NCBI GenBank assembly: GCA_030609965.1
Contig: JAUWSQ010000004.1
Span: forward strand, 1-64,000
Length of the DNA stretch: 64,000 bases
Direction of reading: 5' to 3'
Source of the DNA: Candidatus Fermentibacterota bacterium
GTDB lineage: Bacteria > Fermentibacterota > Fermentibacteria > Fermentibacterales > JCC-6
Shown: in pieces, positions 1 through 64,000 of the stretch
How positions within the stretch are numbered: the stretch's first letter is position 1
How the letters are laid out: each line of letters begins with the position of its first letter
Notes under the pieces: model-generated
Databases searched by the model: none
Told to the model about the DNA's origin: nothing
Seen by the model: only the letters and a program-made list of their open reading frames with translations
Translations under genes and position numbers: made by a program

Positions 1-32
1 ATCCTTTCTCCCTCCCGGTTACTCCGGGACAG

Positions 33-107
33 TGGCTGGGGCGGGAGGATTCGAACCCCCAATGCAGGGACCAAAACCCTGTGTCTTAACCATTTGACGA
101 CGCCCCA
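33..107 (-). tRNA. tRNA-Gln (anticodon TTG)
   Basis: Read on the minus strand this is a complete 75-nt cloverleaf with an encoded CCA. The 7-bp acceptor stem pairs TGGGGCG with CGCCCCA, followed by discriminator G and CCA. The anticodon arm is CAGGG / loop TTTTGGT / CCCTG, giving anticodon TTG (glutamine). The T arm carries GGTTCGAATCC. Its 5' part overlaps the last 22 nt of ispE on the same strand, so the tRNA is probably cut out of the ispE transcript. Confidence 0.97.
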
Positions 108-958
108 GCAGTTTCTGCTGATCTGCATATGGTAAAATCCCTATGCAGTGTTCTCGAGAAACTCTGCGCCCCGCTCTTCGTTCTGAAGAGTGCGTAAAAA
201 GTAGGCCCTGATCCTGACAAACCCCAGTTTTCACACTTACTGTCTGTCATGAACTGTGCCAGCTCCGCAATTTCAGGGAAGTGTTTCTCAAGCAGTGGAA
301 GGAAGTCATTCCGTAAATTATACGGAAAAGGCTTACCCTCATGCCATACTGCTGACGAGGGTGAATAATGCTTAATCATAGTGTTGTTTGTCAAGGATGT
401 ACTCATATCCCTGTCCCAGGCGCTGTACGCCCATGGAGTGGATACCCTGACATTCGGGTGAATAAGAACAGCATGGAAAAGAATAAGAGGGATTTCGGAT
501 AACCGGAAGCCCCGACCCTCTATCAAAGCAGCACCGCCTTTGATGAAAAATGGTACGTCACTTCCCAGGGTTTCCGCTATTTTAATGAGATCTATGTTCG
601 AAGTACCGGTAAGCAGACTGAGCCCTTTCAGTACTGCTGCGGCATCACTGCTTCCCCCCCCAAGACCCGCGCAGGATGGGATATTCTTCTCAAGCTCGAT
701 TGTCACATCCAGTAGTTTTGCAGTTCTGTTCATGAACGCATCGGCAGCCTTCCATGCAAGGTTCGATGAATCGGATGGAATATCCGCTGTGGAGCATGAT
801 AACGATATCGTGCCGTTTCCAGGCTTTTTGGAGATTCGTAGATTGTCGCATAGTGAAATTTCGTGAAAAGCGCTTCGTATGTCGTGAAAGCCATCAGGCC
901 TCCTGCCCAGGATTCTCAATCCAAGGTTGATCTTCGCCCTGGCCTTGAGTGTAACCAT
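86..958 (-). CDS. ispE: 4-diphosphocytidyl-2-C-methyl-D-erythritol kinase (IspE)
   Basis: This is the cytosolic GHMP kinase that phosphorylates CDP-methylerythritol in the non-mevalonate isoprenoid pathway. The 290-residue product has the family length. The N-terminal KINLGL segment (Lys9) is followed by the glycine-rich ATP motif PSCAGLGGGSSDAA at about residues 94-107, and the C-terminal GSGPTFYALF motif is present. I chose the ATG at 958, five bases after the UbiA gene ends, because the family begins just before the KIN motif; a longer reading frame to 1021 has no homologous extension. It follows the prenyltransferase gene in a likely operon. Its stop codon lies inside the tRNA-Gln gene. 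Confidence 0.93.
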   Translation of the reverse strand: MVTLKARAKINLGLRILGRRPDGFHDIRSAFHEISLCDNLRISKKPGNGTISLSCSTADIPSDSSNLAWKAADAFMNRTAKLLDVTIELEKNIPSCAGLGGGSSDAAAVLKGLSLLTGTSNIDLIKIAETLGSDVPFFIKGGAALIEGRGFRLSEIPLILFHAVLIHPNVRVSTPWAYSAWDRDMSTSLTNNTMIKHYSPSSAVWHEGKPFPYNLRNDFLPLLEKHFPEIAELAQFMTDSKCENWGLSGSGPTFYALFRTKSGAQSFSRTLHRDFTICRSAETAGASSNG

Positions 959-963
959 CACGA

Positions 964-1875
964 CTACAGAGTTGCTGTACCTGGATACAGTGTCAGAGCA
1001 GCGGCTACCGTAACAACCCACAGCAGGATATTGATAAGGAGAGGTTTGTCCTGCAGAAGCAGCTTGTCAGGGCTTCCGCCATGACCCTTTATATGGATAA
1101 GATAAAGGTATCTGAAGACTCCATAAGTTACAAATGGAATGGTCAGCCAGAGTCTGGTGGAAACCAGCTCTAAAGTTCTTTCGCTGACAGTGTAGATGGA
1201 GTAGCCGATGATACTTGCCGCTGTAGCTATTCCCATCATTTCATCGAGCAGTGGGATGCTGTACTCCTCCAGGCTCTTCCTGTGGCTGGCTGCATCCTCA
1301 CCAAGTGAGATGACCTCTGAGCGTCGTTTAGCGAAGGCCAGAAAAACAGCAAGAAAGAAGGTACATACGATAAGCCAGTAAGATATAGATACCTCGGTGT
1401 ATCCAGCATCTATTGCGAGTGTTACCCCTGCTATTGCCCTTAGAACGAATCCAGCGGCTATTATAAGAACATCGAGAATAACGATGTGCTTCAGTTTTAA
1501 GGAATAACATAGCTGCATCACAAAATAGATAGTGAGAATTACTGCGTAAGTCGGTGCCAGTATGTATGATCCTAGAAGTACACCCGCTGCGAGCAGAGCA
1601 GCTGCGATAGCAGCTGCAGGAACCGGGAGTGCTCCGGATGCTATTGGACGATCCTTCTTCTCGGGATGGCTGATGTCATTTTTCCGGTCAATAATATCGT
1701 TTAAAAGATATACCGAACTTGAGAGCAGACAAAATCCCAACGCCCCAAGAGCGGTTATACCCACCGCTTCCGGATCGTTCCAGAGATTTGCGAAAAGAAT
1801 CCCTGCAAAGACAAAGAGATTCTTCGTCCAGGATCTTATTCTAAGACTGCGCAGGAGAGCTGAAAACCTGTTCAT
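964..1875 (-). CDS. UbiA-family prenyltransferase, decaprenyl-phosphate phosphoribosyltransferase-like
   Basis: An integral membrane UbiA-superfamily enzyme of 303 residues with about eight hydrophobic segments. The first Asp-rich motif, NDIIDRKND (residues 59-67), is followed by the HPEKKDRPIASG stretch typical of the 5-phosphoribosyl-1-pyrophosphate:polyprenyl-phosphate transferases used for arabinose-type glycan precursors. The second loop, AKRRSEVISLGEDAASHRKSLEEY, also fits that subgroup. The reaction is inferred from these motifs; a quinone or heme prenyltransferase is a less likely alternative. It lies upstream of ispE, which makes isoprenoid precursors, in the same transcription unit. 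Confidence 0.85.
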   Translation of the reverse strand: MNRFSALLRSLRIRSWTKNLFVFAGILFANLWNDPEAVGITALGALGFCLLSSSVYLLNDIIDRKNDISHPEKKDRPIASGALPVPAAAIAAALLAAGVLLGSYILAPTYAVILTIYFVMQLCYSLKLKHIVILDVLIIAAGFVLRAIAGVTLAIDAGYTEVSISYWLIVCTFFLAVFLAFAKRRSEVISLGEDAASHRKSLEEYSIPLLDEMMGIATAASIIGYSIYTVSERTLELVSTRLWLTIPFVTYGVFRYLYLIHIKGHGGSPDKLLLQDKPLLINILLWVVTVAAALTLYPGTATL

Positions 1876-2099
1876 AATCAGTATAATAACTCATGGGGCT
1901 ATGATCAAACAGCCGATCCGGTTGATACTCGGGGATTTGTTCTTTCGATAACTTACTCCCGGTAATTTTAGTATATTATCATCGTCATAGTTGCTCTGAT
2001 TTATAGTTATTCAATTTAGATGTCCCCGGGACTGTTCAGTCCGGTTTACCAGACACACGATTTCTCAGCAAGTATTCTGTCTGAAACTGAAAGGCTGCT

Positions 2100-4160
2100 A
2101 TGCGAACAGTGCTGATTCTGCTGATATCCATCTTCTCTTTGCTTGCGGCGGAGCAGTATACAATTCAGGAATTCGGTAATTCTCAGAATGGGAAAATAGA
2201 AACCCTTCTTGAACAGCCTCTCCTGATCCGAGTAACTGACTCCCGCAGCCAGCCCGTTGCTGGAGTAGCAGTGGAGTTCGGAATTAATTCAGATGAAGGC
2301 ACACTTGCGTTTCCTTTTGAAGGTGAAAACCCTTTTATACTGGAAGGCGATACAGTATCGGGAGCCTTTTCAGCAGTGCTTGTCCATACGGATTCTGATG
2401 GGTATGCAGCTATTTCACTGATGCTGGGCAGCACCACCAGCAATAATAAAGTTGAAGCACATGTATTTCTTCCAGATGGTTCGGAGGAGAGGGTTCATTT
2501 CTCTGCGCTGGCTGTTGATTTGCAGAGTATCATCTTCCAGATTCTTGGCGGTCTGGCAATTTTCCTGCTCGGTATGAAGATGATGTCAGAATCCCTTCAG
2601 ACCGTAGCTGGAAACAGGATGAGGAGCATACTCAAAAGGGTAACCAGCAACAGAATGCTGGGACTGATGGCTGGTGCTCTTATGACAGCAGTCATTCAAA
2701 GCTCCAGTGCCACTTCAGTTATAGCAGTGAGTTTTGTGAATTCCGGTCTGATAGTTCTAAGGCAGGCCGTTGGTGTAATTATCGGTGCAAATATAGGTAC
2801 AACCATCACAGGCCAGCTGATAGCCTTCAAGTTAACGCACTACGCCCTGCCCATAGTCGCAATCGGTTTCGCCATGTACGCCTTCGCTAAAACTCAGCGT
2901 ATTCAGTTCTGGGGTAAGGTTATAGTCGGTCTGGGTCTTATTTTCCTCGGTATGACACTTATGAAGGATGTTCTTAACCCTCTTAAGACCAGTCTGGCTG
3001 TGCAGAACTTTTTCATGAATTTCAGTACAAACCCTCTGCTGGCGATACTGGCCGGAACAGTTCTGACATCTATTATTCAGAGTTCAAGTGCTACGGTTGG
3101 ATTAACCATGACGCTTGCCGGAGCCGGACTGATTAATCTGCAGGGGGCTTTCTACCTGGTTCTTGGTGATAATATTGGTACAACCGTCACCGCCCAGCTC
3201 TCCGCCATTGGCGCAAGTAGAGCAGCTAAGCAGACGGCCATGGCGCATACGCTTTTCAATGTAATTGGTGCTGTATACATGGGCTTGCTTATATCCAACA
3301 GCAGCGGTTTCGTTCTTAATTTCGTCAGATCTACTTCGGGTGATTCCCTGAGACAGGTGGCCAACGCTCATAGCATGTTCAATATTTTCAATGCGCTTCT
3401 CTTTTTGCCACTTGTCCCATTCCTGGCGAGATTGTGTCGATTCCTTATTCCAGACAGGGAGGAAGATAAGACCGACGAAGTTGAACTTATACTTGATGAT
3501 AATCTTCTGGATTCTCCCGCCCTTGCAATTGATAACCTTGAACGTGAGATGGTCAAAATGTCCAGTTACGCTGAAGCCACAGTCAAAGGGGCTATATCCT
3601 GCTTTTTCAAAGGTCATCCAAAATCGAACAGGATAATGTCCATGGAGGATAGAGTAGACTACATGCAGCGGGACCTCACCATCTATGCCTCAAAACTGTT
3701 CCAGCGCAATCTTGATCAGAAACAGTCATTGAAACTGCCTGTTATCATTCATACGATAAATGACCTAGAAAGAGTATCGGACCATGCAGTTAATATCGTT
3801 GAAGCCCGGAACAGGATATCCGGAACCTTCAAAATGGAACAGGGAGAACTGCCCAGGGCAGCTGAAACTGCAGCGAAGATCATAATCAAAATGCTTGCCT
3901 CCACAAGATTATCTCTTGAATCTCATGACAGAGAATCCGCCCATGCAGTCCTTACTCTTGAGTCAAGGCTCAACAGGCTCGAGGACGATGCCCGAAGAAG
4001 CTATACCGACTGCCTTACCAGTAATGGGGAGGACGGGTTGAAGAGGCTTGCGCTGCTTGATTTTATAGAATATTGTGAACGTATTGGTGATCACCTCACA
4101 AACATAGCTCAATCCCTTGTTGGTGGAGGGGTATGGCATGGGACCGACGACATTCATTAA
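2100..4160 (+). CDS. Na/Pi cotransporter (NptA/PNaS family) with N-terminal Ig-like domain and C-terminal PhoU domain
   Basis: A sodium-coupled phosphate symporter of the inner membrane. Residues 1-17 are a signal peptide. Residues about 20-140 form a beta-rich extracytoplasmic segment resembling a bacterial Ig-like (Big) domain, with the VTDSRSQPVAGVAVEF signature. The transporter core (about 143-450) has the two inverted repeats, each with a QSSSAT motif (200-205 and 327-332). The C-terminal 200 residues are PhoU-like, with ERVSDH and ERIGDH motifs. PhoU-linked family members are common; the exported Ig-like module in front is unusual. The ATG follows AAAGG. A terminator lies just downstream, so the gene is probably monocistronic. 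Confidence 0.9.
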   Translation: MRTVLILLISIFSLLAAEQYTIQEFGNSQNGKIETLLEQPLLIRVTDSRSQPVAGVAVEFGINSDEGTLAFPFEGENPFILEGDTVSGAFSAVLVHTDSDGYAAISLMLGSTTSNNKVEAHVFLPDGSEERVHFSALAVDLQSIIFQILGGLAIFLLGMKMMSESLQTVAGNRMRSILKRVTSNRMLGLMAGALMTAVIQSSSATSVIAVSFVNSGLIVLRQAVGVIIGANIGTTITGQLIAFKLTHYALPIVAIGFAMYAFAKTQRIQFWGKVIVGLGLIFLGMTLMKDVLNPLKTSLAVQNFFMNFSTNPLLAILAGTVLTSIIQSSSATVGLTMTLAGAGLINLQGAFYLVLGDNIGTTVTAQLSAIGASRAAKQTAMAHTLFNVIGAVYMGLLISNSSGFVLNFVRSTSGDSLRQVANAHSMFNIFNALLFLPLVPFLARLCRFLIPDREEDKTDEVELILDDNLLDSPALAIDNLEREMVKMSSYAEATVKGAISCFFKGHPKSNRIMSMEDRVDYMQRDLTIYASKLFQRNLDQKQSLKLPVIIHTINDLERVSDHAVNIVEARNRISGTFKMEQGELPRAAETAAKIIIKMLASTRLSLESHDRESAHAVLTLESRLNRLEDDARRSYTDCLTSNGEDGLKRLALLDFIEYCERIGDHLTNIAQSLVGGGVWHGTDDIH

Positions 4161-4231
4161 ATTCGTCTACCGGCCAATGCACCATTGAGTTGACAATGAC
4201 GTTCAATGTTGCGAGATTTGTCTTGTTATAC

Positions 4232-4257
4232 CCGGTCAGAAATTGACCGGAGTTTTT
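4232..4257 (+). terminator. Rho-independent terminator after the Na/Pi cotransporter
   Basis: A 7-bp perfect stem CCGGTCA / TGACCGG with a 5-nt loop is followed by AG and five T. It sits 72 bp after the cotransporter stop codon. Confidence 0.85.
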
Positions 4258-4272
4258 GCAGATGGGAGAGGC

Positions 4273-4330
4273 CGAACCGCAATAGCGGTTCGCTGTTGCT
4301 TTCCCGCAAGCAGTCATCCTCTTGCGGAAA
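4273..4330 (+). promoter_or_regulatory. Structured leader with two hairpins before the cpgS-like gene
   Basis: Downstream of the terminator lie a perfect 8-bp hairpin with an AATA tetraloop (CGAACCGC/GCGGTTCG, 4273-4292) and a second 7-bp stem (CCGCAAG 4304-4310 with CTTGCGG 4321-4327). The 3' arm of the second stem abuts the AAAGGA ribosome binding site of the gene starting at 4340, so folding could mask translation initiation. I do not recognise a known riboswitch class. Regulation is inferred from the fold alone. Confidence 0.4.
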
Positions 4331-4339
4331 GGACGACAG

Positions 4340-5665
4340 ATGAGCAAGATCAGAACCTTGATCCTTGGCGCCGCCGGGCGTGATTTTCACAATTTCAACG
4401 TAGTCTACCGGGACAATCCGGATTTCGATGTGGTAGCATTTACCGCAACACAGATACCGGATATTGATGGTAGGAAATATCCTGCGGAGCTTGCAGGTGA
4501 TCTTTATCCCGATGGGATTCCCATACTCGCTGAAGACGAACTTGAAAATATACTCATCGAGAAAGACATAGAACTCTGTGTCCTGTCATACAGTGATCTA
4601 TCGGACAATACAGTTATGGAACTCTGTTCAAGGGTCAATGCTGCAGGTGTTGATTTTACAATGCTTGGGGCAGAAAAAACCATGATTAAAAGTTCCAGGC
4701 CTCTCATCGCTGTCTGCGCGGTACGTACCGGATGCGGGAAAAGCCAGACAACCAGACGTGTGATAGATATTCTACATGCAGCTGGTAAGAAGGTAGTCGC
4801 CATCAGACACCCGATGCCATACGGAGACCTCGTTGCACAGAAGGTTCAGAGGTTTGCAACCCTTGAGGACCTGAAGAAACACAACTGCACCATCGAGGAA
4901 ATGGAGGAGTACGAGCCTCATATAAGATGTGGAAATGTCATATATGCGGGAGTAGATTATGAGGCAATACTACGCGAGGCGGAAAAAGAGGCTGATATAA
5001 TCCTCTGGGATGGTGGAAACAACGATACATCTTTCTATAAACCCGATATGACCATCACGGTGGTTGATCCTCACAGACCTGGACATGAGATATCCTACTA
5101 TCCCGGACAGACTAATCTCAGGCTTGCTGATGCTGTTGTTATAAACAAGATAGACAGCGCCTACCCAGAGGATGTTGATGAGGTCAGAGCCAATATCAGG
5201 GCTGTTAACCCTGATGCATTGATCATCGATGCTGCAAGCCCCGTGACGGTAGATAATCCCTCTCTCATAACCGGAGCTACTGTCCTTGTGGTTGAAGACG
5301 GACCAACGCTTACCCACGGTGATATGGAGTACGGTGCGGGATTCGTCGCAGCCGAGAAATTCGGCGCGGCTGATTACGTTGATCCCAGACCATTTGCGGT
5401 GGGTTCCATAATCGATACATTCGAAAAGTACTACGCAGACAGGGAAGAAGCAGTTATTCTTCCTGCTATGGGCTATGGTGAGGACCAGATGAAGGATCTT
5501 CAACAGACTATAAACGCATCGGATTGTGATGCTGTTGTAATAGCAACTCCAATAGACCTTACCCGGATAATCAAGATCAATAAACCAGTTGTAAGAGTGG
5601 GATACGAACTCCAGGAGATCGGCAAACCTGATCTTCCTGAGATTCTCAAATCATTCATGGATTAG
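4340..5665 (+). CDS. Cyclic 2,3-diphosphoglycerate synthetase-like GTPase/ATPase
   Basis: A 441-residue soluble P-loop protein matching the cyclic 2,3-diphosphoglycerate synthetase (CpgS) family, which in methanogens cyclises 2,3-diphosphoglycerate with ATP. The N-terminus, ILGAAGRDFHNFN, is the family hallmark. The P-loop VRTGCGKSQTTRR lies near residue 130, followed by RHPMPYGDL and a Walker-B-like ILWDGGNND. The C-terminal RVGYELQEIGKPDL is also typical. The ATG at 4340 follows AAAGGA; an in-frame start 18 bases upstream lies within the hairpin and is less likely. Bacterial members are common in environmental phyla but their substrate is unproven, so the reaction is inferred. Confidence 0.82.
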   Translation: MSKIRTLILGAAGRDFHNFNVVYRDNPDFDVVAFTATQIPDIDGRKYPAELAGDLYPDGIPILAEDELENILIEKDIELCVLSYSDLSDNTVMELCSRVNAAGVDFTMLGAEKTMIKSSRPLIAVCAVRTGCGKSQTTRRVIDILHAAGKKVVAIRHPMPYGDLVAQKVQRFATLEDLKKHNCTIEEMEEYEPHIRCGNVIYAGVDYEAILREAEKEADIILWDGGNNDTSFYKPDMTITVVDPHRPGHEISYYPGQTNLRLADAVVINKIDSAYPEDVDEVRANIRAVNPDALIIDAASPVTVDNPSLITGATVLVVEDGPTLTHGDMEYGAGFVAAEKFGAADYVDPRPFAVGSIIDTFEKYYADREEAVILPAMGYGEDQMKDLQQTINASDCDAVVIATPIDLTRIIKINKPVVRVGYELQEIGKPDLPEILKSFMD

Positions 5666-5695
5666 CTGGAGCAGAATAATGTTCATAATGCAGAG

Positions 5696-5720
5696 GGCAG
5701 GATATTTTTCCTGCCTTTCT
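5696..5720 (+). terminator. Terminator after the cpgS-like gene
   Basis: The stem GGCAGGA / TCCTGCC with a 6-nt T-rich loop is followed by TTTCT, 30 bp past the stop codon and before the kor operon. Confidence 0.6.
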
Positions 5721-5769
5721 GCGCAATCATCTGTCTATCTGTGCGATAGATAAGGGAGGTTCATGTTCA

Positions 5770-6141
5770 ATGGCTAAGAAATCCTCGTCTTCTAAAAAAA
5801 CCTCCACCGGCAAGAAGAACGGCGGCAAGGTTGAGGAGGACAAGAAAACACCGAAGGGAAAACTCCGACCCGACCCCGATTCCTTCGTGCATGTTTTCCC
5901 GGAGTGGTGCAAAGGCTGCGGTATATGTGTTGAGTTCTGTCCCACTGGTGTTCTGCAAATGAAGGATCAGAAAGCCGTTGTTGCTTACCCGGAGAAGTGT
6001 GTCAGGTGTTATCTCTGTGCCAGAAGATGTCCCGATTTCGCGATAGGTATCAAGAACAGAGAGGGACGAGTCAACGATACTCAGGATAAAACGCAACATT
6101 TACCGGCAACGAAGGTAAAGGGAGAAGGTGATTCCAGGTGA
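5770..6141 (+). CDS. korD: 2-oxoacid:ferredoxin oxidoreductase, delta (ferredoxin) subunit
   Basis: This is the small two-cluster ferredoxin subunit of a four-part 2-oxoglutarate-type ferredoxin oxidoreductase. Two [4Fe-4S] motifs, CKGCGICVEFCP and CVRCYLCARRCP, occupy the middle of the 123-residue chain. An unusual Lys/Ser/Thr-rich, highly basic tail of about 30 residues precedes the ferredoxin fold, and a polar tail follows it. AGGGAGG at 5753-5759 supports the ATG at 5770 rather than the short dead-end ATG at 5763. The stop overlaps the GTG start of korA by 4 bp, so the four subunits are translationally coupled. Confidence 0.9.
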   Translation: MAKKSSSSKKTSTGKKNGGKVEEDKKTPKGKLRPDPDSFVHVFPEWCKGCGICVEFCPTGVLQMKDQKAVVAYPEKCVRCYLCARRCPDFAIGIKNREGRVNDTQDKTQHLPATKVKGEGDSR

Positions 6142-7280
6142 TTGTGCCTTGGGGTGAAACCAGACTTGTACAGGGAAATGAAGCTGTTGCCCTCGGGGCA
6201 ATTGCTGCAGGTATAGATTTTTTCGCCGGTTATCCCATAACTCCCTCAACTGAGATAGCGGAGCTGCTTGCACAATACATGCCTCTGCTTGATAAAAAGT
6301 GGATCCAGATGGAGGATGAAATTGCAAGCGTCAGCGCTCTGATAGGGGGAAGGCTCGCAGGCTCAAAGTCCATGACAGCCACCAGTGGCCCCGGATTCAG
6401 CCTTATGCAGGAAGGACTTGGATACGCCTGCATGACGGAGGTTCCAATCGTGGTTGTAAATGTCATGCGGGGAGGACCCTCCACCGGCTTGCCCACACAG
6501 GCTGCACAGGGGGATGTCATGCAGGCAAGGTGGGGAACCCACGGAGACCACCCTGTGATAGCGCTCGCACCCTGCGATGTAAGGGAATGCTTCGAGCTGA
6601 CCGTCAGGGCTTTCAACCTCTCGGAGATATTCAGAACTCCCGTTATTCTTCTCCCGGATGAGATCATCGGCCATATGCGTGAAAGAGTTGTCTTTCCCCG
6701 GAAGGAAGATGTCCATGTTGTGCCCATGTCAGTTCCTGACGTTCCCGTTGAATGGTATGAACATTACCATGAATCAACATCGAACGTTTCTCCCATGGCC
6801 AGTTTCGGCAGCGGGTACAGATATCATGTTACGGGCCTCATGCATGATGTACATGGTTTTCCCACAAGAAAAAAGGACGAAGTACAAGCCAAGATGGACA
6901 GGCTCAAGCACAAGATCACAAGAAGACTTGATGAACTTGAGGATGTTCGGATGCATGAAGTGGAGGAGAGTTCTGTAGTTATCTTTGCCTACGGTTCTGT
7001 TTACCGGTCAGCGCTTGCAGCACAGGCGATTCTGAAGAAGAAGAGGAAAACTGTCGGTATCTTCCGCCCTGTGACCCTTTGGCCATTTCCCGACAGAACG
7101 GTAAAGGAAATGCTGGATTCCAAGGATGTTGTACTTGTACCGGAGCTGAATCAGGGACAGTTAATACACGAAGTTGAAAGAATGACCAGAGATTCTGTCA
7201 GAGTGGTCCCTCTTCACCGGATAGACGGGTATGCGATTACACCTGAAGAGATCGTTGACGCCGTTTTGGAGGTGATCTGA
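6138..7280 (+). CDS. korA: 2-oxoacid:ferredoxin oxidoreductase, alpha subunit
   Basis: This pyrimidine-binding-type alpha subunit of 380 residues belongs to the complex that converts a 2-oxoacid (most likely 2-oxoglutarate) and CoA to acyl-CoA, CO2 and reduced ferredoxin. The N-terminal QGNEAVALGAIAAG and GYPITPSTEI are hallmarks of KorA, as are SGPGFSLMQEG and the RGGPSTGLPTQ loop. The start is GTG at 6138, overlapping the korD stop (GTGA), preceded by GGAGAAGG. Substrate assignment rests on the subunit order delta-alpha-beta-gamma and KorA-like motifs; a branched-chain or pyruvate role cannot be excluded. Confidence 0.93.
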   Translation: MIVPWGETRLVQGNEAVALGAIAAGIDFFAGYPITPSTEIAELLAQYMPLLDKKWIQMEDEIASVSALIGGRLAGSKSMTATSGPGFSLMQEGLGYACMTEVPIVVVNVMRGGPSTGLPTQAAQGDVMQARWGTHGDHPVIALAPCDVRECFELTVRAFNLSEIFRTPVILLPDEIIGHMRERVVFPRKEDVHVVPMSVPDVPVEWYEHYHESTSNVSPMASFGSGYRYHVTGLMHDVHGFPTRKKDEVQAKMDRLKHKITRRLDELEDVRMHEVEESSVVIFAYGSVYRSALAAQAILKKKRKTVGIFRPVTLWPFPDRTVKEMLDSKDVVLVPELNQGQLIHEVERMTRDSVRVVPLHRIDGYAITPEEIVDAVLEVI

Positions 7281-8122
7281 TGTCTGCCACAATTCCTTAC
7301 GAGTATAAGTATCTCAGAGCCAAGAAACGGTTTCCCCATGTATGGTGCCCCGGATGCGGTATAGGCATAGTTATGGGCTCCATAATCAGGGCTGTAGACG
7401 CCATGGGATGGGAAAAAGACGATATCGTAATGGTCTCCGGGATCGGATGCACTTCCAGAATGCCGGTATACGTTGATTTCAATACACTTCATGCAACTCA
7501 CGGCCGTGGACTAGCGTTCGGAACCGGTGTAAAAATGGCAAATCCGGATCTGAATGTAATGGCTGTTTTGGGTGACGGTGACTCCCTGGCGATTGGTGGT
7601 AATCACATCATCCATGCCGCCAGGCGCAATATCGATATTACGGCAGTTATCGTTAATAACAATAATTACGGAATGACCGGAGGCCAGTTTTCTCCTACCA
7701 CACCTCTCGGAGCCAGAACATCCACCACCCCTTACGGGATGATAGAACCCGGTTTTGATGTCTGCAGACTCATGGACGGAGCGGGTGCGTCGTTTGTCGC
7801 CAGGGGTACGGTTTATCATGTGACTGAACTCGATAACATGATTCTGAAGGCATTCAAGAAAAAGGGTTTCAGTGTTGTTGAGGCTCTCGCTCCATGCCCG
7901 ACTAATTTCGGCAGGGCGAACCGCCTGGGAGGCCCGGTTGAGATGATGAAGCTTCTCAAGGACAACACGATAAATTTAAGTCAGCTGAAAGCCATGAAAC
8001 CCGATCAGACAGAGGGTAAGATCGTCCGTGGCATCTTTGTCGACAATGATTCCATCTCATATGGTGACAAATACGCGGCACTCTGCGAAAATGCCAGGAA
8101 GGCAGCGGAGGCAGGGAAATGA
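7280..8122 (+). CDS. korB: 2-oxoacid:ferredoxin oxidoreductase, beta (thiamine pyrophosphate) subunit
   Basis: The thiamine-diphosphate-binding beta subunit of the same complex, 280 residues. WCPGCGIG at the N-terminus provides a cluster-ligand-like cysteine pair. GDGDSLAIGGNH followed by NNNNYGMTGGQ is the diphosphate/Mg-binding motif, and SPTTPLGARTSTTPYG follows as in KorB. ATG at 7280 shares one base with the korA stop, and the 3' end overlaps korC by 4 bp. It acts in the cytosol and may run reductively for CO2 fixation or oxidatively for fermentation; the sequence does not decide. Confidence 0.94.
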   Translation: MSATIPYEYKYLRAKKRFPHVWCPGCGIGIVMGSIIRAVDAMGWEKDDIVMVSGIGCTSRMPVYVDFNTLHATHGRGLAFGTGVKMANPDLNVMAVLGDGDSLAIGGNHIIHAARRNIDITAVIVNNNNYGMTGGQFSPTTPLGARTSTTPYGMIEPGFDVCRLMDGAGASFVARGTVYHVTELDNMILKAFKKKGFSVVEALAPCPTNFGRANRLGGPVEMMKLLKDNTINLSQLKAMKPDQTEGKIVRGIFVDNDSISYGDKYAALCENARKAAEAGK

Positions 8123-8730
8123 AGAAATACTATGAGATAAGACTCTCAGGCGCGGGCGGTCAGGGACTGGGTCTCGCAGGTAGAGTATTCTCCGAGGCAG
8201 CTATTGATTCGGATTACAATGTGTGCCAGACTCAGAGCTATGGTCCGGAAGCAAGAGGAGGAGCAAGCAGAACGGATATAATTATTTCGAAAAAAGAAAT
8301 TCTGTATCCGAACTGTAGAAATCTCGACATACTTCTGGCAATGAACCAGGAAAGTGCCGACAAATTTGGTAAATCAGTTAAGGATGATGGGATTATTCTG
8401 GTGGACACAACCTTTGTGAACCAGATTCCCGAGGGCAGAGTGTACGAATACAGCCTTACCAGTATAAGCATCGAGGAGTTCAATACTCCCATGACGGCGA
8501 ATATTATTGCCGTTGGCATGCTTGCTTCAATCACAAGGTTGTTTACACTGGATGCCTGGGTCAGAGCCTTGAAGGAGAGGGTTCCTCGGCGGTTCATTAA
8601 GATGAACCTTAAGGCCTTCGAGCTCGGACATAAAGAGGGCCGCGAGATCCTTCATGTGGAGGAGGGAAGGATCCCCGTTGCTTACGATAGAAAGCAGCCG
8701 GTACCGGATTGTCTTAAGAACGATATCTGA
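8119..8730 (+). CDS. korC: 2-oxoacid:ferredoxin oxidoreductase, gamma subunit
   Basis: The gamma subunit, 203 residues, closes the four-gene operon. The N-terminal LSGAGGQGLGLAGRVFSEAA is the CoA-binding Rossmann-like motif of the family, followed by QSYGPEARGGASRTDI. ATGA overlap with korB indicates coupled translation. A strong bidirectional terminator follows 18 bp after the stop. Confidence 0.94.
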   Translation: MKKYYEIRLSGAGGQGLGLAGRVFSEAAIDSDYNVCQTQSYGPEARGGASRTDIIISKKEILYPNCRNLDILLAMNQESADKFGKSVKDDGIILVDTTFVNQIPEGRVYEYSLTSISIEEFNTPMTANIIAVGMLASITRLFTLDAWVRALKERVPRRFIKMNLKAFELGHKEGREILHVEEGRIPVAYDRKQPVPDCLKNDI

Positions 8731-8747
8731 TTGGTGAGCAGGATATA

Positions 8748-8782
8748 AAAACCGGTGGCAATCGAAAGAATGCCACCGGTTT
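8748..8782. terminator. Bidirectional terminator between korC and the DUF6982-like gene
   Basis: A 12-bp stem, AAACCGGTGGCA / TGCCACCGGTTT, with a 9-nt loop lies between two convergent genes. On the minus strand it is followed by an extended T run (GGTTTTTATA); on the plus strand the following bases are CTGTATTT. Confidence 0.8.
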
Positions 8783-8788
8783 CTGTAT

Positions 8789-9178
8789 TTAGAGTTTCTC
8801 TATGTGATCAATAAATTCGTGTACAACGAAAGCTCTTATAGTATTGCTATCCGGATCGCATGGTGTCATGAAGAACCCTATTTTGTTGGGATTGTAGCCC
8901 ATCCCCACTCCTACCATTTTCTCACCATCGCTGAAATGGACTCGAAGTTTTGCACCGTAGACCTGCTGAGAATCATCGAAATCGGAGGCTTCACGGTAGT
9001 TTGGATTCCCATCGAATTCCTTTACTATAAAAACTGCCTTCAGCCTGTTAACGTAAACGACCTCAGTCTTCTGATCACTTTTATGTGTAAGATGAAACAT
9101 TGCCCGGTTAGGTGAGAAGTCACTTGTAAAACCCTTTTGAATTCCGCCATCAGCGTATCGAACGACAATCTTGTTCAT
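8789..9178 (-). CDS. DUF6982-like conserved protein
   Basis: A 129-residue soluble protein with the pattern VVRYADGGIQKGFTSDFSPNR near the start, then RLKAVFIVKEFDGNP, which I recognise from a small conserved family (DUF6982-like, often near PilZ or signalling proteins). No catalytic residues are evident. It stands alone between the kor operon terminator and the radical SAM operon, transcribed toward the terminator. The function is unknown. Confidence 0.7.
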   Translation of the reverse strand: MNKIVVRYADGGIQKGFTSDFSPNRAMFHLTHKSDQKTEVVYVNRLKAVFIVKEFDGNPNYREASDFDDSQQVYGAKLRVHFSDGEKMVGVGMGYNPNKIGFFMTPCDPDSNTIRAFVVHEFIDHIEKL

Positions 9179-9259
9179 TCACCACTCCCTGTCAGCATTA
9201 AGTCATATTGTATTTGCGAATATAGTGCAGCCCACTCCTGTCAACGAGGGTCTCTGCGG

Positions 9260-11050
9260 TCAGATATCCAGAGCCCTGCTCCAGTTTTCCTCCATACATT
9301 TATTCCGAAAGAGAACCTGATGCAGCGCTGGTACCTCGGACGACAGTTCAGCCAGATTCCAGTCATTCCCGGACAGCCTAACAGAAACCCCGGCCTCCCA
9401 CAGTTCTCTGCTTAATTCTGCGGGAGAATCTGCATCTATCACCACTGTGCAGATGGCTGCGGCGGATACTATCCAGTCTATATGGAAACGATCAGAACCT
9501 TCCATCAGAACAGAAACCCTCAAGTTGCCCTGCCTGCCCAGTGCCCTGGCCGTTCTGCCGGAGTAGTCTACAGGGTTGTCCAGCTTTCTTACTATATCCA
9601 CAAGATCCAGCGGAAATTCCTTTTCCGGACATAGAATAACATCGAGAACACAGAAAGGATCAGCCTGCAATCTTGTTCTGATAAAATCAAGCGCCAGGCA
9701 TCTATTCGCCCATAGATCATGGGATGTTATCCTTATTGTTCCATGTCTGAAGGATGGCATAGGTCTGCTAAGATCAGTATCTACGTCAAGATCTATAAGT
9801 TCCGTGCCCGGCCAGCCCTCAAATAGAAGGGGTCTTTCCGCAAGATCAAGGTCGTATCCGACGATATCCGCAATCTCCTCTCTTGCTTCGGCAAAACCGC
9901 ACATGCTGTCATTGAAAGATCTGTAATACGGTGGACGGGGCATATGCCTCCTCCTGAACTGCTGTCTCATCACGGTCCCCGGCAGAATAGAGAGGTAGAA
10001 TGCCTGCACATGCTGATGAAGCTCCCTGTCCCTGATCATGAGCGCTGTTCTTACAGCATCCGAAGGAGTGTCACCCGGCAGATCGAGTATGAGGTCAATA
10101 ACAGGTGATACACCTGCGTTTTTCAGATTGACGGCTCCATCAAGCACCAATTCAGGGTCAACCGGGCGCCCCGCCCTTGCAAGAGTATTCCTGTTTACTG
10201 TCTGAAGTCCGATTTCGACGTTCTTGAAACCGGCATCAGCAATGCGGGATGCTGTATCCGGTGAAATAAGATCACCCAGCATTTCTCCAAAGAATTCCGC
10301 ATCAAGCGCTTCCATACTTTTTAGAAGCTGAACAAGATCAGCTCTGCTGTTGAAGGAAGGATCCAGGAAAACGATTTCTCCTGCCCCGGCATCGACGAGT
10401 CTTCGAAGAAGTCGCTCAGCATTTTCCGCATCAAGTACCCTTGGTGACGGATGGGTTCTTCTGTACGAGCAGTACGTGCACGCGCCGGCACATCCTCTTA
10501 TGGTTTCAACATGTATGGATGCTCCTCCTGAAGGATCCAGATAACCTGTAAGCCAGGGATTCGGATACATTCCCGGAGTAAAACACATTCCGCCTGCGTC
10601 CAGAAAGTTTCCATTGTTCCTGATGATGTTTCCCGCGGAAACCGGATTCAGAATGCTGCCCGCAAGCTCTTCTCCCTCGCCGGCGACCATCAGGTCGAAA
10701 CCACCGGAGGAGAGCAGCCACTCATTATCCCTGGTTACTTCGGGACCTCCAGCGACAGTGATAACACCTGGCAATTCCCTTTTAAGCATATTGGCAAGCC
10801 AGAGACTTCGCTCAGCATTCCACATGTAAAGGGTGAATGCAACAAGCGCAGGCGACCGGTTCACGATCATCTGTAGAAGAGAGCGGTCTCCTGCAGTGTC
10901 AACCGCATTCTGATCAATGACTGTTTCAGGAGGAAGGGATGCGGCAGCCGCCAGTGAAGCTCCAGCGAGGGGGACGTTCCCTGTAATTTCAAGGGGGGCC
11001 GAGGGGTTCAACGGAAGTTGGAGTATCAGGGATTTGTTCAGTCTACCCAA
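9260..11050 (-). CDS. B12-binding-domain radical SAM protein
   Basis: A 596-residue radical SAM enzyme of unknown substrate. The N-terminal about 130 residues resemble a cobalamin-binding Rossmann domain, with AGGPEV (100-105) and AGEGEE. The [4Fe-4S]/SAM motif is CxxxCxxC at Cys187, Cys191 and Cys194 (ETIRGCAGACTYCSYRR). The barrel continues with GLQTVNRNTLARAGR and DLILDLPGDT. The C-terminal 200 residues are not recognisable. The start is TTG at 11050, overlapping the upstream membrane-protein gene by 8 bp; no better start exists nearby. It is the last gene of an operon with the membrane protein and the UMF1 transporter. Confidence 0.82.
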   Translation of the reverse strand: MGRLNKSLILQLPLNPSAPLEITGNVPLAGASLAAAASLPPETVIDQNAVDTAGDRSLLQMIVNRSPALVAFTLYMWNAERSLWLANMLKRELPGVITVAGGPEVTRDNEWLLSSGGFDLMVAGEGEELAGSILNPVSAGNIIRNNGNFLDAGGMCFTPGMYPNPWLTGYLDPSGGASIHVETIRGCAGACTYCSYRRTHPSPRVLDAENAERLLRRLVDAGAGEIVFLDPSFNSRADLVQLLKSMEALDAEFFGEMLGDLISPDTASRIADAGFKNVEIGLQTVNRNTLARAGRPVDPELVLDGAVNLKNAGVSPVIDLILDLPGDTPSDAVRTALMIRDRELHQHVQAFYLSILPGTVMRQQFRRRHMPRPPYYRSFNDSMCGFAEAREEIADIVGYDLDLAERPLLFEGWPGTELIDLDVDTDLSRPMPSFRHGTIRITSHDLWANRCLALDFIRTRLQADPFCVLDVILCPEKEFPLDLVDIVRKLDNPVDYSGRTARALGRQGNLRVSVLMEGSDRFHIDWIVSAAAICTVVIDADSPAELSRELWEAGVSVRLSGNDWNLAELSSEVPALHQVLFRNKCMEENWSRALDI

Positions 11051-11885
11051 TCCAGCTGCTGCTTAATGATGAAAGATCCGCCAGAAGCCAGATTATGTTG
11101 AAGAACCATGCTGCAGCCACAAAGAATACGGCCGTTGGATGATATAGTTTCAGCCGGCTTTTGAAGAGAGATGTTGCAACCAGAAGAAAAAGCACCAGCA
11201 CTATCTGCAGGATAGCTGTGCCAGCCGGGTATCCGTAATTGATGATAAGAAAGGTAAACATGAGTAGAGTTGCCAGGGCACTGTTTGCTGTTATTCTGGT
11301 CAGTCTTCTTATCCAGTATTCCGAATATGCCAATGAGGGCATAAAATAGTAGAACCCGCTTCCTTCCCTTGCCAGCAGGCGCAGAAAGAAGGTTCCGGTG
11401 AATGACATTGTGACTGAAAGCAGAAACAGTACTGTAAATGACATCAGCGACACAATCCAGCCTGCTTCATGAGTTGCAATCTGAATGCTAGCACCAGGAG
11501 TTATGCCGCTTATCAGGAGCATTACCAGAAGAAGAACCTGAATGACGACAGCAGCACCAAGGACTGCCCACTGGTTTATTACTTTTCTATGCAGAATCCT
11601 TGTTACCTGGATTAAAAGCACGAGACCTGCCAGCTGACCGGAGGCGGTGTATATAACCTTAATTCCCGACAGGGCGGCGATAATCGAGAATAGAAAAGCT
11701 AACACAATAAGCTGCGATACACGCATCAAGGTAAGAAGCCTTGTTATCCTGCCCGTTCCCTTCTGCTCGACCTGTTCAACGGAATCGCCGGCGAGGTCGA
11801 CATTCATGAATGACGAACCACGGTTGAGCCTGTGAAGGATCTCCTCAATAATCAGAAGGAAGAAAAGGATGAGTACAGTTATCAT
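11043..11885 (-). CDS. Polytopic membrane protein of unknown function
   Basis: The 280-residue product has about seven to eight hydrophobic segments, the first at residues 1-15, then a charged loop (about 20-45) and further helices from about 55 on. I recognise no family motif. The ATG overlaps the stop of the UMF1 gene (ATGA) and its own 3' end overlaps the radical SAM gene by 8 bp, so the three are translationally coupled and may act in one membrane-associated process. Confidence 0.75.
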   Translation of the reverse strand: MITVLILFFLLIIEEILHRLNRGSSFMNVDLAGDSVEQVEQKGTGRITRLLTLMRVSQLIVLAFLFSIIAALSGIKVIYTASGQLAGLVLLIQVTRILHRKVINQWAVLGAAVVIQVLLLVMLLISGITPGASIQIATHEAGWIVSLMSFTVLFLLSVTMSFTGTFFLRLLAREGSGFYYFMPSLAYSEYWIRRLTRITANSALATLLMFTFLIINYGYPAGTAILQIVLVLFLLVATSLFKSRLKLYHPTAVFFVAAAWFFNIIWLLADLSSLSSSWIG

Positions 11886-13174
11886 TCAGCGTTCTCCGGA
11901 TTTCTGACAGTTTTCAGAACAAGGCCTCCCAATATGAAAAGTATCAGCAGTGAGAGTATGGACAGCCTTGAACTTCCAGTAAGATCGTTAATAAGAGCGA
12001 ACATCAACGGTCCGAATATACTTGTAAATCTCTGTGAAATCGAAAAGAAACCGAAATATTCCGCATTCATTCCTTCAGGTATCAATCTTGAGAAGAACCC
12101 CCGGCTGACCGCTTGAAGCCCGCCCATGAATAGACCGACCATACAGGCGAGGATCCAGAAATCAATTGTTTTCTTCATCCAGAATGCATAGAAGATTATG
12201 ACTATATAGCCAGCGATTCCCGCATAGAGCATTCTCTTTGAACCGAATCTTTTCGCCAAATGGCCGTATATCAGGCTTGCGGGAACTCCAATTGCCTGGG
12301 TCAGGAGAAGGGCCCCGATAAGATGGCCGGAATCGAGACCAAGTTCCGCTTTGCCGTAGATAGTAGCCATCATAATGACCGTCTGTACACCGTTGTTGTA
12401 CAGAAGGAATGCAAGAAGGAATCTGAAGATATTCTTCCTCGTTCTTAAATGCCGGAATGTTGAGATGAATGCTGAAAATCCCCGGGCGAAGGACCCGCCA
12501 AGTGTCTTTTCACCTCCGCTTGAACCTTCCGGAACCCGCAGGAAGAGGGGGATTGAGAAAAGGGTCCACCAGGCGGCGACAGACAGAAAAACGAATTTCA
12601 GGGCAGTTGCGGTATCAGCGAATCCGAATAAGGAAGGCTTCCGGATCATAAGGAGGTTCACAGCCAGGAGAATTCCGCCTCCCAGATATCCGAAGGCAAA
12701 GCCCCTGGATGAAATAAGTTCCCTTCTTGCGGGAATCACTGTTGAAACAAGAAGTGAGTTGTAAAATACGTTAGCTCCCGCGAATCCGATCTGTCCGACA
12801 ATAAGAAGCCCGAGAACCGGCCAGATATCTCCAGGCCCCGTAAGTGAAAGAAGTGCCGCTGCCAGCACACCTACTGTCGTCGCAACCCCGAGGAATTGTT
12901 TTCTTCTTCCGCCTGCATCGGCCACTGCCCCGAGAACCGGAGCGCTCAGAGCTACCAGCAATGCAGCAGCAGCCATTGCGTATCCCCACAATGATGTGGC
13001 ATTGCTTGAAACACTTATTCCGAGAAACGACCAGTTTACCGTGCTGCCTGCGCATATGGTTTCGGCGAAATACACAGGCAGTACCGCCGCCACAATGGTT
13101 GTGACGAAAGCCGAATTGCCCCAGTCGTAAAGGCACCATGCGTTTTCGGGAGAGAGCCTGAGAAATTTTTTCAG
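11882..13174 (-). CDS. MFS transporter, UMF1 (Atg22-like) family, probable CTG start
   Basis: A 12-helix permease of the UMF1/Atg22-like major facilitator family, inferred to export small solutes such as amino acids. The GTG at 13093 would cut off the family hallmark; the frame stays open upstream and encodes KKFLRLSPENAWCLYDWGNSA, matching the conserved ALYDWANSAF segment of helix 1. The only sensible initiator in this extension is CTG at 13172-13174, six bases after AAAGGGG; a stop lies at 13187-13189. ATT at 13175-13177 is an alternative. Further matches are GAVADAGGRRK and GRGF-like loops. It is the first gene of the operon with the membrane protein and radical SAM enzyme, divergent from pckA. 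Confidence 0.85.
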   Translation of the reverse strand: MKKFLRLSPENAWCLYDWGNSAFVTTIVAAVLPVYFAETICAGSTVNWSFLGISVSSNATSLWGYAMAAAALLVALSAPVLGAVADAGGRRKQFLGVATTVGVLAAALLSLTGPGDIWPVLGLLIVGQIGFAGANVFYNSLLVSTVIPARRELISSRGFAFGYLGGGILLAVNLLMIRKPSLFGFADTATALKFVFLSVAAWWTLFSIPLFLRVPEGSSGGEKTLGGSFARGFSAFISTFRHLRTRKNIFRFLLAFLLYNNGVQTVIMMATIYGKAELGLDSGHLIGALLLTQAIGVPASLIYGHLAKRFGSKRMLYAGIAGYIVIIFYAFWMKKTIDFWILACMVGLFMGGLQAVSRGFFSRLIPEGMNAEYFGFFSISQRFTSIFGPLMFALINDLTGSSRLSILSLLILFILGGLVLKTVRNPENAE

Positions 13175-13310
13175 AATATTCCCCTTTCACCGAATGAACA
13201 TAAACGTTTTAAGACTTCGATGAAAGACAGTGGTTGCTTTGACAGTCATGGAGTATTTTACTGAACCTGAGAAATTGCGTTGAAGTAATACAACTCACGA
13301 AAGGATTAGT

Positions 13311-14963
13311 ATGACACTACAAAAGAGAATTGAAGAAGCTGTTAATTCAAGGGATAATGTAAGTAGAAATATTCCCCGTAGTGATATGATACGCAAAGCG
13401 GTAGACCGGCGTGAGGCTGTTGTCAGTGCCTGCGGGTGTCTCTCCACCTGGACTCCTCCGGAATCGACAGGCAGGAGCCCCAAGGACACGCTTATCGTAA
13501 AAAGACAGTCAAGCCAGGACACTATCGACTGGACCAGCCCCAATAACATCCCTGTCGATGAAGAGACATTTAATATGGTCTTTGAAGATGCTCTTGAAAG
13601 GCTCAGGGAGGTTCCGGAGCTGTTCACGACAGACAGGCTGGTGGGCGCCGATCCCACTTACGCATTGCCTGTACATACGATTTCCGACAGGGCACTTCCC
13701 GCTCTGTTCACCGATAACATGTTCCGCCCGTGGGACAGTGATATCGCTGAGAGTACGTGTTTCAAAGACAGACACTTCACGCTGCTTGTACTTCCTTACC
13801 ACAAGCTTGATCCCGAGAAGTACAAGGGGCGTTTGAGGATTGACCCCAGGCTGGGGCATACTTCCACCATGGTGGTAGGAATGGATCTGGACCGATCCAT
13901 CGGAATCGTTTACGGATCAGCGTACGGTGGAAGCGTCAAGAAGCTCATATTCACGGTTATGAACTACATTCTGCCCGGGGAAGGAATTCTCCCGCTTCAT
14001 TGCAGCGCAAACGAAGGTGATGACGGTCGAAGCGCTCTTCTTCTTGGTCTTTCGGGAACCGGCAAAACGACGCTTTCAGCGGATGCCTCAAGAGCGCTTC
14101 TCGGAGATGATGAGCATGGCTGGGGGGATAACGGTATCGCTAATTTCGAGAACGGCTGCTACGCAAAACTAATCGACCTGAACGCTGGTAAAGAACCCGA
14201 GATATACAATGCCTGTTTCCATGAGGATGACTGGCTTGATCACGGTTCGATAATTGAAAATACGATGATGTATCCGGATGGGCATTTTGATCTTTTCGAC
14301 GCCAGATTGACACCGAACTCAAGAGGATCGTATCCGCTGCGTTACCTTTCCAACATCAAGGAATCTTCCGTCGCTGGGCATCCTTCCACCATCCTTTTCC
14401 TGACTGCAGACGCTAACGGTGTAATCCCTCCTGTATCTAAGTTGACCAAGGCTCAGGCTATGCTCTGGTTCCTTATGGGGTATACCAGCAAGCTTGCCGG
14501 AACTGAAACGGGAATCACCGAGCCGGTGACTGTATTCTCAAGATTTTTCGGTGAACCTTTCATGCCCCGGAATCCCGATGTTTACGCCTCGATGCTCGGA
14601 GACAGGTTAGAAAAGCATGATACGGAAGTCTATCTCATTAATACGGGATGGAGCGGTGGACCGTACGGAGTAGGCTCCAGAATGGATCTCCCGCTAACCA
14701 GGATCATGGTAAACGCTGCCCTTTCGGGAGAACTCAGGGATATCAGCTGCCATTGCGATACTGTCTTTCGGGTGATGGTGCCGGATTCATGTCCCGGATT
14801 GCAGGATAACTCTATTCTGAACCCTGTTAATACGTGGGATGATAAGGAAGCTTACAGGGCAAGGGCTCTTAAACTCGCGGGTGAATTCAAGGCACATTTC
14901 GATAAAGCCTACGGGAATCAGGGTATTTCCGAAGAAATCGCAGGTGAATGCCCCAGAAATTAG
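13311..14963 (+). CDS. pckA: Phosphoenolpyruvate carboxykinase (ATP)
   Basis: The cytosolic ATP-type PEP carboxykinase interconverts oxaloacetate + ATP and PEP + CO2 + ADP, in gluconeogenesis or in fermentative succinate formation. The 550-residue chain shows the kinase-1 loop GLSGTGKT (246-253), kinase-2 LLGDDEHGW (263-271), LHCSANEG and the C-terminal adenine loop ITEPVTVFSRFFGEPF. AAAGGA precedes the ATG. It is transcribed alone, divergent from the UMF1 operon. The N-terminal 60 residues are somewhat longer than in Escherichia coli PckA. Confidence 0.95.
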   Translation: MTLQKRIEEAVNSRDNVSRNIPRSDMIRKAVDRREAVVSACGCLSTWTPPESTGRSPKDTLIVKRQSSQDTIDWTSPNNIPVDEETFNMVFEDALERLREVPELFTTDRLVGADPTYALPVHTISDRALPALFTDNMFRPWDSDIAESTCFKDRHFTLLVLPYHKLDPEKYKGRLRIDPRLGHTSTMVVGMDLDRSIGIVYGSAYGGSVKKLIFTVMNYILPGEGILPLHCSANEGDDGRSALLLGLSGTGKTTLSADASRALLGDDEHGWGDNGIANFENGCYAKLIDLNAGKEPEIYNACFHEDDWLDHGSIIENTMMYPDGHFDLFDARLTPNSRGSYPLRYLSNIKESSVAGHPSTILFLTADANGVIPPVSKLTKAQAMLWFLMGYTSKLAGTETGITEPVTVFSRFFGEPFMPRNPDVYASMLGDRLEKHDTEVYLINTGWSGGPYGVGSRMDLPLTRIMVNAALSGELRDISCHCDTVFRVMVPDSCPGLQDNSILNPVNTWDDKEAYRARALKLAGEFKAHFDKAYGNQGISEEIAGECPRN

Positions 14964-14966
14964 CAT

Positions 14967-15030
14967 AAGGGGTCAGGCACCAAAACTTAACATTCTTAGT
15001 GAAAGGGGTCAGGCTAAATAGTCTGACCCC
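14967..15030. repeat. REP-like palindromic element with GGGGTCAGGC motifs
   Basis: AAGGGGTCAGGC occurs twice in direct orientation (14967-14978 and 15003-15014), and the second copy pairs with CTGACCCC at 15023-15030 to make an 8-bp hairpin. GGGGTCAGG termini of this kind flank IS200-like/REP-associated transposase (RAYT) units in many environmental bacteria; no transposase is present here. It lies between convergent pckA and the next gene and may also stop transcription. Confidence 0.55.
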
Positions 15031-15039
15031 GATGTTTTC

Positions 15040-15633
15040 TCAATCCTCTCTGAGCAGGAATGGTAGGGGGCCACCGATTACTCCACCGCAGTTAAAATCC
15101 CTCCAGCGGGTCAGCGGATCTCCACAGGCTTCTGCTGCCTCATCTGTCCATTCACCCCTCAGGTAGAAAAGGTATGTAAGAATTCGTTCCCATATCATAT
15201 TGTCGTAGATGTAGCTGTACGTCAGTCCCCGCAGGGTTCCATCGTCCCTGAACCATTCACTTTCATCATTGGAGCGGCGCCACCAGAAGGATTCCTCGTG
15301 AAGCGAAGCTCTTGAATTTGCGTAGGACATATATGCCGAATGATCCTCAACAAAAGCTGAGAGGTATTCAGGAGCATCCGAAAGATCTGCTTCGATCGCA
15401 TCTGCAAGGATTGCCAGCTCTGCCTCCATGGCCTCTCTGTAAACTGTTATTGCTGTTTTCATTCCGTACGTGGTTTCAGCATCCTGCCCCAGGTCTTCAA
15501 TGTATTCCCTGCCCGTGCAGCTGTAGATATCAGGAATGTAAAAAACCTCTTCACTTCCCGCAGTGGAAGTCAAAATAAGTAATGTTGAAAGCACTGCGAC
15601 GAAAGTTTTTACAGGAGCAGTTCTGTTACTCAT
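15040..15633 (-). CDS. Secreted protein of unknown function
   Basis: A 197-residue protein with a cleavable signal peptide (residues 1-26, ending near TSTAGSEE). The mature part is acidic and helical, with paired Cys residues near the N- and C-termini (YSCTG; EACGD, FNCGG), and repeated EAMEAELA-type segments. I recognise no family; a distant relation to the LprI/DUF1311 secreted proteins is possible but weak. The ATG at 15633 follows GGGGGAATTGC. It faces away from glnA across a 214-bp divergent region. Confidence 0.7.
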   Translation of the reverse strand: MSNRTAPVKTFVAVLSTLLILTSTAGSEEVFYIPDIYSCTGREYIEDLGQDAETTYGMKTAITVYREAMEAELAILADAIEADLSDAPEYLSAFVEDHSAYMSYANSRASLHEESFWWRRSNDESEWFRDDGTLRGLTYSYIYDNMIWERILTYLFYLRGEWTDEAAEACGDPLTRWRDFNCGGVIGGPLPFLLRED

Positions 15634-15736
15634 GCAATTCCCCCTTACGTGAATATTTTATTATACGGATTGACACCTGATTCCGAAAGGGTCGCAGAAT
15701 TTCTTCCAGAGATGCTGATGTCGCCTTATCGGGTGC

Positions 15737-15764
15737 TTGCGATTATTGTCATATCGACTATATT
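15737..15764 (+). promoter_or_regulatory. Candidate sigma-70-type promoter for glnA
   Basis: TTGCGA (15737-15742) and TATATT (15759-15764) are separated by 16 bp, 84 bp before the glnA ATG. No sigma-54 GG/GC pair was seen. This rests on consensus matching only. Confidence 0.3.
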
Positions 15765-15847
15765 CGATAAGCGATATGTAAATATCAAGTGAAAATATAC
15801 GAGTATGACTAACGATTTATGCAGAATGATAAGAAAGAAGGTTGCAT

Positions 15848-17179
15848 ATGTCAGTTCAGGCAAAATCGATTCTGGCTAAATGCGAAGAACATAATGTTCA
15901 TTTTCTTCGGCTTCAGTTCACAGATATCGACGGAATCATCAAGAATGTTGAAGTACCTGAAAGCCAGTTTGAGAAAGCACTTGACGGACGGGTGATGTTC
16001 GATGGTTCTTCAATCGAGGGTTTCACGAGAATCGAAGAGTCGGATATGGTTCTGATTCCCGATCTCGAGACATTTGCGGTGTTTCCATGGGTTACCGAAC
16101 ACGGAAGGGTCGGCCGATTGGTGTGTGACGTGGTTAACCCTGACGGCAGTCCTTTTCCCGGTTGCCCGCGGACACTGCTGAAAAGACAGCTTGAACGGGC
16201 AAAGAAAATGGGTTACAATGTTATGGCTGGTCCTGAAGCGGAATTTTTCCTGTTTCAGGTTGACGCCTCCGGTAATCCTGTCACCGAAACACACGATAAG
16301 GGGAGTTATTTTGATCTCTCACCTGTGGACAGGGGAGAGGAAGCAAGGCGGGACGTTGCCCTGGTGCTCGAATCCATGGGATACGAAGTTGAAGCAGCAC
16401 ATCACGAGGTTGCTCCCGGGCAGCACGAAATCGATTTCAAGTACACGGATGCTGTAAAAACGGCTGACAATATCGTTACTTTCAGATTCGTGGTTAAGAA
16501 GGTTGCCCTTTCGCACGGGCTTCACGCAACATTCATGCCCAAACCGCTTTCAGACGTAAACGGATCGGGAATGCACATGAACATGTCCCTGTTCACACTC
16601 TCGGGAGAAAATGCCTTTGATGACCCGGAAGGAGAGGGTGGGCTGTCGCCGTGTGCAAGAGGTTTCATTGCCGGTCTTCTTCAGCATGCAAGGGCGTTTG
16701 TGGCTGTTACCAATCCCCTTGTCAATTCGTACAAAAGGCTGGTTCCGGGTTACGAGGCTCCGATAAACGTTGCCTGGTCGGAGAAGAACCGATCTCCACT
16801 GATACGTGTACCGGCGAGAAAAGGACTTGAAGCAAGGTGTGAAGTAAGGGTGCCGGATCCGTCATGTAATCCGTACCTGGCACTTGCGGTGCTTCTGGCT
16901 GCGGGTCTGGACGGAATAGAAAATGGACTGGACTGCGGCAGACCTGTTAATGAGAATATTTTCAAGATGAGTAAACGGGAGAAGAACAGGAGAAAAATTT
17001 CTCATTTGCCTTCCAGCCTTTTTGAAGCTCTTAATTACCTAGAAAAGGATAAGGTGATAATTGAGGCTCTGGGGGAGCACATTTTCGAGCATTTCATGTT
17101 CAACAAGAGAAGAGAATGGGAAGATTACATCAAGGTAATCCATCATTGGGAGATCGAAAGGTATCTTGAGAGATACTAA
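15848..17179 (+). CDS. glnA: Glutamine synthetase, type I (GSI-alpha)
   Basis: The product joins glutamate and ammonia with ATP to make glutamine. The 443-residue length and the C-terminal region (NIFKMSKREKNRRKISHLP, then LGEHIFEHF) match the GSI-alpha subtype, which lacks the adenylylated tyrosine of GSI-beta, so control by adenylylation is unlikely. Active-site motifs include MFDGSSIEGF, AGPEAEFFLF, GSGMHMNMSL and NPLVNSYKRLVPGYEAP. The ATG at 15848, seven bases after AAGAAGG, is better placed than an upstream in-frame TTG. The stop overlaps that of the convergent phosphatase gene by 4 bp. Confidence 0.96.
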   Translation: MSVQAKSILAKCEEHNVHFLRLQFTDIDGIIKNVEVPESQFEKALDGRVMFDGSSIEGFTRIEESDMVLIPDLETFAVFPWVTEHGRVGRLVCDVVNPDGSPFPGCPRTLLKRQLERAKKMGYNVMAGPEAEFFLFQVDASGNPVTETHDKGSYFDLSPVDRGEEARRDVALVLESMGYEVEAAHHEVAPGQHEIDFKYTDAVKTADNIVTFRFVVKKVALSHGLHATFMPKPLSDVNGSGMHMNMSLFTLSGENAFDDPEGEGGLSPCARGFIAGLLQHARAFVAVTNPLVNSYKRLVPGYEAPINVAWSEKNRSPLIRVPARKGLEARCEVRVPDPSCNPYLALAVLLAAGLDGIENGLDCGRPVNENIFKMSKREKNRRKISHLPSSLFEALNYLEKDKVIIEALGEHIFEHFMFNKRREWEDYIKVIHHWEIERYLERY

Positions 17180-18249
17180 ACAGAATTCAGGGGTGATTCC
17201 AGAAGCCTTATCTCTTCCCCTGCTCTGAGCTCAGATGTGCTTTCGTAAGCTGTTTTCAGATCAAGAGCCAGGAATGCTTTCTCTGCAGGCTCCGAACCAT
17301 AGCTGGTTGCCAGAATGATCTGCTGCCCTCCGTAGTCTCCGACATTGTCTCGAATCAGCTCTTCAGGCAGATACCGAAGCGGTGTGTGGCCGGACACGAC
17401 AAGGATCGAATCGTTCATTCTCGTAAGAAAGGTCGAGAGATCGCTGGTATCGTATCCGTCCTTTCTTACTTCCACCGGTCTGCTCCACAGGATCTCATCA
17501 ATAACTGTTTCGTTCAGATTGATAATATCCTTCGGATAACTCAATGATCTCGAAGGCCCCGCATGAATGCCTACTATGCCGTTTTCCGTTATTACCGCCA
17601 CCGGCAATTCCTTAAGATACTGATACCTGTCATCGTTCATTCTGCTTACGAAATTGAACTGCTGATAGTACGATCCGCGATCACCGCTGAACAGGTTTTT
17701 CACAACCTCCTGCTGATTTAATGGTGTCATCGCCTCTTCTGTTATCAGTTTCTCATAAATGCTGACGCATCTGTTCTCATGGTTACCCTGAATGTACAGG
17801 AATCGATCACCCTGTTCATCCAGGCTATTCTGTATCTCACGAATTCGTTCGATGATTCTTGTATCACCGTCATCTTCAGCGTAGATGTCTCCCGGTTTCC
17901 TGTCCACTACATCACCAACGATGAGACCGTAGACATCATCTCCATTCCTCAGTCTTTCAACAATACGGGTACGTTCAAGCCACATCTCAAAATCAGCATA
18001 CCTGGTATGGAAATCCGATGCCACGAACAGTTTACCGTGACCTGGCAGAAACACAAGTCCACCATTTCGATGGATCTGCCCTGAACAGTCCTGTTTCGAG
18101 AGAATGGTTTCAAGAGATGATGCGAATCCTGAGCCATTCCAGTTCAGAAGCAGAAGACCACCGATTGAGGCAGCCTTCCCGAGGAATTCTCTTCTTGTTA
18201 CCTGTTTGTCCAGATGCGAAGTACGATCTTGTTGAATACTGTTTTTCAT
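17176..18249 (-). CDS. Exported calcineurin-like (PPP-type) phosphatase with twin-arginine signal
   Basis: A metallophosphoesterase of 357 residues. The N-terminus carries a twin-arginine signal (TRREFLGKAASIGGLLLL), suggesting folded export to the periplasm. Metal-ligand motifs follow in order: VASDFHTRYAD, GLIVGDVVDRK, IQGNHEN, IHAGPS and VVSGHTPL, the PPP-family pattern. I chose the ATG at 18249, which directly precedes the signal peptide and lies 4 bases after the cyclase gene stops; an open frame to 18354 would sit inside that gene. The tight spacing implies an operon with the cyclase, although predicted export argues against direct action on a cytosolic enzyme. Confidence 0.84.
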   Translation of the reverse strand: MKNSIQQDRTSHLDKQVTRREFLGKAASIGGLLLLNWNGSGFASSLETILSKQDCSGQIHRNGGLVFLPGHGKLFVASDFHTRYADFEMWLERTRIVERLRNGDDVYGLIVGDVVDRKPGDIYAEDDGDTRIIERIREIQNSLDEQGDRFLYIQGNHENRCVSIYEKLITEEAMTPLNQQEVVKNLFSGDRGSYYQQFNFVSRMNDDRYQYLKELPVAVITENGIVGIHAGPSRSLSYPKDIINLNETVIDEILWSRPVEVRKDGYDTSDLSTFLTRMNDSILVVSGHTPLRYLPEELIRDNVGDYGGQQIILATSYGSEPAEKAFLALDLKTAYESTSELRAGEEIRLLESPLNSV

Positions 18250-18253
18250 GAGG

Positions 18254-21200
18254 TTAGATAATCTGAAGAATCGCGCTGTTTCGCTTAACGGGGATACCCA
18301 TTTCCTTTTCAAGCTCATGTGCTTTCGCCAATCTGCTCTTCCGCTTTTTCGCATCTACTGAAGATACATTCTTCTTCAGGTCCAGCATGTTGCAGTATGA
18401 TACCAATGTATCCGCCAGAGCTGGTTTCATACCGTATCGCTCAAAGATACCAATAGCCTTGTCGAATTCGATATCCCCCTTTTCGAACTCCCCAAGGGAG
18501 AAAAACAGTCTTCCGCGGAGCTGATGGATTTTAGCTCTGCCGGCAGTCATACCCATTTCTTCGACAAGATCATTCGCTTCTTCGATCATTTCCCTGATTC
18601 CATCAGATCTGCCGTTTTTCAAACGAAGGTCCGACAGGGTGATAAGGACCTCCAGCAGCAGGCTTTTTGAATGTACCTTCCTCGCCAGTATTTCCGCTTT
18701 TCTCAGTTCATCTTCAGCTGCTGCCTCATCCTCTTCCTCAATTGAAACCAGACCTAGAATAGCATGAGAACATGCTTCCTCGCGTTCAAATGATGATTTT
18801 ACTGATAGCTCCATAGCTGTTACTGAAAGTTCTCTCGCTTTTCCAGTTCCAGCCATTGCGAGATGGAGCAGGCCGAGCTGGTGATACGCTAACAGCATAT
18901 CATGAACGGCGGGAAGCTCCTCAGCCTGGAGTCTGTATTTCTCTACGAATTCAAGTGCTTTGTCGAACAGTCCGGTAGAGCTGTAAATTTTGGATATATC
19001 TCCATAGGAAGACATGATTATCAGTTTGTCACCGATCTCTTTTGAGACGGTTAGCTGTTTATTCAGGGAGTCAATCGCCTCGGTGAACTCACCCAGTTTA
19101 CAGGAAACCAGGCCTATATTGCCATAGGTGACAGCGATCTCCCTTTTTAAATGGTGTTTCAGAGCTATTTCAAGGGCTTTCAAATAAAACTCCCTTGCCT
19201 CCGAATAATCCCCGTTGGCCCAGTGAACAGTGGCGATAGTATTGTATGAGAAGCCACGCTGACGGGTACACACAGTATCTTCGTAATCGCACAGATTTGC
19301 AGCAAGATCCACTGCCTTCAGAGCTTTTTGCATGGCGAGTTCGTTATTGCCCATGACGCAGTAAACCCATGCTCTGAAGCATTCTATCCGAACGAAAAGA
19401 ACATCATGCTTTCCAGGATTCTGAAGAAGCATTTCCTCGATATTGTCAAGTAATTCAATGGATCTGTCAACTTCCCCACGGGTGTAGTGTATATCAGCGA
19501 TGGACAATGAGACATCACCTGTCAGTTCAATATCAGTGGATGTCTCCATGGCTTTCTTGTAATCCTTTAAAGCCTCATCATAATTACCCATTCTATCGTG
19601 GATCTTACCCATGTATCTGCAGCATTCTGCCAGCTTTTCCGAAGTGCTGTTCTGGTGGTTTTCGATGATATCGACAGCATCCTGAAAATGCTGTACAGCA
19701 TTCAGGTTCCTGTATTCCGCCCATGCTCGATCACCTGCCATATAGCTGTATTTCAAAGCTTTCTCAAATTCTTCCGCTATTCTGAAATGATTGGCGAGCG
19801 AGGAACAGAGAGCTTCAAGCCTGTCCGGGTACATTTCCTCCAGTATTGAACCTATATCTCCATGGATTTCCTTCCTCCGTTTCCTCAGAATGGAATCGTA
19901 GGACACATCTTTAATCAGTGTATGGGAGAAAACAAACTCCATATCTTTCAGTTTAGACCGATATGTAAGACCGGCTTCGGTACAGTCCATGAGGTTATCA
20001 TGAACATTCCTCATCAGGACTCTTCTGACGATTTCCTCATCAAATTTGAAACCGGCAACACTCCCAATCCTCAGGCATTCCTTCGCCTGCTTTTCCAGCC
20101 TGTCTATCCTTGCCATTATCATCGAGAAGACGTTACCAGGCAGTTTTTCATCGCTGTACAGTGCAGTCCTTTCCCAGAGGCCTTCTTTACAGCTGATGAG
20201 TTCCTCCTCAACAAGGTATAGCAGGAACTGTGTAAGGTAGAATGGATTTCCGTTGGCTTTTTCCCTGATGATTGTTTCGATACCATTCTCAAGAGGTGTT
20301 CCGTTGAGTATTTCGAGCATGAGCTCATTGGATGCTGAATTTACAAGGCCTTCCAGAAGTATGCTGCGAATGGGGACGTCACCGCAACTGAAGAGTGTAC
20401 GTTCATCAGGTCTTTTTGAAAGAACAAAGGATATGTTCACAGTTGAATATTCAAGCAGATACCTTGTAATATATTCCACTGCAAGAATATCCATATCTGT
20501 AGAATAATGAATATCTTCAAGAATTACACATAATGGATCCTTGTATGATCTGATCATTTCGCAGATACCATCCAGAAGGTTTTCCCTTCTCAATTTCGGA
20601 GGCAGAGCATCGTAATGCGAACCTGGATAGCTCAGAGAGAAAAGCATTCTACCCAGGAAAGCCTCCCGTTTTAGAAGTCTTCCTTCCGGATCATCCAGAT
20701 CTTCGATCAGATTTCGAAGTTTGTTCTTCCTGGTATCGTGCGAGTCACTCTCCAGCATTCCGGATATACTTCCTATCAGTGAAGCAAAAAGGTCGTTTGT
20801 TTCGCTGTTTTCCGGTGAAGATCCATAAAGTACGCTGTAATCCTTTTCTCTTAGAAGCTCGGCAAGTTTTTTCAGTAAACTTGTTTTACCTATACCGGCA
20901 CTTCCTTCAATAACGATAACCGAGTTTTCTCTTGCAATTGTCGATAGTATCCGGGAAATCTCTTCTTCTCTTCCGACAAAGTGATATCTGTCACCTGGAT
21001 CGATTCTCCTTTCAATCGGTGAAAAGCGTTTGATGGGGCTTTCCTTGCCCTTCAGCATGATGCTTTCCATATCCAGGTATCTGTAATTGCTCCTGGACAT
21101 TCTGAATACGTTATCAGAAACGGCTATTGAACCTGATTCCGCAGAGTCTGCTAGTCTTGCAGCTGTATTCACGACATCTCCTATTACAGTGTACTTTCTG

Positions 21201-22117
21201 CTCCGCGAATCTCCTATCGCACCTGCGAAGGCAAAACCGTCATCTATCCCCGTTCTGATACTGAAAACACTCTGATCCGAGATATACTGGCGAATTTCCA
21301 GGCTTGCCTGCACAGCATGAAGGAGATCGTAACCGTACGAACGGGGAGCACCAAAGAGAAGGAAGAACCTGCTGCCTCCTGCAAGGTTATTATCAACCAT
21401 CTGAACGATACCGCTGTTCCTCTGCGCGATGTCTGAAATGCCAAGGTAGAGTTCCTGTATCTGCCTGTGAGGCGGTACTTTTGCATCGTACCCTTTGAAA
21501 TTGACGAATACCGCGGTAATTGAACGATGCTCTCCCTGAAGATTTTCTGTGCCCGGAATAATGAATGAGCTGTCCGGTACGTCAGGTGAAGTGTATTCAT
21601 CGAGGATAACAGTCTCCTCTGACCGTACCGACACTGTTTCTCCCCTTGATGCTGCATCCTCCGCTACTGCCATCTTTTCAATGATATCACCTGCAAGGAA
21701 TACGTGAGCGCCTTTCTCATCCCCTATGATGAACTCTGTCCATGAACCGTATCCCAGGATAATCTTTATACCAAGCCTGCAGATACCGGCATCCGTTTCC
21801 AGATTTTCGAAATGTACCATCTCAGTCATCATCTGCTCAGCACAGGCCGAGGGATCAGAGTTTTCGGGAAAGCGTACAAGCATTGAATCTCCGGCGGAGG
21901 ATATATTGATGCCCCCGTGTTCACGAACTATTTCGTACATTGCCCGAAAGTAGCGGTTGAGTATCTCAGTGAGCTCTTCAGTGCCTTTCTTACCATGAAG
22001 AGCGAGCTTCTCGGTCAGTTCAGTGAAACCGGATATATCCGCAAACAACAGGGATCCTTTATACAGGTGTTTTCCCTGCTTTATGAGATTTACGTCACCT
22101 GGAATAAAAGGGTTCAA
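18254..22117 (-). CDS. Soluble-adenylyl-cyclase-like protein: two class III cyclase domains, ATPase domain, TPR repeats
   Basis: A 1287-residue cytosolic signalling protein with the layout of mammalian soluble adenylyl cyclase. Cyclase domain C1 (about 20-160) has both metal-binding aspartates, Asp27 (LLFADISGF) and Asp77 (SAGDSM). Domain C2 (about 198-345) has lost them (FVNFKG, AGGSRF) but keeps the nucleotide and transition-state motif TVIGDVVNTAAR (Asp314, Asn317, Arg321). A single composite active site between C1 and C2 is inferred. An AAA/NACHT-like ATPase follows, opened by FVGREEE and the P-loop GSAGIGKT (405-412), then about ten TPR repeats to the C-terminus. TTG at 22117 with AGAGGA upstream is the only plausible start. 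The phosphatase gene follows directly. Confidence 0.88.
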   Translation of the reverse strand: MNPFIPGDVNLIKQGKHLYKGSLLFADISGFTELTEKLALHGKKGTEELTEILNRYFRAMYEIVREHGGINISSAGDSMLVRFPENSDPSACAEQMMTEMVHFENLETDAGICRLGIKIILGYGSWTEFIIGDEKGAHVFLAGDIIEKMAVAEDAASRGETVSVRSEETVILDEYTSPDVPDSSFIIPGTENLQGEHRSITAVFVNFKGYDAKVPPHRQIQELYLGISDIAQRNSGIVQMVDNNLAGGSRFFLLFGAPRSYGYDLLHAVQASLEIRQYISDQSVFSIRTGIDDGFAFAGAIGDSRSRKYTVIGDVVNTAARLADSAESGSIAVSDNVFRMSRSNYRYLDMESIMLKGKESPIKRFSPIERRIDPGDRYHFVGREEEISRILSTIARENSVIVIEGSAGIGKTSLLKKLAELLREKDYSVLYGSSPENSETNDLFASLIGSISGMLESDSHDTRKNKLRNLIEDLDDPEGRLLKREAFLGRMLFSLSYPGSHYDALPPKLRRENLLDGICEMIRSYKDPLCVILEDIHYSTDMDILAVEYITRYLLEYSTVNISFVLSKRPDERTLFSCGDVPIRSILLEGLVNSASNELMLEILNGTPLENGIETIIREKANGNPFYLTQFLLYLVEEELISCKEGLWERTALYSDEKLPGNVFSMIMARIDRLEKQAKECLRIGSVAGFKFDEEIVRRVLMRNVHDNLMDCTEAGLTYRSKLKDMEFVFSHTLIKDVSYDSILRKRRKEIHGDIGSILEEMYPDRLEALCSSLANHFRIAEEFEKALKYSYMAGDRAWAEYRNLNAVQHFQDAVDIIENHQNSTSEKLAECCRYMGKIHDRMGNYDEALKDYKKAMETSTDIELTGDVSLSIADIHYTRGEVDRSIELLDNIEEMLLQNPGKHDVLFVRIECFRAWVYCVMGNNELAMQKALKAVDLAANLCDYEDTVCTRQRGFSYNTIATVHWANGDYSEAREFYLKALEIALKHHLKREIAVTYGNIGLVSCKLGEFTEAIDSLNKQLTVSKEIGDKLIIMSSYGDISKIYSSTGLFDKALEFVEKYRLQAEELPAVHDMLLAYHQLGLLHLAMAGTGKARELSVTAMELSVKSSFEREEACSHAILGLVSIEEEDEAAAEDELRKAEILARKVHSKSLLLEVLITLSDLRLKNGRSDGIREMIEEANDLVEEMGMTAGRAKIHQLRGRLFFSLGEFEKGDIEFDKAIGIFERYGMKPALADTLVSYCNMLDLKKNVSSVDAKKRKSRLAKAHELEKEMGIPVKRNSAILQII

Positions 22118-22326
22118 TCTGCTTGTCCTCTTTCAGCTTCTGGCAGCTTGTTTTGCGTACTGCAGAGCACTTCCATTCACTACCATTGTCAGTACGAATA
22201 TACATACTCTGGAACTGCAGGAGAAAAGTGAAATACTATCTATGAAGTATGAAAGACCGACACACCACGCGTTGTGAACTACTTTACACATGGGTTAACC
22301 TTTATATCTTTACACGGGAGGGAGAA

Positions 22327-22851
22327 ATGAAAGGAAAATTTCAACTTTACACTGGAAACGGTAAAGGTAAGACCACCGCTGCCCTTGGCCTGGCAGTAAG
22401 AGGCGCATGCGCGGGCTTGAAAGTTTACATCGGGCAGTTCATGAAAGGACAGGATTACTCTGAGCTATGCCTGCCCGATCATTTCCCTGGAGCTATCGCC
22501 ATGGAACAGTACGGTACTCCCAGACTTATATGCAAAGGAGAAAAACCCTCGGAGGATGATTTGCGATCCGCTTCGACTGGCCTTGACAGGATTAGAACCG
22601 TGATGGTCACGGGGAGTTACGATCTGGTTATTGCGGACGAATTGAACGTTACTGTTCATATGGGGCTTCTCAGCGAGAATGAGGTGATGGATTTCATCAG
22701 TCAGCGACCGGATGATGTAGAGCTTGTGCTGACAGGGCGTTATGCTCCGGAGAGCTTTATTGAGGCTGCTGACCTTGTTACGGAAATGAGGGAAATCAAA
22801 CACTACTACGCTACTGAGAATCTGCTGGCCCGAAAAGGCATCGAATCGTAG
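22327..22851 (+). CDS. Cob(I)alamin adenosyltransferase (CobO/BtuR family)
   Basis: The product transfers the adenosyl group of ATP to cob(I)alamin to make adenosylcobalamin, in the cytosol. The 174-residue chain starts with the P-loop GNGKGKTTAALG (10-21), followed by VYIGQFMKG, then DLVIADELN and LVLTGRYAP, all family hallmarks. GGGAGGG just before the ATG at 22327 decides the start over a longer frame from 22249. I searched the 200 bp upstream by eye for a cobalamin riboswitch and did not find one. Confidence 0.92.
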   Translation: MKGKFQLYTGNGKGKTTAALGLAVRGACAGLKVYIGQFMKGQDYSELCLPDHFPGAIAMEQYGTPRLICKGEKPSEDDLRSASTGLDRIRTVMVTGSYDLVIADELNVTVHMGLLSENEVMDFISQRPDDVELVLTGRYAPESFIEAADLVTEMREIKHYYATENLLARKGIES

Positions 22852-22919
22852 GGTCGGGTCTTTACACTTAACATTATGTATACTTTATTCATCTCTATCA
22901 GTTCAGTAAGGAGAGTATT

Positions 22920-23483
22920 ATGAAAACCGCCATCATGTTTCTGGTTCTGCTGACAGCGCTGGCTGTATCATCGGAAAGAAGCGATCTTGAAGTTTCAATC
23001 GGCGGGGGAGTCTGGATGCCATCCCTTTTCGATTCAGATGCAGGGCTTTCGCCCGGACCTGCAATAGTAGTCTCGCTGCAGATTCCTCCATCACTTGGAA
23101 ACTGTTTCATTATTGAGGCTTCCTACCTCAGCGCAGGGACTGACAGCGATAGCTGGGGTTCTGTAACCGGCATACCACTGACAGTGGGCTACAGGATGTA
23201 CCCCTTCTACCGAAGATACGCGGGTCCCCGTGGAATTGAACCGCTGCTTGGAATATATGGCGGAGGAATGCTACTCTGGGACAGCCCGGAGGGTAACCAG
23301 GATAAAACCAGTACCGGAGCCGGCATTATCGGTGCTGAACTTGGTGCACGGATAAATCTGGGAGAGTCGACCTCCATTGATATCGTCGTTACACCTGAAT
23401 GGGTAAGTGCGGGTTCGGCGCTGGGCGGGGAAACAGGAAAGGACCTGTCAGGTCTTCAGATAACTGCGTCAGTTGCATTTTAA
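22920..23483 (+). CDS. Small outer-membrane beta-barrel protein
   Basis: The 187-residue product has a signal peptide (1-18) and alternating amphipathic strands, ending in a C-terminal phenylalanine (ITASVAF) typical of barrels inserted by the BAM machinery. Glycine-rich turns and GYRMYPFYRRY resemble the OmpW/opacity-type barrels. AAGGAGAG precedes the ATG. Function unknown. The gene ends 13 bp from the convergent rlmN. Confidence 0.72.
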   Translation: MKTAIMFLVLLTALAVSSERSDLEVSIGGGVWMPSLFDSDAGLSPGPAIVVSLQIPPSLGNCFIIEASYLSAGTDSDSWGSVTGIPLTVGYRMYPFYRRYAGPRGIEPLLGIYGGGMLLWDSPEGNQDKTSTGAGIIGAELGARINLGESTSIDIVVTPEWVSAGSALGGETGKDLSGLQITASVAF

Positions 23484-23496
23484 CGGGAACGAGGGA

Positions 23497-24564
23497 TCAG
23501 TTTAAGGAAGTGCTTCGTCCAGAAGGTCCAAGCTGACCACAGGCTGCAGCAATGTCACTTCCCCTGGAGCGTCTCAGGATAACGGCCTGACATCTCGGAT
23601 AAAGGTGTTGCATGAATCTGTTTACCGATTCACTGTCCGGTCTTCTGTATGGAGCGCCTTCTACAGGATTGTAAATCAGAAGGTTTATCTTGCACTCAAT
23701 ATCACCGGCGAACTCCGCAAGGGCGGAGGCCTCTTCAAGAGTATCGTTAATACCTGCGATGAGACAGTATTCCAGGGTTATCCTTCTTCCCTTGCGATTG
23801 ACATAGTTCATCATGTCCCTTTTAAGCTCCCGAAGAGGCAGGGCCTTTGATACCGGCACCAGCTTCAGCCTTGTACTTTCAACAGCGCTATGAAGCGAGA
23901 CAGCCAGTCCGTACTGGCCATCCAGCTGCGTAAGTTTCTCTATGCCTCCCGGAATACCAACGGTCGATACGGTTATTTTCCTTGCTCCTATACATATCCC
24001 TCTGTCATCGCTTATTATGGAAAGAGCATCACTGAGAGCAGGGAAATTATCCATGGGTTCCCCCATGCCCATGAAGACCACATTGCTTATCCGATCATCG
24101 GTACTGTTCTGCAGGCCGTAGAGCTGAGCCACGATTTCATCGGTTCGAAGGTTTCGCCGGAAGCCTCCCCTTCCAGTCTGGCAGAATGTACAGCCGCATC
24201 TGCAACCCGCCTGTGTTGATAGACATGCGGTCAGCCTCGGAGGGTCAGGGATAAGCACTGATTCGATTACCTCACCATCCTCCAGCCTGAAGGAATACTT
24301 CACAGTTCCGTCATCTGCAGCGATGGTATTGCATATTTCAAAGGCAGTTATTTCGCAGGCCAGGTCAAGCTGATTTCTTGCAGATAGTGAAATATCGGTC
24401 ATCTGGTGAAACGAATGTACTCTCTTCAGGTGTATCCATGAGAAAAGCTGCTGTGCTCTGAAAGGTTTCATTCCCAGTTCTGAAGTAACCCATTCTTTCA
24501 GCCGCGGGAAGGTTAACCCGGATATTTTCACCTTCTGCTCCTTTGCACCGCTATCCATCTGCAT
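23497..24564 (-). CDS. rlmN: 23S rRNA (adenine2503-C2)-methyltransferase RlmN
   Basis: A radical SAM methyltransferase acting on A2503 of 23S rRNA and A37 of some tRNAs. The CxxxCxxC cluster motif lies in AGCRCGCTFCQTG; VFMGMGEPMDN and SLHSAVESTR follow, and the catalytic C-terminal cysteine is in SDIAAACGQL. FRAQQLFSWIHLK near the N-terminus is the family's accessory domain. I set the start at 24564, where AAGGGAAA precedes the ATG; in-frame ATGs exist upstream to 24660 without ribosome binding sites. It is divergent from mtnP. Confidence 0.95.
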   Translation of the reverse strand: MQMDSGAKEQKVKISGLTFPRLKEWVTSELGMKPFRAQQLFSWIHLKRVHSFHQMTDISLSARNQLDLACEITAFEICNTIAADDGTVKYSFRLEDGEVIESVLIPDPPRLTACLSTQAGCRCGCTFCQTGRGGFRRNLRTDEIVAQLYGLQNSTDDRISNVVFMGMGEPMDNFPALSDALSIISDDRGICIGARKITVSTVGIPGGIEKLTQLDGQYGLAVSLHSAVESTRLKLVPVSKALPLRELKRDMMNYVNRKGRRITLEYCLIAGINDTLEEASALAEFAGDIECKINLLIYNPVEGAPYRRPDSESVNRFMQHLYPRCQAVILRRSRGSDIAAACGQLGPSGRSTSLN

Positions 24565-24646
24565 GCAGTATTTCCCTTCGACCATTGATGAGTGAGTATA
24601 TATATAACACATGTACTTTAGCAGTTTACCCAATGAGGAGATAACA

Positions 24647-25513
24647 ATGAAAAATCGCATCGGAATAATCGGGGGATCCGGAGTTTACTCCTTTGAAGGT
24701 GTCCGAATTGAGCAGGAGTTGAATACCGAGACGCCGTTCGGAAAACCTTCCGCTCCTCTTATCCTTGCGGATTACAATGATATACCCCTGGTCTTTCTGC
24801 CACGTCACGGAGAGGGGCATACTCTGCAGCCTTCCGAGGTCCCGTATGCAGCTAATATTTATGCACTGAAGAATGCAGGAGTTCGCCAGCTGATTTCTGT
24901 TTCTGCGGTTGGCAGCCTTCAGGAAAAATATCATCCCAGACATTTCGTTATCCCTGATCAGATCTACGACCGGACCAAGGGAATCCGAAGATCCACGTAT
25001 TTCGGTGGAGGAATGGTCGGGCATATCGGATTTGGTGACCCATTCTGCAGTGATCTTTCAAAGATACTCGTTAAAGCGGCCGAAGAAGCCGATGCAACGG
25101 TCCACAATGGTGGTACACTTGTATGTATGGAGGGCCCCGCGTTTTCGACTCGGGGCGAAAGCAGAGTATACCGCAGCCAGGGCCATGCTGTGATCGGGAT
25201 GACTGCTATCCCTGAAGCAAAACTTGCAAGGGAAGCAGGTATATGCTACGCTACTTTGTGCATGATCACCGATTACGATGTATGGCATGAAACGGAGGAG
25301 GATGTTTCCGTAGAGGGAGTATTGGCTAATCTCAGGATGAATACCGTCAGGGCCAGGAGAACGATTGAAAACGCACTTAATAAGATTGACATTAACAAGA
25401 CTGATTGCACCTGCCATGGCGGGAAGAGTGCAATCGAGGGAGCCATCATGACAGCTCCGGAACACCGAGGCTACCTTGCGAAGGAGCATCTGAAGGTTAT
25501 CCTGGAAAGATAG
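24647..25513 (+). CDS. S-methyl-5'-thioadenosine phosphorylase-like nucleoside phosphorylase
   Basis: The 288-residue cytosolic enzyme cleaves methylthioadenosine (or a related purine nucleoside) with phosphate. Motifs include GIIGGSGVYSFEG, FLPRHGEGHTLQPSEVPYAANIYALK, VSAVGSLQ, CMEGPAFSTRGES and GMTAIPEAKLAREAGICYATLCMITDYD, all of the MTAP/PNP trimeric family. GAGGAG precedes the ATG at 24647. S-methyl-5'-thioinosine phosphorylase is an alternative substrate assignment. It is followed 7 bp later by thiL and likely co-transcribed. Confidence 0.9.
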   Translation: MKNRIGIIGGSGVYSFEGVRIEQELNTETPFGKPSAPLILADYNDIPLVFLPRHGEGHTLQPSEVPYAANIYALKNAGVRQLISVSAVGSLQEKYHPRHFVIPDQIYDRTKGIRRSTYFGGGMVGHIGFGDPFCSDLSKILVKAAEEADATVHNGGTLVCMEGPAFSTRGESRVYRSQGHAVIGMTAIPEAKLAREAGICYATLCMITDYDVWHETEEDVSVEGVLANLRMNTVRARRTIENALNKIDINKTDCTCHGGKSAIEGAIMTAPEHRGYLAKEHLKVILER

Positions 25514-25520
25514 TACTTCT

Positions 25521-26483
25521 GTGAACAAGAAAATTTCCGACCTGGGGGAGAGGGGGCTGATACGCACGCTCCGGGATAAATTCCCCTCTCTTTCCTCTAT
25601 AGGAGATGATTGCGCTGTATTGCCGGGAATTCAATGTCCTGTTGTTACCACTGACAGTTTCTTCGAAGGCACTCATTTCCATAGATGGTGGGCTCCTCCG
25701 AGAATTCTTGGAAGGCGTCTGCTGGAAGCCTCTCTCTCGGATATTGCGGCAATGGGTGCAAGGGCTCAGTGGGTTTTTGCGGCCCTATCCATTAATCCGG
25801 GTATCGGAGTGGGCTGGATAGAGGGTTTCTATCAGGGATTGACCGAACGGGAGGATGTGATCCTCGCGGGTGGTGAAACAGTACGGGGAGAACGTCTGGG
25901 AATCACACTCACCATCATAGGAGAGGGGCAGGACAGGGATACGATTCTTAGAAGATCATCCCTTCATCCGGGTGATCATCTCTGGATAAGCGGTCTTCTT
26001 GGTCGAGCTCTGAGTGCTCCTGAAAAACTTGAAAAAGTGGGCGGGTTGTTCGGGAAGGAACTCAAATCACGTTCAGGACTGCTCTCCGGTGAAGAGCTTG
26101 TGCAGTTGAGAGCCTTTCTGCAGCCCCGAGCGGAGCTTGAGCTTGGAATTGAACTAAGAAAGATGGGTGTTCGTTGCGCGATAGATGTTTCAGATGGGCT
26201 TTTCTCTGAAGCTGCACACCTGTCCCAGGAAAGCTCCGTTAGTGTGGTACTTGAGATCGATGAAACCCTGTTCTTTGATTCAGTGAAGGATGAACCCCTG
26301 GCCGCATCCGCAGCGGGGGAGGATTATGTTCTGCTGTTCGGGGCGTCTGGTGAACTCGACCTTTCATCGCTTGGGTGTACGAAAATTGGACGCGCTGAGA
26401 CTGGAAATGGAAAAATAACTATATTTCTTGGCGGAGAGAGAGTAAATATTGGTGCGAAAGGATATGATCATTTGGAGGTTTGA
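25521..26483 (+). CDS. thiL: Thiamine-monophosphate kinase
   Basis: The product phosphorylates thiamine monophosphate to thiamine diphosphate, the cofactor needed by KorB. The 320-residue chain has GERGLIRTLRDKF, SIGDDCAVL, TTDSFFEGTHF, ASLSDIAAMGA and the later DVSDGLFSEAAHL and AAGEDYVLLF motifs of the PurM-like fold. The start is GTG at 25521. The 3' end overlaps the ribosome binding region of the next gene. Confidence 0.94.
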   Translation: MNKKISDLGERGLIRTLRDKFPSLSSIGDDCAVLPGIQCPVVTTDSFFEGTHFHRWWAPPRILGRRLLEASLSDIAAMGARAQWVFAALSINPGIGVGWIEGFYQGLTEREDVILAGGETVRGERLGITLTIIGEGQDRDTILRRSSLHPGDHLWISGLLGRALSAPEKLEKVGGLFGKELKSRSGLLSGEELVQLRAFLQPRAELELGIELRKMGVRCAIDVSDGLFSEAAHLSQESSVSVVLEIDETLFFDSVKDEPLAASAAGEDYVLLFGASGELDLSSLGCTKIGRAETGNGKITIFLGGERVNIGAKGYDHLEV

Positions 26484-26485
26484 TA

Positions 26486-26749
26486 ATGACCGATTCAACT
26501 GAATCAAAAGAAAATGAATTCAAGGTTTCCGGAAGCGAGCTTCTTAAAAAGATAAAGGAACTCTTTCACCAGGGAAACATAAGACACATAATAATCAGAA
26601 ATGAATCCGGTAAGACACTGATCGAGCTTCCACTAACAATGGGGATCCTTGGAGTTGCCCTCATTCCCGTGTATGCTGCAGTTGCTGCAATTGCGGCACT
26701 TGCTGTGAAATGCAGTATTGAAGTAAAAACCACACAGAACCCGGACTGA
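26486..26749 (+). CDS. DUF4342 domain protein
   Basis: The 87-residue product has a helical N-terminal part (SELLKKIKELFHQGNIRHIIIRNESGKTLIELPL) and a single hydrophobic segment of alanines and valines, as in DUF4342 proteins, whose function is unknown. TTGGAGG at 26472-26478 supports the ATG at 26486. It lies directly behind thiL and is probably expressed with it. It ends 3 bp before the stop of the convergent gene. Confidence 0.82.
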   Translation: MTDSTESKENEFKVSGSELLKKIKELFHQGNIRHIIIRNESGKTLIELPLTMGILGVALIPVYAAVAAIAALAVKCSIEVKTTQNPD

Positions 26750-26752
26750 AAG

Positions 26753-27667
26753 TCAGTACGAAAGAATTCCCAGATAGAACCTGGAGTATACAACATCATG
26801 ATATTCATTCGTACTCAGACTGATTGTTGTCATCCGCTCAATGGTGTGATCCGGAAGGGGAAACACCAGGAGCGTATCACCGCTCCATGAACCATCGAAT
26901 ATCCAGCCTTCCCAGGTGTCCCACATTGAAACCAGCTCCTCTGATTTCATAGTTCCCCCGGCCCAGTCACAGAGTATTTCCGGATAGATGTTCTGCGGAC
27001 CGGTTGCGGTTATTACACCCTGCAATGGGTCATCTCCCATGATCCGATCCAGGATTACCGTTTCTCCTTCTTTTACGAACCACATTGCGCAACCTCTGTA
27101 ATCAGGATCGAGAACTGCACCGTTATCCGAAAGCAGGACCGGATAGAATTCATCCTCAGAGGAGGGTTGCAGTGCACACTCGTAGTAAATGAATTTCTCC
27201 CGCGATCCATCGTTGAAATCAAGAACATAAGAAGGGGGTTCTCTCCAGATTTCAAGCATATCTGATGACACACACGAGTATTCTCCGACTAAATACTCCT
27301 GATTCAGTGTTGTTTCCAATATCTCCCAGACCGCATTGTAGGACTGCTGCGGAGGCATCGGTGATGTGCTTACGAGGTTATCCGGGAATGGCACTGTTTC
27401 TATGAAATGCCCTGAATGTACACTTACGGTGAATTTGCCGCTGAACTCTGCACCGTAGAAGTAAACAATGGGAACTCTTGCAACAGGTTCCTCCCACTGG
27501 TACGGAGGAATGAAATCGGAGTTTGGATCAATAAAGGGGTTCGCTCCGAAAACCACGTTTTCTTCTGTGAATGTAACCGCCCCCCACTCATGGACATAGA
27601 CCGTCCCGTAATCCACTGGAGCGATAACTGTATCCATGAGGGCTGCCGCAAAAATAAGTTCCAGCAT
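26753..27667 (-). CDS. Secreted protein of unknown function
   Basis: A 304-residue protein with a short hydrophobic N-terminus (MLELIFAAALMDTV) likely serving as a signal peptide. The rest is beta-rich and acidic, with YVHEWGAVTF near the start and a number of Trp and Asp residues. I recognise no family. AGGAG six bases before the ATG at 27667 favours this start over the ATG at 27673 or a longer frame to 27709. Confidence 0.68.
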   Translation of the reverse strand: MLELIFAAALMDTVIAPVDYGTVYVHEWGAVTFTEENVVFGANPFIDPNSDFIPPYQWEEPVARVPIVYFYGAEFSGKFTVSVHSGHFIETVPFPDNLVSTSPMPPQQSYNAVWEILETTLNQEYLVGEYSCVSSDMLEIWREPPSYVLDFNDGSREKFIYYECALQPSSEDEFYPVLLSDNGAVLDPDYRGCAMWFVKEGETVILDRIMGDDPLQGVITATGPQNIYPEILCDWAGGTMKSEELVSMWDTWEGWIFDGSWSGDTLLVFPLPDHTIERMTTISLSTNEYHDVVYSRFYLGILSY

Positions 27668-27850
27668 AGTCATCTCCTGTCTTATAATAAAACGCTTTCT
27701 GATGCACATCTGTAGTACAGCTTCAATGAAACAATATTCCAGGTTACTGATGATGTACAGTACACGGACGAAGCGCTTCCCCGCTATTTCATTCCCTGAT
27801 TGTTTCGGTTATTGTACAGACATCAATTCAAGGAATCAGGGAGGTACTTC

Positions 27851-29356
27851 TTGAGCGGCGAGATGATCGTACATGGCATACAGGCCGTAGTTCTTGGCCT
27901 TTCGGTTGGTCTTATTCTGCTTGTTATCCGGAAGCATGCCCCCGGCAGCCGGCTCCGAATGTGGGTTCTTTTTGCAGGGATCGCAGGTGCAACATATCTT
28001 GTCATGAAAATGTTCGGGGTTCCCGGGGAATCAACATTTTCAAAGATAGCCCTTGCAGCCACAATCATGCTCTCCTCGAACATACTTCTCCGAATTCTGA
28101 ATCTGCTCTTCTGGGATTACCTTCTTAAAAAACAGGTCGATGTACATATGCCGCGTCTCGTCATCGACATTATCAATTTCATACTACTTGCTATAGTTGC
28201 AGTTGCCATTCTTAACGGAGTATTCGGCGTAAGACTTACAGGGTTTCTTGTAACATCCACTGTGCTTTCCGCCGTAATCGGTCTTTCCCTTCAGGATATC
28301 CTCGGTAACCTGTTTGCCGGACTTGCTCTTCAGATGGAAAGGCCCTACAAACTTGGTGAATGGATAAATGTCGGTGAGGAGGAGGGGGTCGTTGTCCAGA
28401 TGAACTGGAGAACACTCACTGTAAGGACAAGGAACGGAGATCACGTTTCAATTCCCAATGCGATGGTTTCCAAGGATATTGTCACGAACTACTCCCGTCC
28501 AAACAGGAATCACATGTGCCGGGTCAAGGTTGGGATGGCCTATGACCATCAGCCTGGAATTGTCAAACGTGTGATTACATCAACCCTAGAGAGAATGGAT
28601 GGAATTCTTGAGACCCCTCCACCAGCTGTATTCCTCGATGAATTTGACGAATATTCCGTGAATTATGATGCAAGGTTCTGGATAAGTGAATACCACAGGA
28701 AGCCTGAGCTAGAGAACGCCGTAAGAACAAGGATCTGGTACATCCTCAGGCGCAGAGGCCTGACCATCCCATTCCCGATCAGGGATGTCACTGTCAAAGA
28801 GGTATCTTCTGAACACGAGGGCATAATCAGGGATAATATCAAGCAGGAAGTCATCGGCGGGCTAAGAAATGTTGAGCTCTTCCGCCCCCTCTCCTTCGAT
28901 CAGATAGAGGAACTGGCCTCAAGCTCATCCAAACTTCTATTCTCCAAGGGAGAGATCCTGGTTCAGCAGGGAGATTCAGGCGATTCCCTCTTCATTATTA
29001 CAAACGGAAAGGTGGATGTGTCCGTTTCCAATGGTGCTGGACGTAAAACCCACCTTGCGGACCTTCAGGCAGGAGACTATTTCGGTGAGATGAGCCTGCT
29101 TACAGGCGAGCCCCGTTCGGCTTCTGTTGTAGCTCTTGCGGAAACGGAAGTCATAGTTGTAGAAAAGAGGGGAATGGCTGGGCTTCTGGAGCAGGAATCA
29201 TCAATTATCGAACCGCTATCAACTATGCTGAATAAGAGACTGGAAGACCTTTCCGGAAGGATTACGGACCAGACAGCTAAGGAAGATAAGTCGGATCAGA
29301 TCGAGAGAAAGGATCATCTGCTCGGCCGCATAAGAGATTTCTTCGGCATTAGATAG
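27851..29356 (+). CDS. MscS-type ion channel with C-terminal cyclic-nucleotide-binding domain
   Basis: A membrane channel of about 500 residues. Four N-terminal helices lead to the MscS pore helix and beta domain (VLSAVIGLSLQDILGNLFAGLAL, then YKLGEWINVGEEEGVVVQMNWRT). A cyclic-nucleotide-binding domain occupies the C-terminal third, with the phosphate cassette FGEMSLLTGEPRSASV. Such bCNG channels are usually insensitive to tension and gated by cAMP or cGMP; gating here is inferred. AGGGAGGT at 27838-27845 points to TTG at 27851; ATG at 27863 is possible. It is a natural receiver for nucleotides made by the three cyclase genes in this window. Confidence 0.9.
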   Translation: MSGEMIVHGIQAVVLGLSVGLILLVIRKHAPGSRLRMWVLFAGIAGATYLVMKMFGVPGESTFSKIALAATIMLSSNILLRILNLLFWDYLLKKQVDVHMPRLVIDIINFILLAIVAVAILNGVFGVRLTGFLVTSTVLSAVIGLSLQDILGNLFAGLALQMERPYKLGEWINVGEEEGVVVQMNWRTLTVRTRNGDHVSIPNAMVSKDIVTNYSRPNRNHMCRVKVGMAYDHQPGIVKRVITSTLERMDGILETPPPAVFLDEFDEYSVNYDARFWISEYHRKPELENAVRTRIWYILRRRGLTIPFPIRDVTVKEVSSEHEGIIRDNIKQEVIGGLRNVELFRPLSFDQIEELASSSSKLLFSKGEILVQQGDSGDSLFIITNGKVDVSVSNGAGRKTHLADLQAGDYFGEMSLLTGEPRSASVVALAETEVIVVEKRGMAGLLEQESSIIEPLSTMLNKRLEDLSGRITDQTAKEDKSDQIERKDHLLGRIRDFFGIR

Positions 29357-29360
29357 TAAT

Positions 29361-29427
29361 TGGGGACGGAGTTGGGGACGGAGGTAATTAATAAATCTAA
29401 TTACCACCGTCCCCAACTCCGTCCCTA
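29361..29427. repeat. Long palindrome built on TTGGGGACGG motifs
   Basis: A near-perfect inverted repeat with arms of about 29 bp and a 7-nt loop (ATAAATC). Each arm contains GGGGACGG twice. Only one internal mismatch and one G-T pair interrupt it. It lies 5 bp after the channel gene and 2 bp before the stop of the convergent gene. Motifs of this type are associated with RAYT/IS200-like repeats in environmental genomes; it could also act as a bidirectional terminator. Confidence 0.75.
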
Positions 29428-29428
29428 T

Positions 29429-29914
29429 TTAAAAAATAACTTGACTCAGGGCGTAATAAATTGCCATCAGGGAAGAAAACACCGCACTTGAAAAGAATCT
29501 CCATTTCAGAGGAACTCTGTTCTGAATCACATAATTTGCTGCAAATACTACAGGTACATTCACTATGAACGCGTAAAACCCAAGCCTTAGAAGGCTCCAG
29601 TTTACGCTGCTCCAGTTTCCCTGCAGAATCTGAATGAAAAGGAGATGCCGTGCAATCCACAGTGGATTGAAATAGAGAATGGCCAGCCCTGCTCTTGAAA
29701 ATGAACCCTTAAGACCATTTATCCCTGTTGTTTTTGCGTCTATCCATCTGAACCAGTTGGGGATTTCAAAGGCATAGACGGTCCCGCCGATGAGCATCAT
29801 ACCCAGCATCCGTTCAAGTGAAAAATCCGAAAGAATAATGGATGCGATTGTATCACCGATGGAGTATATGAGTACTCCCCGTAAAACGTCAGAGGGTTTA
29901 TACCTGAGTTTCAA
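29429..29914 (-). CDS. Small membrane protein, possibly Mpv17/PMP22-like
   Basis: The 161-residue product has about four hydrophobic segments. The pattern YSIGDTIAS, then WFRWIDAK, then a C-terminal NYVIQNRVPLKWRFFSSAVFSS resembles the eukaryotic Mpv17/PMP22 family (GDxxAQ; YRxLD; VPxxxR). The match is by eye and moderate. The start is TTG at 29914, without a clear ribosome binding site, 11 bp after the xdh large-subunit gene, so it is probably the third gene of that operon. Confidence 0.55.
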   Translation of the reverse strand: MKLRYKPSDVLRGVLIYSIGDTIASIILSDFSLERMLGMMLIGGTVYAFEIPNWFRWIDAKTTGINGLKGSFSRAGLAILYFNPLWIARHLLFIQILQGNWSSVNWSLLRLGFYAFIVNVPVVFAANYVIQNRVPLKWRFFSSAVFSSLMAIYYALSQVIF

Positions 29915-29925
29915 TATCGGCTGTT

Positions 29926-32187
29926 TTACCGCTTCTTCTGCAGAAGCAGGAGTATCTTTTCATTTGTCAGAGGGGCGCAATAAACCGGAGGGATTTCCGG
30001 ATCGCACGCCCGAATCGCATCAAGAATCGCGAAATAGGTTCCGATTCCGTACATGAACGGTGGTTCACCCACGGCCTTGGAATTGTAAACCCCCGCGTTC
30101 TCCGAATGACATTCCAGGAATTCTATATCCACTTCTCCCGGAGTAGAGTACATATCCGGTATCTTGTAAGTTGCAAGGGAATCCGACAGAAGAGCATTTG
30201 TCTCAGGATGATATTTCAGTTCTTCAAGAGTGACCCATCCGATCCCCTGAAGAAGCCCTCCCTCGATCTGTCCTCTGTCAACAAGAGGATTGATGCTCTC
30301 TCCGCAATCGTGAACTATCTGTACGGCATCCACCGAGAAAACACCCCTCAGCCTGTCCAGAGTGATCTCCGTAACAGCTGTTCCAGCCACATGATAGGAA
30401 AAAGGTCTGCCTTTCTCGGAAGATTTGTTGAAATGCAGTCCCGGTGTTGCATAATGGGCCTGGGATGAAAGGTTCACTCTCGCAAGATATGCAAGGCCAA
30501 TAAGCTTGTTCCACTCGAGGTGGGTCTTTTCCCCGTTGATCATTACTTTTTCATGTATAAGATCGATTTGGCTGTCTGGAGCTGCATCGAGGTGTTTTCC
30601 TGCAAAAATCAGAAGGCGCTTGAGGATGTTGCTGCAGGCAATTCTTACTGCGTTTCCATTCATGTCAGCAGCTGAGCTCGCCGCAGTGGGTGAAGTATTG
30701 GCTGACCTTGTTGTGTTGGTTGATTCCACCTTGATCCGGAAGAGATCGATCCCGAAGGTTCTTGCCGCAACCTGAGCCATTTTCGTATTGACTCCCTGTC
30801 CCATTTCAACGGCTCCGGTGCTGATCCCGATGCTTCCATCGGTATACACATGAACAAGAGCATTGGCCTGGTTCATAGATAGATGGGTGAAGGAAATGCC
30901 GAAGCAGACAGGCATGAATGAAATACCTTTCTTGAACATAGCATTGCTGCTGTTGAAATCCCTGACCCTTCTTTCGACATTTCCAGCCTGGTGAATTTCG
31001 TGTGCTTTCTTCCAGGATCGCCTTATCTCGTTTCCCTCGTAAGGCATACCGAAGGGGAATATGTCATCTTTCTTCAGTAGATTCTTTTCCTGTATCTCAA
31101 GGGGAGTGACCCCCAGTTTATGAGAGGCGCTGTGAATAGCTGATTCGAGGACATACATTGCCTGCGGTGCCCCGAAGCCACGAAAAGCCGTGTTGGGCGG
31201 AAGATTGGTTCTACAGGAAATACCTGTAGCCTTTACATTGGGAATGAAATATGCATTTGTTGAATGAAACAGTGTCCGTTCAAGGATAACTGTTGAAAGG
31301 TCGGATACCGCCCCTCCGTTCTGATAGTAAGTAACCTCCCATGCTATCATTGTCCCGTCGTTTGCAAGGCCCAGTTTGAAATCGGAACTGTAGGGGTGCC
31401 TCTTGCCTGTCCAGGTCATGTCTTCATTCCTGTTAAGCACGAGTTTTACCGGTTTGCCTGTAAGCTGCACTCCAAGTGCCGACAATACCGCCCAGGGTGT
31501 TGCCTGGTCCTCCTTGCCTCCGAAAGCGCCTCCAAGCCTTCCCACATCAACTTCTATTTTGTTCATCGGCAGATTAAGAACTCTTGCAGCAACCCTCTGT
31601 ACAAAGGTAGGTCCCTGGGTTCCGGAGGTTATCCTTATACAGCCATCTTCCATCGGGATTGCGAAAGCACCCTGTGTTTCGAGGTACAGGTGCTCCTGTC
31701 CCCCTGAATCGGCGCGTCCTGCAACTATGCAGTCGCATTTATCCCATGCCTCTGAAGTGTTCCCCATGGAAAAAGTTCTCGGGGGGGCTATGAGCATTCC
31801 CTTTTCGAATGCTTCTCTCGGATCCACGACCGATGGTAACTCAGTAATTTCCATATTGATTGCTTTTACTGCCGCTCTGGCATTTTCCGGTGTGTCTGCC
31901 AGTACTACTGCCACAGGTTGTCCGATAAAAAGCAGTTCCTTTTCTGCAAGAAGCAGTTCGTCCTTTATTATGCTGCCTATCTGATTCTTTCCCGGGATGT
32001 CTTCCGCTGTAATGACCGCTTCAACACCCGGTATCGATAATGCTTCACCTGCTTCCAGCGTCTCTATCTCACCATGTGAAACGGGAGAAACAAGCACTGC
32101 AGCATGAAGGAGATTTCGTGGAAGTTTGAAATCGTCAACGAACAGGGAGCGTCCTCTTACATGCAGCAGGGCATCCTGATGTTTCAC
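29926..32187 (-). CDS. Xanthine dehydrogenase-family molybdopterin-binding subunit
   Basis: The large molybdenum hydroxylase subunit of 753 residues. GGAFGGKEDQ, FRGFGAPQAMYVLES, GAVEMGQGVNTKMAQVAA and the C-terminal KAVGEPPFMYGIG with the catalytic glutamate are all present. RTNLPPNTAFRGFG also matches xanthine dehydrogenase rather than carbon monoxide dehydrogenase. It would hydroxylate a purine or another heterocycle in the cytosol, passing electrons to its FAD/Fe-S partner. Its start overlaps the stop of that partner by 4 bp (ATGA). No molybdenum cofactor or XdhC maturation gene is in the window. Confidence 0.9.
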   Translation of the reverse strand: MKHQDALLHVRGRSLFVDDFKLPRNLLHAAVLVSPVSHGEIETLEAGEALSIPGVEAVITAEDIPGKNQIGSIIKDELLLAEKELLFIGQPVAVVLADTPENARAAVKAINMEITELPSVVDPREAFEKGMLIAPPRTFSMGNTSEAWDKCDCIVAGRADSGGQEHLYLETQGAFAIPMEDGCIRITSGTQGPTFVQRVAARVLNLPMNKIEVDVGRLGGAFGGKEDQATPWAVLSALGVQLTGKPVKLVLNRNEDMTWTGKRHPYSSDFKLGLANDGTMIAWEVTYYQNGGAVSDLSTVILERTLFHSTNAYFIPNVKATGISCRTNLPPNTAFRGFGAPQAMYVLESAIHSASHKLGVTPLEIQEKNLLKKDDIFPFGMPYEGNEIRRSWKKAHEIHQAGNVERRVRDFNSSNAMFKKGISFMPVCFGISFTHLSMNQANALVHVYTDGSIGISTGAVEMGQGVNTKMAQVAARTFGIDLFRIKVESTNTTRSANTSPTAASSAADMNGNAVRIACSNILKRLLIFAGKHLDAAPDSQIDLIHEKVMINGEKTHLEWNKLIGLAYLARVNLSSQAHYATPGLHFNKSSEKGRPFSYHVAGTAVTEITLDRLRGVFSVDAVQIVHDCGESINPLVDRGQIEGGLLQGIGWVTLEELKYHPETNALLSDSLATYKIPDMYSTPGEVDIEFLECHSENAGVYNSKAVGEPPFMYGIGTYFAILDAIRACDPEIPPVYCAPLTNEKILLLLQKKR

Positions 32188-33614
32188 AGCAGATCCTCCA
32201 AATCAATCTGGTGCGGGAAGAGTTCAATAAAGTGGGATAAAATGAGTCGTCTCAAAAGGAGCTTTTTATATACTGCTGAACCTCTTATGTCATCTATTGG
32301 ACTGATTTCATCACAGGCGGTATCTGCCGCAAGCCGGGCTGTACCTGTTGAAATGATGTTGCCTGTCAGGATATCGCATGTCTTTTCAAGATAGAGGGGA
32401 ATCGGCGCGACACCTCCCGCTGAGATATCAGCCTTTTTGATTCTGTTGTATTTCACTATGAAAGAGGCAGCTGAATTAACGGATGCAATATCAAGATGTT
32501 TCCTCATGGCGACTTTTTCGAAATTTATAAAGGTATCGAAATCGGGTGCAGTGTACTCGAGCCCTTCGAGTAATTCATCGGGGGAGAGGTCAAGTACTTT
32601 GTAATCACTGAAGAAATCCTTCAGCTGTACTTCTCTGTAATCCGAACCCTTTGATATCCTCAGCTTCGCATCCAGTGCAAGGAAGATAATGGTGAGGTCA
32701 CCTATTGGAGACGCGTTTACAATGTTACCTCCCACTGTGGCTCTATTGCGGACCCCGGCAGAGGCGATAAGCTGAAGGGATGGTTCAAGATTGCCCAAGT
32801 TATAAAATACTTCTGAATCTAAGATATCCCTGACGGTTGCCCCTGCTCCGATAAGAACCCTGTTCTCCTGAGTGGTTATTCCGTTCATTTCCGTTTCCCG
32901 GGAGAGAAATCTCAGATCAGTATTCGTGAGCTCTTCAGCTTCGAGCGCGAAAAGGTCGGTTCCACCTGCTACCGTTACGGTTTTTCCCGAAGCGCTCGAT
33001 TCGGAAGCGTCCGGTTCTGCGGCATCCATGGTCTTCAGCATATTTTCAATTCCGAGGAAATAGGGGGGCAGTATCTCTTTTTCTACAAGCCATTCAAGAT
33101 GTTTGCTGGAGGAGCAGCATTCAGCAGGAGAATATCCGATTTTCAAGGATACTGCTTTCCCTGCTTTCCTTATGGAAACGTAACCGGTGCATCTGCAGAT
33201 GTTTCCTGCGAGGGCATCTGCAGCCCCGATATCGTCAGGATCGACTGTTCCTAGAAGGTAACCTGTAAGGGACATGATAAGCCCCGGCGTGCAGAAGCCG
33301 CATTGGGAGGCACCTTCCTCCACGAAAATCTGCTGAATCGGGGAGAGTTCTTTTTCAAGGTTTACACCTTCGATGGTTACAAGATGCCTGCCGCTGAGTT
33401 CACCAACCGGAAGAATGCAGGAATTCACGGCCATGTACTTTATACCCTGCGCAAGCGGTGTTCCGAGCAGTACTGTACAGGCACCGCAGTCACCTTCTCT
33501 GCAACCTTCCTTGGTTCCGCTCAGCCCTGCTTCCCCACGAAGCAGATCAAGCGTAACTGCTCCTGCTGGAAGCTCAGTGGAGTATTCCCGATCATTCAGA
33601 ATAAAAGATATCAT
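32184..33614 (-). CDS. Xanthine dehydrogenase-family fused [2Fe-2S]/FAD subunit
   Basis: The small subunits are fused in one chain, as in XdhA. The N-terminal 160 residues carry the plant-type [2Fe-2S] motif KEGCREGDCGACTV and the second cluster motif CGFCTPG...CRCTGY. The C-terminal part is the FAD domain with VAGGTDLFA, ASAGVRNRATVGGNIVNASPIGD. I set the start at the ATG at 33614 behind GGGGG; in-frame ATG 33629 and TTG 33641 are alternatives. It is the first gene of the molybdenum hydroxylase operon, downstream of the patatin gene. Confidence 0.9.
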   Translation of the reverse strand: MISFILNDREYSTELPAGAVTLDLLRGEAGLSGTKEGCREGDCGACTVLLGTPLAQGIKYMAVNSCILPVGELSGRHLVTIEGVNLEKELSPIQQIFVEEGASQCGFCTPGLIMSLTGYLLGTVDPDDIGAADALAGNICRCTGYVSIRKAGKAVSLKIGYSPAECCSSSKHLEWLVEKEILPPYFLGIENMLKTMDAAEPDASESSASGKTVTVAGGTDLFALEAEELTNTDLRFLSRETEMNGITTQENRVLIGAGATVRDILDSEVFYNLGNLEPSLQLIASAGVRNRATVGGNIVNASPIGDLTIIFLALDAKLRISKGSDYREVQLKDFFSDYKVLDLSPDELLEGLEYTAPDFDTFINFEKVAMRKHLDIASVNSAASFIVKYNRIKKADISAGGVAPIPLYLEKTCDILTGNIISTGTARLAADTACDEISPIDDIRGSAVYKKLLLRRLILSHFIELFPHQIDLEDLL

Positions 33615-33653
33615 TTTCCCCCGCTTCATTGTATTTAACAAAGTATAACATCA

Positions 33654-34556
33654 TTAAGGGGAGAGCGGTATTTCCGGATAATACTCTTTCAATTTTTCTT
33701 CCAGTTCCGTGCAGGAAGTTTCGGCACTTGCGAAGATCTCCTCAACCCTGTGAAACTCAAGCATGCCGATATTCCGGATATCAGGCTTTATGTAAATATC
33801 AGGCTGACTGATGTCCAGTTTTGTCTCTACGATCGACCTCTGCATTATGTCGAACATCTCGAGAACCGCTTTAACCGCTCCGGGGGGTTTACCGGACTCG
33901 GATTCCGCATATCCCAGAACATCAACAGCAACTATCAGATCGCAGTCGTCCAGAATATCAAAGGGCACCGGATTCACACCCCCGCCGTCAATAAGAATAC
34001 GCTCTCCGTATTTTACTGGAGTGAACAGCCCCGGCAGCCCCATACTCGCCTTGACTGCATTCAGAAGATTCCCTGAGGACAGCACTGCCTGTTCGGACGC
34101 CCAGAAGTCGGTTGAAACTACCTTCAGGGGTATTTCAAGATCCTCGAAGTTATCTGTATGGATTGCATCGTAGAAATACCTCATTACAGAATCGCCCTTG
34201 AAGATCCCCGGTCCCAGGAAATCGATATCCATGAATTGAACAAGCCTTTTGATGTCTTTGAGCAGTTCTCCCGGGGAAGCGTTCTTCCTGATGATAGTCT
34301 CCTGCACCAGACTGCGAATCTCGGAGCCCTTCACTCCGGACGCGTACATGGCTCCCAGTACGGCACCTATACTGGTTCCCGCGATACAGCAGGGTCTGAT
34401 TTTCAGGTTATCAAGTACCTCAAGAAGCGGAACATGGGCAAGTCCTCTCGCCCCGCCCCCCCCAAGAGCAAGACCCAGCCTGATACCCTCGTCTTTAACG
34501 TCCGGCTTCTTCCTCCAGAGTATGTTCCTGATTCTGTCTATCAGATGAACGCTCAT
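33654..34556 (-). CDS. Patatin-like phospholipase (RssA-like)
   Basis: A 300-residue acyl hydrolase. The oxyanion loop is GGGGARGLAH, the nucleophile motif GTSIG, and the Asp of the Ser-Asp dyad lies in DGGGVNP. No signal peptide is seen, suggesting a cytosolic or membrane-peripheral role in lipid turnover. GGAG seven bases before the ATG supports this start even though it lies 62 bp inside the upstream gene. It is followed by the xdh operon in the same direction. Confidence 0.9.
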   Translation of the reverse strand: MSVHLIDRIRNILWRKKPDVKDEGIRLGLALGGGGARGLAHVPLLEVLDNLKIRPCCIAGTSIGAVLGAMYASGVKGSEIRSLVQETIIRKNASPGELLKDIKRLVQFMDIDFLGPGIFKGDSVMRYFYDAIHTDNFEDLEIPLKVVSTDFWASEQAVLSSGNLLNAVKASMGLPGLFTPVKYGERILIDGGGVNPVPFDILDDCDLIVAVDVLGYAESESGKPPGAVKAVLEMFDIMQRSIVETKLDISQPDIYIKPDIRNIGMLEFHRVEEIFASAETSCTELEEKLKEYYPEIPLSP

Positions 34557-34923
34557 TCATTTCTCCATCCGGATAGGCATGATGATCTTCAGGTTGACCA
34601 CCATCATGCCATGCCATGTAATTTGCATTCCAGTCCAGCGTGCTTTCGAGTTTTTTTACTGTAATGTTCAGTGTATCAGCACATAATTCTATTAACTTAT
34701 CTCTCGGTAGGATCTTTCCAAACTTCTTCTTCGCATGATTTACAGCAGCACAGCATAACCATGAGCTAGGAGATTTTTCGTGGTGCCAGTAATTTGATGG
34801 GCTGTTAAGATATTCTAAGTCCTCCTCGGAGAAACTGCATTCCTGACCTTCATGTTCAATTGATGCTTCCCTGTTGTAGAAAGACAGATACATCTTTGAT
34901 TGTTCTTTATCCCACGAAGGCAT
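34495..34923 (-). CDS. Hypothetical soluble protein
   Basis: A 142-residue polar protein with Cys, His and Trp residues (SNYWHHEKSPSSWLCC) and a helical region KKFGKILPRDKLIELCADTL. I recognise no family. GGGA seven bases before the ATG at 34923 is preferred; the ATG at 34929 is also possible. Its 3' end overlaps the patatin gene by 62 bp. It lies 35 bp downstream of a degenerate peptidase gene and may be an unrelated insertion or a coupled gene. Confidence 0.5.
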   Translation of the reverse strand: MPSWDKEQSKMYLSFYNREASIEHEGQECSFSEEDLEYLNSPSNYWHHEKSPSSWLCCAAVNHAKKKFGKILPRDKLIELCADTLNITVKKLESTLDWNANYMAWHDGGQPEDHHAYPDGEMNERSSDRQNQEHTLEEEAGR

Positions 34924-34958
34924 AGTCATATCCCAATCTCTGCACACCCAAATGCAGG

Positions 34959-35506
34959 TTAAGCACCTGCAGGCGGATAATAGCCCACCGGACCATCTGA
35001 GTAACCGACCTCGTCCAGCCACCACTGCGGGTAACCCACCTCCACCGCCACATTGTCGGGGGAGTTTACATAACCGTCATCGTATCTGGCGATAAGCATA
35101 TCCGCCAGGGACCACCAACGGTTCACAACAGATTCTGCGTTCTCAATCGACCACTGCGTGATATAGATCCTGGCGCCGCATTCGTCCTCCTCCATGATCT
35201 CCATGGCGGCTGCGTCCACCAGTGCGACATCGGCAAGCTCGGTGTTCTCCACGCTGTCCTGAACTGCTTTGATGTCCCGTATCATATAGGAGTACTTCAG
35301 CTCAGCCCAGTTGGAAACGAAGTTGAAAGCCCACCAGGCGCTTTCCCGGCTGAATATTCTGGTATCTCCGCTCTGGTAGCTCCAGGGCAGATCGTTCATC
35401 CCACAGTAGCCCCTGCTGTCACCAGGGTGGTCGTACATGCGTCAGCATAGTTCGAGAGAAAGATGAATGATAAGGTTGCAAGCAGAATCGCCATGAGTCG
35501 TCCCAT
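34959..35506 (-). pseudogene. Peptidase C69 (secreted dipeptidase) remnant with internal deletion and frame change
   Basis: An intact ribosome binding site (GGAGG) and ATG at 35506 start a signal peptide that ends in ADACTTTLVTAG, the mature N-terminus with the catalytic cysteine of C69 dipeptidases. That frame stops at 35396. Another frame, open from 35438 to 34959, continues with DTRIFSRESAWWAFNFVSNWAEL and runs to a natural end, matching the C-terminal part of such enzymes. About 300-400 central residues are missing. The product cannot be functional as read. The 43-bp overlap region reads plausibly in both frames. Confidence 0.7.
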
Positions 35507-35713
35507 CAGAACCTCCATACGGTTGCGTAACAATCGGGAGCTTGAAATATCTAATTTATCTGATCGTATTGTTTGCCCGAAATGACAATACCGCTGGTTA
35601 TCCTGCCGCGTCAATGTCATGCAAGACTGAAGAGTACTCTTGGGGGCTTCCCATCCTTGAGAGCTGACGTATTTTTTACTATTGTTCTTCTGTAACTATT
35701 GAAAGGAGATAGA

Positions 35714-36580
35714 ATGATCTGTTCCTTTCGGCTCAGAGCTTCAGAATTTCTGTTATTGATTGTTTCTTTGTTCTTTTCCCTGCCTGTCTGTTCCGATGAT
35801 TTCGCCGCGTATATTTATGAATGGGAAACAAGAAGTAATGGATTGGAATATTTCAGTGTACTTGGTTTTCCTTCCGAAATGCTTCCGGATGGAATAGACA
35901 ACCTGGATTTGCTGATTCTGGGCGATGATCTTATCAATGGCTCAGATCTTGCGGTTATCGGCTATGGGCGCGATACTCTTTGCTTCGGTACTGTAGCGTT
36001 TGACATGTTTCTGAATCCAGCCAAGTCATTTGCTTCTTTCAGAAGTGAAGACAGTTTGATAATTCTTTCTTCCGAATATCCCAGTAGAACCACAACGTGC
36101 AATATGTCCTTCGCATGGGATAAAGACGCACAGATTTTCATTCCAGTCGAATCCTGGATAAGCGACTGGTCCGCTGACCTTCTGACGGCTGCGGACTCCC
36201 TTCTTGAAATCGGTGAGATCCGGCAGGCTGCGGACAGTATAAGCATGATGTTTTACGGCTGGGCATACTACGATGCAAGCGAACTCAGCTGCCGGTTCCT
36301 GAGGGCTGCCATTACCGCTTCAAAGGAAGCCCCGGATGAGGAAGCCCTGGATTATTACGATGCGGCTATTTACGCCTTCGATATTATCCAGTACGATAAT
36401 ACCTGGTTCATTTCCTTTGATTCACTGGAAGATTTCTTGATGAGTGATTACGCCGAGTACATTGAGGCGGATGAACTTGCCGATATACTTCGCGATTATG
36501 CGAACATTTTCAGAAAGAACGACTTCGCTGTAGAAGCAGTCTTCGATAACGTTGCAGACATACTTGAAGGAAACGAGTAA
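35714..36580 (+). CDS. Secreted protein of unknown function
   Basis: A 288-residue protein with a signal peptide (about 1-28, ending at PVCSDD). The mature chain is strongly acidic, rich in Asp and Tyr, with a helical C-terminal half (DEEALDYYDAAIYAFDII, DELADILRDYANIFRK) that may form TPR-like hairpins. I recognise no family. AAAGGAG precedes the ATG at 35714. It ends 3 bp before a convergent small gene. Confidence 0.7.
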   Translation: MICSFRLRASEFLLLIVSLFFSLPVCSDDFAAYIYEWETRSNGLEYFSVLGFPSEMLPDGIDNLDLLILGDDLINGSDLAVIGYGRDTLCFGTVAFDMFLNPAKSFASFRSEDSLIILSSEYPSRTTTCNMSFAWDKDAQIFIPVESWISDWSADLLTAADSLLEIGEIRQAADSISMMFYGWAYYDASELSCRFLRAAITASKEAPDEEALDYYDAAIYAFDIIQYDNTWFISFDSLEDFLMSDYAEYIEADELADILRDYANIFRKNDFAVEAVFDNVADILEGNE

Positions 36581-36583
36581 GTG

Positions 36584-36724
36584 TCAGCTCTGACTATCAG
36601 CTGATTTGTTGCTGTGATAGATGTGCCTGAAGGTCAGTAAGGCAGTGATCAGAGCGAAGAGCGCAACACCACCCAGAATGATGGCCATTCTGAGCCAGGG
36701 AGTTTCTGCCGCCTTGCGGACCAT
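36584..36724 (-). CDS. Small membrane protein, C-terminal part or coupled small protein
   Basis: The 46-residue frame opens with ATG at 36724, overlapping the A6 run inside the preceding gene. It encodes a charged start (MVRKAAETPW), one helix (MAIILGGVALFALITALL) and a polar tail. It is either the true C-terminus of the preceding frame after a -1 shift or a small protein translated by coupling. Confidence 0.45.
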   Translation of the reverse strand: MVRKAAETPWLRMAIILGGVALFALITALLTFRHIYHSNKSADSQS

Positions 36725-36855
36725 TTTTTCCGAATCAGGAGCAGGAGGGGGAGAGCAAGACAAAGGTATTTCAGGATAGCGTCTCCAGCGCGGCCGTAAT
36801 GCGCTCCCGCCAGAAGAAGTGCGAGAATGGTCATTACAATGCGAAGAGCATTCAT
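36649..36855 (-). CDS. Small membrane protein, N-terminal part (probable frameshift)
   Basis: GGAGG four bases before the ATG at 36855 starts a 68-residue frame. Two hydrophobic segments (ALRIVMTILALLLAG and ILKYLCLALPLLLLI) are followed by RKK and then a 24-residue tail that looks like noise. At the A6 run (36723-36728) a -1 shift would join it to the downstream frame at 36584-36724, which has its own transmembrane helix. I think the two are one gene with an indel or a slippage site. Confidence 0.45.
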   Translation of the reverse strand: MNALRIVMTILALLLAGAHYGRAGDAILKYLCLALPLLLLIRKKWSARRQKLPGSEWPSFWVVLRSSL

Positions 36856-36873
36856 GATGACCTCCATAACTGA

Positions 36874-37470
36874 TTATTCAAAAAGGATATTCTTTCCAGC
36901 ATATTCCGATAGCACAGGTGCAAAACCGTTAAGGCGAGTTACAATTTCACTTCTTTCGGGCAGAAGATCCTCTGAATAGGCGAATTCAGTGGCTACAGAA
37001 TCAAACTGGTTCAGCAGGTCTTCCTGCATATCGTATCCAGCTATCTGATCGTAGAGCCATACCAGCCCGGATGTTTTTGTGTAGATGTCCGCTGTACTGA
37101 GATCAGGTGACATATCCAGCATCTCCACATCGGGAAGATGAACGATAATGCTGTTTACGTTCTGTTCCAGGGAATCCTCGGTTAGTTTTTCCAGATCCAA
37201 TCCATAGATGTACGTAACCTTCATTATAAGCAGACCTTCTCTGTTCCCGAGAAGCAAACTGTTCTCATCAATATCAGTATATATGTAAGTTGTTATCCTG
37301 TCAGTTGCAAGGAAGAAAAGACTTTCGGATTTGAGAACCTGCAGGATGGAAGTGGTCGATCTGGAGAAGCCGAAGAGATTGTTCAAGTCCAGGATATTCA
37401 AGGCTGACAGGAACAATGCTAGTGTTATCAGAACGAAAAGGACAACAACTGACCTCCGAAGTGTTTTCAC
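36874..37470 (-). CDS. DUF4230-like membrane-anchored protein
   Basis: The 198-residue product has one N-terminal membrane helix (VVVLFVLITLALFLSAL) and an extracytoplasmic domain with KVTYIYGLDLEKL and NSIIVHLPDVEMLDM, the pattern of DUF4230 proteins (function unknown). The start is GTG at 37470 with a weak ribosome binding site. It is followed 18 bp later by the frameshifted small membrane gene and preceded by a tiny ORF. Confidence 0.68.
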   Translation of the reverse strand: MKTLRRSVVVLFVLITLALFLSALNILDLNNLFGFSRSTTSILQVLKSESLFFLATDRITTYIYTDIDENSLLLGNREGLLIMKVTYIYGLDLEKLTEDSLEQNVNSIIVHLPDVEMLDMSPDLSTADIYTKTSGLVWLYDQIAGYDMQEDLLNQFDSVATEFAYSEDLLPERSEIVTRLNGFAPVLSEYAGKNILFE

Positions 37471-37479
37471 AGCAGGGTC

Positions 37480-37551
37480 TCAGCACTGAGCAAAACGAAG
37501 TATCAGAACTACCGAAGCTATAGCTATAATCGCGAATATTATTTTTTTCAT
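37480..37551 (-). CDS. Possible 23-residue membrane peptide
   Basis: ATG at 37551 lies five bases after AAAGAAAGG and encodes a 23-residue peptide: a double-lysine start, a hydrophobic helix (IIFAIIAIASVVLIL) and RFAQC at the end. It stops 9 bp before the DUF4230 start and may couple its translation. It could instead be a frameshifted upstream part of that gene. Confidence 0.35.
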   Translation of the reverse strand: MKKIIFAIIAIASVVLILRFAQC

Positions 37552-37709
37552 AAAACCTTTCTTTGGTATTGTACTCAGTGTTTGAGTATCGAATCATAAT
37601 GATATTATGTCAAGATCAATCTTCCCCGGACTTCCCCATACTTTCAACTTACAGGTGTGAGTAGATGACGTCATCCTTGCTGAAAAGGTGTTTTTAAGTG
37701 CCTTTCGCC

Positions 37710-37738
37710 TTGACTATTCTGATTCCATCGGTTAAATA
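37710..37738 (+). promoter_or_regulatory. Candidate promoter for the second cyclase gene
   Basis: TTGACT (37710-37715) and TAAATA (37733-37738) are 17 bp apart, about 100 bp before the first possible start of the cyclase gene. The -10 match is weak. Confidence 0.3.
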
Positions 37739-37844
37739 TTGAACGGATGCTATCTTGTTGTACTTGATGCCTGTGGTCTCCAAGCAGCCGAGAGATGTTT
37801 GAGGTTGAATTAAGATAGTCATAAGATAGGGGTTGTACCGATGA

Positions 37845-40800
37845 CTGATCCACCTGTACACAAACAGACTGCAGGAGAGCGAACTGCTTAATGTAATACC
37901 ACGCCATATTCAGAAGCTCTTTCTGGAGGGCAGGACAGAGGACTGTACAGCTAACTGCATTCTTCTACTTGATATCACCGGATTTACATCAATGACCGAG
38001 AAACTCATGACCCATGGAAAGGCTGGTGCTGAGGTTCTCTCGAGTATCCTCGGGAGAATATTTTCCAGAGCCGTGAAGGAAATCTACAGCAGGGGAGGCA
38101 TGATAGCTCAGTTCGAAGGGGATGCGGTAGTAGCAGTATTCCCGATAGATCGGCCTCAGGATGCACTGGATGCGGCCCAATCACTGGACCTGTACTTCAG
38201 GAAGAACCTTCATCGCAAAACAAGGTTTGGTAATTGGGAGGTTTCCGCAAGGCTTGCTCTTGCCGCAGGACCCATTGAGTGGGGGATTATCGGGAAGAAA
38301 AAGTTGATCCATTACGTAAAGGGCGACCCTATTACACGAGCCGCCTCACTTCTATCAACTGCAAGCACTGTCAGTCTGCATATCGATGAGAGTTTTCATA
38401 TCATTGAAGAAAGTCGCATCAAGGCTTCAATTGAGCATTCAGAAGATACCTGCAGAGGAACCTTCGATAACACCTGCAGGATAAGGAAGAGTGTAGCGGA
38501 ACATTTCGTACCTGATCTCATACTCTCCAGCAGTCTCACGGGTGAGTTCCGCGATATAACCACTGTTTTCGCAGCGCTGCGCCGATTACCACCTGAGAAG
38601 ACGCAAGGTTCTATCCAAAGCATTCTTGAAAAAGCAGCCTATTATGGGGGATATGTAAGCGGGCTTTACTTCACATCCTCAAAACCGCTTATCACAATCC
38701 TGTTCGGCGCGCCTGTATCATGGGAGAACAACGAGTCCAGAGCTTGCAGATTCGCATGCGACCTGAAGAAATCAATCGGTGAACAGATGAGGTGCGGAAT
38801 TGTCTCTGGTACGGTTTATGCAGGGATGACCGGTAATTCCAGGAGATGCACTTACACTGTATACGGTGACACCATCAACACGTCCGCAAGGCTTGTATTC
38901 AAGGCTGGATGGGGGGATGTGCTGGTATCAGAAGAAACATCGGCCAGAACTGAGAAGGATTTCACCTGGGGCGACAGAACCAGTTGTGCATTGAGAGGAA
39001 AGAGGGAGGACACCGTTATCCTAAGCCTTCTTCACAGTCAGGATTCGAGCATCGGTCGGATATATCAGGGAGAAATGCTGGGACGTTCGTCCGAGCTGCG
39101 TTCTATTCGAAGGCGTCTGTATACTCTGAAACACGGAGCTTTCGCCGGTATTACCACCGTATACGGTGAGGCGGGTGTCGGTAAATCCAGGCTTATTTTC
39201 GAAGCTGCACGGGAGCACGAAGGATCAGCTCTGGCATTTGTTCTGCGATGTGATGATATACTCAGAGCCAGCCTTAATCCTTTCGAATACTTCTTCAGGG
39301 ATTACTTCAGGCAATCGAGTTCCAGCTCCTCAGAGGAGAATAGAACAGCGTTCAAAGAGCGTCTGGAATCTCTGGCGGTCAGGCTTGAATCCTGCGGATC
39401 CAAATCTGCGTTTTACCTTGCGGAAAAGCTTCGTGTTTCTCAATCGGTGATAGGTTCTGTACTGGGACACTTCCGGGAGGGCTCGAATTTTGAACAGCTT
39501 GATCCTGCGGAGAAGTTCGAAAATATAGCAGTTGCCACAGGGACTTTGATAGGAGCGCTGTCGTCTATACAGCCGTTTATCCTCATAATAGAGGATCTTC
39601 AGTGGATGGATGATGATTCGAAGAGGCTGCTTGGAATCATCTCTGGTGAGCTTGCGAAGTATCCGCTTGCAATGCTCATTTCCAGCAGATACATGGATGA
39701 CGGCTCAAAACCGGAGACCGGAATAGAACACATAGTGGATTATACATACATCGATCTTGAACCCGTCGATGAAGAAGCTGCCAGATCCATAGTATCCGCG
39801 CATTTCCCTGATAAACCCGAATCTGACCTCACAACGTTCATTCAGGAAAGGACACTGGGAAACCCCTTCTATATCGATCAGTTCTGCGTTTACCTCAAGA
39901 ATGCAGGATTTGTGGAGCGCAGGAGAAAGGGCTGGAGGCTTGTAGCGCGTAACCAGGAAGTTCCATCGGGCATTCTGTCAATACTGGTTGCCAGAATGGA
40001 CAGGCTCCCCGGCAGGCTTAAGAAGCTGGTACAGACGGCTTCGGTCCTGAGTCAGGAATTCGACCTGAATGTCCTCTCTGAAATCTCCGATGACAGGAAC
40101 ACGGATTCTTTGCTGTGGCAGGGCGTCAGCGAACAGCTCTGGACAAGAACGAAGGAAACCACATACGCATTCAACCATGCACTTTACAGAGATGCGGCGT
40201 ACGGCATGCTGCTGGAGCGGGAGCTGAAAAAACTTCACACAAAAGCAGCAGATGTGATACTTAGCATGAATGCCGATGACCCTGATAAAGTTGCTGGGAA
40301 GATAGCATTTCACATGGAAAACTCCGGAAAACTCTCTGAAGCCTCCGAATGGGGATGGAAAGCACTGCGTCAGGCGGATGATAACAGCAGGCTTCATGAG
40401 GCCCTGCAGTGGACCGAAAAACTTCAGTCCATGCTTACAAAGAACAGTACAGAGGGCAGCAGACCCCAACTGCTGTGTGATGTTCTGTTCAGTAGGAATA
40501 AGGTACTTTCCAAACTTGTCAGACATGAGGAACAGGGTAATAACCTTGAACTGCTCATGAAAATGTGCAATGTTGAAGACTGGGAAGATAGAGCCACTGA
40601 TCTTCTTACCATACAGGCACATTACTACAACAGCATCGGAAGGATTGATGAAGCCTTCTCCCTCTACGAGAAAGCCCTGGAAGCTGCCGAACTGGAGAAG
40701 AATCTTGAAAGACAGGCGATGATACTGGGTAATATTGGGATCCTGCACAGGGGCTCCGGACACATCGACAAGGCAAGAAAATATTACGAAAGGGCACTTA

Positions 40801-41531
40801 GAATATTCAGAGAATTAGATGACAGGAAGAGTGAGGGAAATATTCTTGGTAATCTGGCTATTCTGCTGCGGCATCAGGGGCTCACCGCAGAGGCAGAGAA
40901 ACATTACATGCAGGCTCTCAGGATACACCGTGAATTGGGTGACAGAAGGGCGGAAGGCTATATCCTCAACGGTCTGGGGAACCTCTCGGAAGATAAAGAT
41001 ACTGCTCTGGAATGGTTCAGGATGTCTCTTACCATAAACAGGGAGGTCGGGGACAGGAAAGCCGTCGCTATTGCCCTTGGGAACATTGGTCAGATTGATT
41101 CCGGCAGGGGGCATTTCGAGACAGCAGCTCAGAATCTGTACAGAGCCCTTGATATCTTCAGAGATATAGGCAATCTTCCTCTTCAGGCCGGGACACTCAA
41201 CTATATAGGAGAGATGTACATGTCACAGGGAGATCTGGATGCAGCATACTCGAATATCCAGGAATCCATTGATATATCCAGGAGGAGCAAACGAAGACGT
41301 ACCGAGGTTACTGCAACAATCCTTCTGGGAAGGATAACAGCACAGAAGGGTGATACTGAGAGTGCCCTCGAACTGTATACACGGAGTTACGATCAGATAA
41401 TAAAATACGGATTCTCATTCGAGATCGACGAAAACTTCACCCAGCTTCGCAAGCTTCTTATTGATAAAGGAACCGACCCTTCCGTTCTCCCATGGCCGCC
41501 GGAATGGGAAGCCCATGACGATTCAAACTGA
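37845..41531 (+). CDS. Soluble-adenylyl-cyclase-like protein 2 (two cyclase domains, ATPase, TPR); 5' end uncertain
   Basis: A paralogue of the 18-22 kb cyclase protein, about 1228 residues in the open frame. C1 has ILLLDITGF and FEGDAVVAVF metal-binding aspartates; C2 has lost them but keeps YTVYGDTINTSAR. The ATPase P-loop is GEAGVGKS, followed by LILIIEDLQWMDDDS, then TPR units such as ALEAAELEKNLERQAMILGNIG repeating every 40 residues. The first in-frame ATG (37992) would remove the first metal aspartate, encoded at 37968-37973, yet no ATG, GTG or TTG lies upstream in frame. I extend to the CTG at 37845, just after a stop. A frameshift from ATG 37841, which has AGGGG upstream, is equally possible. 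Confidence 0.8.
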   Translation: MIHLYTNRLQESELLNVIPRHIQKLFLEGRTEDCTANCILLLDITGFTSMTEKLMTHGKAGAEVLSSILGRIFSRAVKEIYSRGGMIAQFEGDAVVAVFPIDRPQDALDAAQSLDLYFRKNLHRKTRFGNWEVSARLALAAGPIEWGIIGKKKLIHYVKGDPITRAASLLSTASTVSLHIDESFHIIEESRIKASIEHSEDTCRGTFDNTCRIRKSVAEHFVPDLILSSSLTGEFRDITTVFAALRRLPPEKTQGSIQSILEKAAYYGGYVSGLYFTSSKPLITILFGAPVSWENNESRACRFACDLKKSIGEQMRCGIVSGTVYAGMTGNSRRCTYTVYGDTINTSARLVFKAGWGDVLVSEETSARTEKDFTWGDRTSCALRGKREDTVILSLLHSQDSSIGRIYQGEMLGRSSELRSIRRRLYTLKHGAFAGITTVYGEAGVGKSRLIFEAAREHEGSALAFVLRCDDILRASLNPFEYFFRDYFRQSSSSSSEENRTAFKERLESLAVRLESCGSKSAFYLAEKLRVSQSVIGSVLGHFREGSNFEQLDPAEKFENIAVATGTLIGALSSIQPFILIIEDLQWMDDDSKRLLGIISGELAKYPLAMLISSRYMDDGSKPETGIEHIVDYTYIDLEPVDEEAARSIVSAHFPDKPESDLTTFIQERTLGNPFYIDQFCVYLKNAGFVERRRKGWRLVARNQEVPSGILSILVARMDRLPGRLKKLVQTASVLSQEFDLNVLSEISDDRNTDSLLWQGVSEQLWTRTKETTYAFNHALYRDAAYGMLLERELKKLHTKAADVILSMNADDPDKVAGKIAFHMENSGKLSEASEWGWKALRQADDNSRLHEALQWTEKLQSMLTKNSTEGSRPQLLCDVLFSRNKVLSKLVRHEEQGNNLELLMKMCNVEDWEDRATDLLTIQAHYYNSIGRIDEAFSLYEKALEAAELEKNLERQAMILGNIGILHRGSGHIDKARKYYERALRIFRELDDRKSEGNILGNLAILLRHQGLTAEAEKHYMQALRIHRELGDRRAEGYILNGLGNLSEDKDTALEWFRMSLTINREVGDRKAVAIALGNIGQIDSGRGHFETAAQNLYRALDIFRDIGNLPLQAGTLNYIGEMYMSQGDLDAAYSNIQESIDISRRSKRRRTEVTATILLGRITAQKGDTESALELYTRSYDQIIKYGFSFEIDENFTQLRKLLIDKGTDPSVLPWPPEWEAHDDSN

Positions 41532-41561
41532 CAGGTTATTCCTTTTAAGGAGGTTGGACAG

Positions 41562-44348
41562 ATGATTTCAGGAGCCATTTGCGCGGTAATCATAGGTTCT
41601 GGTTTCCCCGGCCTCGAAAGCAGGGCAGATTACCTGATGGATGTGCGGCTTGAACCTGATTCGAGCATGATCTTCGGACATTCTGAGATACTGTTTACAA
41701 ATGGTGTCGATTTTCCTGTTGATACTCTCTGGCTCCACCTTTATCCAAATGCCTACAGGGATATCTCAACTGCCTTCGGTCAGGATCTAGAAGCTGTTGG
41801 ACGTTATCATTTCAGGGCATCTCCCGAATCCGAGAAGGGCTGGATAGACCTTTGCGGCTGGAGCCTGAACGGGAACCCGGTCGATATTTCCGTAGACGGA
41901 TGTCTTGGTTTCATAAACCTTGATTCCCCCCTTGGTCCCGGAGAAACCGCGCTGCTTCAGGGTGACTTTATCGTAAAGGTGCCCAGCTTCTGGAGCAGGA
42001 TGGGGCACCTGGGAGATACGTACCAGATCACACAATGGTATCCCAAGATGTGTGTTCTTGATGAGAATGGATGGCACAGAGGAAGGTATCACTGGAGGGG
42101 AGAGTTCTATAGCGATTTTGGCGATTACTCGATAATTCTGGATATCCCGGAGAACTTCATTACCGCCGCTACCGGATCTGTCGAAAGCGTTTCATTTTCT
42201 GAAGACTCTCTGAGGAGAATCGAAACATGGAAAGCGGACAATGTTCATGATTTCGCCTGGTCCTCAAGCCCGGATTATACGGTAAGGGAGTATACCTACG
42301 TTTATCCTGAACGTCTGGGTGCAGATTCGATAAATGTGCACCTTGTTCTTCTGGACGATAATGAGGAACACTGGTCGGATGTACCTGCTGTTATCGATTC
42401 CACACTGCTTTACTACGGGGAGTGGTATGTACCTTATCCCTACGATGACCTTTGGGTTGTTGAACCGGTACTTCTGATGGCCGGTGGTATGGAGTACCCC
42501 CAGTTTGTGTTTTCCGCTGTAGAGGTGCCGATGACAAGAGCCCTTGAGATGGTCACATCGCATGAAATAGGACACCAGTGGTTCTATGGTATGCTGGGAA
42601 ACGATGAAGTTGATGAAGCCTGGCTTGACGAAGGGATGAATACCTTCAGCGAACTTCGCTACATGCAGAGGAGACACGGTTTTCCCGGGAATATGTCCAC
42701 AACCCCCGACTGGATCATGGAGATAAGCGATCAGGATATCAGCCTCATGACGTACGTCACCGGTACAGCTGTAGAAAAAGTTCCCGTGCTCAGCGACGCA
42801 ACATCAGCCGGAGACGGCAGCCATCCCACCGGGTTCACCTACTATTCAAAACCGGCCTTTTTTCTCAGGATGCTTCAGCGTCAGGTTGGAGATGAGGATT
42901 TTGACAGGATAATGTTCATATACTTCGACCGTTTCATGTTCCACCATCCCCATACAGATGATTTTCAGGCTGTTGTGGAGGAAGTTACCGTTCGATCATG
43001 GGAGGTGGAATTCGATTTCTGGCTCAGGGGAACCGGGAATGCTGACGTGCGGGTTGAGCGCTTGGAAGAATCGGATAGTTCAACGATGGCGGTAGTAGCA
43101 GGTGATGTGCCACATGAAGTGAAACTTGACCTGCTTTTTCTTTCAGGAAACGATTCCCTTCTTACCGAATTCACACTTGCACCTGGAACCGCTGATACAG
43201 TAACCGTACCCGGCAGCTGGAATTCGGTTATTGCTGACCCGTTCCTCTGCATGCCCGACAGGGCTCCATGGAACAATGCTCTGCCGCCATTGAGCCAGAT
43301 AAAACCGATGCTGCTTCCGTTTCCCAGACCCACCCATCACAGCCTGTGGGTTCTGCCTTTCCCGTCGTATGCTGCAGGTTCCTGGAGAGCGGAGATCCTG
43401 TGCATGTCCGCTGCTGTTCCTTCATATATGGGCGGCCCATACACATGGTCGGCCTTCGCATCCGTCCCCTTCGAAAGCGGGAATTTTTCTTCATGGGGAG
43501 CCGCTTTCCATGCTCCGCTTTTCAGGGAATACCGCAGGAGCGTGTACCTCTCCACCGGGATCTCCAGGGGATACGGAACAGGCAGTGCCAGCCTGGGTGC
43601 GGACTGTTTCATGGGAGGACGAGTGCCAACGGATACTAAATTCAATATTGCTTGTAACCTCGAGCTTTTCAGCGTGGAGGACACCACGGTTTACGGAGGC
43701 TGCAATGTTGAGGAAGGAAGCGGGTTTGAATTCTCAGCAGGATTTTCAGCCGCTGATCGAAACTACGGTGTATCATGGAAAAACAGTTTGAACGCACTGG
43801 CTTCCCCCGGATGGAATGACGGTCCATACGCACGGATGGATGGTGAACTCAATATCACGCAAAGGATTACCGGCAGTTACCTCACACGAATCAGGATTTA
43901 CGCAGGCAGAATTGCAGGAGATGCTCCCGCTCACGTTTTCCTCAGACCGGGAGGAGGGCTTTTCGCAGGCGGCATAACCGGAGCGTTTCTGCCGCCGGAT
44001 GGTTTACTGTCCCCACAGGAACACTACTACGTGCGATCCGGTCCTGCCCTGCCCGGCTACTTGAACAGTCCCGTCCGGGGAAGAGCGGCTGTATCGATCG
44101 AGCAGAGGCTGCCGATTCCGTTTCTTTTTCTTCCCGTTGAAGTATTCGGGGGTGCAGGCTGGATTGCGGATGGTTTCAGTGATTTTTCCGAGGACACTTT
44201 TCTTGCGAACGGAGGATTTGCTGTAAGGATCGCTATGCTGGAAGCATTGTTTCCGATCTGGGTATCGGATCCCGTTGATGGCGAGAACAACTGGGAATTC
44301 CGGTGGCGGATAGGATTGTCACCGGCAGGCTTCCCTGATCTGTACTGA
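41562..44348 (+). CDS. M1-family metallopeptidase with C-terminal outer-membrane-barrel-like region
   Basis: A 928-residue exported peptidase. After a short hydrophobic N-terminus come the M1 N-terminal beta domain, the GGMEYP exopeptidase-type motif (308-313), the zinc site HEIGH (334-338) and the distant glutamate in LDEGM (Glu357, 19 residues after the second His). Residues about 560-928 are beta-rich, with alternating strands (SVYLSTGISRGYGTGSASLGADCF; AAVSIEQRLPIPFLFLPVEVFGGAGW) that resemble an Omp85/surface-antigen barrel. AAGGAGG precedes the ATG. It follows the second cyclase by 30 bp and may be co-transcribed. The fused barrel-like part is unusual and inferred from sequence pattern only. 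Confidence 0.85.
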   Translation: MISGAICAVIIGSGFPGLESRADYLMDVRLEPDSSMIFGHSEILFTNGVDFPVDTLWLHLYPNAYRDISTAFGQDLEAVGRYHFRASPESEKGWIDLCGWSLNGNPVDISVDGCLGFINLDSPLGPGETALLQGDFIVKVPSFWSRMGHLGDTYQITQWYPKMCVLDENGWHRGRYHWRGEFYSDFGDYSIILDIPENFITAATGSVESVSFSEDSLRRIETWKADNVHDFAWSSSPDYTVREYTYVYPERLGADSINVHLVLLDDNEEHWSDVPAVIDSTLLYYGEWYVPYPYDDLWVVEPVLLMAGGMEYPQFVFSAVEVPMTRALEMVTSHEIGHQWFYGMLGNDEVDEAWLDEGMNTFSELRYMQRRHGFPGNMSTTPDWIMEISDQDISLMTYVTGTAVEKVPVLSDATSAGDGSHPTGFTYYSKPAFFLRMLQRQVGDEDFDRIMFIYFDRFMFHHPHTDDFQAVVEEVTVRSWEVEFDFWLRGTGNADVRVERLEESDSSTMAVVAGDVPHEVKLDLLFLSGNDSLLTEFTLAPGTADTVTVPGSWNSVIADPFLCMPDRAPWNNALPPLSQIKPMLLPFPRPTHHSLWVLPFPSYAAGSWRAEILCMSAAVPSYMGGPYTWSAFASVPFESGNFSSWGAAFHAPLFREYRRSVYLSTGISRGYGTGSASLGADCFMGGRVPTDTKFNIACNLELFSVEDTTVYGGCNVEEGSGFEFSAGFSAADRNYGVSWKNSLNALASPGWNDGPYARMDGELNITQRITGSYLTRIRIYAGRIAGDAPAHVFLRPGGGLFAGGITGAFLPPDGLLSPQEHYYVRSGPALPGYLNSPVRGRAAVSIEQRLPIPFLFLPVEVFGGAGWIADGFSDFSEDTFLANGGFAVRIAMLEALFPIWVSDPVDGENNWEFRWRIGLSPAGFPDLY

Positions 44349-44364
44349 AAGGTTAAGGGGGATA

Positions 44365-44616
44365 GTGAAAACTGTTCTGTTAATCGTTTTGTTTCTGGTC
44401 TGTTCAGCTTTTGCTGAAGGAGAGGACTCTCTCTCAAAGAGTGACAGCACGGATGCCGGTCTGTTCGAGCTGATCATGGAATTAACCGGCAGTACCGGAC
44501 GTTTCTGGGCTAAACCGATTGAATGTGTGGATATGGACCGAATTCTGGAACTTATGGAGAGTGGTTTCCTTTCTTTCCATAAAGCCGACTGGTATGCGGT
44601 AGTGGATGATGAGTAA
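44365..44616 (+). CDS. Small secreted protein
   Basis: An 83-residue protein with a signal peptide (1-17, VLLIVLFLVCSAFA) and an acidic mature part containing one Cys (PIECVDMDRILELMESGF). The start is GTG at 44365 behind AAGGGGG. It overlaps the start of amrS by 11 bp, so it belongs to the AmmeMemoRadiSam transcription unit. I recognise no family. Confidence 0.65.
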   Translation: MKTVLLIVLFLVCSAFAEGEDSLSKSDSTDAGLFELIMELTGSTGRFWAKPIECVDMDRILELMESGFLSFHKADWYAVVDDE

Positions 44617-45601
44617 TTCGGTTCAGTGTGTTTTATGCCCGCATCTGTGCATCCTTTCTCCTGGTGAGCGCGGAAGGTGCAGTGTCAGGCTCAATTTGGG
44701 CGGTGAACTGATCAGCCTTGTGTACGGCCGGCCCGTTGCCGTCCACATCGATCCTGTGGAGAAGAAACCTCTATTTCATTTCATACCTGGAATTGATGTG
44801 TTCTCAATTGCGACGGCAGGCTGTAATCTGAAGTGCGAATTCTGCCAGAACTGGGAGATATCCCAGGCTGCTCCTGAGGATTTAACACCATATGACATGC
44901 CTCCTGAAGTGGTTGTAGAAAATGCTCTGGCCCATGGCTGTGAAGCGATCGCGTATACCTACACTGAACCGGTAGTGTACTTCGAATACACAAGGGACTG
45001 TGCCAGGCTGGCCCGTGAAGCGGGAATCAAGAACATCCTTGTTACCGCAGGTTACATTAACAGAGGCCCTCTATCCGAGCTGCTGGAATATGTGGATGCT
45101 GCAAACGTGGACCTCAAATCAATGTCCGATACTTATTACAGGAATGTCTGTGGAGGAACTTTGCAGCCTGTGCTTGATACGATTATTCAAATGAAGGAAT
45201 CGGGCACCTGGATTGAAATCACGAATCTTATCGTACCAATGTTGAACGATGATCCTGATGAAATTGACTCTCTTGCCCGGTGGGTGTTAGAATACACCGG
45301 CTGCGATACACCGCTTCATTTTTCGAGGTTCTTTCCCATGTACAGGCTCACGGACCTGCCCCCAACACCTCTTGATATTCTCCAGGGAGCGAGAGAAAGA
45401 GCCAGTGATATCGGCCTCAATTACGTTTATGTGGGGAATGCTGTTACTTCCGAAGGTACACTGACAAAGTGTCCCGAATGCGGTGAGATACTCGTAGTAA
45501 GACATGGTTACATGATAATGGAGAATAATATTCTGAATGGAAACTGCAGGAATTGTTCAGCCCCGATAGCAGGGGTCTGGGATGGAATGGAGGAGCAGTG
45601 A
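44606..45601 (+). CDS. amrS: AmmeMemoRadiSam system radical SAM enzyme
   Basis: A radical SAM protein of 331 residues matching AmrS. Four N-terminal cysteines (C8, C11, C15, C25) precede the SAM cluster motif CNLKCEFC (73-80). ETISQ-like and AYTYTEP (substrate-binding), VTAGYI and NVDLKS follow. A C-terminal pair of CxxC units (KCPECGE and CRNCSAP) suggests a zinc ribbon. The AmmeMemoRadiSam system pairs this enzyme with MEMO and AMMECR1 proteins; its substrate is unknown. The ATG overlaps the preceding gene and the stop overlaps the next GTG. Confidence 0.93.
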   Translation: MMSNSVQCVLCPHLCILSPGERGRCSVRLNLGGELISLVYGRPVAVHIDPVEKKPLFHFIPGIDVFSIATAGCNLKCEFCQNWEISQAAPEDLTPYDMPPEVVVENALAHGCEAIAYTYTEPVVYFEYTRDCARLAREAGIKNILVTAGYINRGPLSELLEYVDAANVDLKSMSDTYYRNVCGGTLQPVLDTIIQMKESGTWIEITNLIVPMLNDDPDEIDSLARWVLEYTGCDTPLHFSRFFPMYRLTDLPPTPLDILQGARERASDIGLNYVYVGNAVTSEGTLTKCPECGEILVVRHGYMIMENNILNGNCRNCSAPIAGVWDGMEEQ

Positions 45602-45771
45602 AGAAGAAAATAACCAGGCGAAGGTTTCTGTCAGGCGTGTTAATGCTGTTTTTTTCGGCAGTCGCTACAGCTTGCAGCTCTGAATTAAGCTGCAAGAACA
45701 GCACTGACAAGCCCGTGATTGGAAGAACCTCCAGGAAAAAGGCTGATTACGCAAGGGAGCTTGCAGGATGA
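45598..45771 (+). CDS. Tiny twin-arginine lipoprotein in the AmmeMemoRadiSam locus
   Basis: A 57-residue product from GTG at 45598, which overlaps the amrS stop (GTGA). It has a twin-arginine-type start (TRRRFLSG, residues 6-13), a hydrophobic stretch and a lipobox ending ATAC with Cys26. The mature part is only about 32 residues and basic (RTSRKKADYARELAG). Its stop overlaps the start of the next gene by 4 bp. It could be a remnant of a longer protein, but its coupling on both sides argues for real translation. Confidence 0.6.
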   Translation: MKKKITRRRFLSGVLMLFFSAVATACSSELSCKNSTDKPVIGRTSRKKADYARELAG

Positions 45772-47246
45772 GAATACTTGCACTTACATCCGTTTTTCTG
45801 ATTGCATGTGGAGGTAATTCCCCTGCACAGGAAGGAACCGCGGATAGCGGCGGCATGTTGAGACCGCCGGCAGTGGCGGGAAGATTCTATCCTGGAGATT
45901 CAGCTACATTAGGGACTATGGTTGACAGCCTGCTTGACATCTCTCTGATGCAGCACCCTGCTGCAGGTGTGATAGCGGGAGTAGTTCCCCATGCGGGATA
46001 CGTGTTCAGTGGTGCTACCGCTGCCGACTTTTACAGCTCCATTGAAGGCGTTGATTACGATGTCGTTGTACTTATCGGACCTTCTCACAGGGTCTCATTC
46101 AACGGATTCTCCGTTTTCGAGGGAAACGGGTACCTTACTCCACTTGGCGATGTTTCAGTGGCGACTGAAATCGCGCAGCGGCTAAGGGAATCGCATCCTT
46201 CAGTCAGCTTCGTTCCCGAGGCTCACGAATCCGAACACTGCCTTGAAGTGCAGCTTCCCTTTCTTCAGAAAGTGCTTCCGTCCGGTTTCAGAATTGTGCC
46301 GATCGTGGTGGGCAATACCGGGCCCGATGAACTTAGATACATGGCGGAACTGATACTTGCGGAGTCCTTCGATAAGCGGATTCTTGTAATCGCAAGCAGC
46401 GACCTCTCCCATTTCCCGACAAGAGAATTGGCGGAAGAGGTGGATCTACTTACAGTTGAGGCCATACTGGATGGAGATATGGACAGTTTTCTTGAAACCA
46501 CTTCAGCTGACCTGACACCCCGTGGACTTGATACATTTGCCTGCGGAAGATTTCCCATCGCACTTGTCATGTCCTATTCAGCACTCTATCCGGATGTGAC
46601 TCCGGAGCTGCTTTCCATGACTACCAGCGCGGAATTTTCTGGCGACGATTCGGAGGTGGTGGGATATGCTTCAATTTTATTTGAAACACCTGCATTCGAA
46701 CCCTCCGAATGGAATATTTCCCCCGAAGCCATTGATATTCTTCTGGAGATTGCAGCCTCATCCGTCCGTTGTGCAGTTGAAGGCGAGAATTACAGCCTGC
46801 CCGATTCACTCCCCGGTGAACTTGAGGTTCCAAGAGGAGCATTCGTTACGCTTACAAGTAACGGACATCTCAGAGGGTGTATAGGGTCGATGCGTCCGAT
46901 CAGTCCCCTTGCGGAAACGGTAATGTTTATGGCCCGTTCCGCAGCACTTGAGGATCCCCGCTTCATACCTGTGACAGCGTCGGAGCTGCAGGATCTGGAG
47001 TACGAAATATCGGTGCTTACTCCGCTGCAGATCCTTGATGACTGGCGGAATGTTGTGGTGGGCACCGATGGCCTGCTGATCTCGGATCCGAGAGGAAGGT
47101 CCGGTGTACTGCTGCCTCAGGTTCCCCTGGAGCAGGATTGGAACAGAGTGGAGTTCATGGAAGGTGTTTGCCTGAAGGCGGGAATGGACCGGAATGCATA
47201 CCTGGGGAATGTAACCCTTTACCGTTTTCAGGCTCAGGTTTTCTGA
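45768..47246 (+). CDS. AmmeMemoRadiSam proteins B and A fused: exported MEMO-AMMECR1 lipoprotein
   Basis: A 492-residue lipoprotein with a lipobox LIAC (Cys14). Residues about 30-300 are the MEMO (AmrB) domain, with the expected metal/active-site residues His75 (VPHAGYVFSG), His107 (GPSHRVSF) and Cys259 (TFACGRFPI). Residues about 320-492 are the AMMECR1 (AmrA) domain, with GAFVTLTSNGHLRGCIGSM and the C-terminal FMEGVCLKAGM. In most genomes these are separate cytosolic proteins; here they are fused and exported. The radical SAM partner upstream has no signal peptide. Confidence 0.93.
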   Translation: MRILALTSVFLIACGGNSPAQEGTADSGGMLRPPAVAGRFYPGDSATLGTMVDSLLDISLMQHPAAGVIAGVVPHAGYVFSGATAADFYSSIEGVDYDVVVLIGPSHRVSFNGFSVFEGNGYLTPLGDVSVATEIAQRLRESHPSVSFVPEAHESEHCLEVQLPFLQKVLPSGFRIVPIVVGNTGPDELRYMAELILAESFDKRILVIASSDLSHFPTRELAEEVDLLTVEAILDGDMDSFLETTSADLTPRGLDTFACGRFPIALVMSYSALYPDVTPELLSMTTSAEFSGDDSEVVGYASILFETPAFEPSEWNISPEAIDILLEIAASSVRCAVEGENYSLPDSLPGELEVPRGAFVTLTSNGHLRGCIGSMRPISPLAETVMFMARSAALEDPRFIPVTASELQDLEYEISVLTPLQILDDWRNVVVGTDGLLISDPRGRSGVLLPQVPLEQDWNRVEFMEGVCLKAGMDRNAYLGNVTLYRFQAQVF

Positions 47247-47250
47247 GAAG

Positions 47251-49290
47251 ATGGAAACACCTTCTCGAAGCGAAAAAACATCTCTTTCCAGCCTTTCCAT
47301 TTTCGCTGGAGGACTCCTTTCCATCCTGGTTCAGGCGATCGTACTCAGGGAATCACTTTTCGGCCGCCACCAGGCGGAACTCACTACTGGAATAGTTCTT
47401 GCCGCATGGATAATCGGATCAGGCCTCGGTGCTGCAGCGGGTGGCAGAACTTCAAGGCACCGATTGTTCTGGATAGCCGGAATAGTCATTCTACCGATTC
47501 TGGGGTTTCTTCAGATTGCGGCATCAAGGACAGGTATACTGCCTCTGGCATTAACAGTGCTTCCTGCCGGATTCACTGCCGGTGTTGTGTTCATACAGCC
47601 CTTTGCCTTTGACAGGCCGGGCAGAGTCTATGCTCTTGAAGCGCTGGGGGCTGCAGCAGGTGGGGGAATTTTTGTCCTTTTTTCACCTTATCTTCTTGCA
47701 GGTGAACTGCTGGGGATATCAATTCTCTTCTCAATCATCGGTCTTCTGGCGTGCAGGAGTATTGTTCCCGGTCTGATACTTACTGTTATTCTGTTTGTAT
47801 CTCAGCTATTATCCATTCCGGAGGATTTCAGCAGACATCTTGGATCGATGGCTTTTTGCAACTACGAAAATGTACAGATTTATCCCTCTCCCTACGGAGA
47901 AGTGGTTACAGCTTCCAGAAGAGGCCAGCATGTTGTATTCAGGAGCGGACTGCTTTCCGCAACATGGCCTTCTCTTGAATCAGCGGAGCAAACCGTAATT
48001 GTTCCACTTGCTGCTTCTCTCCCCTGCGCAGTACTGTATATCGGTTCATCTCCTGAAGAAGCGGGAATAATAACCAGCTGGCCCGGGGTTGACCGCTGTG
48101 TTACGGTTGTTCCCGAGAGGACACTGACTGAAGTGATTGAATATCCGGGTGAGATAGGAATAGGTGACGGTCGGCAGTACCTGGCAGATGATACTCTTTT
48201 GTACGATCTCATTATCGTTTCTGCAGGCCAGCCCCTTACGCTTCTATCAAATCGTTTTTATACCGCTGAGTTTATGAAACTCCTTGCCGGAAGGCTTACC
48301 CCCGAAGGCATAGCCTGCATACACCTTTGGGGTGGAACAAACAGGCTGCATCCCCTTGAGGCGGAACTGGCCCGTTCCGTTGCGCTGGCTTCAGAAAACT
48401 GTTTCCAATGGAACAGGATCATTCCCATTTCAGGCCTTTTGCTTATGGTTGGGAACGGCTCGGAACCATCCTTTGAAGGAGGATTACTGGCCGGAAGATT
48501 GGACTCCCTGGGAGTTGCGGGACTGTACGTTAATTCAGGTACTCTTCCATACGATCTTTCAGAATTCCGAACAGCTGCCTTCGATGAGCAGATTGTCGCT
48601 TCAGATGCGGAAACCAACACGGATCTACACCCTGAGGGCTTCAGAATAGCGCATGAGTTGTGGGATTTCAGAATGAACGAAGAGGGAAAAACTGATCTGA
48701 CCATCCCCGCTGTCGGCCTGTTCTTGCTGATAATGGTAGCTGCTGCATTGCTTTCAGGTAAGCCGTTAACTTCTCTGGGGGTTGCGGCTGCCGGGTTTAC
48801 AGGACTTTCCGTTGAAGTGATTACCCTGGTATCGATTCAGGCGGCAACCGGTTATTCATGGGTGCTTGTAGGGGCAGTTACGGGAATATTCATGACGGGC
48901 TGCGCTCTTGGCGCCTTCTGGACAGATAAGGGATTAATGAGAAATCCGGCCAGGATCATTGCCCTGTCTGGAATGGCAGCCTTCTTCAGCGCAGTCGTCC
49001 TCCAACTTTACAGTATCGGTTTTTGTGGCGGGTTCTTTCTAGCACTATGTCTTCTTTTTGGAACGTTTGTTTGTGGAGTTTCAAGTGGCGGGATATTCCC
49101 AAACGCCGCAAGAGTTCTGGGAGCCGGCAGTACTGGAAAAATTGGTCTCCTGGACCTAGCAGAGCATGGAGGAAGTGCAGCCGCTTCGCTTCTTATGCCT
49201 CTTGTTCTGTTCCCCCTGCTTGGTGCTGTGAATGTTCTGTTGATAGCCACCGCATGGATTGCGATCTGGATAATTGTTCATCCGCGTTAG
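47251..49290 (+). CDS. Membrane protein with spermidine-synthase-like domain
   Basis: A 679-residue protein with about seven N-terminal helices, a central soluble domain (about 210-430) and about six C-terminal helices. The central domain follows the spermidine synthase fold (AVLYIGSS, IGDGRQYLADDTLLYDLIIV, FYTAEFMKLLAGRLTPEGIACIHLW) but the SAM glycine motif is GSS instead of GGG and the catalytic aspartate segment reads VSAGQP. It is probably not a working aminopropyltransferase. The start is 4 bp after the fused MEMO-AMMECR1 gene, so it belongs to the same operon. Confidence 0.85.
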   Translation: METPSRSEKTSLSSLSIFAGGLLSILVQAIVLRESLFGRHQAELTTGIVLAAWIIGSGLGAAAGGRTSRHRLFWIAGIVILPILGFLQIAASRTGILPLALTVLPAGFTAGVVFIQPFAFDRPGRVYALEALGAAAGGGIFVLFSPYLLAGELLGISILFSIIGLLACRSIVPGLILTVILFVSQLLSIPEDFSRHLGSMAFCNYENVQIYPSPYGEVVTASRRGQHVVFRSGLLSATWPSLESAEQTVIVPLAASLPCAVLYIGSSPEEAGIITSWPGVDRCVTVVPERTLTEVIEYPGEIGIGDGRQYLADDTLLYDLIIVSAGQPLTLLSNRFYTAEFMKLLAGRLTPEGIACIHLWGGTNRLHPLEAELARSVALASENCFQWNRIIPISGLLLMVGNGSEPSFEGGLLAGRLDSLGVAGLYVNSGTLPYDLSEFRTAAFDEQIVASDAETNTDLHPEGFRIAHELWDFRMNEEGKTDLTIPAVGLFLLIMVAAALLSGKPLTSLGVAAAGFTGLSVEVITLVSIQAATGYSWVLVGAVTGIFMTGCALGAFWTDKGLMRNPARIIALSGMAAFFSAVVLQLYSIGFCGGFFLALCLLFGTFVCGVSSGGIFPNAARVLGAGSTGKIGLLDLAEHGGSAAASLLMPLVLFPLLGAVNVLLIATAWIAIWIIVHPR

Positions 49291-49293
49291 AAA

Positions 49294-49317
49294 GGGCGGG
49301 TTCCGAAGAACCCGCCC
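49294..49317. terminator. Terminator between the AmmeMemoRadiSam operon and the OmpA-family gene
   Basis: A perfect 10-bp stem GGGCGGGTTC / GAACCCGCCC with a CGAA tetraloop lies between the convergent genes. On the minus strand it is followed by TTTCT; on the plus strand there is no T run. Confidence 0.7.
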
Positions 49318-49340
49318 AACTTGCTATGTCCGAACCACGC

Positions 49341-51272
49341 CTAGTTGGCGATGCTTAGTACCACAAATTCCACGCGACGGTTGAGTGCCTTGTTGGCTTC
49401 GGAAGTGTTGGGAGCTGCCGGCCTATTCTCTCCATAACCAATTGTGGAAAGACTTGATGCACTCACACCGTGGTCGACAAGGTAGTCGAAAACAGCTTTT
49501 GCTCTGTTTTCACTGAGGGTCTGGTTGTACTCCTCGGTGTAATCATCGTCAGCGTATCCGCCTATCTGCACATTCAGACCGTTGGCGATAATATTCTCAG
49601 CAATAGCTTCCAGGATGGATGTGTACTCTGACTGGATGTTGTACTGGTTGACGATGAAGTAGATCGGCTCGAGTGCGGCGGACTGAAGCTGGAAGTCCAG
49701 GGCGACAAGGTCACCGCTGAGGACATCCACGGTCTCGGAGGCACCGAGGTAACCGGCAGCCGCAGCAGAGACGGTCCAGCTGCCTTCGTCGACATTAATT
49801 TCATAAAGACCATCTGTGCCGGTGCGGTCACTGGCAGCAGGGTCATCAGTTGCTGTGACGGTTGCACTGGAAATAGCGATACCTGTCTCTATATCGGTAA
49901 CGCTACCCATTACAGTACCAGGCTCGGGCTGCAGGGCAAAGTTCCTGCTGAAATCCGCGCCACCCTCTACCTGCACTGTTTCGCTTGCACCGATGTAGCC
50001 GGGTGCGTTTACGGCAACTGATACGTTACCTTCGGGAAGTTCGGCAGAGTAGAAGCCCGTTCCAGGATCTGAAGCTGCTGATTCCGTAGCGGTACCGGGG
50101 AATGCCACAGTACCTTCAAGTGCTTCACCGGTGAGGGCGTCGGTAACTGTTCCTGACATGATCGCTTCACCTGGAGCGGCTGCGATGCTGCCGGAATACA
50201 TAAGGTTCACACCAACGCCCCAGGAGGGATAGTAACCCTCGGGGAAGGGTGCGAAGTCTGCTCTGGTTTCGTTAGTGGGAGTTCCACCATTCTGGTATAT
50301 ATGATGTCCCAGATCGCTCCACTCCGGATCAAATGTATCTAATCCAAATGCTCCCACTACATCGCATGAGAACGCTGAAGTGATAGGGAATCTAAGCCCC
50401 GGCTGAATGATGATCATGTCATCGTATCTCTCACCGTTACCATCTTCGTAGTCGCGATCAAGGAAGTGACGCCATTCAGCTTCTGCGAACAGTGTCAATC
50501 CGTCCATGGGATATTCGATTCCCATGGCTACATGGAGGACCGGATCCTCAACATCCATGTCGACATCTACAGAATCGCCTGTTCCATACCTGACATCGGT
50601 GAACTGGAAGTTCTGCTTGAAGTAATGGTATCCAAGATTTGCATGTAATACAACCGGGTGCAAATCCAAGGATGCAAGAAGGTCTGCACCTGCTGAGAAA
50701 TTCGAACCTATCATCGGACGGCGCATTTCGAACATTGGCTGTTCCGGATACCAGACACCATCGAACTGGTTGTAGTTTGTTACGTAGGGACTATCGCCAC
50801 CTTCGTAAATACCGAAACCAACCCATGGCATTATTCCGATAACAAAGTCGCTTTCAGGATTGAAAGAGTACTTCAGGAAGAAATTGGCTTCGCTGAAGCC
50901 GTCATCGTTTTCGTTCTGACCACCAACAAGATCCTGTCGGCCTTCGACTTCATCGCGGGAGAGACAGTTCCATACATAGGAAACTCTTCCCGCAATTTCG
51001 ATTTTTTCACTGAGTCCTACACCTGCTGTGATGTACCATGTACCGTTATACTCGGTATCGGTGACATCCTGGGCTCCTCCTGAAAGCTGAGCGGTTCTCG
51101 TATCGTTGCTCACTCCGAGAAAGGAGAAAAGTGCGATTGAGAATTCACCCGATCCTATTGGCTTAGCATCAACTGTGCGGTTGAGACCTCGAAGGCCCGA
51201 ATAGGATGGCAGTGCAAGAACAGTGCCTGATATCAGAAGAAGAGCAGCAAAAATAAGCATCCCTTTTCTCAT
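49341..51272 (-). CDS. Outer membrane protein with barrel, two carboxypeptidase-regulatory-like domains and OmpA domain
   Basis: A 643-residue outer-membrane protein. Residues 1-20 are a signal peptide; about 25-360 form a beta-rich barrel-like region; two CarboxypepD_reg-like repeats follow (GTVTDALTGEALEGTVAFPG and GSVTDIETGIAISSATV, each ending with an APGYIGAS-type loop); the C-terminal OmpA peptidoglycan-binding domain has IGGYADDDYTEEYNQTLSENRAKAVFDYL and GYGENRP...NRRVEFV. AAAGGGA eight bases before the ATG at 51272 decides the start over a longer open frame. It likely anchors the outer membrane to peptidoglycan. Confidence 0.9.
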   Translation of the reverse strand: MRKGMLIFAALLLISGTVLALPSYSGLRGLNRTVDAKPIGSGEFSIALFSFLGVSNDTRTAQLSGGAQDVTDTEYNGTWYITAGVGLSEKIEIAGRVSYVWNCLSRDEVEGRQDLVGGQNENDDGFSEANFFLKYSFNPESDFVIGIMPWVGFGIYEGGDSPYVTNYNQFDGVWYPEQPMFEMRRPMIGSNFSAGADLLASLDLHPVVLHANLGYHYFKQNFQFTDVRYGTGDSVDVDMDVEDPVLHVAMGIEYPMDGLTLFAEAEWRHFLDRDYEDGNGERYDDMIIIQPGLRFPITSAFSCDVVGAFGLDTFDPEWSDLGHHIYQNGGTPTNETRADFAPFPEGYYPSWGVGVNLMYSGSIAAAPGEAIMSGTVTDALTGEALEGTVAFPGTATESAASDPGTGFYSAELPEGNVSVAVNAPGYIGASETVQVEGGADFSRNFALQPEPGTVMGSVTDIETGIAISSATVTATDDPAASDRTGTDGLYEINVDEGSWTVSAAAAGYLGASETVDVLSGDLVALDFQLQSAALEPIYFIVNQYNIQSEYTSILEAIAENIIANGLNVQIGGYADDDYTEEYNQTLSENRAKAVFDYLVDHGVSASSLSTIGYGENRPAAPNTSEANKALNRRVEFVVLSIAN

Positions 51273-51311
51273 AGTAACATTCCCTTTCTGTGTGAGTTCG
51301 ATGAACGAGGA

Positions 51312-51340
51312 AATATGTAAATCCATACTGCATATGTCAA
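51312..51340 (-). promoter_or_regulatory. Candidate promoter for the OmpA-family gene
   Basis: On the minus strand TTGACA (51335-51340) is followed after 17 bp by CATATT (51312-51317), about 40 bp before the start codon, in a very AT-rich region. Confidence 0.45.
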
Positions 51341-51560
51341 TATAGATATTATACACATTAGTATATATAATAAATAATAATTCATACATATTTTCGCTTT
51401 TGACAGATGCAGATATGCAGCCACAGCTGAATTGCTTGTCATTTGTCACTGTTTTCACAACCCTGGATGTTCGTTTGATTCACAATCTGAATTCCTTATA
51501 TTGACACCTGGCAGTTCAGATGTGTCCGGCTTCTTCAAGATCGAATTTTGGGAGAACTGA

Positions 51561-54500
51561 ATGTCACATGATTTTGGATCCATCCTGAGAGACAGACTTA
51601 CCCGGTATAGAGGGGCATCGGACCCTGTAGCTGAAGAGAGAGGAGAGCTGAAGCCGGGTGAGCGGCGGGACATAGCCGTTCTTTTTCTGGACCTTGAAGG
51701 GTTCACTTCCCTGTCAGAGAAACTGGATCATGAAGCAGTTCACGATATCACCCTTGGAATCATGGATGCCCTGGTTGATGTTACACAGCGATTCGGTGGA
51801 TACGTTGACAAGATCGAAGGTGACAGGATAATGGTTCTCTTCGGCGCCAGACAGGCAGGGGAGAATGACAGTACAAGGGCGGTTTCATCCGGGTTCATGA
51901 TGCTCGATACAATTCTGGCGGCAAATGAGATCCTTTCCGATAACGGTATCTCCATCACTGCCAGGATAGGGATCAACAGCGGTCCGGTAACTGTAGCTCC
52001 CGATGCCATCGGTCATCTTACCGCTATGGGGAGAACGGTTAACCTTGCTTCCCGTATGGAGGGGGCTGCCCGGGCCAACACCATTCTGGTACCGGATACG
52101 TTTTATGAGAAGTGCAGGGATCAATTCAGCTGGAAAAACTTGGGAGATATCAAACTGAAAGGTATCAGCAATCCTGTCAGTGCATGGCGTCCCACTGGTT
52201 CCATATCCACAAGCAGGCCTCGCTGGGAACGAGTATCCACTATTTGCAGCTCAGGGTTCGTTGGAAGGACAGCTGAACTGATCAGACTGAAGAAGAAACT
52301 GCTTGATCAGAAATCCCTGAGCACAGGCGAAAGTCGTCTTGGTGGAGTAAAGCACATCGTCCTGGGCATTAAGGGTGAGGCTGGAATTGGAAAATCCCGC
52401 CTTATTCATGAATTCATTCAGCAGCATTGTGGTGATGATGAGAATCTTACTGTTTTAAAAGGTCAGGCTCTTTCATTTGCTCAGCCTGCTTACTCCCTCT
52501 GGACAGGTCTTCTTCGCAATCTGCTTGATATTGAAAAGGATTGCAGATTGGATTACGATGAATTCAGGAAGAAGATCCTCATTCTCAGTGATGAGAAGGA
52601 ATTGAGGGATTCAGTACCTTTCCTGGCTGAACTCCTGTCTATCAGATCCGGTGATAGAAGGCTGGCTGAACTGGACAGCAAAGCTATAGCCCTTGAAACC
52701 AGAATAGCCTTCAGGAATCTTCTCAAGGCTATGGCCGGCAAAAAACATCTTATTGTTGTCCTTGATGATCTTCATTGGATTAATCCTTCATGCCGCAATG
52801 TACTGGAATTCATCATCGGCAACTGTACTACAGAAAGACCGATTGTTTTTCTTCTGATCTACAGGCCCGAGAGGGATGATGGCAGGATGGTGGAGTTCGA
52901 TATTATGCTCATCTACGCTGAGTTGGATGAAATAGCCCTCTCCAGTATCGACGAACAGGCCAGCCGTGACATAATCATGAGGATGCTTTCGTGCATTAGT
53001 TCCAGTGGAACCGGGAAAACCTCCCCGAAAGTAGAAGAGTTTTTCATGAAGCATTCCCGAGGTAATCCATTCTTCCTTGAGGAGCTCATCCTCGATCTCT
53101 TTGAATCGGATCTGCTGAATGAAAGCAAAGGACAATGGGTGTTCAACAGCCCGATCAGTGAGATTTACATACCTTCATCGCTGACAGGACTGCTTCAGTC
53201 GAGAGTTGACCGCCTGTCCGATGAATTGAAAGGCGTCCTTCAAAAATCCTCAGTACTGGGAGTCGAATTCCAGGTGAAACTGTACAGTCGGCTTGCTTTA
53301 GAACTTTCGCTGGATGAAAACAGCAGATCCATTTTTGGCAACCTGGAGCGCAGGCAGTTCCTTATTGGCAGAGGAACAGCATTCGAGCAGAAGTACGCGT
53401 TCCGGCACATTCTTATACGTGACACTGCATACAGCAGTATACTGGAGAGCAACAGGAAGATTCTTCACAGGATCACAGCTGGTCTGATCGAGGAGATGTA
53501 CCCCGACGACGAGCAGGAAATCGCTGATATTCTTGCACACCACTGGGAAAGAGCCGATAAACGGGATAAAGCGATTCAATGGGGTATTATCAGCTTGATG
53601 TACACTGTGCAGACTTACCAGCATGAAAAGGTTCTGGAATTGACCGAAAAGCTTGAATCCTGGATATTGCAGGAGACTCTGGACGAAGAAAGCAGCCAGA
53701 AACTGCTTCAGGTAATGATGTTCAGAGTTGAAACTCTCGATATTCTTGGCAGGAGAAAAGAGCAGGAGCAGTTGCTCCTGAGAATGGTCGAAATCGCTGA
53801 TACTTATGAAGTATATACCTGGCAGGGAAAAATACAGACCTTTCTGGGAAGCGTATTCAGAATCACAGGCCGTATGGATGAAGCTGGAAAGTGTTACTTT
53901 AAGGCACTTAAGAGCCATCAAAGTTTGGGCAATCGTCAACAGGAAAGTATGGTTTTCTGCAATCTGGCTATTCTCGGCAGAATACAGGGCAGAATGGATG
54001 AAGCCCGCGAGCATTTTGAGAAAGCGCTGCACCTTAACCGCGAAGAGGGTGACCGCAAAGTGGAAGGTGTTCTGCTTGGAAATCTCGGGAACCTCTACTT
54101 CGATCAGGGCCGGATTGATAAAGCCATTGAGTGCTACGAAAAAGTTCTGGAGATAACCAGGGAGACGGGGGACAGAAGGAGTGAGGGAATCGCCCTTGGA
54201 AATCTCGGAAATCCATATATGTCAGGGGATGATACTGAACAGGCGCTGATTTACTACAATCAGGCGCTAGAACTGCATAGAGAAATAGGCAACCGCACAA
54301 GTGAAGGAATAACACTTGGAAACCTTGGAGAACTCTATTCCCGGATTGATCAATTACAGCAATCCGGGGAATGTCACAGAAATGCTCTTGAGATACACCT
54401 TGAAGTTGGTAACCGCAGGCTTGAAGCCTTTACTCGTTATTCTTTAGCATCACTTGGAATGAAGCAGGATGATCATGCCGGAGCACTGAAGTATTATAAG

Positions 54501-54638
54501 GACGCTCTCTCTATTATTGAAGAACTTGAACTCACGATTACTGTATATGACGGTATGGCTGAACTTCGAAACAGCCTGCTTTCCTGTGGCTTTTCTGAAA
54601 TTGAAGTTGCCTGGCCCCGGCATTGGGCAAACCCTTAG
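51561..54638 (+). CDS. Class III cyclase-ATPase-TPR protein 3 (single cyclase domain, altered specificity residue)
   Basis: A 1025-residue cytosolic protein. One class III cyclase domain (about 35-200) retains both metal aspartates, Asp44 (LFLDLEGF) and Asp88 (KIEGDR), the nucleotide lysine Lys84, and the transition-state pair Asn161 and Arg165 (TVNLASR). The residue that normally reads the base, Asp in GD-VN, is Arg158 (MGRTVN). An ATPase domain follows (FVGRTAEL, P-loop GEAGIGKS, VVLDDLHWI) and then TPR repeats with the recurring REIGNR/REEGDR pattern. The enzyme is expected to act as a homodimer. ATG at 51561 follows GGGAGAACTGA. It is divergent from the OmpA-family gene. Confidence 0.87.
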   Translation: MSHDFGSILRDRLTRYRGASDPVAEERGELKPGERRDIAVLFLDLEGFTSLSEKLDHEAVHDITLGIMDALVDVTQRFGGYVDKIEGDRIMVLFGARQAGENDSTRAVSSGFMMLDTILAANEILSDNGISITARIGINSGPVTVAPDAIGHLTAMGRTVNLASRMEGAARANTILVPDTFYEKCRDQFSWKNLGDIKLKGISNPVSAWRPTGSISTSRPRWERVSTICSSGFVGRTAELIRLKKKLLDQKSLSTGESRLGGVKHIVLGIKGEAGIGKSRLIHEFIQQHCGDDENLTVLKGQALSFAQPAYSLWTGLLRNLLDIEKDCRLDYDEFRKKILILSDEKELRDSVPFLAELLSIRSGDRRLAELDSKAIALETRIAFRNLLKAMAGKKHLIVVLDDLHWINPSCRNVLEFIIGNCTTERPIVFLLIYRPERDDGRMVEFDIMLIYAELDEIALSSIDEQASRDIIMRMLSCISSSGTGKTSPKVEEFFMKHSRGNPFFLEELILDLFESDLLNESKGQWVFNSPISEIYIPSSLTGLLQSRVDRLSDELKGVLQKSSVLGVEFQVKLYSRLALELSLDENSRSIFGNLERRQFLIGRGTAFEQKYAFRHILIRDTAYSSILESNRKILHRITAGLIEEMYPDDEQEIADILAHHWERADKRDKAIQWGIISLMYTVQTYQHEKVLELTEKLESWILQETLDEESSQKLLQVMMFRVETLDILGRRKEQEQLLLRMVEIADTYEVYTWQGKIQTFLGSVFRITGRMDEAGKCYFKALKSHQSLGNRQQESMVFCNLAILGRIQGRMDEAREHFEKALHLNREEGDRKVEGVLLGNLGNLYFDQGRIDKAIECYEKVLEITRETGDRRSEGIALGNLGNPYMSGDDTEQALIYYNQALELHREIGNRTSEGITLGNLGELYSRIDQLQQSGECHRNALEIHLEVGNRRLEAFTRYSLASLGMKQDDHAGALKYYKDALSIIEELELTITVYDGMAELRNSLLSCGFSEIEVAWPRHWANP

Positions 54639-54684
54639 TGGGATATAGATCTCGGCCTCCGAACATCTGTTGAAAGGAAGTATA

Positions 54685-55125
54685 ATGAAATACTTTATCC
54701 TGTGCGGTTCAATATCAATTCTATTGCTTGTTTCGGTTGCAGCATGCGGTGATTCATCACCTGCAGATCCTGTTGTTTCAGACGGAAGCTGGGCTGGAAC
54801 TCTATCAATAGAAGGGGAATCAGTAACCTTCACAGTAGATGGGAATCAGGTCAGGGATCTCCATGTCACTTTCGTTTACTGGGGCTTATCTCTGCCGGCG
54901 GACACTGTGACATGGACTCCCGGTGATGCGTCGATTTCAAGCAACGAGTTTCATATGACCGATACTCTGAGCAGCGGACACTTCAGCTATACAATGAGTA
55001 TTGATGGTACATTCGATCCTCCGTCCAGCGTTTCAGGGATGTTCGGAACGATAGGAGAATATGACAGCCTTGGCACTCATCATATAACCAGTGATTCCTG
55101 CTCATGGTCCGGCAGTCATGAATGA
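54685..55125 (+). CDS. Lipoprotein of unknown function
   Basis: A 146-residue lipoprotein with lipobox VAAC (Cys21) followed by GDSSPADP. The mature part is beta-rich (GSWAGTLSIEGESVTFTVDG and SVSGMFGTIGEYDS), similar in style to small lipocalin-like or YceI-like exported beta proteins, but I assign no family. AAAGGAAG precedes the ATG at 54685. Confidence 0.7.
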   Translation: MKYFILCGSISILLLVSVAACGDSSPADPVVSDGSWAGTLSIEGESVTFTVDGNQVRDLHVTFVYWGLSLPADTVTWTPGDASISSNEFHMTDTLSSGHFSYTMSIDGTFDPPSSVSGMFGTIGEYDSLGTHHITSDSCSWSGSHE

Positions 55126-55193
55126 GGATTGATTTAACACTTTACATAAGATCCGGTTTGCGATGAAAACACGGATTCCGTGAGAGCTGTACG

Positions 55194-56075
55194 ATGACAA
55201 CCGGGCTCAAATCGTTTCTCTACAATGAGCAAAAAGCAGTAAAGCATCTGAAGATAGCAAGTGTTGCGATTTCATGTGATCGTGATCCGGCAGTCAATCG
55301 TTCGAAAATTGTCAGTACGGTAGATGAAATAAAGAAAAATCATCCGGATACTGAGCTTGTGGTATTCGGTGAAATGATCCTCGGATGGTACAATCCTGGC
55401 AGTATGCCTGAATATCATCGCAATATTGCTGAGCGCATTACGCAGAAGACCATGCAGGATCTTGCTTCCCTATCGCTACGGCATGGAATATACCTTTGTT
55501 TTGGAATGTCCGAGATCGATGATGGAATTCTGTACAACGCTCAGGTATTGATAAATCCCGAGGGAGAAATCCAGGCTGTCCATCGCAAAAGTAACCTTAA
55601 GTCCGGTGAGAAAACTGCGAACTACAAATCAGGATCAGTACCTGTTACGATTACTGACATTAAAGGAGTAAGAACCGGTATCGTGATTTGCTCTGATGCA
55701 GCGAGTCCGAGTACAATGCGGAAGATTATGAGAAGTCATCCCGATTTGATCCTGCTAAGCCTGGCGGATGACAGTGATGAAAAATCCTTCATGGCCAGAT
55801 GTAACGCCCGTATGTATGACGCATGGATTGTTACGGCAAACCGTTATGGTGATGAGAATGGTCGCATATGGGATGGGCATATGGTGATCTCCGACCCCCT
55901 CGGCAGATTGCGTGCTATGGGGCAGAACCAGGAGCAGTACCTGGTATATGAACTTAAATTCGCGGATGAAAAGTCCTGGGTGAAAAAAGTAGTAAGAAAT
56001 ATTCTGGTAAAATTGCCTCTGCCAGTTTACATCCTGAAGAACTGGAGAATAGTCAGATCTTATTATCGGGCCTGA
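55194..56075 (+). CDS. Carbon-nitrogen hydrolase (nitrilase superfamily)
   Basis: A 293-residue cytosolic amidohydrolase with the Glu-Lys-Cys triad: Glu60 (FGEMILGW), Lys132 (HRKSNL) and Cys166 (VICSDAAS). The cysteine is followed by SDAAS instead of the usual YDxxFP, placing it outside well-known amidase groups, so the substrate is unknown. The C-terminal 40 residues are basic with aromatic residues and may touch the membrane. No strong ribosome binding site is evident before the ATG. Confidence 0.85.
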   Translation: MTTGLKSFLYNEQKAVKHLKIASVAISCDRDPAVNRSKIVSTVDEIKKNHPDTELVVFGEMILGWYNPGSMPEYHRNIAERITQKTMQDLASLSLRHGIYLCFGMSEIDDGILYNAQVLINPEGEIQAVHRKSNLKSGEKTANYKSGSVPVTITDIKGVRTGIVICSDAASPSTMRKIMRSHPDLILLSLADDSDEKSFMARCNARMYDAWIVTANRYGDENGRIWDGHMVISDPLGRLRAMGQNQEQYLVYELKFADEKSWVKKVVRNILVKLPLPVYILKNWRIVRSYYRA

Positions 56076-56226
56076 AGCTTCCAGCGTTCATTTATAGTTT
56101 TGACAATCCAGGGCAGTTCTGAATAGTATTGTTTCAAGTCGAGAATACCGGATTGACAGGCATAGGGGTATTCTTCCAGAGGTTATACTGAAGATGTGAA
56201 TGTAATCGAATACAAAGGAGCTAAAA

Positions 56227-56655
56227 GTGAGATCAAGCAAGATAATTCGACGTAATTCATTATCCGCTGCGGTACTGACAGTTATCATGCTGGCAAGTTG
56301 TGGCGGAGGAGAGAGCGCTGGAGAAGAAGCTGCCAGTGTAATAGAGAAGAACGGAGCGATAGAATCCAGCGATACCTGTGATCCGAATCACAATGATCTT
56401 GCCTACGACGCATACGAATTCGAAGCAGAAACGTTTGATCAAGTGTGCGTTGAAGTGACCACTGAAGAATTCTCGCCTCTTCTGAAGCTTGTGGAGGTTT
56501 CAACAGGAGCAGTAATCGCGGAATGGGATCCGGAGTACGGGACAGGTGATGCCCTGACCTACACGATCGCCGGGTCGGGAAGCTATGAAGCTCGTGTCTA
56601 TGCAATGGAAGATGGTACCGGGGACTACACGCTGACCATCACGGTTACACCATAG
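56227..56655 (+). CDS. Lipoprotein with PPC-like beta domain
   Basis: A 142-residue lipoprotein with lipobox LASC (Cys25) after a basic twin-arginine-like start (KIIRRNS). The mature domain resembles a bacterial pre-peptidase C-terminal (PPC) fold: AYEFEAETFDQVCVEV, then SPLLKLVEVSTGAVIAEWD and the final GTGDYTLTITV. AAAGGAG precedes the GTG start. It would sit on a membrane facing the periplasm. Confidence 0.75.
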   Translation: MRSSKIIRRNSLSAAVLTVIMLASCGGGESAGEEAASVIEKNGAIESSDTCDPNHNDLAYDAYEFEAETFDQVCVEVTTEEFSPLLKLVEVSTGAVIAEWDPEYGTGDALTYTIAGSGSYEARVYAMEDGTGDYTLTITVTP

Positions 56656-56762
56656 ATTTTCTTCCTGGCATAGAGTTCCCAAAGAAACATGGATTGGACA
56701 TTATCATCTTTATTCTGCAGAATTAGTGCTGAAAGATTTTTCTTAACAACAAGGAGTATCTC

Positions 56763-57434
56763 ATGAAAAAGTTAACTATATCAACTGCATTCATCCTTCT
56801 CATCTTATCCTGCGGAACCAGTGACCCTACAGGATCAACACCCTCTTCCGACGCGGAATTCTATCCTATGACGGTGGGCAACCAGTGGGTTTACGGACGT
56901 ACAGGTACAATGATTGATGGCGTAGCGCTTACCGGTACGATAACGGGAAGCTGCACTCTGGAGATCACGGGAACGGAGACCCATTCGGAAGGTTTCGACG
57001 TATTCGTGCAGGAGAACGCTGTTACCGATACACTGGTAATGGGTTCACTGGTTATGATAACAGACACGACCTATACGGATTATATACGTATCACGGACAC
57101 TGGATTATATGGTTACCCTCACTTAACAGATACCGATTCTTCCTACACTATACCTTTCCCTATCGTGAACGGTGCTGTATGGGACTTCTCAGAGGAACCT
57201 CCCATGACGGGCACGATCCTCTCCACCAGCGTGGATGTCACCGTTGGCGCCGGAACGTTCGAAGACTGTATTGAGTTCCAGCTGACCTGGATCCAGGGGG
57301 GTAATACAGTCAGTAATACTACCGACTCTGCAAGGAACGTTGGGAAAGTAAGGAACGTGTTTATACAGAGTGCGGGTACGATGGTAATAACTATCACTGA
57401 GGAACTGGAATCGTATACGGTCAGTGTTTATTAG
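56763..57434 (+). CDS. Lipoprotein of unknown function
   Basis: A 223-residue lipoprotein with lipobox ILSC (Cys17). The segment YPMTVGNQWVYGRTG and a later GAGTFEDCIEF match a widespread type of secreted beta proteins in environmental bacteria whose function is not known. Thr and Asp are abundant, as in its neighbours. AAGGAG precedes the ATG. Confidence 0.75.
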   Translation: MKKLTISTAFILLILSCGTSDPTGSTPSSDAEFYPMTVGNQWVYGRTGTMIDGVALTGTITGSCTLEITGTETHSEGFDVFVQENAVTDTLVMGSLVMITDTTYTDYIRITDTGLYGYPHLTDTDSSYTIPFPIVNGAVWDFSEEPPMTGTILSTSVDVTVGAGTFEDCIEFQLTWIQGGNTVSNTTDSARNVGKVRNVFIQSAGTMVITITEELESYTVSVY

Positions 57435-57505
57435 GATCCGTGAGTTAGTACTTGGATTACGTTGTAGAAACGATTTAAAGCCTAGCCTGTTCGTGGGGAG
57501 GTCAG

Positions 57506-58291
57506 ATGGGTAACTGGACTTTGACTCAGCTAATAGTCTTCTTTGCTCCCTTTGCGATAATTTTCATTGGACTTCTCATCTGGCTGCTGATGCGCAGAAG
57601 CATAAGAACCAGATTCCGAATGGATCAGCAACTCAAGAAAGACCCGGACATAAGCGAATGGCTGGTTGTGTTCGGATGGACCAGGAAGATCATCTACTTC
57701 CCTGTAGTTCTGGTGTCGCTGGTCTTCTTTGTCTTGTCGCTGCTTCTAAAAGAACCATCGGGAACGATGGGTGCTATATGGCTGGGTTTCTTTCTGGTTA
57801 ACTTCATGGTAGAAGAGTACGATGCGGGTATTAAGGAGCTTCTTCTCCTTGTACTGGGTCTCGGCGGCATGGTCCTCTGGTTGAGCTACCTGAACTGGCT
57901 GAATGACCTCTGGTCATTCCTTGGTGGAATAAGCGCTGATATGAACGGTGTTGCTTACCTCCTGTTTGCTCTGATCTTCCTCGTTGCAATTGGTGTATCA
58001 TGGATCAGGGGTCTGTTCTTTTACGTTGCTTTCACACCTAACTACATTAACATCCAGAAAGGACCAACCGAGAGCGGTCAGCAGATAGGCAGGGAAGAAA
58101 TAACTACAATTGTCGATACGGAGGATCTCCTTGAGAGGATGCTTGGTTTCGGCCGCATTCTAGTGAGTTTCCGTGATGCCCGTCGTGAGGACATCCATCT
58201 CCTGGTATGGGGCATAGGTAAGAAATCAAGAAAACTGGAAAGTATAAGGGGCGCTATCGTGATTGAAAGGCATTCGACAGAACCGATCTGA
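57506..58291 (+). CDS. Membrane protein with C-terminal soluble domain, unknown function
   Basis: A 261-residue protein with about five helices (residues 8-28, 60-80, 85-105, 112-130, 145-175) and a C-terminal soluble domain of about 80 residues (ITTIVDTEDLLERMLGFGRILVSFRDARREDIHLLVWGI) that resembles a bacterial PH-like (bPH) domain. GGGGAGG precedes the ATG. It ends 23 bp before a convergent XRE regulator remnant. Confidence 0.7.
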   Translation: MGNWTLTQLIVFFAPFAIIFIGLLIWLLMRRSIRTRFRMDQQLKKDPDISEWLVVFGWTRKIIYFPVVLVSLVFFVLSLLLKEPSGTMGAIWLGFFLVNFMVEEYDAGIKELLLLVLGLGGMVLWLSYLNWLNDLWSFLGGISADMNGVAYLLFALIFLVAIGVSWIRGLFFYVAFTPNYINIQKGPTESGQQIGREEITTIVDTEDLLERMLGFGRILVSFRDARREDIHLLVWGIGKKSRKLESIRGAIVIERHSTEPI

Positions 58292-58314
58292 AACCCGGTT
58301 CCCGAGAACAATCC

Positions 58315-58551
58315 TTATTCCGAATTGTGCCGGAATAGTTCCTCGCTCATCGGTTTCATTGCTGTAATGGAGAAGATGAATTCAATCGGGAAACCGAAGT
58401 ATTCACTTATCCGGAAAGCAAGGTCGAGGCTGGGATTGTATTCCTGTCTTTCCATGTAGCCTACGGTCTGGAAATTGACTCCTATCTGCTCTGCAAGCTC
58501 TTTTCTGGAAATACCCCTCTCCAGCCTGAGGGCAGCTATCCAATTTTACAC
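58315..58551 (-). pseudogene. XRE-family HTH regulator with a stop at codon 2
   Basis: The minus strand encodes a small Cro/C1-type regulator of about 77 codons: an N-terminal helix (NWIAALRLERGISRKELAEQIGV), the recognition helix region NFQTVGYMERQEYNPS, and a C-terminal segment SEYFGFPIEFIFS as in YgzD-like regulators. GTG at 58551 is directly followed by TAA; replacing this TAA by AAA would give the family's usual start. No other ATG, GTG or TTG lies in frame before the HTH. It is a recent nonsense mutation, a sequencing error or a non-canonical start. Confidence 0.6.
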
Positions 58552-58552
58552 T

Positions 58553-59464
58553 CTAAGCTCCCCTGAATACTCCGGTGGAAAGGTATCTGTCACCGCGGTC
58601 TGCCACAAGCACTACCAGTGTTTCGCCGGGGCTCATGTGGCTGGCCACCTCCACAGCTGCACTTACTGCAGCACCACCGCTCATTCCCACAAACAGCCCC
58701 TCTTTCAGAGCCAGCTCTCTTGTCATTGAGAAAGCATATGAATCGGATTTACTGATGATGCGGTCAAGACGATTCTCATCATAGATTCCCGGTATTGCTG
58801 ATTCTTTCATATTCTTCAAACCCTGAATGCTGTGACCTATCTCCGGTTCTACTCCGATTATCTGAATATCTTCTGAGAACTCCTTCAATCTGCGACTGAC
58901 TCCCATTAGCGTTCCCCCGGTACCCATTCCGGCGACAAAAGCGTTTACTTTACCGGAAGTCTGCCGGATGATCTCCGGAGCAGTGGATTCGTAATGACTC
59001 AACCAGTTAGCAATATTACTATATTGATCCGGCATGTAGAACTTATCCGGATCCTCAGTCAGCATCTGTTCTGCAAGAGTAATTGCTCCGTCTGTTCCCC
59101 GCTCTCCTGGCGTTAGAATCAACTCAGCTCCGAAAGCCTTAAGAATGTCTCTTCGTTCCACACTGACACTTTCGGGAAGCACAAGTCTGATCTTGTAGCC
59201 CATTGCTGCCCCAATCATTGCCAGACCAATACCAGTGTTCCCTGATGTAGCTTCCAGTATTGTTTTCCCTCTGTAAAGAAGTCCTCTCACCTCAGCATGC
59301 TTTACCATCCACAGGGCCGATCTGTCCTTTACTGAACCACCCGGGTTTGAGCCCTCCAGTTTCACAAGTATTCTGGCGCTCCCCTCCGGGGCTAGGTGTT
59401 TGAGCTGTACAAGTGGTGTATTTCCGATTGAGCTCAAGATCCCTTCAGCATAATTACCCAACAT
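58553..59464 (-). CDS. Cysteine synthase (O-acetylserine sulfhydrylase)
   Basis: A PLP-dependent enzyme of 303 residues that makes cysteine from O-acetylserine and sulfide. Motifs: SSIGNTPLVQL, the PLP lysine in GGSVKDR, the phosphate loop ATSGNTG, GMGTGGTLMGVSR and the C-terminal GMSGGAAV. It fits either CysK or CysM; I leave the symbol open. GGAG eight bases before the ATG at 59464 decides the start over an upstream in-frame ATG at 59494. A terminator-like hairpin lies in its leader. Confidence 0.92.
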   Translation of the reverse strand: MLGNYAEGILSSIGNTPLVQLKHLAPEGSARILVKLEGSNPGGSVKDRSALWMVKHAEVRGLLYRGKTILEATSGNTGIGLAMIGAAMGYKIRLVLPESVSVERRDILKAFGAELILTPGERGTDGAITLAEQMLTEDPDKFYMPDQYSNIANWLSHYESTAPEIIRQTSGKVNAFVAGMGTGGTLMGVSRRLKEFSEDIQIIGVEPEIGHSIQGLKNMKESAIPGIYDENRLDRIISKSDSYAFSMTRELALKEGLFVGMSGGAAVSAAVEVASHMSPGETLVVLVADRGDRYLSTGVFRGA

Positions 59465-59482
59465 GTTACTTTCTCCAAACGC

Positions 59483-59511
59483 AAAAAATCCCACGACCTT
59501 CCGGCCATGGG
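59483..59511 (-). promoter_or_regulatory. Intrinsic terminator/attenuator in the cysteine synthase leader
   Basis: On the minus strand a 9-bp stem (CCCATGGCC / GGTCGTGGG, with two G-T pairs) and a GGAA loop are followed by A and six T, 19 bp before the start codon. No minus-strand gene lies upstream for several hundred bases, so it would cut the leader of this gene. A second stem-loop (CCGCCGA/TCGGCGG, 59557-59580) precedes it. Confidence 0.55.
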
Positions 59512-59667
59512 CAACTGTAATCGAATGTTTTAAACTAATTTACATTACAAACGCCTCCGCCGATGCAGGAATGTCGGCGGCGCAACAAAAGAATACTTCG
59601 TTGTGGTTTGTATTTCTCATCATGGAAGCAATTCTAGATAACTGGACCATGTTTGTCAAAAAGAGAC

Positions 59668-59723
59668 CTTTCTATCAAAAAGCTCGAACTTTTTCATTAA
59701 GTGGTTAAAGAATGTCGCTGCAG
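59668..59723 (+). repeat. 56-bp direct repeat, copy 1
   Basis: It is identical at 52 of 56 positions to 63746-63801. The centre is a near-palindrome (AAAAAGCTCGAACTTTTT). The two copies bracket the accessory segment with Fic, RelE/Phd and the T9SS cargo gene. Confidence 0.85.
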
Positions 59724-59766
59724 AAGTGGTATATCCCTAACGGTGTATTATGCTGAAATAGAGTGA

Positions 59767-59841
59767 AAAAGCGTGAAAACATATTATATTTCCACTACAA
59801 TTTACTGTATTGTTGTCAAAAGCGTGAAAATATGTTAAATT
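59767..59841 (+). promoter_or_regulatory. Promoter and tandem AAAAGCGTGAAAA sites upstream of fic
   Basis: A 13-bp sequence AAAAGCGTGAAAA occurs at 59767-59779 and 59818-59830, 51 bp (about five helical turns) apart. TTGTCA (59813-59818) and TTAAAT (59835-59840) with a 16-bp spacer form a likely promoter overlapping the second site. The transcript would be nearly leaderless. Autoregulation by the Fic protein's C-terminal winged-helix-like part is an inference. Confidence 0.5.
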
Positions 59842-59847
59842 CAAGTT

Positions 59848-60750
59848 ATGGGAAAAGTGATGAGTGTCTATAAAAAAATCGATTCATTGAGAGAGCGGTA
59901 TTATCAATCTGCTCGCAACAAGGATTCTTTGCTTAAACTTATCAGTGAAGTAGAGGTTGCAGAACAGGTCTATAATTCAAATGCTATTGAAAACAGTACC
60001 CTTAGTTTGGAGGAAACTGAGAAAATACTCCTTCATCTCGATTTAGACCGCTATGTCTCCGAACGCGAAATATTCGAAGCCAAGAACTTGGCGCGAGTAG
60101 TTACATACATAGACACAAAAGCTAAGCAGCAGGAACTGAACCTGGAAATGATTCTGCTTTTGCATAGAATGTTGATAACGAATATTCACGATGATATAGC
60201 AGGTCGGTTCAGGAAAAATGATGAATGGGTAAGAGTTGCAAACCATATCGCTTGTGATCCTGAAAACATTATATGTAAACTTGAAGATATGTTCATCAAA
60301 TGCAATTCTTCGGTGAATGAGAGTATTATAAGGAGAATTGCTGTCTTCCACCTCAGTTTTGAACACATCCATCCGTTTGTCGATGGTAATGGGAGAATAG
60401 GAAGGGTGCTTAACAATTATTTATTGATCCGCGAAGGTTATGTACCAATAAACATTAAATACATCGACCGTACGTTGTACTATGATGCTTTTGAAGAATT
60501 TGATAGAAATATCAGTAGTTCGATTATGGAAGAAATAGTTGGGAAAGCAATTACCAACAGTTATCATAAACGATTAGCCTATCTGGATGGAATGGATATC
60601 ATTACTCTTAATGAATACGCAAAGCAGAATAATCTTTCGCATTCGAATTTAATCAATAAAGCCAAACGGCAAACCATTGAAGCTTTCCTGGAAAAAGGAG
60701 TATGGAAAATAGGTAATCCAAGCGATTTCGCCATATCTATGCTGAACTGA
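59848..60750 (+). CDS. Fic-family protein (predicted AMP transferase)
   Basis: A 300-residue Fic protein with the complete catalytic motif HPFVDGNGRIGR (His175), which normally transfers AMP from ATP to a target hydroxyl. An N-terminal inhibitory motif SNAIEN (44-49) fits [S/T]xxxE[G/N], so it is of the self-inhibited class II type with the antitoxin helix built in. The C-terminal 60 residues (ITLNEYAKQNNLSHSNLINKA) look like a DNA-binding winged helix. The gene is clearly more AT-rich than its neighbours, which suggests transfer. ATG at 59848; ATG 59860 is an alternative. Confidence 0.88.
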   Translation: MGKVMSVYKKIDSLRERYYQSARNKDSLLKLISEVEVAEQVYNSNAIENSTLSLEETEKILLHLDLDRYVSEREIFEAKNLARVVTYIDTKAKQQELNLEMILLLHRMLITNIHDDIAGRFRKNDEWVRVANHIACDPENIICKLEDMFIKCNSSVNESIIRRIAVFHLSFEHIHPFVDGNGRIGRVLNNYLLIREGYVPINIKYIDRTLYYDAFEEFDRNISSSIMEEIVGKAITNSYHKRLAYLDGMDIITLNEYAKQNNLSHSNLINKAKRQTIEAFLEKGVWKIGNPSDFAISMLN

Positions 60751-60903
60751 TCTATTCGGTTCTCTGTTCCCAGATTTCTGGATACGTATTACAAGGAATT
60801 CAATACGTGTGTCCAGCGACATTCTCGTCTGTCGATAGACAATATGGCTAGACGTTGATCACTCCCGTTCCATTGATAGACGGCTGATGAAAGTACAAGA
60901 ATC

Positions 60904-61170
60904 CTATGTGAGATTTCTATAAACATCCTTGCGATGACCAACCTTAACGATAAGAATAATCAATCTTACTGTATGTATCTCATAGATAATACGATAATCT
61001 CCAGAGCGAATTCTATGAAAAGAATTCTTCCCTTTCATTTTGGTTGTTTTCGGGTCAGGTAGATTGTTACTAAGCTCCTCAATTCTCTTCTTGATTCGAA
61101 CTAAGTCACGTTTTGGAAACCGTTTAAGGTTTTTCAGAGCAGCAGGTCTGAATTCAATGGAATACGCCAT
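60904..61170 (-). CDS. RelE/ParE-family toxin
   Basis: An 88-residue toxin of the RelE fold (YSIEFRPAALKNLKRFPKRDLVRIKKRIEEL, then KNSFHRIRSGDYRIIYEI and the end VKVGHRKDVYRNL). The basic and histidine residues used in mRNA cleavage in RelE are present. It starts 3 bp after the antitoxin gene stops, in the usual antitoxin-toxin order. A RelE-type ribonuclease is more likely than a ParE gyrase poison because of the C-terminal HRKDVY. Confidence 0.88.
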   Translation of the reverse strand: MAYSIEFRPAALKNLKRFPKRDLVRIKKRIEELSNNLPDPKTTKMKGKNSFHRIRSGDYRIIYEIHTVRLIILIVKVGHRKDVYRNLT

Positions 61171-61173
61171 TGA

Positions 61174-61425
61174 TCAGAGACCTAGAGATTTCCACACTTC
61201 ATCAGCTGATATATTTTCTCCAGGCTCAGCTAAAGCTGCTATGGCATCTTCAATATCCAGATGTTCTTCGATTCTTTGAAGCAGTTCAAGTTCAGTAATG
61301 GATACGATTGCAGCGATGCTCTTGCCTCTACGAGTCAATACGATAGGTTCATTACCGTAAGCAACCTTGTTTATTATATCTGAAAAATTCATTCTTGCAT
61401 CGGCAGTCGAAATAGTCTCAGGCAT
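61174..61425 (-). CDS. Phd/YefM-family antitoxin
   Basis: An 83-residue antitoxin with the Phd/YefM N-terminal DNA-binding fold (STADARMNFSDIINKVAYGNEPIVLTRRGKSIAAIVSI) and a C-terminal acidic helix (EHLDIEDAIAAL) that would wrap the toxin. AGGAAGG precedes the ATG. It should repress its own operon at the palindrome just upstream. Confidence 0.88.
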   Translation of the reverse strand: MPETISTADARMNFSDIINKVAYGNEPIVLTRRGKSIAAIVSITELELLQRIEEHLDIEDAIAALAEPGENISADEVWKSLGL

Positions 61426-61446
61426 TTATCCCTTCCTTTCTTCATC

Positions 61447-61482
61447 TGTACGTAATGTACATTATGTACAAAACATTGTCAA
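61447..61482 (-). promoter_or_regulatory. Promoter and operator of the Phd/RelE operon
   Basis: On the minus strand TTGACA (61477-61482) and TACATT (61454-61459), 17 bp apart, form a promoter. The -10 lies inside a pseudo-palindrome of alternating TGTACA-type units (61447-61470, TGTACGTAATGTAC and its mirror), a likely antitoxin-binding site. Confidence 0.65.
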
Positions 61483-61570
61483 GTATCGTGGTTTGTTACT
61501 CTATAACTTCAAGAGATTAGTTTCCGTGAATAAATGCAAGTGTCGCAAGTGATGTCTGACCTCACAAACG

Positions 61571-61623
61571 GCACTTAAACAGAAACAACCCCCGAGGGAC
61601 TGCAACTAATTTTATGGCGACCC
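61571..61623 (+). repeat. Diverged copy of the ACAGAAACAGCCC repeat
   Basis: This segment shares the order CACTTAAACAGAAACA, GGGxCTG, TTTTATGGCGACCC with the 3' half of the 97-bp repeats at 61654 and 63651 but has many changes. The hairpin is partly decayed. Confidence 0.5.
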
Positions 61624-61653
61624 AACGGGAATTCCTTCGACTCGTCATACGAC

Positions 61654-61750
61654 TCGCTCAGGGTAAACTCACCCTACAGGTTCTCACTTGTGAATGGCAT
61701 TTAAAACAGAAACAGCCCACGAAGGGCTGTATCAGTTTTAATGGCGACCC
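61654..61750 (+). repeat. 97-bp repeat, copy 1, with terminator-like hairpin
   Basis: It matches 63651-63747 at about 92 of 97 positions and equal length. It contains the hairpin ACAGCCC / GGGCTGT (61712-61730) followed by ATCAGTTTTA. The unit ends in ATGGCGACCC. The surroundings (61483-62233) hold no gene I can support; apart from the repeats I see nothing recognisable in the 480 bp before the T9SS cargo gene. Confidence 0.8.
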
Positions 61751-62233
61751 CAACGGGCAAAACTTCAAACCCCTTTTGGAAATGGCTGCTGAAATTGAGT
61801 AAGCTGTAAAAATATCATATATTATAATCTGCGAACTATTGAGGACTACATTTCCTGTTGTTTGCTTGTCGTCTCCTGATTAGGATTATATAGACTCTTT
61901 ATCCGCATTCATTCAATTGACTTGCACTTGAGATTATAATATTTATATGAACAGGATCAATCTGAACCTGTCGGGGTCCGGTTTAGAGGCTTACCTATCA
62001 CCATTCGTACCATAATCAAGGCATATTCCTTCCGGACTCTGTGAGTCTGGAGGTAAAAAGTTGTGTACTCAGTAATTGTCATCCATTTTTCCCTGTAATA
62101 CACGAACCGCTTTTAAACCTATGCAGGTACTGCAACACAGAGTGACTAGTGTGGGGATGGAATCTGGGTGTTTCTTGACACAAGTAGCACGATAACTTAA
62201 TTTGACAAAGATATTGATAGGGAGTGATCGTAA

Positions 62234-63607
62234 ATGAAATCCTTAACGATGGTAGTATTGTACTGCACTCTGTTATCTGCTGTGGTATCAGCAGATGAGT
62301 GGCATATAGAAGTTGTTGATGAGAGTTGTGACAATATATCAGTTACATCTCTCGCGCTTGATGCTTTGGATCAGGCACATATTTCGTATGGTGAGTATTC
62401 TACAGGGAGTTATTCCGCTCTGAAGTATGCGTGGTTGAACGGCTCTTCATGGAATATATCGACAATAGAAAGTAGTTCCTCAGGAAACGAACTGGCTGGC
62501 TACACTTCTATCGCTTTAGATAGCGGGGATAATCCAAGAATTTCATATGAAGACGGTAATAATGAGGAGCTCAATTATGCGAGCTGGAACGGCTCCTCCT
62601 GGGATATTGCTGTAGTTGATGCTGGTGATTCATATGTTGCTGTCTCTTCTTCTCTTTGCCTGGACAGCGCGAATAGTCCCACAATCGCATATTCATACGG
62701 TTGGCTTACCTGGGCAAATCTCATGTACGCTCGTTACGTATCTGGCTGGTTAATTTCAACGGTTGATGCTACCGATGGTATGGGTTGGTGGGTATCGATG
62801 GCTTTAAATAGCGATGATAAGCCGAATATATCCTACCATGATAGTAATAATAGAGATCTAATGTATGCTATTCTTGGACCTGAGTTCTGGACAATCACCA
62901 CCGTCGACGTCTCCGGTGAGGTGGGAAGCAACAATTCCATTGCTGTTGACAGCAACGATAGACCGCATATCTCATATAGTGGTGTTATCGGCTCAGAACC
63001 CGCTCTGAAGTATGCCTTCTATAATGGATCATCATGGGTGACTTTGGTTGTTGACAACAACGGAATATGTGGCATGGCTTTGACTTCTATTGCTCTTGAC
63101 AGCAATGATAATCCTCATATTTCATACTACAATGCCACTACTGAGTCCCTTAGGTACGCCCACTATAATGGTTCAGCCTGGGAAATTTCCACAGTTGATA
63201 CTGGTGATGGTGCAGGTAGATGCTCGTCCATTGCCCTTGACAGCAACGATCAACCACACATTTCATATAAAAAGGGTGATTTAAACTCTGTCGACCTGAT
63301 GTATGCATACTACGGACCTGTAGGTATTGAAGAGGGTGAAGGCGGGTCTGTTGAGTATACTCTTGGCAATGTTATTCCAAATCCGAGCGCAGGAAGTGCG
63401 AATATAAGCTTCACCTTGCCCGTATCATGTGATGTCGACCTGGATATATTCGATATTACAGGCCGCAAAGTAGCTGTACTGGCAGAGGGTGTATTCTCGT
63501 CAGGCATACACGAAACCGAGGTCAGTGGATTGACCAGCGGCATTTACTTCTGCACACTGAGGAGCGGAGATTTCGTGGATACAAAGACTTTAGTAGTTAT
63601 CGAATAG
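62234..63607 (+). CDS. Secreted repeat protein with type IX secretion C-terminal sorting domain
   Basis: A 457-residue exported protein. Residues 1-20 are a signal peptide. Residues about 22-370 hold seven or so repeats of about 48 residues with the core SIALDSNDNPHISY...LRYAxYNGSxWxISTVD, a likely beta-propeller. The C-terminal 80 residues are a type A T9SS sorting domain: NVIPNPSAGSANISFTLP, then LDIFDITGRKVAVL and SGIYFCTLRSGDFVDTKTLVV. It would cross the outer membrane by the type IX system. GGGAGTGA precedes the ATG. It is flanked by the two 97-bp repeats. Confidence 0.88.
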   Translation: MKSLTMVVLYCTLLSAVVSADEWHIEVVDESCDNISVTSLALDALDQAHISYGEYSTGSYSALKYAWLNGSSWNISTIESSSSGNELAGYTSIALDSGDNPRISYEDGNNEELNYASWNGSSWDIAVVDAGDSYVAVSSSLCLDSANSPTIAYSYGWLTWANLMYARYVSGWLISTVDATDGMGWWVSMALNSDDKPNISYHDSNNRDLMYAILGPEFWTITTVDVSGEVGSNNSIAVDSNDRPHISYSGVIGSEPALKYAFYNGSSWVTLVVDNNGICGMALTSIALDSNDNPHISYYNATTESLRYAHYNGSAWEISTVDTGDGAGRCSSIALDSNDQPHISYKKGDLNSVDLMYAYYGPVGIEEGEGGSVEYTLGNVIPNPSAGSANISFTLPVSCDVDLDIFDITGRKVAVLAEGVFSSGIHETEVSGLTSGIYFCTLRSGDFVDTKTLVVIE

Positions 63608-63650
63608 CCTAAATGTAAATCTGATCTACGATCCCTCCGACTCACTTTGT

Positions 63651-63747
63651 TCGCTCAGGGTAAACTCACCCTTTGGGTTCTCACTTGTGAATGGCATTTA
63701 AAACAGAAACAGCCCACGAAGGGCTGTATCATTTTTTATGGCGACCC
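63651..63747 (+). repeat. 97-bp repeat, copy 2, with terminator
   Basis: The second copy of the 61654-61750 repeat. Its hairpin ACAGCCC / GGGCTGT (63709-63727) is followed by ATCATTTTTTA and probably ends transcription of the T9SS cargo gene. Confidence 0.8.
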
Positions 63748-63801
63748 TTCTATCAAAAAGTTCGAACTTTTTCATTGAGTGGTTAAAGAACGTCGCTGCA
63801 G
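63746..63801 (+). repeat. 56-bp direct repeat, copy 2
   Basis: The second copy of the 59668-59723 repeat, with a perfect 18-bp palindrome AAAAAGTTCGAACTTTTT at its centre. It abuts the 97-bp repeat. I see no gene in the remaining 199 bp of the window. Confidence 0.85.
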
Positions 63802-64000
63802 TCGGTGGATTAGACAAATGATGCTATAGCGTTGATTTCAGCAGTTTATGGCAATCATCGTGATCAGAACCATCTCAACCCCTATCTATGTTCTAACTAT
63901 GCGGATTGTATCGAAGAGATGAAGCTTCTTTCGATCACAAAGGAGCAAACTCAACAGACATTTCCAAAGTCAGCCCACTGTACATCACATCATTCAAGGG

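Follow-up and report, generated by a model that had tools for sequence, protein, structure and literature searches.

The window, a stretch of 64,000 nucleotides from an Aegiribacteria-type Candidatus Fermentibacterota genome (contig JAUWSQ010000004.1), carries an AmmeMemoRadiSam locus of five translationally coupled genes: a small Sec-signal protein (sec83), the radical SAM enzyme AmrS, a small twin-arginine protein (tat), a MEMO-AMMECR1 fusion, and a membrane protein resembling spermidine synthases (Table 1). The AmrS start overlaps the sec83 stop (ATGATGAGTAA), AmrS and tat share GTGA, tat and the fusion share ATGA, and a gap of 4 bases separates the fusion from the membrane gene. All five of the overlapping or nearly adjoining genes that the first-pass annotation had placed at 44365-49290 are present. 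About 15 sister genomes share the order M1 peptidase, sec83, AmrS, tat, fusion and membrane protein; thus, the arrangement is not a product of chance. AmrA (TIGR04335), AmrB (TIGR04336) and AmrS (TIGR04337) are encoded together, each above its curated cut-off and with catalytic and metal residues kept. Unlike in the classical AmmeMemoRadiSam, however, the A and B parts are fused and predicted to be exported, a membrane protein is linked to them, and AmrS is truncated, its N-terminal segment apparently split off onto small proteins with export signals. The genome encodes TatC, Lsp and Lgt.

Table 1. Features of the AmmeMemoRadiSam locus and its upstream neighbour, in window coordinates.
Feature	Coordinates	Strand	Basis or remark
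M1-type exported peptidase	41562..44348	+	Pfam match; conserved upstream neighbour in Aegiribacteria only
sec83, 83-aa Sec-signal protein, GTG start	44365..44616	+	Tail LMESGFLSFHKADWYAVVDDE resembles the N-terminal segment missing from AmrS
AmrS core, radical SAM enzyme	44606..45601	+	TIGR04337, 374.8 bits (cut-off 220)
AmrS CxxxCxxC [4Fe-4S]/SAM motif, CNLKCEFC	44822..44845	+	Sequence
tat, 57-aa twin-arginine protein	45598..45771	+	ITRRRFL...TSRKKADYARELAG; candidate AmrS export/docking segment, detached
AmrB-AmrA (MEMO-AMMECR1) fusion lipoprotein (predicted), 492 aa	45768..47246	+	TIGR and Pfam matches, lipobox
Fusion lipobox LIAC (Cys14)	45798..45809	+	Sequence; Cys conserved in Fermentibacterota-type copies
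MEMO domain	45867..46676	+	Ligands His75 (45990), His107 (46086), Cys259 (46542)
AMMECR1 domain with LRGCIG motif	46746..47243	+	Pfam match, alignment
Polytopic membrane protein, degenerate spermidine-synthase-like domain	47251..49290	+	Recurrent partner of the system

The fusion matches AmrB over residues 32-305 (253.4 bits, cut-off 26) and AmrA over residues 324-492 (158.3 bits, cut-off 99), with Pfam placing Memo at 34-303 and AMMECR1 at 327-492; its AlphaFold model, with a pLDDT of 44, is of too low quality for a fold comparison. The metal ligands of human MEMO1 are H49, H81 and C244 (PMC11081632). These align with His75, His107 and Cys259 of the fusion, and the ligands are invariant across ten diverse exported fusions, in agreement with the earlier reading of this site as intact. 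The lipobox assigned to the fusion in the same annotation also held up, as its cysteine is conserved in 17/17 Fermentibacterota-type copies. With Lgt and Lsp in the genome, the protein has the features expected of a lipoprotein. The first-pass annotation had proposed to survey AmrA/AmrB genes for fusions with signal peptides. A heuristic hydrophobicity and motif scan called an N-terminal hydrophobic signal in 60 of the 67 fused genes, which span dozens of bacterial families, versus 3 of 22 stand-alone MEMO genes. Leaving out Fermentibacterota, the same heuristic scan gave 43/50 versus 3/12 (Fisher p = 8e-5). Fusion together with predicted export is thus common across phyla and not peculiar to the window locus.

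A membrane protein of the spermidine-synthase-like type is a recurrent fourth partner of AmmeMemoRadiSam loci. Its layout, a spermidine-synthase fold between transmembrane regions, is that of the membrane or MFS-fused spermidine synthases (NF037959, PRK03612), and relatives in other phyla match the spermidine synthase family PF01564. Unlike in those enzymes, nearly every linked copy has another residue at the position of the first catalytic Asp (NLPDP, SAGQP), and the nucleotide-binding motif of the Fermentibacterota copies is degenerate too. The window protein carries SAGQP in place of the catalytic Asp motif, reaches 19.0 bits against speE (TIGR00417, cut-off 249.55), and gave no match in a Pfam search. 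Thus, the membrane location and spermidine-synthase-like domain described previously were retained, the domain as a degenerate one, but the protein does not qualify as a true synthase. Its AlphaFold model (pLDDT 34) has a polytopic helix pattern, at low confidence.

The window AmrS contains a clear Radical_SAM domain (PF04055, E 4.6e-21) and begins only 4-5 residues ahead of a V-x-C motif, with neither a signal nor the KEAxYYxxL segment. We used this segment, seen in cytosolic and Tat forms, as our own, unpublished criterion for AmrS; here it lies on the adjoining small protein, weak in the window copy and clear in relatives. A single frameshifted gene spanning sec83 and AmrS was rejected, as joining them leaves the TIGR04337 score at 374.7 versus 374.8 and the two occupy separate frames in relatives. 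The small genes are not chance ORFs either, since dN is well below dS for both. In every lineage tested but the window copy, the tails of the Tat ORFs match the profile of the AmrS N-terminal segment (shuffle p <= 0.013, most <= 0.005); the window tail, KKADYAREL, has lost the key aromatic residue (p 0.04-0.07). The aromatic position of the segment accepts Y, W or F. For the sec83 tail the resemblance is not significant in the window copy alone and is clearer in relatives. As AmrS in the window clade is devoid of the segment and the small proteins end in it, the upstream one less clearly, both genes look like detached AmrS targeting pieces. The twin-arginine motif noted earlier in tat stands, but its description as a lipoprotein does not extend to the family: the lipobox cysteine occurs in the window copy only, and relatives have AAAGG or similar. 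The Tat ORF resembles TIGR02811 (formate dehydrogenase region TAT target) in being a small protein with a Tat signal and a short conserved tail. Membership was rejected, as the window copy gives no match and the relative L044, at 16.2 bits, stays far below the 48.45 required.

In other phyla, AmrS genes adjoining exported fusions mostly carry a Tat signal (L055, L058, L077, L096, L098, L104, L118, L171) or a membrane or Sec anchor (L082, L085, L086, L093, L099), and where the exported fusion lies elsewhere in the genome, AmrS mostly still has one or the other. In these targeted proteins the signal or anchor is followed by the KEAxYYxxL segment typical of cytosolic AmrS, which itself has a signal-less start, mostly MKEAxxYEKL..VxC or a variant. 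When AmrS beside an exported fusion has neither signal nor anchor, it is nearly always followed immediately by a small Tat ORF: truncated AmrS and such an ORF occur together in 16 Fermentibacterota-type loci and in L078, L081, L090, L100, L107, L115, L167 and L172. In L078, L081 and L115 the module forms one continuous reading frame with AmrBA. The exceptions are a Prevotellaceae locus with a lipoprotein fusion and a signal-less AmrS (L039) and L079. On the AmrS tree the targeting labels need 12 changes versus 41.5 in shuffles, with genomes and labels (cyt, TAT, TM, split) of our own choosing and the labels resting partly on signal presence; the split forms make up nearly one clade. The exported set is set apart from a second one, of cytosolic AmrS with stand-alone AmrA and AmrB, found partly in the same genomes, where the stand-alone MEMO begins directly at its domain. 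Decay of the exported set was ruled out because its fusions keep the MEMO metal ligands and CxxxCxxC is kept in all AmrS, exported and cytosolic.

The first-pass annotation held that AmrS is cytosolic and thereby separated from its partners. This is probably wrong, since elsewhere AmrS is mostly Tat-targeted or anchored, or has a small Tat ORF directly downstream. The most likely picture, towards which we lean somewhat on sequence evidence, is a wholly extracytoplasmic, membrane-bound AmmeMemoRadiSam whose radical SAM core hitch-hikes through Tat. The fusion would be exported by Sec and, judging from the conserved lipobox, lipidated at Cys14. AmrS would acquire its clusters in the cytoplasm and then leave by way of Tat. 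AmrS of many phyla contains the Tat signal or anchor within its own sequence, joined to KEAxYYxxL leading into the catalytic core. In the window clade this N-terminal piece would be detached, the core beginning at V-x-C, and the missing segment would form the C-terminus of the downstream Tat protein and, less clearly, of the upstream Sec or membrane protein. We infer that the small Tat protein binds the core in trans through this segment and exports it as a hitch-hiker, and that sec83 may hold it at the outward-facing side of the membrane. Once outside, AmrS and the Fe-site MEMO and AMMECR1 domains of the lipoprotein would act on a membrane-surface substrate. Tat hitch-hiking is established for NiFe hydrogenases and formate dehydrogenases, where a signal-less cofactor subunit is exported with a Tat-signal partner (PMC10924467); the likeness drawn here is one of adjacency, motif match and distribution. 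Unlike in those cases, the putative partner is a short peptide, it bears an N-terminal segment that belongs to its cargo, and that cargo would be a radical SAM enzyme.

Alternatively, AmrS could be a cytoplasmic enzyme whose substrate is exported afterwards and acted on outside by the lipoprotein fusion, the small Tat protein or sec83 being a RiPP-like substrate with a Y/W motif. The window-type AmrS is itself signal-less and flanked by two small exported proteins, L039 pairs an exported fusion with a signal-less AmrS, and radical SAM domains akin to the ones in Memo-Ammecr1 systems occur in peptide-processing loci (PMC7159879). This reading nevertheless seems doubtful to us: sister AmrS proteins bear a Tat signal directly, and the shared segment, with which the AmrS protein begins in non-split forms, therefore looks like an enzyme part, not a substrate; that F also serves at the aromatic position speaks against it as well. 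The fusion N-terminus might instead not work as a lipoprotein signal, leaving the whole system cytosolic like the classical set, as about seven fusions in other phyla with no recognisable signal would suggest. We consider this very improbable, given the lipobox in all Fermentibacterota-type copies, Lgt and Lsp, and the domain-only start of stand-alone MEMO in the same genomes.

Against an exported AmrS, we know of no route by which SAM or a low-potential reductant would reach it outside the cytoplasm. That supply would be solved if the small proteins docked AmrS at the membrane with its core still cytoplasmic, opposite the lipoprotein, and the polytopic partner passed the substrate across. The basic residues after the helix equal those before it in L082, L093 and several Tat ORFs. 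The Tat ORF could also be a plain membrane peptide: Fermentibacterota copies have a more hydrophobic h-region than most Tat-AmrS, and some Tat-ORF tails are basic. Most anchors, however, have an N-in/C-out charge pattern, and the RRxFL motifs and weakly hydrophobic cores of Tat-AmrS argue for true Tat export, making a docked cytoplasmic core unlikely. Distinctly improbable in our view is a further proposal for the exported AmrS, in which this radical SAM enzyme works outside the cytoplasm in many phyla, a detached Tat segment exporting it in trans in the window clade, the co-conserved membrane partner with its spermidine-synthase-like, SAM-type fold serving SAM supply or spent-cofactor removal, and electrons coming from linked membrane ferredoxins.

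MEMO and AMMECR1 are conserved up to humans and have, to our knowledge, no known function. Burroughs et al. 2019 (J Biol Chem 294:10211) reportedly described Memo-Ammecr1 systems built from the same three domains and found in conserved neighbourhoods. Our literature search, whose reach did not extend to that paper, returned no text on an exported AmmeMemoRadiSam, and the novelty of the secreted fusions and the split AmrS depends on it. An exported, membrane-tied version would narrow the candidate substrates, pointing to molecules of the membrane or surface and away from tRNA and metabolites of the cytosol, and a recurrent fourth partner is added to AmmeMemoRadiSam. If AmrS truly acts outside, radical SAM chemistry could no longer be assumed to take place in the cytoplasm alone, and the question would be how SAM and electrons arrive. 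As cytosolic and exported sets are paired in one genome, the question can be tested by localisation and knock-out.

The five overlapping or nearly adjoining genes described by the first-pass annotation are present and encode a small Sec-signal protein (sec83), AmrS, a 57-residue Tat protein, an AmrB-AmrA (MEMO-AMMECR1) fusion and a spermidine-synthase-like membrane protein. NCBIfam models matched AmrS, AmrB and AmrA far over cut-off, with AmrB and AmrA forming a single 492-residue protein. The host, of the phylum Fermentibacterota, is close to Candidatus Aegiribacteria, a genus placed by NCBI in the FCB group (proteins 77-79% identical in Aegiribacteria and Sabulitectum MAGs). About 15 related genomes share the window's gene order, including an M1-type peptidase upstream. 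Neighbouring genes and other located features are collected in the table.

Coordinates of features in the window, in its genome (G000) and in compared AmmeMemoRadiSam loci (L numbers) and genomes (G numbers)
Feature	Location	Strand	Remark
AmmeMemoRadiSam locus	window 44365-49290	+	five genes, ends overlapping or almost touching
OmpA-type outer membrane protein	window 49341-51458	-	carboxypeptidase-regulatory-like repeats (by eye); downstream neighbour kept in Aegiribacteria, strand opposite to AmrS locus
Adenylate cyclase-AAA ATPase-TPR protein	window 51561-54638	+	resembles TOMM system kinase/cyclase proteins; 211.9 bits for that family, under cut-off 705.75
Second AmrS (L059)	G000:C5:8454-9395		other contig
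TatC	G000:C28:1800-2414
TatC	G000:C51:172153-172767
DUF362 (PF04015), Tat-like N-terminus	L096:2105-3106		assigned by Pfam
DUF362 cluster, Tat-like N-terminus	L104:4069-5136		assigned by clustering
DUF362 (PF04015), Tat-like N-terminus	L118:5697-6773		assigned by Pfam
Membrane 4Fe-4S polyferredoxin-like	L077:7953-9533		NapH-like (motif only); adjoins exported AmrS locus
Membrane 4Fe-4S polyferredoxin-like	L090:1304-2638		as L077
Membrane 4Fe-4S polyferredoxin-like	L115:7433-8914		as L077
SIMPL/DUF541	L082:4359-5117		between exported fusion and anchored AmrS
SIMPL/DUF541	L093:6267-7827		as L082; the two genomes are related
Tandem fused MEMO-AMMECR1 pair (L084)	G099:C1:913500-925500		one lies at the C-terminal end of an open frame of 1732 residues

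The MEMO metal residues were said to be intact, and His75, His107 and Cys259 indeed align with H49, H81 and C244, the metal ligands of human MEMO1 (PMC11081632). These ligands and the AMMECR1 LRGCIG motif are kept in ten diverse exported fusions. Fusion is common: many AMMECR1 matches listed in the 290-genome set lie in 460-600-residue open frames. The survey of fusions for signals covered about 65 loci, mostly one per family outside the window's order, and used a simple heuristic scan for a hydrophobic N-terminal stretch, which was found in 60/67 fused genes versus 3/22 stand-alone MEMO genes (43/50 versus 3/12 when the window's order is left aside; Fisher p = 8e-5). About seven fusions have no clear signal. 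In sister genomes, stand-alone MEMO begins at the domain itself (e.g. M-I-R-K-P-V-V-A-G) and adjoins a separate AMMECR1 gene, and the fused form begins with a lipoprotein signal, e.g. MRILTLTSVFLIACGG. Because of these different starts, we conclude that two AmmeMemoRadiSam sets exist, one predicted to be cytosolic and one predicted to be exported. The window's genome encodes Lgt, Lsp and TatC, the last in two copies (one in each of six relatives searched). A different MEMO architecture, lacking the AMMECR1 domain and extended N-terminally by ~100-160 residues, occurs in L069, L070 and L073.

AmrS had been taken to be cytosolic and therefore separated from its fusion partners; the comparison points the opposite way, as AmrS beside exported fusions mostly carries a Tat signal or anchor (labels assigned by eye). 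Cytosolic AmrS has no signal and opens with MKEAxxYEKL (or a variant of it) ahead of V-x-C. Beside exported fusions, the same segment is preceded by a Tat signal in L077 (MANKVLDRRKFLKYTGAG...), L104, L118, L055, L096, L098, L058 and L171, and by a membrane or Sec anchor in L082, L085, L086, L093 and L099. In a third group, including the window, the segment is absent and the core begins right at V-x-C. CxxxCxxC is kept in all AmrS, including 7 missed by a stricter pattern search. On a tree of 77 AmrS cores the targeting types are strongly clustered (12 changes versus 41.5 in shuffles), the split form being nearly one clade with one Tat form (L058) nested inside. The second AmrS of the window's genome (81% complete) is of the cytosolic type (42-43% identity, no signal) and groups with the cytosolic clade; the 13 kb around it contain no match to AmrA or AmrB. 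Exceptions are L039 (Prevotellaceae), with a lipoprotein fusion, a signal-less AmrS and no Tat ORF in the locus sequence examined, and L079, whose radical SAM gene is atypical.

All split-AmrS loci with readable sequence carry a small Tat ORF directly 3' of AmrS, and in most of them a small ORF with a Sec signal or membrane anchor lies directly 5'. In many Aegiribacteria the Tat ORF terminates in RKKADYYRELAG; other tails are RRAMYYRKLAG (L057), HEARWYRKIR (L100), HPARFYQKL (L107), KEARFYRTL (L115) and KEAYFYKRI (L167). Scored by shuffles against a profile built from AmrS N-terminal segments only, these tails match in every lineage tested (p <= 0.013, most <= 0.005) but the window's copy, KKADYAREL, where the aromatic residue is gone (p 0.04-0.07). 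For the small upstream protein, the tail matches in the six lineages outside Fermentibacterota (p 0.0005-0.03); that of the window's sec83 is not significant in the shuffle test. In both small genes dN is well under dS, which indicates purifying selection, and the Tat module is fused in frame to MEMO-AMMECR1 in L078, L081 and L115. The small protein, annotated as a twin-arginine lipoprotein, is a Tat protein but not a conserved lipoprotein, because its Cys is absent from relatives.

From these sequence comparisons, our preferred reading of the two small genes is that they are the targeting N-terminus of AmrS, split off from its core. The iron-sulphur clusters of AmrS would be inserted before export, which the Tat route suits, and signal-less AmrS would be co-exported with the small Tat protein. 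Hydrogenases and formate dehydrogenases are established cases in which a subunit without a signal leaves the cell interior together with a partner that has one (PMC10924467); for AmrS we infer the same. In several families, DUF362-type genes lie next to Tat-AmrS and the fusion or between them, and their products, with the membrane polyferredoxins, could supply electrons in some loci.

The membrane protein has the family layout TM - spermidine-synthase fold - TM. Outside Aegiribacteria, 13 loci have a member within several kb of exported AmrS or the fusion, and other members adjoin unlinked AmrS genes (G249, G042 second copy, G224, G188, G284); none was found in the stand-alone MEMO-AMMECR1 loci of sister genomes. 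The first Asp of spermidine synthase, which is catalytic, is replaced in nearly all copies (NLPDP, NVPDP, SAGQP; IDGPDP in L110). Outside Fermentibacterota, most copies retain the nucleotide-binding acid (VELDP). Our guess is that it handles SAM or SAM products at the membrane. Burroughs et al. 2019 reportedly described Memo-Ammecr1 systems and are said to have proposed that these modify nucleotide bases and isoprenoids; the isoprenoid role would suit a system at the membrane surface.

The window locus is genuine and conserved, and it belongs to a widespread AmmeMemoRadiSam branch predicted to be exported. What is new is not so much the fusion as the evidence that the radical SAM enzyme accompanies it and that the putative AmrS targeting segment is encoded apart in the window's clade.
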